From a virus, in the IMG/VR virus record IMGVR_UViG_3300031963_008590, positions 1-20,013 of that record: a stretch of 20,013 nt of DNA. One strand, written 5' to 3'. This document shows positions 1 through 20,013 of the stretch, one piece after another. The notes beneath the pieces were generated by a model. It was given only the letters and a program-made list of their open reading frames with translations, was not told where the DNA came from and ran no database searches. The translations under genes and the position numbers were made by a program. Numbering within the stretch: the first letter of the stretch is position 1; each line of letters opens with the position of its first letter.

Positions 1-609
1 ACCTGTAGCGTCAACCAAACTACCATTTTGCCATACAACAACAGTTGCGTCATCAGTGATAGCAGTCCATCGTCCTTTAGAATAATCAAAAAGTCCTGGA
101 GGATCTAATCCAGCTTCAGCACCTTCATAAAATAAATCATAAAGATTTTTTGCGTAAGGGTAACCATTACCAGGATAACCTTGTCCTGGATTGTTATCTC
201 CGCTATTTACCGCTTCTGGAGAACCAACTGGAGGATAATGTGTTCCACCATTTACACCAAATCCATCAACATAACCTTGGATACGTGGAACAAAGTAAAA
301 CAATTTACCAATAGGTAAGTTCATTGCTTGAACTGAAACGATGTCGTTAGCCAATAATTTAGAGAATACTCTTCTTACGATTGGGAAAACAACTGTTTCA
401 AATGCTCCGTTTGAACCTTCAGAAGTAGCTTCATTGATTAGGAAAGAAGCTTGGTTTTCATATAGCTGTGCTACGTTTTCTTTTAGATGTCCTTTAAGTC
501 CATCAAGGAACCCTAATTTGTCCCACTTGTTAATAGTGTCTTCTTTGATAACTTTTAGGTGCTTTAACCCAATGTTACCAACTAGACCTGATTCTAATAA
601 TGCTCCCAT
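1..609 (-). CDS. 23: Major capsid protein gp23, N-terminal part (cut by left edge)
   Basis: This is the precursor of the T4-type major head protein, which forms the hexamers of the icosahedral shell and is trimmed by the gp21 protease. The frame is open through all 203 codons to the window edge, so the C-terminal part lies outside. The first residues are MGALLESGLVGN. A block typical of marine T4-like gp23 follows: GHLKENVAQLYENQ near residues 37-50 and a VRRVFSKLLANDIVSVQAMN stretch near 75-95 leading to PIGKLFYFVPRIQG. The ATG at 609 is chosen because the leader just upstream is A/T-rich and carries the TATTTATA-like box. The family call is from recognition of the conserved block and from position after gp21 and the scaffold, as in T4. 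There is no Shine-Dalgarno sequence. Confidence is high. Confidence 0.93.
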   Translation of the reverse strand, partial: MGALLESGLVGNIGLKHLKVIKEDTINKWDKLGFLDGLKGHLKENVAQLYENQASFLINEATSEGSNGAFETVVFPIVRRVFSKLLANDIVSVQAMNLPIGKLFYFVPRIQGYVDGFGVNGGTHYPPVGSPEAVNSGDNNPGQGYPGNGYPYAKNLYDLFYEGAEAGLDPPGLFDYSKGRWTAITDDATVVVWQNGSLVDATG

Positions 610-643
610 TTTTTTTATTTTTTTTAGCTTTATTTAGTTTAAT

Positions 644-660
644 GTATATTATAAATATAC
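644..660. repeat. Inverted repeat around the gp23 promoter box
   Basis: On the gp23 coding strand this is GTATATT-TAT-AATATAC, two perfect 7-bp arms around a 3-nt centre. It contains the TATTTATA box and lies 35-51 nt before the capsid start codon. It could be a binding site for a dimeric factor or chance palindromy in A/T-rich DNA. The other boxes in the window are not in such a perfect palindrome. Confidence 0.5.
650..657 (-). promoter_or_regulatory. TATTTATA box before gp23 (putative late promoter)
   Basis: Exact TATTTATA on the coding strand (TATAAATA on the plus strand), 40 nt before the gp23 ATG. It is one of eleven such boxes placed just before minus-strand genes. The promoter role is inferred from recurrence and position. 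Confidence 0.6.
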
Positions 661-680
661 GTTTTAGTTAAAAAGTTAGT

Positions 681-2345
681 TTATTTTATTTTTGCCATTA
701 AATCTTTCATGCGTAAGAACTGTGGATTCTCATATGTTTTAGACTCAATCAAATTAACAGCCGAACCTGTTGTAGGTGCTTTTTCTACTGTTCTTTGAAA
801 TGATTCTGAAATTGTAGAACCTTTTGTGTTCTCACCACCAAGTTCAGTTCTAATGACTTTGTAAAGATTTTTTGATTCTTTCAAAGTATCTACATTGTCA
901 AATCTTCGAAGAATATTAATCTTTTCTTGTTTTGTTGTTGAGTGTTCTGTGAATAAACGTGTTGCGTATGCAAGATTTGAATTAAAGATTGCAACTTCAT
1001 TTAATTTAGTTCTGAATAAATCAAGGGCTTTTCTGTATTCGTCATTTTTAGCTCTTAACATATTTAGTTCTTCAGCACTTTCTTTTCTCAAACCTTTAGG
1101 TGCAGTTCTTGGTTTTGGTAAACCTTCTCTACCCCAATATTTTCCACTACCTAATGTTCTTGACGCTTCTTTGGTTTCTTTCTTTTTTGCAGTTTTACCA
1201 AATCCTTCGTCGTTCACCTCCTCTTTGTATTCAAATTTAGCTTTACCCATTCCAACACCTCTTGTTCCTTGTTTCATTTTTTTAGGTTTGTAGTCTTGGT
1301 TTGGTTTTTTTCCGTATTTGAATTTAGATGCACTTCCCATCCCTGTTCCTTTGGCTCTGAATTGTTTTTTTGATTCGTTCATATAAGCTTCAAACTCCTC
1401 TTCACTATATCCCTCGTCAAACTCACTATAATCCATGTCAAATTCTTCTCCGTATTCACCTCCCATTTTTGGGGAACCAAATTCGAAGTCATACATATCT
1501 GGATCATCCATGTCCATGTCTTCATCATCGTCCATGTCAATTTCCAATTCATAAAGAGTTTCTGCAACTGGTTTTTGAGCCGCTGGTTGTGCCGCAGGTT
1601 TTGCTTGAGCTTGTGCTCCTGATTGGAACTCGGGCTCAATTGTAGGCGTCATGTCGTCCTCATCCAACGAGCTGTAATCGAAATCGTCCATTCCAAACTC
1701 ATCTTCATCCTCGAAATCATCCATTTCTAATTCATCATATTCTTCATCGTCGAACATTTCATCCAAAACATCATAATTTACGTCTTCAAGATCGAACATT
1801 TCACCTTCCTCCAATTCGTCTTCCATATCGAAGTCAGCATCAGACATAAACTCATCCATTTCCATTAACTCATCTTCATCTTCGGATTCTGCCAATTGAA
1901 TAAGATATTCAGTATCATTTTCGCTATCTGATAAATGTAACATATTATCGTCTTTTTTTATGATTACACCGTCGTTGTCACCCATTGCCTTAAACACACG
2001 TAATACTTCTGCGTCTGAAGCTTTGGTTAAATCAATTGTGTCATCATCCTCTGGTTCTGCTGGTGGCTCCATTTCCATATCCATTTCCATGTCCATTTCA
2101 TTATCGACATCTTCTTCTGCACCAACTTCACCTTCATTATCAACATCCACATCAGCATCTTCTACCTCCGTGTCAGTTTCTTCTGTGTCAATCTCCTCTT
2201 GTTCTTTGAGAGACTCTTTTACTAATGAACTGATTTCATCCCTCATTGTAGAGGAAAGTATTCCTTGTGCGTTTCGGTTCAAGGACTCTTCCAAATTCTT
2301 GATTTGGAATAATGCGTCCTCTATGACTTTATCGTTTTTTGCCAT
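681..2345 (-). CDS. 22: Prohead core scaffold protein, gp22-like by position
   Basis: This 554-aa protein lies between the protease gp21 and capsid gp23 genes, exactly where T4 has its main scaffold gene 22. Scaffolds of this type fill the prohead and are digested by gp21. The first 30 residues are helical, residues about 50-330 are extremely acidic with Met-Asp/Glu runs (MDMEMDMEME), about 330-420 are Lys/Gly-rich, and the last 130 form a predicted helical domain with the stretch LFRTKLNEVAIFNSNLAY. It contains several Leu/Ile-x-Glu tripeptides (LKE, LNE, LIE, ISE), the T4 gp21 cleavage pattern. It is about twice the length of T4 gp22 (269 aa), the excess being the acidic region. The start at 2345 follows a TATTTATA box by 20 nt. 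Function rests mainly on position, acidity and cleavage-like sites, because overall similarity to T4 gp22 is not evident by eye. Confidence 0.72.
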   Translation of the reverse strand: MAKNDKVIEDALFQIKNLEESLNRNAQGILSSTMRDEISSLVKESLKEQEEIDTEETDTEVEDADVDVDNEGEVGAEEDVDNEMDMEMDMEMEPPAEPEDDDTIDLTKASDAEVLRVFKAMGDNDGVIIKKDDNMLHLSDSENDTEYLIQLAESEDEDELMEMDEFMSDADFDMEDELEEGEMFDLEDVNYDVLDEMFDDEEYDELEMDDFEDEDEFGMDDFDYSSLDEDDMTPTIEPEFQSGAQAQAKPAAQPAAQKPVAETLYELEIDMDDDEDMDMDDPDMYDFEFGSPKMGGEYGEEFDMDYSEFDEGYSEEEFEAYMNESKKQFRAKGTGMGSASKFKYGKKPNQDYKPKKMKQGTRGVGMGKAKFEYKEEVNDEGFGKTAKKKETKEASRTLGSGKYWGREGLPKPRTAPKGLRKESAEELNMLRAKNDEYRKALDLFRTKLNEVAIFNSNLAYATRLFTEHSTTKQEKINILRRFDNVDTLKESKNLYKVIRTELGGENTKGSTISESFQRTVEKAPTTGSAVNLIESKTYENPQFLRMKDLMAKIK

Positions 2346-2365
2346 TAATTAATTTTCTTTATTCA

Positions 2366-2373
2366 TATAAATA
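2366..2373 (-). promoter_or_regulatory. TATTTATA box before the scaffold gene
   Basis: Exact octamer on the coding strand, 20 nt before the scaffold ATG and directly downstream of the terminator of the preceding operon. Putative late promoter. Confidence 0.6.
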
Positions 2374-2407
2374 CGCATATGGTGTAAAAAAAACGATTTT
2401 TGTGAAA

Positions 2408-2440
2408 TAAAAAAGGGAACAACTATTGTCATTCCCTTTA
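2408..2440 (-). terminator. Intrinsic terminator after the 71-aa gene
   Basis: On the minus strand an AAAGGGAA / TTCCCTTT stem with a 12-nt loop is followed by a T run. It ends the gp21 to 71-aa transcript just before the scaffold promoter box. Confidence 0.75.
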
Positions 2441-2462
2441 ATTTTTTTTATTTTAGTAAAAT

Positions 2463-2678
2463 TTACTCTATTACTTCATCAATTTTAGATTCGGTAATTG
2501 ATGTGATTCGCCAATCCATTGTGTAATTTTCATATACTTTTGTAACTTTAGCTTCTACATCAGTTGGTGTATAACCCAAAACTAATTTTTCTTCTTTCAT
2601 TTTTTTAACCTTTCCTGATTCAGTATCTAACAAATCAGAAGTAATCTTTGCTACGAAATATTTTTCTCCTTGTTCCAT
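2463..2678 (-). CDS. Small acidic/basic mixed protein, 71 aa, between gp21 and scaffold
   Basis: I do not recognise this protein with certainty. It is 71 aa, soluble, with no signal or membrane segment, and reads as alternating strand and helix: an N-terminal strand (KYFVAKIT), a helix near VEAKVTKVYENY and a C-terminal strand with WRITSITESKIDEVIE. The shape (short strand, helix with an alternating pattern, then a strand ending in a charged tail) recalls the DUF4494 phage family, but this is a weak impression. It starts 8 nt after the gp21 stop codon behind an A-rich leader with no promoter box, so it is probably cotranscribed with gp21, and it is followed by a strong terminator. T4 has no gene between 21 and 22. 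Confidence 0.75.
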   Translation of the reverse strand: MEQGEKYFVAKITSDLLDTESGKVKKMKEEKLVLGYTPTDVEAKVTKVYENYTMDWRITSITESKIDEVIE

Positions 2679-2686
2679 AATTTTTT

Positions 2687-3403
2687 TTATTTACCCAAAT
2701 AATCGGATAATCTTTTCATTAAGTCAAGGGATTTGTTTCCTGATTCACCAACATTTCTTTCCACCGCCATTCTTTTATCTTCCTCAAGGTTTTCATCAAA
2801 TTTCATTCTGTCTTTTTCATCAAGGAAAAGATAAGCTCCAGGTGTGGATGGTGAAGAAACCAAGTCAAAACAGATTAATTCGAAATCATCCTGAACCTCG
2901 TTCTGTTCACCAACCTTTTTCAAAGAACCAACCCCGCGGGATGAAATTCCAAGAGTTACACCTTGTCTTAAATAATTTGCAGCTAAATCACCTTTAGTAG
3001 AACAAATTCCTCTTTCGTGAAAACCAGGACTTGTAAGTAATCTTAATTTTCCTAATAATACTGGACCATCCCACCACACTTCTGTTATTATGTGTGAAAC
3101 TCTATCTAAATCTATAAGTGAAGATTCGGGGTGATTTAATTCAGAAAGGGAAGTTCCTTTATCAATCATTTTTTTGTAGTTTTCTGCTTCTCTTTTTAAT
3201 ACCTTTTCAGGATATACTCTACCGTTCCTGTTTGGGGTGTTGTATTTTTGTAAAACAGCATAAAATTCAAATGGTTTTGAATAATCCAAGAAATTTTTTT
3301 CTTCCATTATAAAATGGTTATTGTGTGTTCTTGGATTTATGTATCCTGCGTCATATTCAATAAGGATTCCCTTACCTGTATCATTAGGTCCTAATATTTT
3401 CAT
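2687..3403 (-). CDS. 21: Prohead core protease gp21 (peptidase U9 family)
   Basis: This serine protease is incorporated into the prohead core and, once activated, cleaves scaffold, capsid and internal proteins at Leu/Ile-x-Glu sites. The 238-aa length fits T4 gp21 (about 212 aa). The catalytic His is in SELNHPES (His91) and the catalytic Ser is in LGISSRGVG (Ser154 or Ser155). The intervening segment with RVSHIITEVWWDG and GKLRLL matches the herpesvirus-protease-like fold of the family. The N-terminal block EFYAVLQKYNTPNRNGRVYP is also typical of marine T4-like homologues. It lies directly upstream of the 71-aa gene and scaffold, as expected. Start at 3403, 14 nt after a one-mismatch box. The third catalytic residue is not assigned here. 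Confidence 0.93.
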   Translation of the reverse strand: MKILGPNDTGKGILIEYDAGYINPRTHNNHFIMEEKNFLDYSKPFEFYAVLQKYNTPNRNGRVYPEKVLKREAENYKKMIDKGTSLSELNHPESSLIDLDRVSHIITEVWWDGPVLLGKLRLLTSPGFHERGICSTKGDLAANYLRQGVTLGISSRGVGSLKKVGEQNEVQDDFELICFDLVSSPSTPGAYLFLDEKDRMKFDENLEEDKRMAVERNVGESGNKSLDLMKRLSDYLGK

Positions 3404-3417
3404 TATAAAAGTTTTTT

Positions 3418-3425
3418 AATAAATA
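3418..3425 (-). promoter_or_regulatory. TATTTATT box before gp21
   Basis: Seven of eight match to TATTTATA on the coding strand, 14 nt before the gp21 ATG, in the gap after the 155-aa gene. Confidence 0.5.
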
Positions 3426-3893
3426 TTAAACCTTTTCAGTTTTTACTTTTTCTACTTTATAATTTCCATTTTTGGTAAGATAAAAATCAAAATATTCATT
3501 GTCATTAAACACATCATAATATATTTGTTGTGTTAATTCTCTTAATTTGAGTTTTAATTCGGGTGATTTGAAATCCAATTGTTGATTCATGTATAAATTT
3601 ATTTCTAAATTCATAAATGATTTTTTATCAAGTTGTATTCCACTTGTTCGTAAGTCTAAATCCACAATAAATTTGTCATCGAATAGTTCTTTATCTAAAT
3701 TTTCATGGACGGAATGTTTTACTGCTCTATTCATATTGAGGACAAGTCTTGTCCAATTCTCAACCTCTACTTTTGGTTGCACCCAAGTTTGGATGTTTAG
3801 ATAAATGGATTTGAAGTCTTTTGAATCTACCGTTCCATAAATAACTTTCGATGTCTTAAATCCATTGAGTTTTGAGGTTTTACCTTTTTTCAT
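3426..3893 (-). CDS. Unrecognised 155-aa protein in gp68 position
   Basis: I do not recognise this family. The protein is basic at the N-terminus (MKKGKTSKLNGFK) and then reads as a mixed alpha/beta domain with alternating hydrophobic strands such as FIVDLDLRTSGIQL and FMNLEINLYMN, ending in KVEKVKTEKV. There is no signal peptide or membrane segment. It lies just before gp21, where T4 carries the small prohead core gene 68 (141 aa), so a head-assembly role is plausible by position only. The upstream 88 nt form a divergent promoter region shared with the bS21 gene and have no TATTTATA box on this strand. The start ATG follows an A/T-rich leader. Confidence 0.8.
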   Translation of the reverse strand: MKKGKTSKLNGFKTSKVIYGTVDSKDFKSIYLNIQTWVQPKVEVENWTRLVLNMNRAVKHSVHENLDKELFDDKFIVDLDLRTSGIQLDKKSFMNLEINLYMNQQLDFKSPELKLKLRELTQQIYYDVFNDNEYFDFYLTKNGNYKVEKVKTEKV

Positions 3894-3937
3894 AATTTTT
3901 TTTCATAACAAAATCGTTTATTTTATCAAAATTTATG

Positions 3938-3945
3938 TAAATTTG
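3938..3945 (+). promoter_or_regulatory. Bacteroidetes-type -7 element before bS21
   Basis: TAAATTTG matches the Bacteroidetes primary sigma -7 consensus TAnnTTTG and lies 36 nt before the bS21 ATG. A clear TTTG -33 element is not present at the usual spacing, only T-rich sequence, so this is a weaker call than the promoter before tmRNA. Confidence 0.45.
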
Positions 3946-3981
3946 GTATATATATCAATATAACAACTAACTGAATAATAT

Positions 3982-4167
3982 ATGTTAATAGTCACGGTAA
4001 AGAAAAACGACATCGAAAGAGCAATCAAAGAGCTTAAAAGTAAGGTAATCAAAACTAGACAGAATACCTTTTTGAATAACAGACGAGAATTTACAAAAAA
4101 ATCTGTCGAGAAAAGACAGATTTTATCAAAAGCAAAATACAGAGAAAGAAATAACTTACCTAAATAA
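3982..4167 (+). CDS. rpsU: Ribosomal protein bS21 homologue
   Basis: This 61-aa protein is bS21 of the small ribosomal subunit, which sits beside the 3' end of 16S rRNA. The family pattern is plain: MLIVTVKKND at the N-terminus (Bacteroidetes bS21 begin MLI.PVK), IERAIKELKSKVIKT in the first helix, NRREFTKKSVEKRQ in the middle, and a basic C-terminus with AKYRERN. Its length is close to cellular forms (about 64-70 aa). It lies on the opposite strand to every head gene around it, and its last 8 nt overlap the end of the convergent 240-aa gene. A host-like -7 box lies upstream, and no Shine-Dalgarno sequence precedes the ATG. Phage-encoded bS21 is known from pelagiphages and huge phages, where it is thought to enter host ribosomes. 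Tyr53 could match the C-terminal Tyr that helps hide the anti-Shine-Dalgarno in Bacteroidetes ribosomes (from memory). Confidence 0.9.
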   Translation: MLIVTVKKNDIERAIKELKSKVIKTRQNTFLNNRREFTKKSVEKRQILSKAKYRERNNLPK

Positions 4168-4882
4168 TATTTTTGTTAAGTTCTTGTAATTTGAAATAGT
4201 TGATTCTGTCAAAAGTCTCATTCTCAACTTTATTTAATGATTCATTAATTTTTCCAATTACTTCACTATCCGATTCATTTTCCTTTAACTTTTCAAGTTT
4301 CTCTAGCACACTCTCCTTGAGGATTTCAAATTTCAATTTGAGTTTGTTCTCATCCTCATTTAATATTTTTTCCAAAACTTTTTTATCACTTTCATTTAAG
4401 GTTGTGATAAAGTCATTTACTGTGTCGTTTGCAGCCCTCAATAATTTCTTGAGTGGAACACTCTCTTTAATAATATCCTCATTAATTGTTTCTGATGTCA
4501 AATTTTCTAGAACAATTTTTTTACTTATTGCTCTTCTTTCCATTGTGAGAACACTTTTAGAGAATATTTCATCAATTTCTTTGTAATTATTTCTTGTTCT
4601 AACCTCTGAAAGCCAAAGACTCAATTCACCCATTTCATCCTTACTAATTTTTTTTGATATGTTGTTGTAAATAGAAACAGACTCATTAATTAATTGGTTT
4701 GCAACACTTTCAGTTAAACCTTTTTTTGTTGAGAGTTCATCATACAGATAAAACATCTTACATAGGTTTTTATTTTCTAAAACTAATTCCTTGAAAATAA
4801 ACATATTTGTTTTGAACGATTCTTTCCTGAAAGATTCTGTCAAACATTTTTCTATCTTACTTTTAATAATACCAAATTTCAT
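4160..4882 (-). CDS. Helical 240-aa protein, candidate prohead core protein (gp67 position)
   Basis: I do not recognise a family. The protein is almost entirely predicted helix with heptad-like stretches, for example near residues 185-205 (ESVLEKLEKLKENES) and at the C-terminus. It is rich in Glu, Lys, Ser, Asn and Leu, with no membrane segment. It contains many Leu/Ile-x-Glu tripeptides (LTE twice, INE, LNE, LKE), the T4 gp21 cleavage pattern. It lies directly downstream of portal gp20, where T4 has gene 67, a prohead core protein cut to small peptides. Together this suggests a digested core component; that is inference. Start at 4882, 12 nt after an exact TATTTATA box. Its stop overlaps the end of the convergent bS21 gene. 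Confidence 0.8.
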   Translation of the reverse strand: MKFGIIKSKIEKCLTESFRKESFKTNMFIFKELVLENKNLCKMFYLYDELSTKKGLTESVANQLINESVSIYNNISKKISKDEMGELSLWLSEVRTRNNYKEIDEIFSKSVLTMERRAISKKIVLENLTSETINEDIIKESVPLKKLLRAANDTVNDFITTLNESDKKVLEKILNEDENKLKLKFEILKESVLEKLEKLKENESDSEVIGKINESLNKVENETFDRINYFKLQELNKNII

Positions 4883-4894
4883 AGACTTTTTTAA

Positions 4895-4902
4895 TATAAA
4901 TA
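4895..4902 (-). promoter_or_regulatory. TATTTATA box before the 240-aa gene
   Basis: Exact octamer on the coding strand, 12 nt before the ATG and squeezed into the 22-nt gap after the portal stop codon. Confidence 0.6.
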
Positions 4903-4904
4903 TG

Positions 4905-6704
4905 TTAGTCTTTGAGTATTTTTGATAATTCTACTTCCATTTCACCAAGAGAATCATTTTTGAAATAAAAGTCTTCATCGTCTGATTCTAAAAGTAAGTT
5001 TTCTAACTTGTCTTTGGATTCAGGTAATCCTTCTAAACCACCTCCTTCACCTCCTGCTGGTGGCGGTGGTGGTGGGGCTGATGGTGGCGCACCTCCACCC
5101 ATATCCATTCCTCCTACTGGTTCTCCTTCAGCTGGTGCTCCTTCTGTTGCACCTGAAACTGTCTTATAAAGTTTATCTACATTATCAAACAAACCAGTAT
5201 GAGTAATAACTGTTGCAGTATTTGCAAGTTCTGCGGCAACAGCTCTTTCCATTCTTTGTCTTTGTATATCAATTTTGATGTCTTCATCAGAAAATCCGAA
5301 TATATGTTTTTTAGCCCATGTTGCTGAAGTTGGTGCTAATGTGTTTGGTATTTCGGAAACTAAATCTTTGTATAATAGAACTTTTTCTTTCCAAACATCA
5401 ACCATTAATAAATCAGCTTGTTTAGACGGGTTGTTCAAGCCTAATGTAAAGTTCTGTAATTCCTCTTCAAAACCCAATAAAAACAAATGAACTATTGCAA
5501 TTTTGTTTAATTCACCTAAAATATTTTTTTGGATTCGATTAATTGTTCTTGCAAAACGAATGTCTAACAACGAAAGATTTTTACCATCACCTACAGGCTC
5601 TTCAAACCCAAGGTATGCTTTTGGTATTCTTAATGCAGTTACAAGTTTCTTTTGTATATACTCAATGTCCGCAATTTCTGATAGGTTTTGAGCCCCCGCT
5701 AATGTCTCAATTGGCATTGTAGCGGCAGGGTCTCTTACAGGAATAAAGTAATCTTGATCTACTGCCATTTGATTGAATCGTAAATCAACATTTCCTGTCT
5801 TATTGTCCACGATTTGATCTCTCTTAAATTTATTTGCAACCCTTTGAACGTAAGGCTCTACATCCTTATCATCCATATTTCCAACAAACACTTTAAAAAC
5901 CCTTCTTTCGGGAGCTCTTGATGTTCTATAAATTAACATTGCGTCTTCGGCAAGAACTAATTGTTTCCAAATCCGTCTTGCTTTTTCTAACATAGAAGTT
6001 CCGTAAGGAAGTTTTCTATCATCACCTAGTAATCTGAAGTGTGCAATCTCAAAAGAATTGAAACTCATGTTTTTCTCTTTCCAATTAAACCTCAAACCCT
6101 TTTCATCAGGTTTAACTTCAGTATTCGGGGTTTTAGGTGTCATACCCCTTTCTAATCTTTCTATCTCAATGTTCGGTAATTGAACACCACCAATAATACC
6201 TTTTTCGGGATCTAACTTCAAGTACACGAAATTATCACCATACTTACAAGTGTTTCTAATCCACATCTGTAAATTTGTATTAATATCCAATGTGTTATTG
6301 AATAAGTCAGCTAATATTCCCTTTATCCTTTTTGATTCTGAATAAATTTGTAAAATGTGTCCATCCTCATTGGGTGTTGTGGATTCTTCCGCATAAATGT
6401 CTAGTGCTGTCGAAATTTCAGGAGTAAATTCCATTGATTCATAATCGTAGAAAGCGGCTAATCTTGTTGGTTCGTAATAAATTGCTTGTGTGTATAAGTT
6501 ACTTTCTATTTTTGTCCATTGATTGGCTAAAAACAAAGACTGTTGAGCCTGTAACTTTTCTTTTTCAAACTCGTTTCTATCTCTTGTTCTTAAAAGTTCC
6601 TTTTTATCAAATTTGTATGTGGGAACATCTTGTCCCAAAAGGGAATTAGGACCGAAGGCTCTGGATAATCTTTGCCAAACTGTCAGTGGGTTTCTTTCTT
6701 CCAT
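4905..6704 (-). CDS. 20: Portal protein gp20
   Basis: The T4-type portal forms the dodecameric ring at the unique head vertex that starts head assembly and through which DNA is packaged. The 599-aa protein shows the family's hallmark block MEFTPEISTALDIYAEEST near residues 91-109. The core follows with RNTCKYGDNFVYLKL, LPYGTSMLEKARRIWKQL, a RAPERRVFKVFVGNM segment and VTALRIPKAYLGFEE. It is about 75 residues longer than T4 gp20 (524 aa), mostly a C-terminal low-complexity tail rich in Gly, Pro, Ala and Met followed by an acidic end. The start at 6704 is the only good ATG after the TATTTATA box 28 nt upstream. Neighbours on each side (terminase upstream, protease downstream) support it. Confidence 0.95.
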   Translation of the reverse strand: MEERNPLTVWQRLSRAFGPNSLLGQDVPTYKFDKKELLRTRDRNEFEKEKLQAQQSLFLANQWTKIESNLYTQAIYYEPTRLAAFYDYESMEFTPEISTALDIYAEESTTPNEDGHILQIYSESKRIKGILADLFNNTLDINTNLQMWIRNTCKYGDNFVYLKLDPEKGIIGGVQLPNIEIERLERGMTPKTPNTEVKPDEKGLRFNWKEKNMSFNSFEIAHFRLLGDDRKLPYGTSMLEKARRIWKQLVLAEDAMLIYRTSRAPERRVFKVFVGNMDDKDVEPYVQRVANKFKRDQIVDNKTGNVDLRFNQMAVDQDYFIPVRDPAATMPIETLAGAQNLSEIADIEYIQKKLVTALRIPKAYLGFEEPVGDGKNLSLLDIRFARTINRIQKNILGELNKIAIVHLFLLGFEEELQNFTLGLNNPSKQADLLMVDVWKEKVLLYKDLVSEIPNTLAPTSATWAKKHIFGFSDEDIKIDIQRQRMERAVAAELANTATVITHTGLFDNVDKLYKTVSGATEGAPAEGEPVGGMDMGGGAPPSAPPPPPPAGGEGGGLEGLPESKDKLENLLLESDDEDFYFKNDSLGEMEVELSKILKD

Positions 6705-6732
6705 ATTGAAAAATTAATTTATATCGTTAAAA

Positions 6733-6740
6733 TATAAATA
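6733..6740 (-). promoter_or_regulatory. TATTTATA box before portal gp20
   Basis: Exact octamer on the coding strand, 28 nt before the portal ATG and a few nt after the stop of the 91-aa gene. Confidence 0.6.
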
Positions 6741-6744
6741 TTAC

Positions 6745-7020
6745 TTAATATACAATGTTGAACCCATCTTCAGTTAATAGTGGTTCTTCAAATTCAGTTG
6801 TCAAGTAATTTGTATCTACAACAGGTGTAGGTGTGGGGGTTGGTGTGGGAACAGGATTTGTAAATGCAGGAACAGGAAAACCTAAACCATCATTCCTTTT
6901 TGATTGTTTATACTGAAATGTGATTGGGAAAGTTTTTGATGAATAAACCTGTTGTCCTGGAACAATCAATGTTGAACCACCCAATAATCTTCCACTTTGT
7001 TTTCTTCTGTCTAATCCCAT
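6745..7020 (-). CDS. Unrecognised 91-aa protein with a Pro-Thr linker
   Basis: I do not recognise this protein. It has a basic N-terminus (MGLDRRKQSGRLLGG), a short beta-like segment (VYSSKTFPITFQY), a PVPTPTPTPTPV linker near residues 57-68, and an acidic tail with LLTEDGFNIVY. Linkers of this sort are common between domains of phage structural proteins. The ATG follows the terminase stop by one base, so the two are translationally coupled and cotranscribed. In T4 the interval between genes 17 and 20 holds the tail sheath and tube genes 18 and 19; here only this small gene is present. A structural role is a guess. Confidence 0.78.
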   Translation of the reverse strand: MGLDRRKQSGRLLGGSTLIVPGQQVYSSKTFPITFQYKQSKRNDGLGFPVPAFTNPVPTPTPTPTPVVDTNYLTTEFEEPLLTEDGFNIVY

Positions 7021-7021
7021 T

Positions 7022-8797
7022 TTATCTGTTCATTCCACCAAATAACCATCCATATTTCATATAATCATCTTTTGACGGTCCTGTATTCATTTTATGTCTT
7101 TCAGACATCATATTTAAGTTAGGTAATACGGGATTGAAATGGACTTGTTGCCCAACACTTTCATTATTACTAACAGTCCATGATTCAATCATCGTTTTTG
7201 TTTTCTCAACAACCTTTTCAAGTTTTTGAAATGACGATTCACCGACATAAATTGCCATAGAGATTGCCATGATTAAATCATCATGTTGTCCTTTTTGGTG
7301 ATCGGGTCTTCCATTAAGATAAATAAAGGTGTTCATTTCGTTATATAATCGAACACTTTTGATTTTGAATCGGTGTCTCACATATTCTTCGAATGCTGCA
7401 ATTATTTGAACTCTCTTATTATTGAAATTAATACCAGGTATTTTATCATGTGCTTTGGGGTTATAAGCCCATATATTAGTTGAATCGACACCATCAATAT
7501 ATAGATTTTTATAACCCAATTCTTGCATTTTCCTTACAGTGGTTATTCCCATACCACCAGTAATATCGACAACACAAAACGCATTATACATCATCCCCCA
7601 TTTGTATGCGATTTCTGCTAAAGCGTCAGGTGGTATTTTTCCAACGTATTCTAATACTTGTTCTCTTTCGTCAAAATCTATGATTTGTATAGAAGAAAAA
7701 TCTTCACTGTCCCCACGAGAGACATCTACCCCCATTATATACTTGTGTCCTTGTTCAGGTTCTTTCCACATCCATAATGAATTTCCCATCATTTTATTAG
7801 GGGCTTCAATAATTGTATTTTGTTTTATATATTCCAATTGTTTTGCGTCAAATACGTTGTCACCTGAACCTAAAAATTCACAATTTAATTCTTGGTTTAT
7901 TTTTCTTTTATCATATTTTAATTTTTTTACCATTTTTTCATACCAAGTAGAACATGGTTTGTAACCTTTGGTAAAATATCCCATTATTTCTTCATAATCC
8001 CTGTGAAATGGGTCTGTGTCGGCAAATGATATATTTTTGGAGTGATCTTTTTCGTCTTTATTTAGTAGATAATCAACCATATCATCTGTTGGAACTAAAA
8101 ACAAATCTTTAGCATATCTTGGGTCTCTCCACCAAAACATTTCAGAGATTTTGAAATTGTTCATCCCTTTTGTTGCCTGATTATATATTTCATAATAAAT
8201 TGGGTCGTAACCATTTGGTGTTGATACAACGATTACTTTACCACCCGTTGATAGGGATGCCATACAAGCAGCCCAAAAATCACCATCTGCTTCGATAAAT
8301 GCCGCCTCATCAAATACAAGTATAGTTGGTGTATAACCCCTTAACGCATCCCTTGATGTTGCAACTGCTTTAACCTCACAACCGTTTGTTAATTTATAAT
8401 GTCTTTGTGAATTTTTTTCAGGTGAAAATCCCGCACCAACCCACTTGGGCCATTGCTCAACAAATGCCCTTATTTTGTTTGCCATCTCCATTGACGTATC
8501 CAATTTGTTGGCAATAATTAGAATTTTTTCGGGTCTTTCTTTTTTTGCAAACACAAGTCTTTTAGAAACCCATGCCGCAGTTACAGTTGATACACCCGCC
8601 TGACGGTATTTCAGTGCTATGTTTTCCTCATATTCCTCATAATCTTTTAGAAGTGATTCTTGGTCTGGAAACAATTCTAATGGAACATACTTTGAGACTG
8701 TATTATCATATGTTTGTAAATACGTTTTGAGCGCATAGGGTGTATTCTTCATACACTTTACGTATTCCAACATCAGTTGTTCTTTTGACAGAGCCAT
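7022..8797 (-). CDS. 17: Large terminase subunit gp17 (packaging ATPase and nuclease)
   Basis: This is the motor that cuts concatemeric DNA and pumps it through the portal. In the N-terminal ATPase domain the P-loop reads LKYRQAGVST (residues 62-71), Walker B ILVFDEAAF has Asp163-Glu164, and a coupling motif VVSTPNG follows near residue 195. In the C-terminal RNase H-like nuclease domain there is a first Asp in MGVDVSRGDSEDF, a middle acid in CVVDITGG, and a final Asp pair in QHDDLIMAIS near residue 515. The length of 591 aa fits T4 gp17 (610 aa). The P-loop has Val where the classical Lys stands and carries Lys63 at its start instead, as in some other terminases. The start at 8797 lies 13 nt after an exact TATTTATA box. 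No small terminase was recognised. Confidence 0.95.
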   Translation of the reverse strand: MALSKEQLMLEYVKCMKNTPYALKTYLQTYDNTVSKYVPLELFPDQESLLKDYEEYEENIALKYRQAGVSTVTAAWVSKRLVFAKKERPEKILIIANKLDTSMEMANKIRAFVEQWPKWVGAGFSPEKNSQRHYKLTNGCEVKAVATSRDALRGYTPTILVFDEAAFIEADGDFWAACMASLSTGGKVIVVSTPNGYDPIYYEIYNQATKGMNNFKISEMFWWRDPRYAKDLFLVPTDDMVDYLLNKDEKDHSKNISFADTDPFHRDYEEIMGYFTKGYKPCSTWYEKMVKKLKYDKRKINQELNCEFLGSGDNVFDAKQLEYIKQNTIIEAPNKMMGNSLWMWKEPEQGHKYIMGVDVSRGDSEDFSSIQIIDFDEREQVLEYVGKIPPDALAEIAYKWGMMYNAFCVVDITGGMGITTVRKMQELGYKNLYIDGVDSTNIWAYNPKAHDKIPGINFNNKRVQIIAAFEEYVRHRFKIKSVRLYNEMNTFIYLNGRPDHQKGQHDDLIMAISMAIYVGESSFQKLEKVVEKTKTMIESWTVSNNESVGQQVHFNPVLPNLNMMSERHKMNTGPSKDDYMKYGWLFGGMNR

Positions 8798-8810
8798 AAA
8801 ATATTTTATA

Positions 8811-8818
8811 TATAAATA
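8811..8818 (-). promoter_or_regulatory. TATTTATA box before terminase gp17
   Basis: Exact octamer on the coding strand, 13 nt before the terminase ATG and immediately after the terminator of the preceding operon. Confidence 0.65.
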
Positions 8819-8820
8819 TC

Positions 8821-8856
8821 AAAAACCCCCAATTATTTTTAATAAGAGGGGGTTCA
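8821..8856 (-). terminator. Intrinsic terminator of the 13149-8873 operon
   Basis: On the minus strand AACCCCC pairs with GGGGGTT, with an inner TTATT / AATAA stem and an AAA loop, followed by a T run. It closes the four-gene operon just before the terminase promoter box. Confidence 0.8.
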
Positions 8857-8872
8857 ATTTAGAATATATATT

Positions 8873-10252
8873 TTATAGTCCTAATCTTGTCAATAAATCA
8901 CCATCGTCATCATCATCGTCATCGTAGTCATCATCGTCATAATTATCACCCTTAAACTTGTTATATTGAGTCTTTGCTTGTTGGAAAATTTGTTCAAATC
9001 TTTGTTTTGCCTTTTGGTTGTCAGACTCATCTTGTGAGACAACATTTGCAATAATATTTTTAAGGAAGTCTTCCGCAGGAATACTATAAAGAATTTGTTC
9101 AAAGAACGGCATATATACTTTACCCTCGTTTTCCAATGTAAGTTCATCAGGTAATAATGTTCTTATTTTTCTAACTAATTCTGCACCTACTCTAAAATTC
9201 ATAGGTTCATTTGACATTGTATCAGTTTGAGAAATTACCTGTCTTGCCATTTCAGGGTCCATATCTTTCCATTGAGCTCGAGATTGAACGATTGAAAACG
9301 CCTTAAATAACTCGTGTAATAAAATGGGAAATATTAATCCATTTGCGTAATAAGTATCATTTGGTTCTTCATCTGCACCTCCCTCATCTTCGTCTTCATC
9401 ACTATCACCTGTGTCCATTTTTCCTGCAGAACCTGCGGCATTTCCACCGAGAGCTTCAATCAAGTCCTCATCTGTAAAATACATTAAATCATTTGCCCCC
9501 ATAATTTTGTTATAAAGCGAATATAAAGATGGATCTATCGCGTCCAACCTATCTTTATACATTTGGTATGCAAATTGTCCTCGTTTCCCTTTTCCTTGAA
9601 TAAGTGCATTTATTACATTACGTTTCTCTATCTCAAGTTGTTTTTGTTCTTCAGGTGTGAGTTCATCTATATCAAAAGAAAAATTTGGTGGTAATTGTAA
9701 TTTTTCAGGTTTTTGTGGTTTCATTTGAAAATCGGAAGGATTGACTCTTTGTTCTCCCAAAAAAGTTAAAATATTTACAAAATCAAACTCATATACGACA
9801 CCACCATTTTTACCTCTTTTTTTAACAACAATTCCTTCAGTAATTGCATCTTCCATACTTGTTGAGTAAGGTATCCAACCTTCTTCTTTTGCCGCTATTT
9901 CAATAGCCAGGTCTCGTAACTGTTCCCTGTGGGCAGGTTCAACACCCATGACACGTCTCACAGCCATCATTTGTTCCATTTGAATTGCTGCCTTTGTGGA
10001 AGGATCAGTTAGATTTCTTTCTGTCCCATAATATCTTTTTACGTAATCAACAATTTCTTTGAAACGTTTTTCTGTCATTCTTTCGACATCTTGTGTACCC
10101 CCTCTGAAAGCTCTATTTTTTGCATAAATTCCTTCTGGATCTTCAATTCGTTGTTGAGTTCTTGGGTGCATTCTTTCAGGATAGTCACCATATTCAACAG
10201 GTGCCTCCTTAACTATTTTCCTTATTAAATTTTCTAATTCGTTTGTTCCCAT
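8873..10252 (-). CDS. Unrecognised 459-aa protein, putative virion component
   Basis: I do not recognise a family. The N-terminus NELENLIRKIVKEAP is a short amphipathic helix. Residues 25-200 are mixed helix rich in charged residues (KRFKEIVDYVKRYYGTERN). An acidic linker lies near 285-300, a helical domain runs near 300-420 (LIFPILLHELFKAFSIVQSR), and the end is an almost pure Asp run (YDDDDYDDDDDDDGD) before LLTRLGL. There is no signal peptide or strong membrane helix. It is the last gene of a four-gene operon and starts 2 nt after the stop of the preceding gene. Its place beside the terminase and its size suggest a structural or head-filling protein, but this is positional inference. The Asp run is coded by GAT/GAC repeats that could slip. 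Confidence 0.82.
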   Translation of the reverse strand: MGTNELENLIRKIVKEAPVEYGDYPERMHPRTQQRIEDPEGIYAKNRAFRGGTQDVERMTEKRFKEIVDYVKRYYGTERNLTDPSTKAAIQMEQMMAVRRVMGVEPAHREQLRDLAIEIAAKEEGWIPYSTSMEDAITEGIVVKKRGKNGGVVYEFDFVNILTFLGEQRVNPSDFQMKPQKPEKLQLPPNFSFDIDELTPEEQKQLEIEKRNVINALIQGKGKRGQFAYQMYKDRLDAIDPSLYSLYNKIMGANDLMYFTDEDLIEALGGNAAGSAGKMDTGDSDEDEDEGGADEEPNDTYYANGLIFPILLHELFKAFSIVQSRAQWKDMDPEMARQVISQTDTMSNEPMNFRVGAELVRKIRTLLPDELTLENEGKVYMPFFEQILYSIPAEDFLKNIIANVVSQDESDNQKAKQRFEQIFQQAKTQYNKFKGDNYDDDDYDDDDDDDGDLLTRLGL

Positions 10253-10254
10253 CG

Positions 10255-11232
10255 TTACATTTTAACTGCTTGTTTAATTGCCATCATGAAGTCACTCTTT
10301 TGTTTCTCAACACCTGCTTTTGGTTTTTCTTTAACACCAGGATTAGGATCCTTAAAAGGATTTTGTCTTTTTCTTTCTTTAGTTCCTGGTTTTGTTTTGG
10401 TTCTTTCCTTTTCTTTGGTGTCAGCTTTTGGTTTTTCTTTAACACCAGGATTAGGATCCTTAAAAGGATTTTGTCTTTTTCTTTCTTTAGTTCCTGGTTT
10501 TGTTTTAGTTCTTTCCTTTTCTTTTGTATCCTCCTCTAAAGATTTTCCCATTGAGTATAATTTTCCGATTGGTGTTTTCATTCCTTTTTGTTCTATACCT
10601 GATTCTTTAGAAAACATAGACATTTTTTTTGGATTTTTCAAAATCATACTTTCCAAATTATCAACTTTTTCCATTACGGTTTGAATGATTTCTTTTTTTG
10701 ACATTGTGGGCTCAATGTGTTTTTCAATCATTTCAAAAATCTTATCTTCTAAATATTTTTGATACGCCTCATCTGTTCTATTTTTCTTGTATTTTACAGT
10801 TTTTTCAGGGTGTATTTTTTCAGGCCTATTTTTGTAATCCATTTTTTTTGTGGATTTAGCAAACTCATCTCTCATTTTACACCATTTTTTTTCTTCCTTT
10901 GTTTTACCCGCACCACATTTTGCAAAAAACAATTTTTGTTGTGCTTTAGATGCAAATCTTTCAGAAAGTTCCGTTTCTTTCATTGGTGTCGCTGTAGTCT
11001 TTCCTCCAGTAGTATCTATTTCAACACCGTTAATCATAGTTTTAGAACCAGGTTTTACCAAATATTTTGTTGTTGTTATTGTTTGTGGTGTTGTATTTTG
11101 AGGGACTTGTGCTTGTTCCTTCATAACAAACTTATTAGCTAACAACGCTATTTGATTTTTATTCATTTTTGATATGGTATTGAAATGAATACCATTCTCC
11201 AAAAGAATATCAATATCTCTTTTAGTTTTCAT
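10255..11232 (-). CDS. Basic repeat-containing protein, 325 aa, unrecognised
   Basis: I do not recognise a family. The N-terminal 40 residues are helical. A block SKAQQKLFFAKCGAGKTKEEKKWCKMRDEFAKS (written here in parts: SKAQQKLFFAKC, then KEEKKWCKMRDEFAKS) near residues 93-125 has two Cys and resembles short basic modules seen in phage structural proteins. A helical region runs to about 230. Two identical 36-residue units rich in Lys, Arg, Thr and Pro follow, and the C-terminus is FMMAIKQAVKM. The protein is strongly basic, in contrast with its acidic neighbours, so binding to DNA or to the acidic core proteins is possible. Its start overlaps the end of the upstream 135-aa gene by 11 nt, indicating coupling. 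Confidence 0.8.
   Translation of the reverse strand: MKTKRDIDILLENGIHFNTISKMNKNQIALLANKFVMKEQAQVPQNTTPQTITTTKYLVKPGSKTMINGVEIDTTGGKTTATPMKETELSERFASKAQQKLFFAKCGAGKTKEEKKWCKMRDEFAKSTKKMDYKNRPEKIHPEKTVKYKKNRTDEAYQKYLEDKIFEMIEKHIEPTMSKKEIIQTVMEKVDNLESMILKNPKKMSMFSKESGIEQKGMKTPIGKLYSMGKSLEEDTKEKERTKTKPGTKERKRQNPFKDPNPGVKEKPKADTKEKERTKTKPGTKERKRQNPFKDPNPGVKEKPKAGVEKQKSDFMMAIKQAVKM
10316..10531 (-). repeat. Two 108-bp in-frame tandem repeats
   Basis: Two adjacent 108-bp units, 10316-10423 and 10424-10531, differ at only about four bases by eye. Each encodes the same 36 residues (DTKEKERTKTKPG ... VKEKPKA). The differences within codons I compared (GAC/GAT, ACC/ACA, ACC/ACT) are synonymous, which points to a recent duplication with the protein sequence conserved. 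Confidence 0.92.
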
Positions 11233-11629
11233 ATACTACTTTTTTTTCGAACTCTAAAATGAAATCTCTTTCATACAATTTATCTTTAACAGTTTTTTCA
11301 TCGTCACCAAACTTGAAAACTAATCTTTTGACTAATGAAAAATCTATTTCTTCTTCCTTTTCCCAACCTAACGCAATTACCCCGTCCATTGCATCTTGAA
11401 CAGAAAAGACATCAGAATTCTGAACTAAATCTAATGTAATTTCACCGTTTGTCAAAACACCAACCTTTGTCACATTCTCAATATCAGGGGGACTTGGATA
11501 ACCGTTTGCGGGTCTTGCTTCCCAATTTTCACCCCAAACATTGTCTATGGATTCTGAAAATATAAATTCATAAATGTTTTCACCTCTATAATTAGAGCCA
11601 AGTCCATTTATGTATATTAAATAATTCAT
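11222..11629 (-). CDS. Unrecognised 135-aa protein of a T4-like phage operon
   Basis: The family is not one I can name. The protein opens with MNYLIYINGLGSNYRGENIYEFIFSE (in parts: MNYLIYINGLGSNYRG, then ENIYEFIFSE), continues with GENWEARPANGYPSPP and the strand-helix segment ITLDLVQNSDVFSVQDAMDG, then IALGWEKEEEIDF, and ends with FKFGDDEKTVKDKLYERDF. It is a compact alpha/beta protein without a signal or membrane segment. I have the impression that similar proteins occur in other marine T4-like phages, but with no known function. The ATG overlaps the stop of the upstream gene in an ATGA junction, and its own stop overlaps the next start, so it sits in the middle of a coupled operon. Confidence 0.82.
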   Translation of the reverse strand: MNYLIYINGLGSNYRGENIYEFIFSESIDNVWGENWEARPANGYPSPPDIENVTKVGVLTNGEITLDLVQNSDVFSVQDAMDGVIALGWEKEEEIDFSLVKRLVFKFGDDEKTVKDKLYERDFILEFEKKVVYEN

Positions 11630-13149
11630 ATTACGTAACCCTCTACTGTAACTTTTGTTTTAACAAATCCTTCATCAAAAATCAAACTACCTTTATTAGT
11701 TTTACCAACCAATTTTGATGTAGGATTTTTTTTCATATACATCAATGCGGCATTTTTTTGTGTGGTGTTTTCAGACAAAGTAACTATTCTTTTATGATAT
11801 TTACTTTTTCTTGTCTCTTCCTCCATCTTTCTTGTAATTTTCTTTTCTTCCTCGTTGATAATTTCTTTCTTGGTTTTTTTGAAATAGTTACTGATGATAC
11901 CACCAACTTTTGATTCACCAAATGTTCCGTGTTCCAAATGGTTGTATACGTTTCTTGGTTTTCTTGCGCCATGCCTTGGGTATTCTTCTTCCTCATTAAA
12001 AGCGTCCATACCAGCCATCTTATCATACATAGCCCCTGCGTATTTGTTACTAACACTTTTAGTTATAGCATCACCCAAGTTCATAATTTCATCTAACTCA
12101 CTGTGGTTGTATTCAGACATTTCACCTCCTTCTGGTGGTTCGGGTGAAGACTCTTCTCCCTCTTCAGGCATTGTTTCTCCTTCCATAGGTGGTTCCTCCT
12201 CCATGTCAGTATCTTCCATGTCCTCATCACCTTCGTCACTTTCCTCGTCTTCATCAAACTCTCCTTCTAATCTTGATGTAATTTCCTCAATATCGTCTTC
12301 ATCTAACAAATCAACATCTAATGCGGATAAAATAGAGTTAATGATGTATTTTACATCATTCGGATCCATGTCGTCCTCCGTATTAAACTTTCTAATTTTT
12401 TGTGCTAATTTTCCTGTAAGTTTCTGAATTACTTTGAAAGACGTTGCCTCATCCTTTTTGGGTTTCTTCTCCTTTTCTTCCTCATCACCCATTTCCATGT
12501 CCTCATCACCCATTTCCATGTCCATGTCCATGTCTTGTTCTGGTTCCATAGGTTCTCCTTCAGGTGGTGTTTCCCCTGTTGGTTCCATAGGTTCTGTTGG
12601 TGTTTCTTCTGCACCCATTGGTGGTGGTGTTCCACCAGTATCTGCAGGTGGCGGTGCCATATCCACGGTTGGTGCGGGAGGTGCAGGTAAAGGTTCTGCT
12701 GCCGACGGAGGGGGAGGTAATTCCTCACCACCTGTCATTTCAGGTGCAGGAGCAGATGTTTTTTTACCAGGTAATTTTAGTTTATACTTTTTTTTTTGCT
12801 CCGAAAAAAGTGACATACCTTCTTCATTTTCATACAACACATTGAACTCTTTAGCCATAAGGTTAAGTTTTTTCAATGCCTGTGAATAAGAAGAAAAATA
12901 TTTCCTATTTTGTATAGGTTCTATATAATCACTCGTAGATTCGTTCAATCCTTGTTTAATGATATATCCTGACTTTTCTTTTATTATGAAATAAGAATTA
13001 CCATCGGCAAGTTCTGTCGAATATACTGTAGCTTTATTTTCATTAATTGGATTAGGTATATTTTCATTATAAGTAGCGATTTCCATAATCCTACGAATTT
13101 TATCCATTCCTTGAAGTTTTTCACTTCCGATAGGTTTTAATCCTCCCAT
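11626..13149 (-). CDS. Acidic Pro-rich 507-aa protein, putative prohead or virion protein
   Basis: No family is recognised. The start is set at the ATG at 13149 (MGGLKPIGSEK), because an upstream in-frame ATG at 13197 would place the promoter box inside the coding region. Residues 1-130 form a small domain that includes KIRRIMEIATYNEN, a possible gp21 cleavage site (Ile-Met-Glu). Residues about 145-235 are Pro, Glu and Met-rich low complexity with MDMDMEMGDEDMEMG. A helical segment follows (FKVIQKLTGKLAQKIRKF) with YIINSILSALDVDLLDEDD. A second acidic run and a basic C-terminal part with KITRKMEEETRKSKYHKR complete it. The acidic Met-rich region resembles that of the gp22-like scaffold. It heads a four-gene operon running to 8873. 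A core or internal head role is inferred only from composition. Confidence 0.8.
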   Translation of the reverse strand: MGGLKPIGSEKLQGMDKIRRIMEIATYNENIPNPINENKATVYSTELADGNSYFIIKEKSGYIIKQGLNESTSDYIEPIQNRKYFSSYSQALKKLNLMAKEFNVLYENEEGMSLFSEQKKKYKLKLPGKKTSAPAPEMTGGEELPPPPSAAEPLPAPPAPTVDMAPPPADTGGTPPPMGAEETPTEPMEPTGETPPEGEPMEPEQDMDMDMEMGDEDMEMGDEEEKEKKPKKDEATSFKVIQKLTGKLAQKIRKFNTEDDMDPNDVKYIINSILSALDVDLLDEDDIEEITSRLEGEFDEDEESDEGDEDMEDTDMEEEPPMEGETMPEEGEESSPEPPEGGEMSEYNHSELDEIMNLGDAITKSVSNKYAGAMYDKMAGMDAFNEEEEYPRHGARKPRNVYNHLEHGTFGESKVGGIISNYFKKTKKEIINEEEKKITRKMEEETRKSKYHKRIVTLSENTTQKNAALMYMKKNPTSKLVGKTNKGSLIFDEGFVKTKVTVEGYVI

Positions 13150-13179
13150 ATTATTTTTTTTTGATAAAATTATTTTCTT

Positions 13180-13187
13180 AATAAATA
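13180..13187 (-). promoter_or_regulatory. TATTTATT box before the 507-aa gene
   Basis: Seven of eight match on the coding strand, 30 nt before the ATG at 13149. Its position argues against the longer reading that begins at 13197. Confidence 0.5.
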
Positions 13188-13222
13188 TATCATACACACA
13201 GATTATTTATCATTATTAAAAA

Positions 13223-13978
13223 TTATTGATTCATAGACAATTTTTTGTCTATTAGCTCAACTGATTTATTATGTAGCTTCTCAATATAACCGTTCCTTCG
13301 TAATATTTTGAACACCAAATTCTCAACAGAGTATTCGCCATTTTTTTCTAATCCAGATGTTCTAAATTTTTTCAATTTGTCTTTATATTTTTTTACTATA
13401 TTTTTTGCCGTTTCTAAATCGTCATCATCAATTGAGTCTATAAGGGTGTCAATATTTTTCATCCATTCCCTTGCTTTACTCAATATTAGTTTTTTATCTA
13501 TCTCAACATTTTCTTTCTTTGGGTTATTTGCCCATTCATCAAACAGTATCGAATAAACTCCACTACTGAAGTGTGTTTCGGTTTCATTTTGAACGTATAG
13601 CTCAACTTCATAACCTTTTATTCTAATGTCATGTTTGTCATTAAATATCATTTTTTTCAGTGTGAATAACTTTTCGTATAAGTCAATTTGACTTTCATCA
13701 TACTGTTGGAAATTTGCGACAATATGTAAATCAAAGTCTGAATACTTCGACCAATTGTAGTTTGCTAATGAACCTGTAAGAATTATATCAGTAACAATTA
13801 TATCAACGTCCAAAAATTCAATAAACTCATACGCTATTTCAAGAAGTCTATTTCTAATTTCAGGTTTTAATTTAAGTTCTTGTCCATCAGAGTCCTTCGG
13901 ATTTCCTTCAGGTGAAACCCAAACTTTAGGATTTAACTCTTTTTGAGGTATAAAACTTTTAATAATATCATTATTCAT
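13223..13978 (-). CDS. Nucleotidyltransferase-fold protein
   Basis: A 251-aa protein of the polymerase-beta-like nucleotidyltransferase superfamily. The signature ILTGSLANYNWSKYSDFDLH carries the Gly69-Ser70 loop and the paired metal ligands Asp81 and Asp83. A plausible third carboxylate is Glu126 in YEVELYV on the next strand. A helical C-terminal domain follows (residues 150-250). The active-site residues are intact, so it is probably catalytic, transferring an NMP to an unknown target; kinase- or tRNA-directed roles cannot be told apart from sequence. The start could be TTG at 13981, but ATG at 13978 is preferred. The TATTTATA box ends only 4 nt before that ATG. It sits between structural and host-directed genes and the KTSC gene upstream. 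Confidence 0.85.
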   Translation of the reverse strand: MNNDIIKSFIPQKELNPKVWVSPEGNPKDSDGQELKLKPEIRNRLLEIAYEFIEFLDVDIIVTDIILTGSLANYNWSKYSDFDLHIVANFQQYDESQIDLYEKLFTLKKMIFNDKHDIRIKGYEVELYVQNETETHFSSGVYSILFDEWANNPKKENVEIDKKLILSKAREWMKNIDTLIDSIDDDDLETAKNIVKKYKDKLKKFRTSGLEKNGEYSVENLVFKILRRNGYIEKLHNKSVELIDKKLSMNQ

Positions 13979-13982
13979 CAAA

Positions 13983-13990
13983 TATAAATA
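13983..13990 (-). promoter_or_regulatory. TATTTATA box before the nucleotidyltransferase gene
   Basis: Exact octamer on the coding strand, only 4 nt before the ATG. The bases TATATTTG that overlap it also fit the host -7 consensus TAnnTTTG. If either is the -10-like element, the transcript would be nearly leaderless. Confidence 0.5.
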
Positions 13991-14004
13991 GTAGTGAAAA
14001 TGAA

Positions 14005-14250
14005 TTAGTCCAATTTCTTATACTTAAAGGTTCTTGATATGCTTTTGTTGAAGAATGAACCTTGGGATTTTGCGGTTCTGAATTGTGTATAAATTTGGTG
14101 AGGAACATCTTCGTATTCATACTTAATACCATTCTTAAATTCCGTTATTAATTTTTTGGTTTCCGTATCGTATTCCGTTCTTACTAAATTAGAGGAATCT
14201 ATTTCATTTATTATTTTTGTCCCTAAAATTTGTTCTTTTGTTATTGCCAT
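14005..14250 (-). CDS. KTSC-domain protein, 81 aa
   Basis: The protein consists of one KTSC domain. The diagnostic order is present: SSNLVRTEYDTETKKLITEF (residues 18-37), NGIKYEYEDVPHQIYTQF, and AKSQGSFFNKSISRTFKYKKL at the end (residues 60-80, given in two overlapping readings). KTSC domains are small beta-rich modules found in many phages and bacteria and in some lysyl-tRNA synthetases; the molecular function is not established. The start is placed at 14250 (MAITKEQILG) and not at the in-frame ATG at 14310, because a terminator and the promoter box lie between the two. It is followed by the nucleotidyltransferase gene after 26 nt. Confidence 0.88.
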   Translation of the reverse strand: MAITKEQILGTKIINEIDSSNLVRTEYDTETKKLITEFKNGIKYEYEDVPHQIYTQFRTAKSQGSFFNKSISRTFKYKKLD

Positions 14251-14265
14251 AATTTTTCTTATAAA

Positions 14266-14273
14266 GATAAATA
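14266..14273 (-). promoter_or_regulatory. TATTTATC box before the KTSC gene
   Basis: Seven of eight match on the coding strand, 15 nt before the ATG at 14250 and directly downstream of a terminator. Confidence 0.45.
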
Positions 14274-14277
14274 CAGG

Positions 14278-14307
14278 TAAAAAAAAATCCACCGTTTCCG
14301 ATGGATT
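14278..14307 (-). terminator. Intrinsic terminator after the UVR gene
   Basis: On the minus strand a 9-bp stem AATCCATCG / CGGTGGATT with one G-U pair closes a GAAA tetraloop and is followed by nine T. It separates the UVR gene from the KTSC gene. Confidence 0.85.
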
Positions 14308-14314
14308 CATTTTA

Positions 14315-14680
14315 TTACTTCAAGGAGTTGATTTTATCTCTTAACTCAATTGCCTTTTCGAAATCTTGTTTTTTGATACATTCGTCAAGTTCTGTTTTGA
14401 GCTTACTTATTTTCTCTTTGTTTTTTTCCAAAGTTTTTATTTTATCTCGTAACTCCACTGCTTCTTCAAATTTCTGTTCTTCAACCGCCATGTCAAGTCT
14501 TTGTTTGAGTAATGAAATCTCTTCAGATTCATTTAATTTCTCTTTTTTATTTGTTACATAAGTAAAAGAAATCATACCATCTTCAGATTTATAAGTTTTC
14601 TTTTCCCATCCGTCATTTAAGAATGTGTCTTCCATTCTAAACAAGTCATTGATAATTTTGTTAAAGTGACTGTTAAACAT
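14315..14680 (-). CDS. Small protein with two UVR motifs, putative Clp adaptor
   Basis: The protein is 121 aa. Residues 1-45 form a small N-terminal segment with WEKKTYKSEDGMISFTYV. Two UVR motifs follow: LLKQRLDMAVEEQKFEEAVELR (residues 58-79, cited in parts: LLKQRLDMAVEEQKFEE, AVELRDK) and LKTELDECIKKQDFEKAIEL (94-113). UVR motifs are helical hairpins that mediate protein contacts in UvrB, UvrC, ClpC and the ClpC regulator McsA. The motif here also occurs in the ClpC-like protein encoded divergently 160 bp away. McsA zinc-finger cysteines are absent, so it is not a full McsA. The start at 14680 is preferred over an upstream ATG at 14773, which would fuse a hydrophobic leader spanning the divergent promoter region. 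The adaptor role is inferred. Confidence 0.8.
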   Translation of the reverse strand: MFNSHFNKIINDLFRMEDTFLNDGWEKKTYKSEDGMISFTYVTNKKEKLNESEEISLLKQRLDMAVEEQKFEEAVELRDKIKTLEKNKEKISKLKTELDECIKKQDFEKAIELRDKINSLK

Positions 14681-14747
14681 TTTTTCATTTTTTTTATAGT
14701 TTATTTTGATTTTCCTATAAGCTAAAACAATGCCAAAAATTAAAACA

Positions 14748-14776
14748 TGACAAAATGTCAGTATAACTGACAAAAT
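14748..14776. promoter_or_regulatory. Candidate operator between UVR and clpC genes
   Basis: TGACAAAATGTCA is an inverted repeat with 5-bp arms, and a direct copy TGACAAAAT begins 20 bp after its start, about two helical turns. It lies in the 159-bp divergent intergenic region. It could bind a dimeric regulator of both genes. I see no convincing TAnnTTTG promoter for either gene here. Confidence 0.35.
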
Positions 14777-14839
14777 AACAAAAAAGACAATTCTTTACTA
14801 TAACAAAGTATATTATTAATCTTTATAAAAATTAGAATT

Positions 14840-16906
14840 ATGGCAATAGAGTTTATTGATGACGGAGATAAGGGTAAAAGTAAATCAAGTAACAGTGGAA
14901 CACCAGTACTTGATAATTTTAGTAAAGATTTAATTAAACTTGCCGAAGAGGGTAAATTAGATCCTGTAATCGGTAGAAAAAAAGAAATTATTAGAATTGC
15001 ACAAGTTTTATCAAGAAGAAAGAAAAACAACCCAATTATTATTGGAGAACCTGGTGCGGGTAAAACCGCAATTGTTGAGGGTTTAGCTATGTTGATTCAC
15101 GCGGGTGAGTGTCCAAAGAATTTGTCAGAAAAGAGAATTATTTCTTTAGATATAAACTCAATTGTTGCAGGGACGAAATACCGAGGACAATTTGAAGAAA
15201 GAATGAAGGTGATTATTGAGGAATTACAGTCGAGTCCGAACATTATAATTTTTATCGATGAAATTCACACTATGGTTGGTGCGGGAAATAGTTCAGGTTC
15301 TTTGGATGCATCTAACATCTTCAAACCAGCTCTATCAAGAGGTGAAATACAATGTATTGGAGCAACAACTCTTGATGAGTATAGAAAACATTTTGAGAAA
15401 GATGGTGCATTAGAAAGAAGGTTTCAAAAAATAATTATCGACCCATCCACAAAAGAGGAGACTTTTGAAATTCTCAAATTGAGTAAGGATAAATATGAGG
15501 AACATCACAAAGTTAATTACAACGATGAGTCGTTGAGGTTGTGTGTTGAGTTAGCAGATAGATATATCACAGATAGAGAGTTTCCAGACAAAGCATTCGA
15601 CATTTTGGATGAGGTTGGTTCAAGAATGCAAATTGACATTAAATTACCTGAATACATCGAGGATTTGAAACAAGAAGCCGCAGACATCAAGAAAGAAAAA
15701 GTTGAGGTTATTAAAAAACAAAAGTATGAGTTAGCAGCAGAGCTTCGAGATAGAGAAAAAAATGTTTTAAAAAAATTAGAAGATGAAAAGATTAAATTCG
15801 AGGAGGAGTTAAGGATAAGTAAGAGAGGTATTCCTGAAGAACTTATTTATGAGGTTGTTTCAAACATGACAAAAATACCTGTAAGTAAAATCAATATTGA
15901 TGAAAAAAATTCATTGGTTAATTTAGAGGATTCATTAAATAATGTAGTGATTGGACAAGAAGAAGCTGTTAAGAAAATATCTAAATCAATAAGAAGAAAT
16001 AGAGTTGGTATAAAAGATCCAAATAAACCAATAGGTTCATTTATTTTCTTGGGTTCAACTGGTGTTGGTAAGACTTTCTTGGCAAAAAAATTAGCAAAAG
16101 AAATATTTGGAAGTGAGGACAGTCTAATAAGAGTGGATATGTCAGAATACCAAGAAAAACATACTATATCAAGATTGATTGGTTCTCCTCCTGGATATGT
16201 TGGACACGAAGAGGGTGGACAATTAACTGAACAAGTAAAAAACAAACCTTATTCCGTAATTCTTTTTGATGAAATAGAAAAAGCGAACAAAGACATCTTC
16301 TCTACATTACTTCAAATGTTAGATGATGGACATATGACAGATGGATTAGGTAGAAAAATCAACTTCAAAAATTGTTTAATTATTATGACATCAAATATTG
16401 GTGTTAGAAAATTACAGGATTTTGGTACTGGTGTTGGATTCAAAACATCAAACAACAGTGATGCAATACAAGAAGAATATAAAAGAGATGTTCTGAAAAA
16501 AGAGTTGAGTAAATTTTTTGCACCTGAATTTTTGAACAGAATAGATGACGTTGTAATTTTCAATTCCCTTAAAAAGAATCATATTGATGTAATAGTTAAA
16601 TTGGAAATTGATAAATTAGTTACAAGATTAGAAGGAATGAAATATAGTATCGGTTATGAAACATCAGTTATTGATTTAATATCTGAAGTGGGTTTTGATG
16701 AACAATATGGTGCACGACCCATCAAGCGGGCAATCCAAGATAAAATTGAAGATTTAATTTCAGAAAAAATACTACTCGAAGAAATACACGAAGGTAAAGA
16801 CTATATGTTATTTGTAAAAATAGATGGTGAGGATAAAGTTATTGAAATTGAAGAAAGGGTAAAACCTGAACCAAAGAAAAGAGGTAGAAAGAAAAAGGGG
16901 GAATAA
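14840..16906 (+). CDS. clpC: ClpC-like double AAA+ unfoldase without the N-domain
   Basis: Hexameric Clp unfoldases pull substrates into the ClpP protease chamber. This 688-aa protein has two complete AAA+ modules. D1 has Walker A GEPGAGKT (69-76), Walker B IFIDE (Asp140-Glu141), pore loop GTKYRGQ and Arg in LERRF. D2 has Walker A GSTGVGKT (405-412), Walker B ILFDE (Asp477-Glu478), pore loop GYVG (452-455) and FLNRID. Between them is a short middle domain with a UVR motif (KKQKYELAAELRDREK). GTGVGFKT at 530-536 carries the VGF tripeptide that docks ClpC on ClpP. Cellular ClpC is about 810-860 aa; here the 150-residue N-domain is replaced by about 20 residues and the protein begins almost at TPVLDNF. 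A basic tail KKRGRKKKGE ends it. It is the longest plus-strand gene. Confidence 0.93.
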   Translation: MAIEFIDDGDKGKSKSSNSGTPVLDNFSKDLIKLAEEGKLDPVIGRKKEIIRIAQVLSRRKKNNPIIIGEPGAGKTAIVEGLAMLIHAGECPKNLSEKRIISLDINSIVAGTKYRGQFEERMKVIIEELQSSPNIIIFIDEIHTMVGAGNSSGSLDASNIFKPALSRGEIQCIGATTLDEYRKHFEKDGALERRFQKIIIDPSTKEETFEILKLSKDKYEEHHKVNYNDESLRLCVELADRYITDREFPDKAFDILDEVGSRMQIDIKLPEYIEDLKQEAADIKKEKVEVIKKQKYELAAELRDREKNVLKKLEDEKIKFEEELRISKRGIPEELIYEVVSNMTKIPVSKINIDEKNSLVNLEDSLNNVVIGQEEAVKKISKSIRRNRVGIKDPNKPIGSFIFLGSTGVGKTFLAKKLAKEIFGSEDSLIRVDMSEYQEKHTISRLIGSPPGYVGHEEGGQLTEQVKNKPYSVILFDEIEKANKDIFSTLLQMLDDGHMTDGLGRKINFKNCLIIMTSNIGVRKLQDFGTGVGFKTSNNSDAIQEEYKRDVLKKELSKFFAPEFLNRIDDVVIFNSLKKNHIDVIVKLEIDKLVTRLEGMKYSIGYETSVIDLISEVGFDEQYGARPIKRAIQDKIEDLISEKILLEEIHEGKDYMLFVKIDGEDKVIEIEERVKPEPKKRGRKKKGE

Positions 16907-16925
16907 AACCCCCCCCCTTTTTTAA
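16892..16925. terminator. Bidirectional terminator between clpC and the peptidase gene
   Basis: AAAAAGGGGG pairs with CCCCC and TTTTT across a short loop that contains the clpC stop codon, with T-rich or A-rich flanks. It can end both the plus-strand clpC transcript and the convergent peptidase transcript. Confidence 0.75.
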
Positions 16926-17707
16926 TGTCTCTCGTAACCTAACTCTTCTATCATCATCTTACCTACTTTGATTCCATTGTAAGTATCGTCAACAACCACG
17001 TATTCGTTTCTTGTATGATAATTATAATAACCGATTGAGATGTTAAAACAAGATATATTATAATTTTTGTGAAGAGGGTATATATCGGTATAAGGGTGTC
17101 TATGATATTTGGTATCATTTGGGAAGTGTTCTGTAATTAATCTCCCACCGACCTCAAAAAATTTACTACCTCTATCAAACATAGGAACACCCATTAAAAA
17201 TTCTGAAATCATATTATTTTCAGGTGCGTCAAACTGAATTGCATAACCAACGTTCTCAAAAAAGTGGGGGTCTGAGTTAAACGAACCTTTACATCCAGTT
17301 TCTTCTGCAACAAAAAATGCGGCTTTTAAATTTGGTAATTCTTTAAGTAATTCTAAACAGGCGAATACACCACATTTATCATCACCACCAATTCCTGTCG
17401 GTTCTCCATTATCATTATACGCTTTAAGTGATAATTTTACATTACCTTGCGCATCAGATAACATTTCTTCTCTTACGTTGATTGTATCAATAGTATGAAC
17501 CGTATCTGTGTGTGCCACAACACAAGGAAAGAACTCTACATCCTCATCAGTTTCTTTGGTGGCGTAAATGTTATATAACTCATCCACATAATAGGGGATG
17601 TTTTCTTTCTCCAACCAAGTGGTAATAAAGTCAATCATCAAATCCTCTTGGTATGTCTTCGTGGGAACGGACAAAACCTTCTTTAACAACTCAAAATCTC
17701 TTTCCAT
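16922..17707 (-). CDS. Compact M20/M28/M42-type zinc metallopeptidase
   Basis: A 261-aa co-catalytic zinc peptidase. Metal-ligand and catalytic positions can be read in order: VAHTDTVH (His66, Asp68), GIGGDDKCG (Asp109/110, bridging ligand), VAEETGCKGS (Glu135 catalytic base, Glu136 ligand), QFDAP (Asp160) and YYNYHTRNEYV (His231). PepT and similar M20 enzymes are about 370-410 aa with an inserted lid/dimerisation domain, which is missing here, so the protein is essentially the catalytic domain and nearer in size to small M28/M42 forms. It has no signal peptide and should act in the cytoplasm as an aminopeptidase or di/tripeptidase. It lies 22 nt after the 353-aa gene, in the same operon, and converges on clpC. 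The substrate is unknown. Confidence 0.85.
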   Translation of the reverse strand: MERDFELLKKVLSVPTKTYQEDLMIDFITTWLEKENIPYYVDELYNIYATKETDEDVEFFPCVVAHTDTVHTIDTINVREEMLSDAQGNVKLSLKAYNDNGEPTGIGGDDKCGVFACLELLKELPNLKAAFFVAEETGCKGSFNSDPHFFENVGYAIQFDAPENNMISEFLMGVPMFDRGSKFFEVGGRLITEHFPNDTKYHRHPYTDIYPLHKNYNISCFNISIGYYNYHTRNEYVVVDDTYNGIKVGKMMIEELGYERH

Positions 17708-17729
17708 CCCGTAAAGATAAAAAAAGATT

Positions 17730-18791
17730 TTAACTATACAAAATTTTGTTGATTATTTTTTTTATGTGTTCAAATAATTCAGGGTGATATAAAGATAAGT
17801 TTAAATCTTCAATATTATCAACACTTCTTTTTTCCATACCACCATTTTGTTTTTCAACTACAAATACCAATTTGTTTGTTTTTGGATCCAAACTATCAAA
17901 TTTTACTCTTATGTTTTTTTCAGGTATGTCTATATACTTATCAAATCCACCTAAATTAGCAACTGTTGCATACAATTTATCATATTGGTGAGCATCGGGA
18001 TTTTCTTCAATCTCCTCCTCAATTTGGTCCATTATTTTATCTAAATTCCATGCAACATCACGATTGAATCCTTCAGAATCATAGTCGTCACACCATACAT
18101 TGTATTCAAGTTCATACCATCCACCTCTACTACTATTTCTATCGTATGTTGCAATTAGTTTAGTGAGCATACCTTTCAAGTCCTCATCTTCTGCTCGTAA
18201 CTTTTTATACCAACCAATCAATACACCAACAGTAGTTTCATACTTATAATGAGCACTTATTTCTTTTATTCCAAATTTATAAAAAGGGTTTTTAGTGTCT
18301 AATAGTAATTCTTTCTGAACCGCTCTTTCTTTACAATCTTCGTTTTTTTGTCCGTATTCGGAAGTAATATTCCCAACCCACCTATCAAATCTTTTTTCTA
18401 AAAATTTTGCAATGGCACTACTATTTTCATCATTTACTTGTAATCTAGGATTTAGATATTTTAATATTTCATTTAATTTTTCTTTATTACTTTCATCAAA
18501 CCCCTGAATCACATATCCTTCTCTCCATTCATCTTCGGCCCAATAAGTATCATAATCTCTATAACCATAATTACCCATAAATCTTCTCCATGCGTACATA
18601 TCATCGTCATCATCAATACCTAATACATTTAGAAAATCTTCATCTTCATCAAATGTGATTATAACTTTACTTGAAGTTGAGTACTTGGCAGGTATTACGT
18701 CATAGATTAAATCATCTGGATAACGCCATCTAGTACCAACCTCACCACCCTTATAGATATTCATTAAAAATTCAAACGTTTCACTTGCCAT
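17730..18791 (-). CDS. Unrecognised acidic 353-aa protein
   Basis: I do not recognise a family. The protein is acidic and aromatic-rich (for example DMYAWRRFMGNYGYRDYDTYW near residues 65-85 and GWYELEYNVWCDDYDSEGF near 220-240). There is a helical middle (EKRFDRWVGNITSEYG) and a beta-like C-terminal third (IRVKFDSLDPKTNKLVFVVE), ending in ELFEHIKKIINKILYS. There is no signal peptide or membrane segment. It is the first gene of a two-gene operon with the metallopeptidase, with a one-mismatch promoter box only 5 nt before its ATG. It is divergent from the tmRNA gene. A function linked to the peptidase is possible but not shown. Confidence 0.8.
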   Translation of the reverse strand: MASETFEFLMNIYKGGEVGTRWRYPDDLIYDVIPAKYSTSSKVIITFDEDEDFLNVLGIDDDDDMYAWRRFMGNYGYRDYDTYWAEDEWREGYVIQGFDESNKEKLNEILKYLNPRLQVNDENSSAIAKFLEKRFDRWVGNITSEYGQKNEDCKERAVQKELLLDTKNPFYKFGIKEISAHYKYETTVGVLIGWYKKLRAEDEDLKGMLTKLIATYDRNSSRGGWYELEYNVWCDDYDSEGFNRDVAWNLDKIMDQIEEEIEENPDAHQYDKLYATVANLGGFDKYIDIPEKNIRVKFDSLDPKTNKLVFVVEKQNGGMEKRSVDNIEDLNLSLYHPELFEHIKKIINKILYS

Positions 18792-18796
18792 ATGAA

Positions 18797-18804
18797 AATA
18801 AATA
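18797..18804 (-). promoter_or_regulatory. TATTTATT box before the 353-aa gene
   Basis: Seven of eight match on the coding strand, 5 nt before the ATG, so the transcript could be almost leaderless if this is a -10-like element. Confidence 0.45.
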
Positions 18805-18812
18805 TCCTAACA

Positions 18813-18844
18813 TTTGGATATATTTAATATTATACATATATTTG
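18813..18844 (+). promoter_or_regulatory. Bacteroidetes-type promoter of the tmRNA gene
   Basis: TTTG at 18813-18816 is followed after 20 bp by TATATTTG at 18837-18844, which fits the Bacteroidetes primary sigma consensus TTTG-N(19-20)-TAnnTTTG. It lies 28 nt before the mature tmRNA 5' end, so host polymerase could transcribe tmRNA without phage factors. This is the best host indicator in the window. Confidence 0.8.
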
Positions 18845-18871
18845 TATATAGACATAGTTCTTTGAAAATAT

Positions 18872-19282
18872 GGGGGTGTTTTTGGATTTGACAGGCGTTG
18901 GCTGAGGAATAAGGGCACGTGGGGACTGAATTAATCTCCTTAAAAACTGATTCAGAAAAACAACTGGCAATGTGCTAAACAAAATGGAAGCAATCGGATT
19001 AATCCGTACTTCTGACGTAACTGTAGCTTAATCGTTACACAAACGGAGGGTCGGTGGACATATAACCTAGTAACAGAAGTCCCTACAAAGGTGGACTACG
19101 ACTAAACCCGAAATTGAGTCGTCCATTGGTTGTTGGTTTACGATGGTGAAGAACAAATCAACTTTGTTTCTAATCAAATTAAAATTAGATATTTTGGGGT
19201 ATTAGAAAATACCAACCTAAACGTGTAGTCCTTATCTGACAGGATGTTATGGACGAGGTTTCGACTACCTCCACCTCCACCA
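18872..19282 (+). ncRNA. ssrA: Transfer-messenger RNA (tmRNA), one-piece
   Basis: The 411-nt RNA rescues stalled ribosomes and appends a degradation tag. The acceptor arm is GGGGGTG (18872-18878) with CACCTCC (19272-19278, one G-U) and an encoded ACCA end at 19279-19282. The T arm is GAGGT-TTCGACT-ACCTC. Conserved 5' TTTGGATTTGACAGG resembles the tmRNA D-arm region. Helix P2 pairs ATAAGG and CACGT with ACGTG and CCTTAT. The tag stop TAA (19029-19031) lies in the loop of a GTAAC/GTTAC hairpin, the canonical P5 arrangement. The tag frame ends RTSDVTVA. The resume codon is uncertain; GGC at 18966 would give a 21-residue tag beginning GNVLN. No smpB was seen in the window. A host-type promoter precedes it and a terminator follows 3 nt after the CCA end. 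Confidence 0.95.
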
Positions 19283-19285
19283 ATT

Positions 19286-19321
19286 AATAAACCCCACTCT
19301 TTTGAAGTGGGGGTTTATTAC
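19286..19321. terminator. Bidirectional terminator after tmRNA
   Basis: AATAAACCCCAC pairs with GTGGGGGTTTATT (one bulged G) across a short loop, directly after the tmRNA CCA end. The other strand can end the convergent 112-aa gene. Confidence 0.85.
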
Positions 19322-19334
19322 ATAAATGAAGATT

Positions 19335-19673
19335 TTATTTGAATTTATAAGTTTTATACATTCCTAAGTCATCTATAATTTTACCTATATCAACACCTGT
19401 TTTTGGGTTAACGGGATAACTTTTGTCTATTTTTGATTTTCCATTTATTCTTACTGACAATCTATATTTATTGTTTTGATGGTCATATGCAATAGTAGCA
19501 CCATTCATATCATTTCCTTTAGCAACAATTGAAAGTGTTTTATTAAGTTTAAATCCGTAAGAACTCAATTTTTCCGCTGCGTGAGCCAACCCAGAGTGTG
19601 TTTTCTGTTCCATTATTACTCTTTTAACGATTCTTGATAAATCGGACTCTGTTAATCTAACTACTCTTCCCAT
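19335..19673 (-). CDS. Small 112-aa protein with a candidate capsid-targeting N-terminus
   Basis: I do not recognise the body of the protein. Its first 22 residues, RLTESDLSRIVKRVIMEQ after MGRV, form a short amphipathic helix ending in Ile-Met-Glu-Gln, which fits the T4 gp21 cleavage pattern Leu/Ile-x-Glu. The remainder (residues 24-112) is a compact alpha/beta domain with GFKLNKTLSIVAKGNDMNGA and YRLSVRINGKSKIDKSYP, ending in a basic tail. I recall short LTESDL.RIV leaders on various proteins of large marine phages, which would suit a sorting signal for packaging into the prohead; the function of the body is unknown. The start at 19673 follows an exact TATTTATA box by 13 nt. Confidence 0.82.
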   Translation of the reverse strand: MGRVVRLTESDLSRIVKRVIMEQKTHSGLAHAAEKLSSYGFKLNKTLSIVAKGNDMNGATIAYDHQNNKYRLSVRINGKSKIDKSYPVNPKTGVDIGKIIDDLGMYKTYKFK

Positions 19674-19686
19674 AATAATTTTTATT

Positions 19687-19694
19687 TATAAATA
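19687..19694 (-). promoter_or_regulatory. TATTTATA box before the 112-aa gene
   Basis: Exact octamer on the coding strand, 13 nt before the ATG. The surrounding TATTTATAAATA is palindromic, so the box reads in both directions here. Confidence 0.55.
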
Positions 19695-19707
19695 TCACTA
19701 AATTTAA

Positions 19708-19740
19708 AAAAACCCCACCTTTTAGGATGGGGTTTATTTT
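19708..19740 (-). terminator. Intrinsic terminator after the membrane-anchored gene
   Basis: On the minus strand AAACCCCA and TGGGGTTT pair around a CCTAAAAGG inner hairpin and are followed by a T run, just beyond the stop codon at 19741. Confidence 0.85.
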
Positions 19741-20013
19741 TTACTTTTCTTTTTTCTGATTCAGTGTTTTGTCAACTCGTTTGTCTGTATAACTGATAGA
19801 TTCCTCAAACTTTCTTTCAAGTTCTCTGTAAATACTATCAACAGATTCTCTCCAATCACGATTTTTTTCATCTGTATGACGATATAGATTTTCTACGTCT
19901 CGTCTCCAATTGTTCTTTTCGTCTTGGACTTCCTTGCTCAACTTATACAACTTAATCATACCCACAATCAGAACCCCAATTATAATAAGAGCAAAAATCG
20001 TAAGAAAACCTAG
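19741..20013 (-). CDS. Membrane-anchored coiled-coil protein, cut by right edge
   Basis: The frame is open from the window edge for 91 codons, and the true start lies outside. The first in-frame ATG at 19965 is probably internal. Before it the frame reads LGFLTIFALIIIGVLIVGM, a hydrophobic segment long enough to span the membrane. The exposed remainder is strongly charged and helical, with a repeated Trp-Arg pattern (NNWRRDVENLYRHTDEK then NRDWRESVDSIYRELERK), ending in TLNQKKEK. This suggests an N-terminal anchor with a cytoplasmic coiled coil. The family is not recognised; spanin, holin-regulator and cell-envelope roles cannot be told apart. A terminator follows the stop codon. Confidence 0.72.
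   Translation of the reverse strand, partial: LGFLTIFALIIIGVLIVGMIKLYKLSKEVQDEKNNWRRDVENLYRHTDEKNRDWRESVDSIYRELERKFEESISYTDKRVDKTLNQKKEK

Follow-up and report, generated by a model that had tools for sequence, protein, structure and literature searches.

The analysed window is a 20,013-base virus record carrying head and packaging genes (TerL, portal, and head maturation protease), and in it a small protein with two UVR motifs is encoded divergently from a ClpC-type unfoldase. Our main finding is an exchangeable chaperone slot at this position in related phages, together with a palindrome common to the chaperone genes, which places the two-UVR protein in a phage proteostasis module. An interchangeable chaperone slot at phage clpC is previously undescribed. 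The two-UVR protein itself is probably a swappable helper of the phage protein-unfolding machine.

The two-UVR gene and its neighbours

The UVR profile of Pfam (PF02151) matches the 121-aa protein in two stretches, with E 6.5e-17 and a score of 61 bits (cut-off 21.5), and the same profile is matched by all 46 aligned members of its family (46/46). The gene is conserved in 45 relatives at 34-71% identity, with residues L62, F71, R78, D79, I81, E108, I111, and R114 invariant in the family alignment, and is therefore a real one. Pfam and alignment agree that the motif occurs twice in this protein and once in the M-domain of the divergent ClpC, as the first-pass annotation had read from the letters alone. 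The missing zinc fingers which it had pointed out are confirmed too, since the single cysteine of the protein makes a zinc finger impossible. Among the PHROG families no good match was found (best E 0.014), and a tblastn search with the protein through 50,697 annotated phage records yielded two partial matches only (E 0.2). The features discussed below are collected in Table 1.

Table 1. Positions and grounds for assignment of the features in the window and of the UVR-dnaK loci in related records
Feature	Coordinates	Strand	Basis
Two-UVR protein, 121 aa	14315..14680	-	ORF; two PF02151 stretches; conserved family A1
N-terminal helix part, residues 10-20; small-HSP-like FxxLFxxFF-type arm in relatives	14621..14653	-	AF2 helix 2-23; profile similarity
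UVR hairpin 1, residues 62-86	14423..14497	-	Pfam; Foldseek match to 9goq_g
UVR hairpin 2, residues 98-120	14321..14389	-	Pfam
Intrinsic-terminator-like hairpin ATCCATCG-GAAA-CGGTGGAT, then T run	14281..14308	-	3' of the UVR stop codon; read by eye from the sequence
KTSC-domain protein, conserved on the other side of the slot	14005..14310	-	PF13619, E 1.8e-16; synteny
Palindrome TGACAAAATGTCA	14748..14760	.	Between the divergent genes, 67 nt before the UVR start codon; no other exact copy in the window
N-domain-less phage ClpC, 688 aa	14840..16906	+	Alignment to S. aureus ClpC; divergent from the UVR gene
UVR-type tip of the ClpC M-domain, KKQKYELAAELRD	15713..15751	+	Y at the F436 position, R443, D444
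GVGF, ClpP-binding-loop motif	16430..16441	+	Alignment with the VGF/AGF loop in ClpC of B. subtilis and S. aureus
UVR-dnaK loci	L306:3499-5869; also L271, L275-L278, L299, L310	same strand	Touching or overlapping frames

Beside the KTSC gene, a nucleotidyltransferase-domain protein (PF01909, phrog_36119; window 13223-13981) is conserved. ClpC is adjoined by a peptidase gene (phrog_4191, weak M20/M42; window 16922-17707), which occurs in either orientation in the relatives.

Several identities were considered and rejected. UvrB or UvrC was ruled out because the protein has 121 aa, with UVR as the only domain above the cut-off and without helicase or nuclease domains, and a DNA-repair reading was ruled out because the neighbourhood offers nothing for repair. 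An alpha-crystallin domain (PF00011) was absent from the protein in the Pfam search.

Pairing of the UVR gene with clpC

The first scan, with the UVR protein as a query, returned 35 viral loci, three of which begin within 70 nt of the gene; ClpC is directly divergent from the UVR gene in all 32 informative loci (32/32). The second scan, with a UVR profile, returned 80 loci, some of them on contigs common to the first scan, and ClpC is directly divergent at 75 of the 77 informative ones, the other three being cut too close. The two exceptions are represented by L409, where ClpC is located about 900 nt off, and by L410, whose contig begins 173 nt upstream. The first-pass annotation had staked its proposal on co-occurrence across related phages, and both scans demonstrate it, the counted loci being related, many of them near-duplicates, so that Fisher values for such counts do not represent independent tests. 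The 309-kb record G017 has another two ORFs with UVR motifs (145 and 118 aa) away from ClpC, at C1:14388-14477 and 42254-42310.

A sample based on TerL was meant for relatives that do not have ClpC. It comprised 80 loci, and in 35 of them the sequence upstream of TerL exceeds 5.5 kb. Among these usable loci, 25 have ClpC (17 of them together with the UVR gene), one has the UVR gene at the locus edge with ClpC out of view, and nine have neither gene; these nine are not readable as absences, since some have a rearranged region (L149 and L046 are one contig) or the contig ends.

The exchangeable slot

The content of the slot was surveyed in the 80 closest ClpC loci of more than 599, a sample less biased than the set of 133 distinct ClpC proteins, which over-represents the Hsp20 and DnaK slots because two of the scans used those proteins as queries. 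The first recognised gene divergent from ClpC encodes a UVR protein in 36 of these loci, Hsp20 in 15, and DnaK in 5; in 23 loci none of the three is present, the first gene being KTSC (an empty slot) in 15 and P95 in 8, and one locus is cut off. The UVR protein is thus not required, as 23 of the 80 ClpC loci do without UVR, Hsp20, or DnaK. P95 is a conserved family of about 95-110 aa located between the slot and the KTSC gene, and it is found with Hsp20, with DnaK, or alone (for example, L054:7632-7958 and L067:5593-5976).

In 24 long records searched with PF02151, PF00011, and PF00012, the UVR gene is present in 12, Hsp20 in 5, Hsp70 in 2, and none of them in 5, with zero overlap. The single PF02151 match that remains in the UVR-negative long records is the ClpC M-domain, and G016 has an extra weak match in a 464-aa ORF. 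On the ClpC tree of 133 tips, which was built quickly with a plain model, at least 26 changes of slot state are needed (61-77 with shuffled labels), and the maximum ClpC identity between different slot types reaches 92.6% for UVR/Hsp20, 93.9% for UVR/DnaK, and 97.0% for UVR/empty. The slot was therefore exchanged often, given this number of changes and nearly identical ClpC proteins with different occupants. The recurrent recognisable occupants are proteostasis proteins.

Scanning with the other occupants gave the reciprocal view. With the slot Hsp20 as a query, 34 loci were found; ClpC is divergent in 32 of the 33 informative ones, and one is cut. The counter-example is L225, in which Hsp20 has 1.2 kb of upstream sequence and ClpC is absent there. 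With the slot DnaK, 78 loci were found: ClpC is divergent in 32, a UVR gene is located upstream in 8, 5 are cut, and 33 have neither. ClpC was not found in six records of the UVR-dnaK loci, these records being fragments. Two more ORFs of the UVR-dnaK locus L306 were named by eye, one resembling glutamine synthetase and the other ClpP (9268-9863).

The arrangement in the eight loci, where the same-strand UVR gene lies immediately upstream of dnaK and touches or overlaps its frame (8/78, representing only about four distinct sequences), would suit a protein that was a DnaK co-factor in origin, with ClpC adjacency being secondary, and that passes DnaK clients to ClpC or works with the host DnaK. 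However, the UVR protein was not found in the two long records having dnaK in the ClpC slot, and J-domain and GrpE matches were absent in the Pfam search, which makes such an origin very improbable.

These data bear on the proposal of the first-pass annotation that the two-UVR protein is a dedicated adaptor of the phage ClpC. The guess of an adaptor was fair, and it gains support from the ClpC pairing and from UVR/M-domain biology. The word "dedicated" was wrong, because ClpC often occurs without a UVR gene, the slot takes Hsp20 or DnaK as alternatives, and UVR genes are also found upstream of dnaK.

The palindrome common to chaperone genes

Exact TGACAnnnTGTCA within 250 nt upstream of the gene was found for 101 of 149 UVR, hsp20, and dnaK genes and for 2 of 1410 background ORFs; the total of 149 also counts two genes with ClpC out of view, one UVR and one Hsp20. 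Among the genes linked to ClpC, the exact palindrome precedes 50 of 53 UVR genes, 15 of 36 Hsp20 genes (31 of 36 with up to one mismatch), and 13 of 25 DnaK genes (22 of 25 with up to one mismatch). It is also found upstream of 18 of 29 DnaK genes without ClpC nearby and of three of the four UVR genes that precede dnaK. The UVR gene is therefore linked to chaperone genes independently of ClpC adjacency.

In slot-empty loci, the palindrome occurs within 260 nt of clpC in 3/17 cases for KTSC and in 0/8 for P95 (3/25 together). The 28 long records contain 32 palindrome sites, 19 of which are directly upstream of UVR, hsp20, or dnaK; several of the other 13 sites (12 regions) are located beside or inside unrelated genes. 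For the half-sites in another arrangement, TGTCAnnnnnnTGACA, the window had no excess over chance. With regard to a possible host origin of the palindrome, 27 Hsp20 upstream regions were checked (30 loci, 61 genomes, from the phylum of an Ignavibacteria MAG), and the palindrome was found exactly in one and with up to one mismatch in two, the exact one included; a search of the class around a MAG labelled Marinifilum (a doubtful label) gave no palindrome match in 8 genomes.

One can suggest that different genes simply insert at this site and that the UVR gene is there as unrelated cargo. Gains and losses in the slot are indeed frequent, and other small ORFs occupy it too in some loci. This explanation is disfavoured and hardly credible to us, because the occupants that recur and can be recognised are proteostasis genes and have one palindrome in common.

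Structure and the N-terminal arm

The AF2 model of the two-UVR protein is weak (pLDDT 65.9, pTM 0.38), and its layout, read from this weak model, comprises a helix (2-23), a beta-hairpin (25-31/38-44), and two UVR hairpins with a common long central helix. A Foldseek search of the model against PDB and BFVD gave nothing reaching E 0.001. The match with the highest probability was 9goq_g, a chain of 53 residues (probability 0.85, rmsd 0.6 A over 44 columns, E 2.7); this chain belongs to a MecA/ClpC structure and is taken as a ClpC M-domain fragment, the named ClpC chains ranking lower.

The N-terminal profile of the UVR family resembles the N-terminus of the slot Hsp20, with a score of 19.7 against a maximum of 15.6 in 200 column shuffles, over 15 residues only. 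A loose N-terminal motif is present in 38 of 61 UVR proteins, 9 of 35 Hsp20 proteins, and 67 of 1245 background ORFs. This likeness is suggestive of a client-binding arm and is not a proof of homology.

Another explanation is a stand-alone holdase, substituting for a small HSP in the same regulon: the N-terminal arm would bind unfolded proteins, the UVR pair would make the protein oligomerise, and adjacency to ClpC, without any contact with it, would reflect a common stress promoter. In addition to the short N-terminal similarity to the slot Hsp20, the replacement of Hsp20 by the UVR protein in the slot, the palindrome common to UVR genes and to dnaK genes away from ClpC, and the location of the UVR gene directly upstream of dnaK in some loci agree with this possibility. 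Nevertheless, it leaves the use of a ClpC M-domain motif unexplained, and the known UVR partners of such a kind act with ClpC; we regard a holdase role as rather unlikely.

The phage ClpC

The best solved relative of the phage ClpC is ClpC of S. aureus, to which it aligns over residues 150-808 (E 3e-217). Since the alignment begins at residue 150, the N-domain is absent from the ClpC of the window, and in 172 complete phage ClpC ORFs AAA1, with PxLDxF at its start, comes after just 19-51 residues. One ClpC-like match, 57% identical, lies in an 837-aa open frame (G047:C1:85783-87711) and may retain a longer N-terminus.

The protein has two AAA+ modules. Among 133 distinct aligned phage ClpC proteins, Walker A/B are conserved, and the two pore motifs, TKYRG and GY.G, do not vary. 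The M-domain tip is kept in 133/133, with Y, rarely F, at position 436 and with E437, R443, and D444 invariant. The ClpP-loop position is occupied by [VIML]GF in all of them (133/133), and the phage ClpC therefore looks like a ClpP partner. An own ClpP is encoded in 8 of 24 long relatives (G013, G015-G020, and G024; L117-L122).

Comparison with known systems

Among known systems, the UVR part of the two-UVR protein is closest to McsA from the mcsA-mcsB-clpC operons, which is likewise encoded by a partner gene of ClpC and bears a C-terminal UVR hairpin (PDB 8wtb). McsA activates the McsB kinase, and its second zinc finger mediates the contact (PMC7235348, partial text). Identity with McsA was ruled out: both the two zinc fingers with their four CxxC and an adjacent mcsB are absent. 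Moreover, the phage protein has two UVR motifs instead of the single one in McsA and a different N-terminus, and its gene is divergent from clpC, while mcsA is co-operonic; its neighbours are ClpC, KTSC, and then the nucleotidyltransferase-domain protein.

The nearest cellular relatives are mostly McsA: of the 80 genome loci listed, 59 have at least two CxxC and clpC in the locus. The rest include five with zinc-finger motifs only, seven UvrB/UvrC, three UVR-DUF151 (the names of the latter two groups being given by eye), and six unassigned. Thus, none of the 74 assigned cellular loci among the matches listed encodes a zinc-less two-UVR protein.

The plastid CLPC1 partners resemble the phage protein in bearing UVR: CLPF acts as an adaptor of ClpC, and EXE1, EXE2, and UVR2-4 were captured with CLPC1 as the trap (PMC8889267, partial text). 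They carry other domains (DUF151 in UVR2-4), whereas the phage protein consists of UVR and a short N-terminal part. The UVR hairpin is also similar to the ClpC M-domain itself, superimposing on S. aureus structures 9goq, 9qqr, and 9rai with 0.6-0.7 A over 36-44 columns at 41-47% identity, at E-values that are not significant. The difference is that the phage hairpins are free-standing, duplicated in tandem, and located outside any ATPase.

Proteostasis genes are encoded by other phages as well, for example, small HSPs (cyanophage Hsp20) and the DnaK, DnaJ, and Hsp20 of some moraphages. The latter are large aquatic phages of Bacteroidota hosts with a ClpA-type gene in their core, and the available part of the moraphage account mentions neither "uvr" nor an exchange at one slot (PMC12619734, partial text). 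A phage-encoded Clp adaptor is represented by jumbo-phage ClpS, which is predicted to serve the host ClpAP and belongs to an adaptor family other than that of the UVR protein (PMC7824862, partial text). In the open-licence literature, no relevant report on phage ClpC with UVR, or on a phage UVR domain with DnaK, was found among the matches listed.

Possible mechanism

The best explanation, in our opinion, is that the two-UVR protein assists the phage's own ClpC in proteostasis by docking on the M-domains and switching ClpC on; we give it an even chance of being correct. The observations in its favour include the divergent pairing with ClpC, the replacement by Hsp20 or Hsp70 in the slot, their mutual exclusion, and the palindrome common to these genes. 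Its parts are of different strength. The functional class, a proteostasis factor in the ClpC pathway, is likely, and the specific step of M-domain docking and activation, which we infer, is tentative and somewhat short of even.

The phage ClpC is devoid of the N-domain used by host adaptors and retains the M-domain tip that holds the resting state. The two UVR hairpins, being two copies of a hairpin similar to the ClpC M-domain, would dock on the M-domains of ClpC, and this docking would break their head-to-head contacts and switch ClpC on. The N-terminal helix and beta-hairpin of the UVR protein would hold the client, which ClpC would then unfold or feed to ClpP, either phage-encoded, as in some relatives, or provided by the host.

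In S. aureus ClpC, the head-to-head contact is formed by F436, R443, and D444, and F436 binds MecA (PMC5699869, partial text); the invariant F71, R78, and D79 of the UVR protein correspond to these residues. S. aureus ClpC deprived of the N-domain is proteolytically active only when its M-domain tip is mutated too (PMC12583610, partial text). By this precedent, the phage ClpC should be locked, because it is naturally N-domain-less with an intact tip, and two free hairpins of the M-domain type are, by analogy, a plausible key to the locked ClpC.

Some observations speak against docking. The tip residues are conserved in the 133 ClpC proteins whatever the slot holds, including the loci without a UVR gene, and the tip is thus not kept for the UVR protein; in addition, F, R, and D are general residues of the UVR motif. 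Specificity for ClpC is questioned by the pairing of the UVR family with dnaK (eight loci).

The same hairpins could act in the opposite direction, as an anti-adaptor: they would pair with the ClpC M-domains and cap or stabilise the inactive state until the unfoldase is needed. Deregulated M-domain mutants of ClpC are toxic (PMC5699869, partial text), and a UVR-UVR contact could reinforce the resting state rather than break it. We consider this function improbable, because one would hardly expect a repressor to give way to Hsp20 or DnaK in the slot, and N-domain-less S. aureus ClpC with an intact M-domain is inactive already (PMC12583610, partial text).

Extending the activation of ClpC by docking to the whole group, we suppose, with a degree of doubt slightly greater than for the docking step itself, that large aquatic phages carry a modular heat-shock unit composed of an N-domain-less ClpC and one exchangeable partner (two-UVR, Hsp20, or Hsp70) under a common palindromic operator. 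The two-UVR protein would be a duplicated M-domain mimic with a small-HSP-like client arm, which activates a ClpC beyond the reach of N-domain adaptors.

Meaning for phage proteostasis

That UVR, Hsp20, and Hsp70 have replaced one another repeatedly in a single slot suggests that these proteins do equivalent work upstream of ClpC, and a likely role can be assigned to a small protein family that has no good PHROG match. The release of ClpC from its M-domain-locked resting state is understood mainly via N-domain adaptors such as MecA. If our reading is true, the phage ClpC, which has lost the N-domain, kept the lock, and is accompanied by a free double-lock protein, would represent a minimal natural test of M-domain control.

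Follow-up and report, generated by a model that had tools for sequence, protein, structure and literature searches.

Phage-encoded tmRNAs have been described in Bacillus phage G, mycobacteriophages and the OM43 phage Melnitz (PMC4131195, PMC9004378), and these papers, as far as their text on tmRNA goes, report no ClpC cassette. In the Melnitz paper, ssrA is counted in 402 of 18,146 phages (2.3% by its own figure), and recycling of host protein through tagging is already raised there as a speculation (PMC9004378). Both tmRNAs and SmpB were placed among the translation genes of huge phages by Al-Shayeb et al. 2020, the main text of which offers little beyond one sentence, gives no sequences of tags and describes no link with ClpC (PMC7162821). 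For the freshwater Bacteroidetes phages encoding bS21, chaperones and Clp protease were mentioned and Bacteroidetes hosts were predicted by Chen et al. 2022, while the main text contains no mention of tmRNA, SmpB, a tag, a peptidase or their linkage (PMC9723584).

The DNA analysed here (the window) is the viral record IMGVR_UViG_3300031963_008590, 20,013 nt; since this whole record is only a 20-kb fragment, relatives were used for wider tests. It belongs to a clade, a family of large viruses, that is widespread and has bacteria of the Bacteroidota type as presumed hosts. As in the published account of the bS21 phages, the gene of bS21 (3982-4167, + strand; PF01165, 33.1 bits), located among late structural genes, lies on the strand opposite to TerL, portal, prohead protease and MCP (PMC9723584). 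The preliminary description named this gene and, at 14315-19282, a UVR protein, a ClpC-like unfoldase, a small metallopeptidase and a tmRNA; profile and covariance searches confirmed that all of them are present.

The one-piece tmRNA (ssrA; 18872-19282, + strand) is full length and untruncated, with an RF00023 score of 108.9 bits, where the gathering score is 47, and an acceptor stem GGG/UCC. The G3.U70 wobble, the alanine identity pair, was found in 55 of 57 clade tmRNAs, and acceptor-stem pairs 4-7 show compensatory changes among them. A Bacteroidota-type promoter (18814-18844, + strand) is represented by TTG at 18814, a 20-nt spacer and TATATTTG at 18837-18844; the motif TTG-N17-21-TAnnTTTG is present upstream of the tmRNA in 84% of 57 relatives versus 1% in shuffles. 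Directly upstream of the mature 5' end lies the boxA-like leader element GTTCTTTGA (18857-18865, + strand), kept in 75% of the 57 relatives versus 0% in shuffles; its likeness to boxA suggests a possible function. There is strong support for the prediction that this tmRNA is functional, is made from a vegetative promoter of the host type, is charged with alanine and acts with host SmpB or, in some relatives, with a phage one. The window tmRNA gave no useful blastn match among named phages. It was also missed by ARAGORN, but this null result was rejected as a sign of absence: because of the Rfam score, and because the orthologue in the related contig L379 was called by the same program with a clade-type tag, the miss is a sensitivity problem.

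The most telling feature of the locus, a tmRNA tag specific to the virus, was passed over in the preliminary description. The tag reading frame, including the stop (18966-19031, + strand), encodes GNVLNKMEAIGLIRTSDVTVA, ending in -DVTVA, and is present in 57/57 clade tmRNAs. All these tags are 21-22 aa long and contain an invariant 'GL'; a dN/dS of 0.28-0.40 indicates purifying selection, and the other frames are mostly closed by stops. The end -VA is found in 50 of the 57 tags and -AA in four, being absent from the other 53, whereas 66 of 69 tags of other viral-contig tmRNAs end in -AA. In Bacteroidota genomes all 26 tags are 9 aa long and end in ALAA or AMAA, the canonical -LAA-type ssrA degron end of the presumed hosts, which the window tag does not carry. 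The clade tag is unlike every host tag found and, judged from its sequence, is virus-specific; the minority with -AA (4/57) could still be host degrons.

The gene at 14840-16906 (+ strand) encodes a ClpC-type double-AAA+ unfoldase with Walker A/B motifs and pore loops in both modules. It matches PHROG 4871 with 780 bits, from profile position 163 onward, and its best PDB match is Staphylococcus aureus ClpC (6em8), where residues 11-673 align with chain residues 150-808; since the alignment begins only at residue 150 of the chain, the N-domain is absent. Every one of the 79 near-full-length phage ClpCs has lost the N-domain and kept the D1 and D2 pore loops; they measure 665-719 aa, whereas most ClpCs of hosts have about 846-863 aa. 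All 79, the window protein included, contain an M-domain with a UVR-like motif. The ClpP-docking loop is VGF in the window and VGF, IGF or MGF in 75 of 80 clade ClpCs, the other five not being scored.

Genes smpB and clpP, proposed in the preliminary description as worth seeking in the rest of the genome, are both absent from the 20-kb record (clpP by its ORF list). Among 50 relatives, the contigs of which are fragments, SmpB is encoded in five, in four of them adjoining the tmRNA, and ClpP in ten, with an intact catalytic triad in the copies inspected. Most clade contigs, which are fragments, show neither gene, and ClpP was not found in the 304-kb contig G017, the ClpC of which is 81% identical to that of the window.

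The gene divergent from clpC (14315-14680, - strand) encodes a protein with two UVR motifs (PF02151, 61.1 bits), a candidate ClpC adaptor, for which the start ATG at 14680 is likelier than TTG at 14773. Homologues, 36 ORFs, occupy the same place in relatives; the predicted structure is poor (pLDDT 67). The McsA-type CxxC zinc-finger N-terminus is absent: the window protein has one cysteine, and none is conserved in the alignment. The divergent position is occupied by UVR in 35 loci, Hsp20 in 15, DnaK in five, DnaK together with UVR in one and no such gene in 23. Two overlapping dyads without strand assignment, TGACAAAATGTCA (14748-14760) and TGTCAGTATAACTGACA (14756-14772), fill positions 14748-14772 in the spacer that separates the divergently oriented genes of UVR and ClpC. 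Of 68 matches to the dyad motif in 1.42 Mb of clade DNA, 60 are located no more than 250 bp upstream of clpC; by a loose definition, the dyad is present in 53 of 56 loci with divergent UVR, Hsp20 or DnaK and absent from 20 of 23 loci without such a gene. As a host heat-shock operator, the dyad TGACAnnnTGTCA was rejected: it was not seen ahead of hsp20 genes in hosts, and its occurrence in host clpC loci is sporadic. Second genomic copies in three relatives lie within or beside a small coding gene that precedes a replicative helicase, so no wider regulon is shown.

Downstream of clpC, an M20/PepT-like metallopeptidase without the dimerisation domain is encoded at 16922-17707 (- strand). It matches PHROG 4191 with 124.5 bits; its Pfam M20 score of 23.8 is just under the cut-off of 24.6, and relatives score above or near the cut-off (28.4 in L018). 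The metal-ligand motifs HTDTVH, GIGGDDKCG, EETGC, QFDAPE and GYYNYH are intact, and H66, D68, D109, E135/E136, D160 and H231 do not vary among 29 homologues; analogy with peptidase T, structures of which (3gb0, 1fno) are distant PDB matches, makes these residues putative catalytic residues or metal ligands. Wherever the sequence is long enough, M20 follows ClpC; it belongs to either of two lineages, with 56 and 20 loci, whose genes have opposite orientations. Between the peptidase and the tmRNA lies p353 (17730-18791, - strand), a conserved protein of no assigned function with homologues in 60 loci. Its AlphaFold2 model is confident (pLDDT 90), and the fold gave no PDB or BFVD match at E <= 0.001, the best structural-aligner Z being 5.0 over 85 residues, within noise.

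The co-localisation on which the preliminary description would have its island judged holds within the clade: wherever a related viral locus extends 6.5 kb or more past clpC (46 of 46), the tmRNA lies on the same strand 1.7-5.6 kb (median 2.4 kb) downstream of it, with the peptidase between. This grouping exceeds chance. It was absent from the three unrelated huge phages checked (LR745206, LR756508, LR756501): these encode ClpC without M20 or UVR nearby, and an Rfam tmRNA is absent from two of them and more than 300 kb away in the third. A tmRNA 3'-end pattern caught 79 viral-contig stretches, only two of which have a ClpC relative, both from this clade. The nucleotidyltransferase and KTSC genes on the flanks are just as fixed in position. 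Synteny within the clade extends over the entire neighbourhood, so that proximity by itself says little about whether the genes act together. The island genes have three promoter types, which differ from that of the late structural genes, lie on opposite strands and do not form one operon. The designation "turnover island" is partly supported: by linkage within the clade, by the swaps beside clpC, by the two M20 lineages in the peptidase slot and by SmpB next to the tmRNA, but not as a single operon with a common promoter type. Recycling of amino acids and clearing of host-defence proteins, suggested as its roles, have no direct support.

The explanation proposed here, which we put at slightly under an even chance, is a clade-conserved viral cassette for proteolysis and for ribosome rescue with a private tag, the tagged chains going to phage ClpC, which would act together with a ClpP of host or phage origin. 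Charged with alanine owing to G3.U70, the phage tmRNA would work with host SmpB or, in some relatives, with phage SmpB. Ribosomes held up on mRNAs that are broken or lack a stop codon would switch to it, and the virus-specific tag of 21-22 aa would be added instead of a host GENNYALAA-type tag, a step that the sequences support. Because this tag does not carry the host -LAA end, we infer that tagged chains may be delivered less to host ClpXP and more to phage ClpC. This unfoldase, without the N-domain used by host adaptors, would pair with host ClpP, or with phage ClpP in one subclade; ClpC1 without its N-domain still unfolds SsrA-tagged protein (PMC6274998). From the divergent promoter, UVR, Hsp20 or DnaK would help to load or regulate phage ClpC, and the PepT-like peptidase may trim the resulting peptides. 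Swaps of proteostasis genes beside clpC, and the dyad common to these genes and clpC, were counted in favour of the cassette. The net effect would be ribosomes freed in infection and truncated chains disposed of by a virus-controlled route. Since the tmRNA is always beside unfoldase and peptidase genes, the viruses may run their own tagging and disposal channel; its strictest form, in which the tag is a private degron for viral ClpC and control over what becomes of rescued products lies with the virus instead of host ClpXP, is rather doubtful.

The same tag could be neutral or protective, the phage tmRNA taking the place of the host one and ribosomes being freed while the chains stay undegraded or are marked otherwise, and ClpC, UVR and M20 performing general duties as chaperones and on peptides, unrelated to tag reading. 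The scarcity of -AA in the clade, though most other viral tmRNAs keep it, agrees with this, as does a sequence conserved all the same; yet ClpC is constantly close by, a merely neutral tag would have no need of conservation over 21 aa with an invariant GL, and we consider this unlikely. If the genes were instead independent tools of host takeover, each useful alone for rescue, chaperoning or peptide trimming, sharing no pathway and held together only by the gene order of the clade, the differing strands and promoter types, the equally fixed flanking genes and the missing linkage in the three huge phages would all be expected. However, exchanges at the clpC-adjacent slot stay within proteostasis, two M20 lineages have taken the same slot and SmpB arrives beside the tmRNA, which leaves this explanation improbable, too. 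It is hardly credible that integration into host ssrA brought the tmRNA along as a passenger, or that it is an SmpB-titrating decoy, as proposed for mycobacteriophage DS6A: ssrA is often a phage attachment site and, by the published accounts, the minimal DS6A tmRNA is tag-less (PMC4131195, PMC11915505), but here the RNA is full length, with a promoter, a constrained frame and a tag differing from every host tag found, and the text describing the group reports no integrase (PMC9723584).

For years tmRNAs have been catalogued in phages with no role known for them. The clade described here has retained throughout a tmRNA whose conserved tag differs from the host degron and whose place is fixed beside an unfoldase that has lost the adaptor domain; the question of why phages carry tmRNA is thus narrowed to whether the tag goes to phage ClpC. 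If it does, viruses rewire translation quality control, beyond translation initiation (bS21), and the pair of tag and ClpC could serve as a ready-made orthogonal degron for bacterial biotechnology.

Other non-canonical tags are AKLNITNNELQVA of phage G and a 36-aa tag in LR756508. The ClpCs of Bacteroidota and Firmicutes share D1, M-domain, D2 and the ClpP loop with the clade proteins, the best Bacteroidota ClpCs being 55-60% identical, but they have the N-domain, which all clade ClpCs lack. SPO1 Gp53 is proof that phages encode ClpC adaptors (PMC6873191). McsA and other UVR adaptors are likewise small and could bind ClpC, and UVR motifs also occur in McsA and in the ClpC M-domain; the window UVR protein, however, carries two such motifs without the zinc-binding cysteines of McsA and, unlike McsA and Gp53, would have a phage-encoded ClpC as its partner, if it has one at all.

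The window spans the virus record in full (20,013 nt). The genes that the preliminary description had assigned to a possible protein-turnover island, encoding a UVR protein (14315–14680, minus strand), a ClpC-like unfoldase (14840–16906, plus strand), a peptidase (16922–17707, minus strand) and tmRNA (18872–19282, plus strand), were confirmed at these coordinates, 4 of 4. S. aureus ClpC aligns with the window ClpC only from residue 150 onwards, and the viral protein therefore lacks the N-domain. Clade ClpCs, encoded by related viral contigs sharing this locus, are 665–719 aa long (one truncated, 545 aa); most host ClpCs have 846–863 aa. Walker A, the pore loops and the M-domain are all retained in clade ClpCs, the strict spelling of D2 Walker B was found in 56/79 and VGF/IGF/MGF loops in 75/80. 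For the UVR gene, ATG 14680 is the more probable start codon; the encoded protein carries two UVR motifs and lacks a zinc finger. The peptidase is M20/PepT-like, with peptidase T as a distant PDB match, and its metal-ligand motifs are invariant across 29 homologues. At the sequence level, the ClpC unfoldase with its ClpP loop is intact, and the peptidase looks so. Fold search with the confident structure model of the conserved protein p353 (17730–18791, minus strand) gave no match.

The gene order nucleotidyltransferase–KTSC–(UVR/Hsp20/DnaK)–ClpC–M20–p353–tmRNA is represented by 80 ClpC loci of viral contigs. Conserved linkage in related phages, on which the island proposal had been made to depend, was observed: tmRNA lies 1.7–5.6 kb downstream of ClpC on the same strand in 46/46 loci, namely, those with at least 6.5 kb downstream of ClpC. 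M20 follows ClpC in 76/80 loci, the remaining four ending too early; 56 loci have it on the minus strand, and the 20 plus-strand copies belong to another lineage, of 341–370 aa. This longer lineage (contigs L018, L021, L025, L060 and others), located just 3' of ClpC and co-directional with it, carries an extra C-terminal stretch and replaces the minus-strand M20. Divergent from ClpC, and identified through Pfam, lies UVR in 35 loci, Hsp20 in 15, DnaK in 5 and DnaK with UVR in 1; 23 loci have no such neighbour. Full-length phage DnaK (Hsp70; 861 bits in L021) occupies the UVR slot of the window in contigs L021, L027, L031, L035 and L053. Such gene replacements within one theme are better evidence for shared function than mere synteny. 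The genes smpB and clpP, also sought, were found in relatives: SmpB in 5/50 records, in four within about 1 kb of tmRNA, and ClpP in 10/50. The nucleotidyltransferase-fold protein (PF01909, PHROG 36119; 13223–13981) keeps its place beside KTSC across the clade.

The linkage is absent from 3/3 unrelated huge phages checked, and ClpC occurs in only 2 of 79 stretches caught by the tmRNA 3'-end pattern, both clade members. The huge phage LR745206.1 (634,780 bp) encodes SmpB at 332958–333383 (177 bits); search with the Rfam model, covering non-permuted tmRNA, gave none there.

The window tmRNA encodes the tag GNVLNKMEAIGLIRTSDVTVA (reading frame with stop, 18966–19031, plus strand), and its resume codon GGC has the same context as that of Bacteroidota tmRNAs. 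Each of the 57 clade tags has a length of 21 or 22 aa and GL at positions 11–12; the last two residues are VA in 50 tags and AA in 4. Tags of Bacteroidota genomes (n = 26) are GENNYALAA, GNEEFALAA, DNTSYALAA and similar. About 66 of 69 tags end in AA among non-clade viral-contig tmRNAs called by ARAGORN, a set chosen by 3'-end pattern, possibly including prophage or host DNA, after removal of clade member L379 and phage G. Long or odd tags outside the clade are AKLNITNNELQVA of phage G and, by our own frame reading, the 36-aa tag of LR756508. Tag dN/dS is 0.40 over distinct tags and 0.28 inside the SEVTVA group, only the direction being safe, since the estimates are pairwise, on short related sequences. 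Alternative frames of the tag region are stop-closed in most clade sequences. Judged from its sequence, the tmRNA is intact, with alanine identity and a constrained virus-specific tag.

The tmRNA promoter TTG-N17-21-TAnnTTTG was found in 84% of 57 relatives versus 1% in shuffles. The boxA-like GTTCTTTGA (18857–18865), 6 nt upstream of the tmRNA 5' end and present in 75% of relatives, resembles boxA of rRNA leaders; the similar AGTTCTTT occurs in tmRNA leaders of several Flavobacteriaceae. TAnnTTTG precedes M20 in 95% of 74 cases (in the window, TATCTTTA, 17712–17719, complement) and bS21 in 87%, where upstream TTG seldom accompanies it, and TerL, portal and protease in 0–4%. Between ClpC and its divergent neighbour (UVR, Hsp20 or DnaK) lies the conserved palindromic dyad TGACAnnnTGTCA (14748–14772 in the window), 60/68 clade matches of which are located ≤250 bp upstream of ClpC; it is nearly absent elsewhere in clade loci. 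A looser dyad is present in 53/56 loci with divergent UVR/Hsp20/DnaK and missing from 20/23 loci without one (for the strict dyad, Fisher P about 1e-8, loci counted without phylogenetic correction). Accordingly, with these differing promoter types and the dyad, the island does not form a single transcription unit. As to expression classes, a check named in the preliminary description, the predicted promoters of the island look different from those of late structural genes.

We infer that the tag would be read by the phage ClpC. Loss of the N-domain fits direct pore recognition, because ClpC1 without this domain still unfolds SsrA-tagged protein (PMC6274998). The UVR protein may act on the ClpC M-domain, by analogy with phage-encoded ClpC adaptors, particularly SPO1 Gp53 (PMC6873191). 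A role in amino-acid recycling was proposed earlier for the tmRNA of another phage (PMC9004378).

Known singly in phages are tmRNA and SmpB (PMC7162821) as well as Clp proteases and bS21 (PMC9723584). No earlier description of the ClpC–M20–tmRNA linkage or of the virus-specific tag was found in the main texts searched, those of the two closest papers included. The window also encodes a protein with two near-perfect copies of the internal repeat KEKERTKTKPGTKERKRQNPFKDPNPGVKEKPKA (10255–11232) and, beyond tmRNA, a short coiled-coil protein that weakly matches an Rz-like spanin (19741–20013; E 0.0015). TerL, portal and prohead protease are all encoded in the window, with bS21 on the opposite strand; the same arrangement of bS21 and structural genes is present in freshwater Bacteroidetes phages, whose genomes reach 331 kb (PMC9723584).

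Follow-up and report, generated by a model that had tools for sequence, protein, structure and literature searches.

What use could a phage make of a ClpC unfoldase that has kept its motor and its ClpP-docking loop but not its N-terminal domain? This question is raised by the virus record IMGVR_UViG_3300031963_008590, of which we analysed a stretch of 20,013 nucleotides (hereafter the window). It contains a minus-strand T4-like head gene cluster, including the genes for prohead protease, portal and large terminase, and embedded in this cluster is a plus-strand ORF (14840-16906) that starts with ATG and encodes a ClpC-type AAA+ unfoldase of 688 amino acids without an N-domain.

A ClpC core in a head gene cluster

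Pfam searches with this ORF retrieved AAA, AAA_lid_9, AAA_2 and ClpB_D2-small, and Clp_N was not among them. The initial annotation had described two AAA+ modules with intact Walker, pore-loop and Arg-finger residues, and all of these could be read directly in the sequence (all on the plus strand): the Walker A motifs GEPGAGKT in D1 (residues 69-76; 15044-15067) and GSTGVGKT in D2 (405-412; 16052-16075), the Walker B DE pairs at 140/141 and 477/478, the pore loops KYRG in D1 (113-116; 15176-15187) and GYVG in D2 (452-455; 16193-16204), and the Arg fingers R193/R194 in D1 and R567 in D2 (16538-16540). The UVR-bearing middle domain (M-domain) that it had also noticed extends over about residues 270-335 (15647-15844), again in conserved columns, and the tip residues Y296...R303 D304 (15725-15751) are equivalent to F436/R443/D444 of Staphylococcus aureus ClpC (PMC5699869). 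The docking loop for ClpP is of the Bacteroidota type, FGTGVGF (528-534; 16421-16441), with GVGF exactly at residues 531-534 (16430-16441). Residues 1-20 form a short N-terminal tail (14840-14899), acidic and then K/S-rich, which resembles the end of the linker between the N-domain and D1 in Bacteroidota ClpC. In an alignment with relatives, the Walker, pore-loop, Arg-finger and M-domain columns were invariant or nearly so.

Several features place the protein in the ClpC family. Two AAA+ modules and a D2-small domain are present, a short M-domain with a UVR-type tip is inserted in D1 (the UVR model also matches inside the ClpC frames of relatives), and D2 carries the [VIL]GF ClpP-docking loop; the N-terminal Clp_N repeat domain is absent. 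In the phylogenetic tree the protein lies beside Bacteroidota ClpC and phage ClpC with an N-domain. The best solved relative was S. aureus ClpC, to which the alignment starts at residue 150, beyond the N-domain. The predicted structure was of moderate quality (pLDDT 74, pTM 0.51), with low confidence for the docking loop itself, and the top structural matches of this model were ClpC-ClpP structures, confirming the ClpC fold at the level of the model. Other Hsp100 identities were rejected: the score was 802 bits for ClpB and 701 bits for ClpA, compared with NCBIfam equivalog cut-offs of 1232 and 993, respectively; moreover, the protein has a ClpP loop, which ClpB lacks, and an M-domain, which ClpA lacks, and ClpL was dismissed because the docking loop is present and under purifying selection. 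D1, M-domain, D2, D2-small and ClpP loop are all common to the phage protein and bacterial ClpC (Bacteroidota sequences and the solved models of S. aureus and Bacillus subtilis), whereas Clp_N is found in the bacterial proteins and not in the phage one. Judged from its sequence, the ORF thus encodes a protein that is a ClpC in both ancestry and core but lacks one defining domain.

The host is likely a member of the Bacteroidota, as suggested by the descent of the gene, the type of its docking loop and a promoter element. TAnnTTTG is a Bacteroidota-type promoter element, and it occurred upstream of clpC in 20 of 80 loci, compared with 4.9 in shuffled sequences. ClpC without an N-domain is carried by a large group of uncultured phages, probably with Bacteroidota hosts. 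Moraphages are large aquatic phages with mostly predicted Bacteroidota hosts, among which a ClpA-type gene is widely shared (PMC12619734).

Around clpC, two neighbours are conserved. A gene for an M20/M42-like metallopeptidase (16922-17707, minus strand) has a homologue near clpC in 76 of the 80 related loci, with orientation and identity changing between loci; HTD, GGDD and EE motifs resembling a metal site were spotted by eye in the window protein. Where clpC ends, a terminator-like hairpin (16897-16917), readable on both strands, precedes this convergent gene. On the other side lies a gene for a KTSC-domain protein (14005-14310, minus strand), which is also found at sister loci with full-length ClpC. 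PADLOC matches were dismissed as generic AAA hits. Within the head cluster, the minus-strand protein at 10255-11232 has a segment of about 40 residues (KEKERTKTKPGTKERKRQNPFKDPNPGVKEKPKA) that occurs as two almost identical direct copies. Similar short amphipathic N-termini (RLTESDLSRIVKRVIMEQ; LLIEELVRIKEIMG; INRIREMIGVSLIVE), some with IxE-like sites, occur on many proteins, including that encoded at 19335-19673 and G001, G002 and G009 near a block of ClpP-flanking genes (L273, L276, L278); these are possibly capsid-targeting peptides cleaved by the prohead protease.

Loss of the N-domain within phages

A first scan of viral contigs yielded 599 relatives, and the N-domain was absent in all of the best 80 of these (67-91% identity). 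Just 5' of the ATG the reading frame is stopped, both in the window and in each of these 80 relatives, which implies that an N-domain was not simply overlooked upstream. A truncated or misread clpC was rejected on the same upstream stops and on the concordance of 80/80 relatives. By comparison, the best 80 bacterial relatives all have at least 136 residues ahead of D1; the identity between phage and Bacteroidota ClpC is about 58%. The absence of the N-domain in cis, as stated in the initial annotation, is therefore well founded, and we also looked for the domain in trans, the finding that had been named there as contrary to the proposal. Pfam detected no Clp_N elsewhere in the 20-kb record and none in related records, the latter search being weak by itself as it missed a B. 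subtilis control. A profile of the Bacteroidota N-domain, which does detect this domain in a phage with full-length ClpC, found no separate N-domain gene in 14 records with N-less ClpC. Based on both searches, supply of the domain in trans was rejected for the N-less records searched.

Phylogenetic comparison with host ClpC, another suggestion of the initial annotation, showed that the window clade (100%) adjoins Bacteroidota ClpC on a long stem of about 0.4-0.5 changes per site. When the ClpC of a huge phage served as the query of a second scan, both N-less and full-length phage genes were recovered, and the window clade groups with full-length phage ClpCs at 99%. At the loci of these full-length sisters, the KTSC gene lies upstream in most cases and a nucleotidyltransferase gene in many. 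Such shared upstream genes next to full-length ClpC imply that ClpC was already at this locus before the N-domain was lost. A single loss, with all N-less proteins in one clade, was rejected by the AU test (p-AU 1.3e-5). The N-domain thus disappeared within phages, on more than one occasion.

Additional N-less ClpC-like proteins were observed on long branches in the huge phages LR756508 (L093) and LR756504 (L095), the latter with a degenerate M-domain tip; these two absences may be independent losses. Two further candidates (L241 and L254) were discarded, as their contigs merely start inside the gene. An N-terminal extension is kept in the ClpA of Klebsiella phage Muenster and in huge phage LR756501. 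ClpC, ClpA or ClpB proteins with an N-domain also occur in several phage-labelled records, such as OR847363, MT837238 and CAKLQH020000043; the last has bacterial housekeeping neighbours, so that some phage deposits are likely to contain bacterial DNA. Many 'phage' records that matched at 40-56% probably represent bacterial DNA in unverified deposits, or bacterial records, and were not counted as phage.

The docking loop and the source of ClpP

The positions F528, G529, G531, [VIM]532, G533 and F534 are conserved in all 79 viral relatives that cover them. Among the 35 sequences of the window clade, the residues F528, G529, G531, G533 and F534 never change although their codons do, position 532 is V or M only, and the loop around the GxGF positions is otherwise variable. 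The GxGF codons are under purifying selection. The pattern FGxG[VIML]GF was found in 50 of 54 Bacteroidota ClpC sequences and in none from the other phyla sampled.

Some of these phages encode their own ClpP. The gene was present in 9 of the 33 first-set records, always on the clpC strand and 11.7-42.9 kb further downstream, and in 21 of the 31 large second-set records, with N-less as well as full-length ClpC. In an alignment of six phage ClpPs, the Ser and His motifs were retained, as was a candidate Asp. On the window side, none of the seven contigs that extend 42 kb or more downstream of clpC (L003, L004, L009, L010, L032, L050 and L053) contained ClpP, and neither Pfam nor a phage-ClpP profile detected it in the 304 kb record of L032. 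Three of these seven records have the ClpP-flanking genes of the sisters in unchanged order, with ClpP missing. This supports a true loss of ClpP in the window clade, although no record is proven complete and the gene could sit on unsequenced DNA.

Given this absence and the purifying selection on GxGF, host ClpP is the likely partner, and docking to it is our best inference for ClpC of the window clade. The proposal of the initial annotation that the unfoldase feeds host ClpP is consequently supported for this clade by the conserved loop and the missing ClpP, but not as a general property, since sister phages encode a ClpP of their own; reliance on the host enzyme appears to be a later state and not the design.

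These results bear on the possibility that the protein works without ClpP as an unfoldase or disaggregase similar to ClpL or ClpB, for example in virion assembly. The lack of ClpP in the window clade and the position of clpC beside head genes would fit, and roles in virion assembly have been proposed for phage ClpA and ClpX (Iyer et al. 2021, PMC7824862). However, the loop is invariant despite synonymous change, the ClpP-independent Hsp100s ClpB and ClpIb do not have it (PMC10149685), and sister phages do encode ClpP, which makes this explanation improbable. We consider it slightly less probable still that N-less phage ClpC enters mixed assemblies with the ClpC of the host, which it would thereby block or retune. 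In Escherichia coli, N-less ClpA produced from an internal start is reported to interfere in this way, and the identity of about 58% to Bacteroidota ClpC together with the intact ATPase sites would be compatible with mixed rings; on the other hand, the recurrent phage ClpP suggests a stand-alone protease, and the long phage stem suggests divergence from the host subunit.

The M-domain, the divergent UVR gene and the proposed function

The N-domain of ClpC is its main brake and also the port for adaptors. The phage protein is nevertheless probably not simply an enzyme freed from control, since its M-domain contacts are intact. S. aureus ClpC engineered without the N-domain (dN-ClpC) has increased ATPase activity and binds ClpP, but forms head-to-head rods through its M-domains and degrades nothing; it becomes active and toxic only with F436A, R443A or loss of the M-domain (PMC12583610, PMC5699869). 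Among the 80 viral relatives, all have the [YF]-R-D tip, which is under purifying selection. Considering this precedent and the conservation of Y296/R303/D304, the phage enzyme would be competent to dock ClpP but locked, probably until its M-domain is opened. The precedent is a Firmicute enzyme, and the Bacteroidota-type M-domain may behave differently.

The same evidence argues against an unlocked protease of broad specificity that turns over host proteins, their amino acids being recycled with the neighbouring M20/M42-like peptidase. The frequent presence of that peptidase gene near clpC is in favour, and M-domain-broken dN-ClpC does degrade GFP-ssrA freely and is toxic (PMC12583610). Yet the tip is intact, for which the precedent would predict locking, the peptidase gene is convergent and variable in orientation, and neighbours in phage gene clusters are often unrelated; we regard this explanation as about as improbable as action without ClpP.

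The initial annotation had further suggested escape from host adaptor control, and this part is doubtful; the redirection of proteolysis to phage-chosen substrates, which it derived from that, is at this stage a conjecture. MecA was found in none of 99 Bacteroidota genomes, the M-domain contacts are kept and dN-ClpC is inactive. Of 15 Bacteroidota genomes, 12 contained ClpS, and mycobacterial ClpS acts on ClpC1 via the M-domain without need of the N-domain (PMC6274998), which implies that escape is not assured even for host adaptors.

What could open such a lock? A candidate partner is encoded directly divergent from clpC, a UVR protein of 121 amino acids from a conserved ATG (14315-14680, minus strand; the ORF opens at 14773). 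It has two motifs, F71/R78/D79 and F107/R114/D115, that are invariant or nearly so in 21 homologues and match the three M-domain-tip positions. Its structure model was poor (pLDDT 64), and it had no match in the phage collection. This protein is the best candidate for opening the lock, and it is an attractive idea that it would do so by capping the M-domain tips. The gene is directly divergent from clpC in 36 of 80 loci; detected beside clpC at no more than roughly half of them, it would be no universal opener.

Between the two genes lies the palindrome TGACAAAATGTCA (14748-14760), a candidate operator, with the overlapping inverted repeat TGTCAGTATAACTGACA (14756-14772). Across 81 loci (1.44 Mb) there were 58 exact copies of TGACANNNTGTCA, all about 42-108 bases before clpC and often doubled, with copies about 31 bases apart; the window has one match compared with 0.04 expected. 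The palindrome was present at 35 of 37 loci with the UVR gene and at 12 of 43 without it, and this link keeps its direction when relatedness is controlled, but with a p of only about 0.06. Most other sites examined in large records fall within coding frames and look like chance. TGACANNNTGTCA is therefore a candidate for a dedicated operator of the UVR-clpC divergent promoter region.

Taken as a whole, the reading that we consider somewhat better than evenly probable is that of a Bacteroidota-derived phage ClpC whose N-domain was deleted in phages and which docks ClpP, is locked by its M-domain and is opened by a partner. Phages acquired the gene from a Bacteroidota bacterium and deleted the N-domain within their own lineage. 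Hexamers would dock ClpP through the FGxGVGF loop, that of the host in the window clade and that of the phage in its sisters, and would be unable to form the host-style resting state. Substrates would enter through the pore or the M-domain, while M-domain tips would join rings head to head and restrain proteolysis until a partner directed to the M-domain opens the lock; the likeliest such partners are the UVR protein encoded next door and a ClpS-like factor of the host. Turnover of host proteins, supply of amino acids and removal of chosen proteins are conceivable purposes. A bolder version, in which natural dN-ClpCs evolved repeatedly, form ClpP-capped, M-domain-locked assemblies that a tip-mimicking UVR protein of the phage opens, and in one clade have taken over host ClpP, is rather doubtful as a complete account.

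The engineered S. aureus dN-ClpC (Carroni 2017; Jenne 2025) has the same architecture, with the N-domain gone and the M-domain and ClpP loop retained, whereas the phage protein is natural, evolved and linked to a phage UVR gene. Head-to-head ring dimers via the M-domain, as envisaged here, are formed by ClpL (PMC12583610), which works without ClpP; in phage ClpC the ClpP loop is conserved. Clp components of large phages are already known, such as ClpA, ClpX, ClpP and ClpS (Iyer 2021, PMC7824862) and the moraphage 'ClpA' (PMC12619734), and we saw no mention of N-domain loss in these two reports; in the open-access literature we found no description of a natural, repeatedly evolved N-less ClpC.

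A natural N-less family with an M-domain lock and a ClpP loop would offer a direct test of ClpC regulation by the M-domain only, and of the substrates and activators on which an enzyme of this kind relies. If true, the reading of the M-domain and the UVR protein would represent a new N-domain-independent switch for a Clp protease. The finding is also a pointer to control of host proteolysis by phages in the Bacteroidota, a phylum in which ClpC adaptors are little known.

Follow-up and report, generated by a model that had tools for sequence, protein, structure and literature searches.

The window (the whole 20,013-base stretch of viral DNA analysed) contains a complete one-piece tmRNA gene encoding a 21-codon tag that does not end in Leu-Ala-Ala and that, judging from its pattern of substitutions in related viruses, is under purifying selection at the amino-acid level. 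That this is a genuine, complete tmRNA together with its tag we regard as almost certain. It also seems likely, from sequence comparison, that the phage has a working tmRNA that delivers a lineage-specific degron.

The cmscan search revealed a full-length match to the tmRNA family RF00023, with a score of 108.9 bits (gathering score 47) over model positions 1–374 of 374; no other RNA family was detected in the window. The match covers exactly 18872–19282 on the plus strand and confirms the preliminary description, which had proposed a complete tmRNA with an acceptor arm, a T arm and an encoded CCA. In the acceptor stem, GGGGGTG pairs with CACCTCC, and G3:U70 corresponds to positions 18874/19276 (Table 1). 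We observed eight versions of this stem among the relatives, with pairing restored by changes on both sides, and G3:U70 was found in 60 of the 60 relatives in which the T arm was identifiable independently of this pair. The RNAalifold analysis of 42 relatives showed compensatory changes in P2, in the T stem and in a late helix near the 3′ side. A few relatives end in CCACTT, which would leave the addition of CCA to the host. The blank result obtained with ARAGORN on the window was considered a false negative; among 52 related loci, this program called a tmRNA in five and the correct frame in two. Some relatives (loci L010, L027, L046, L105, L116, L129, L163 and L168) have an odd T-loop, GAGGG-AGTCGGAG-CCCTC, and other acceptor stems; they look as if the tRNA-like domain had been swapped as a cassette.

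Table 1. Features of the tmRNA gene and its neighbours in the window
Feature	Position	Strand	Evidence or remark
ClpC-type double-ring AAA+ unfoldase without N-domain, ClpP-docking loop GVGF	14840..16906	+	Sole protein gene on the tmRNA strand
M20/M42-like peptidase, synteny marker by the tmRNA	16922..17707	-	phrog_4191, 1e-35; 80/80 loci
Conserved hypothetical protein, adjoins tmRNA, divergent	17730..18791	-	79/80 loci, 29-53% identity
Bacteroidota-type promoter, TTTG - 20 nt - TATATTTG (TAnnTTTG -7 box)	18813..18844	+	Exact match
One-piece tmRNA (ssrA) gene	18872..19282	+	RF00023; compensatory changes across 42 relatives
Acceptor stem, 5′ strand GGGGGTG	18872..18878	+	G3 = alanine identity; G3:U70 in relatives
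A at -4 from the resume codon (E. coli A86 equivalent)	18962	+	tmRNA column A91 invariant, 42 sequences
Resume codon GGC	18966..18968	+	Aligned with GGC of Bacteroidota cellular tmRNAs; GG invariant
Tag frame GNVLNKMEAIGLIRTSDVTVA plus stop TAA	18966..19031	+	Would follow Ala from charged tmRNA; synonymous excess
P5-type hairpin GTAAC/GTTAC, tag stop in loop	19017..19038	+	Read from sequence; relatives compared
T arm GAGGT TTCGACT ACCTC	19255..19271	+	cmscan; compensatory changes in the T stem
Acceptor stem, 3′ strand CACCTCC, A73, encoded CCA	19272..19282	+	U70 at 19276; CCA 19280-19282
Intrinsic terminator hairpin right after CCA	19286..19319	+	Stem 19292-19312

The sequence upstream of the gene includes TAnnTTTG, the flavobacterial sigma-A −7 box (PMC9723704). 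Over the whole window the promoter pattern occurs twice, for a chance mean of 1.49. When the relatives were compared, 74 of 79 had the arrangement TTG-17..24-TAnnTTTG in the 90 nt preceding the tmRNA, versus 1.4% of random 90-nt segments of the same phages. On the other side, 76 of 79 relatives have a hairpin below −7 kcal/mol within the 45 nt that follow the tmRNA. A sigma-70 promoter was discarded, as the window scan fell below the shuffle mean and the conserved box is of the Bacteroidota type. The tmRNA is best explained as a functional, separately transcribed gene with its own predicted promoter and terminator.

To place the tmRNA in context, we used 80 viral loci retrieved via the M20/M42-like peptidase. 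A tmRNA was detected beside the peptidase in 73 of them (nhmmer), and the other seven contigs extend no further than about 1.1 kb beyond the peptidase on its upstream side. A covariance search of whole records placed 45 of 50 related records, which reach 304 kb, above the RF00023 cut-off. The genes follow a constant order (TerL, nucleotidyltransferase, KTSC, UVR-motif ORF, ClpC, peptidase, 353-aa ORF, tmRNA), with ClpC and the tmRNA on one strand and the remaining genes on the opposite one. The rest of the window corresponds to a T4-like myovirus head region on the minus strand, with genes for the major head protein, a scaffold-like ORF, a prohead protease (Peptidase_S77), a T4-type portal and the terminase. 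Among annotated phages no near relative was found, the terminase reaching at most about 28% identity with no real DNA match. This lineage is a family of large lake-dwelling viruses, best explained as jumbo-type myoviruses of Bacteroidota. Several features point to a Bacteroidota host, in agreement with the Bacteroidota context assumed previously: the type of promoter, the resume codon, the closest cellular ClpC proteins and the host-like context of the tmRNA.

The resume codon had been considered uncertain in the preliminary description, which noted that a tag starting with GGC at 18966 would have 21 residues. The comparison of relatives removes this doubt. In E. coli, A86, located 4 nt ahead of the resume codon, sets the tag frame (PMC2481249); the equivalent A is invariant in the 42 sequences compared, and the GGC aligns with that of the host tmRNAs (phage AACTGGCAATGTG, Chryseobacterium AACTGGCAACGAA). 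These two observations establish the 21-codon tag GNVLNKMEAIGLIRTSDVTVA, encoded by 18966–19028 and ending in S-D-V-T-V-A before the TAA at 19029–19031. As had been proposed, the stop codon belongs to a P5-like hairpin: across relatives it lies at or within the hairpin tip, and in L014 the stem is GTTGC/GCAAC instead. The alternative frames carry stops in 35 of 35 and 30 of 35 distinct sequences. A frame with an ordinary LAA ending was ruled out, since there is none and Ala-Ala ends are absent from the relatives. The P5 assigned by the covariance model (CGGAUUAAUCCG, ~18996–19007) was rejected as misplaced: a tag terminating at this hairpin would have to be read in the +1 frame, which ends after three codons (A-M-C-stop). 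The tags called by ARAGORN in L004 (EKEQTLIIRG), L017 (EKEQPLIVRG) and also L050 were likewise rejected; they begin 235–321 nt from the start of the gene, outside the selected frame.

Selection on the tag was evaluated by parsimony with 78 distinct tmRNAs, using a tree obtained from the RNA outside the tag. In the tag frame, 89 of the 181 inferred substitutions, a count that recombination inflates, were synonymous, versus 49.9 ± 5.5 after random re-placement (maximum of 69 in 5000). The shifted frames yielded 50/172 and 18/172 synonymous changes, and the excess is therefore confined to the tag frame. This rejects a chance ORF and indicates that the tag is under purifying, amino-acid-level selection. 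Synonymous variation is seen, for example, at Arg14 (AGA/CGT/CGC), Gly11 (GGT/GGA/GGG), Val3 (GTT/GTG/GTA) and Ala21 (GCT/GCC/GCG), and L152, which has the most diverged RNA body, still encodes GDVLDKMEVIGLIRTSEVTVA. The set retrieved with the peptidase, for which no tag pattern was used, gave identical peptides, so pattern bias is not the source of this result. Synonymous changes are nearly absent from the segment AAAATGGAA, and parts of the tag region are base-paired in the RNAalifold result; RNA structure could account for part of the conservation, e.g. that of AAAATGGAA.

A degenerate tag pattern matched IMG/VR viral DNA in at least 119 stretches, in tmRNAs. In the examined loci, some of which overlap, the 182 occurrences are all within tmRNAs and correspond to 22 peptides, all of them ending in V[TSA]VA. 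The earlier suggestion that the tag ending is not of the LAA type therefore holds throughout the relatives, whose tags, compared as had been advised, form one conserved family: the C-terminal (A)L-A-A or M-A-A of LAA-type degrons is absent from the 22 variants, and a pattern requiring Ala-Ala at the tag end retrieved no variant. A relaxed tag pattern had no match in the genomes of 84,980 species of bacteria and archaea, nor did tblastn of the tag against annotated phages, the tag comparisons covering phages other than the C-cluster mycobacteriophages (Bxz1, Cali). A copy taken from a phage protein was rejected as the origin of the tag, as the phage loci contain no tag-like protein segment elsewhere.

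These data bear on the possibility that the phage needs only extra ribosome release and that the sequence of the tag matters little. Such a role would agree with the growth of lambda-immP22 in E. coli, which depends on the entry of tmRNA and on release, and for which neither the right frame nor the destruction of the product is needed (PMC2481249), and with the tmRNAs of Streptomyces phages, which carry merely host-like ANS..ALAA tags. However, the tag residues are held while synonymous sites drift, 13 of the 21 positions are essentially fixed and the tail never departs from V[TSA]VA; we consider this explanation unlikely. The same conservation, which spans the whole peptide and not the C-terminus alone, would be compatible with a non-proteolytic tag, a helix-turn-strand peptide through which stalled products would be bound or sorted. 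Some lineage tag variants match FeoA (Pfam PF04023; motif L-GL-xGxxVxV, SH3-like) with E = 0.035 and 0.059, below the cut-off, and the window's own variant gave no FeoA hit. Homology to FeoA was discarded because neither the FeoA nor the HPr matches come near the cut-offs, and both fit a common supersecondary pattern; since the phage loci also have no second segment resembling the tag, a signal of this kind is very improbable.

The preliminary description had also raised the idea that the changed tail could avoid the host ClpXP. Such avoidance might spare slightly truncated phage proteins or deny the host its quality control. The tag end does differ from the host ALAA/AMAA, with Thr replacing Leu at −3. 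As stated, however, this idea lacks support: LacI with the tag AANDENYALVA is still degraded in E. coli, with a half-life of ~13 min versus ~8 min for the LAA version (PMC3511798), so that a C-terminal VA by itself provides no escape. Moreover, escape alone does not need the conservation of 21 residues, and the end is still small, hydrophobic and degron-like. Evasion of ClpXP thus appears improbable. A precedent for a different solution is Mesoplasma florum, which has a lineage-specific tag read by its own AAA+ protease, Mf-Lon (PMC9097571); it illustrates a switch in tag specificity, but in a cell, with Lon rather than Clp, and with an unrelated sequence. The turnover of VA-ended proteins and this precedent favour a degron of altered specificity over escape, and we consider that the tag is probably a degron.

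A possible reader is encoded nearby. The ClpC-like unfoldase noted before at about 2 kb from the tmRNA is indeed present at 14840–16906. It has 688 aa and matches S. aureus ClpC (6em8) with 3e-217, the alignment starting at residue 150 of the latter, and includes the domains AAA, AAA_2 and ClpB_D2-small, that is, two ClpC-type AAA+ modules. No Clp_N domain was detected in this protein, and from the start of the alignment we deduce that the adaptor-binding N-domain is missing. In the phage ClpC copies examined, the pore loops KYRG and GYVG are kept, and the ClpP-docking (I/L/V)GF loop is GVGF, or GMGF in two. The phage protein thus resembles the ClpC of S. aureus (6em8) and B. subtilis (MecB) in both AAA+ modules, the M-domain region, the pore loops and the VGF docking loop, and differs from them in the absence of the N-terminal adaptor domain and in that no phage ClpP gene was found. 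Of the 80 related loci, 79 carry its gene, invariably on the tmRNA strand, and the top cellular relatives of the protein (54–60% identity) are almost all from Bacteroidota. In 18 larger records neither SmpB nor ClpP was found, with positive controls detected; these phage records may be incomplete and either gene could be missed. ClpC also occurs in phages of 634–642 kb and 735 kb (LR745206, LR756502, LR756501) that have no tmRNA above the cut-off, and LR756508 has both; hence, ClpC and the tmRNA are not obligate partners.

From these observations, the following sequence of events can be proposed. During infection, the phage tmRNA would be charged by the host AlaRS and delivered to stalled ribosomes by the host SmpB, which is assumed because no phage SmpB was found. 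It would donate its Ala and then serve as template for GNVLxKMExxGLxRxSEVTVA; the ribosome would be freed, and the nascent protein would gain a 22-residue C-terminal tag. Products tagged in the 18966 frame would end in ...AGNVLNKMEAIGLIRTSDVTVA. The tag would then most likely act as a degron of altered specificity, for which the likeliest reader may be the phage ClpC-like unfoldase, feeding the host ClpP. That the tag matches the phage unfoldase, as had been suggested, is a reasonable hypothesis, and a role of this ClpC as the dedicated reader of the tag is tentative. Still more tentative is a private rescue and degradation channel, in which the 22-residue degron would be read only by the N-domain-less phage ClpC on captured host ClpP, beside the gene of an RNA nanocage, GOLLD, that may also act on ribosomes.

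Compared with known systems, the phage tmRNA resembles the cellular tmRNAs of Bacteroidota in being one-piece, in the GGC preceded by A at −4, in the stop codon within P5 and in G3:U70. Bacteroidota host tags, as called by ARAGORN, are GENNYALAA, GENTYALAA, GEDNYALAA, GNEEFALAA, GESNYAMAA and GEYNYAMAA. They start with Gly-Asn/Asp/Glu, like the phage tag (G-N or G-D), but similarity ends after residue 2, and the phage tag has 21 instead of 9 codons and ends in V-[TSA]-V-A instead of A-[LM]-A-A. Virus-encoded tmRNAs, often near tRNA clusters, are also present in Bacillus phage G, Streptomyces phages, Stenotrophomonas DLP_6, Tunturi_4 and Xanthomonas X1. The tag of Bacillus phage G, AKLNITNNELQVA, likewise ends in VA, whereas most other phage tmRNAs have host-like ALAA, LAA, AIAA or AVAA ends, and none matches the tag of this lineage. 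Several other phage tmRNAs are permuted two-piece genes, unlike that of the window.

Other RNAs were observed around the related tmRNAs. GOLLD RNA (RF02032, 284–330 bits) lies just 3′ of the tmRNA, in convergent orientation, in nearly every relative that is long enough (38 of 50 related records; e.g., L058:5742-6151, L042:4112-4526, L038:541-947 and L073:5677-6083), and the window stops short of its expected position. This RNA forms a nanocage to which no function has been assigned, and ribosome binding has been reported in pull-downs (PMC12286853). Beyond GOLLD, tRNA arrays with several tRNAs per locus were seen in L004, L007, L059, L066, L072 and L081; these arrays include odd 4-base/2-base anticodon calls, and L074 has a suppressor-like tRNA (tta). 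In L026, L038, L042, L058, L067, L073 and L080, and also in L097, L137, L147, L150 and L156, a group I intron (RF00028, 86–96 bits) splits the T-loop of the tmRNA after the second nucleotide, a site that is T-loop position 3 if counted from the stem boundary. To our knowledge, an intron at this position has not been described in phages. It has been reported only from the class Bacteroidia (PMC11915505), and the intron-bearing relatives resemble the intron-form tmRNA (Nawrocki 2025, PMC11915505); the copy in the window is intron-free. In L058, the intron-bearing tmRNA is followed on its own strand by a free-standing ORF of 180 aa, HNH endonuclease-like by eye, located 708 nt downstream of the 5′ end of the RNA. 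In LR756508 (484 kb), a further phage tmRNA (72 bits), at L202:1501-1947, shares the resume context ACTGGC; its frame has 36 codons, GVNNADYESAGFTAEDFAQMDGESLYHGSERKPAAV, and ARAGORN calls a different tag for it. A second match in this genome, L207:1501-1612 (112 nt, 58 bits), is hardly more than the tRNA-like domain. It resembles the TLD-only tmRNA form of mycobacteriophage DS6A.

The 2025 tmRNA database contains only 79 bacteriophage sequences (PMC11915505). The lineage described here has at least 119 matching viral DNA stretches and is nearly invisible to ARAGORN, and with GOLLD as the constant neighbour of its tmRNA, two RNAs linked to translation lie next to each other. A specific degron for which there is a candidate unfoldase would also offer a new, orthogonal means of protein degradation in Bacteroidota. 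The tag has departed from the LAA rule and is kept so by selection, and what becomes of unfinished proteins may be under the control of the virus itself. This makes it a testable question whether a phage tmRNA merely frees ribosomes or redirects their products.
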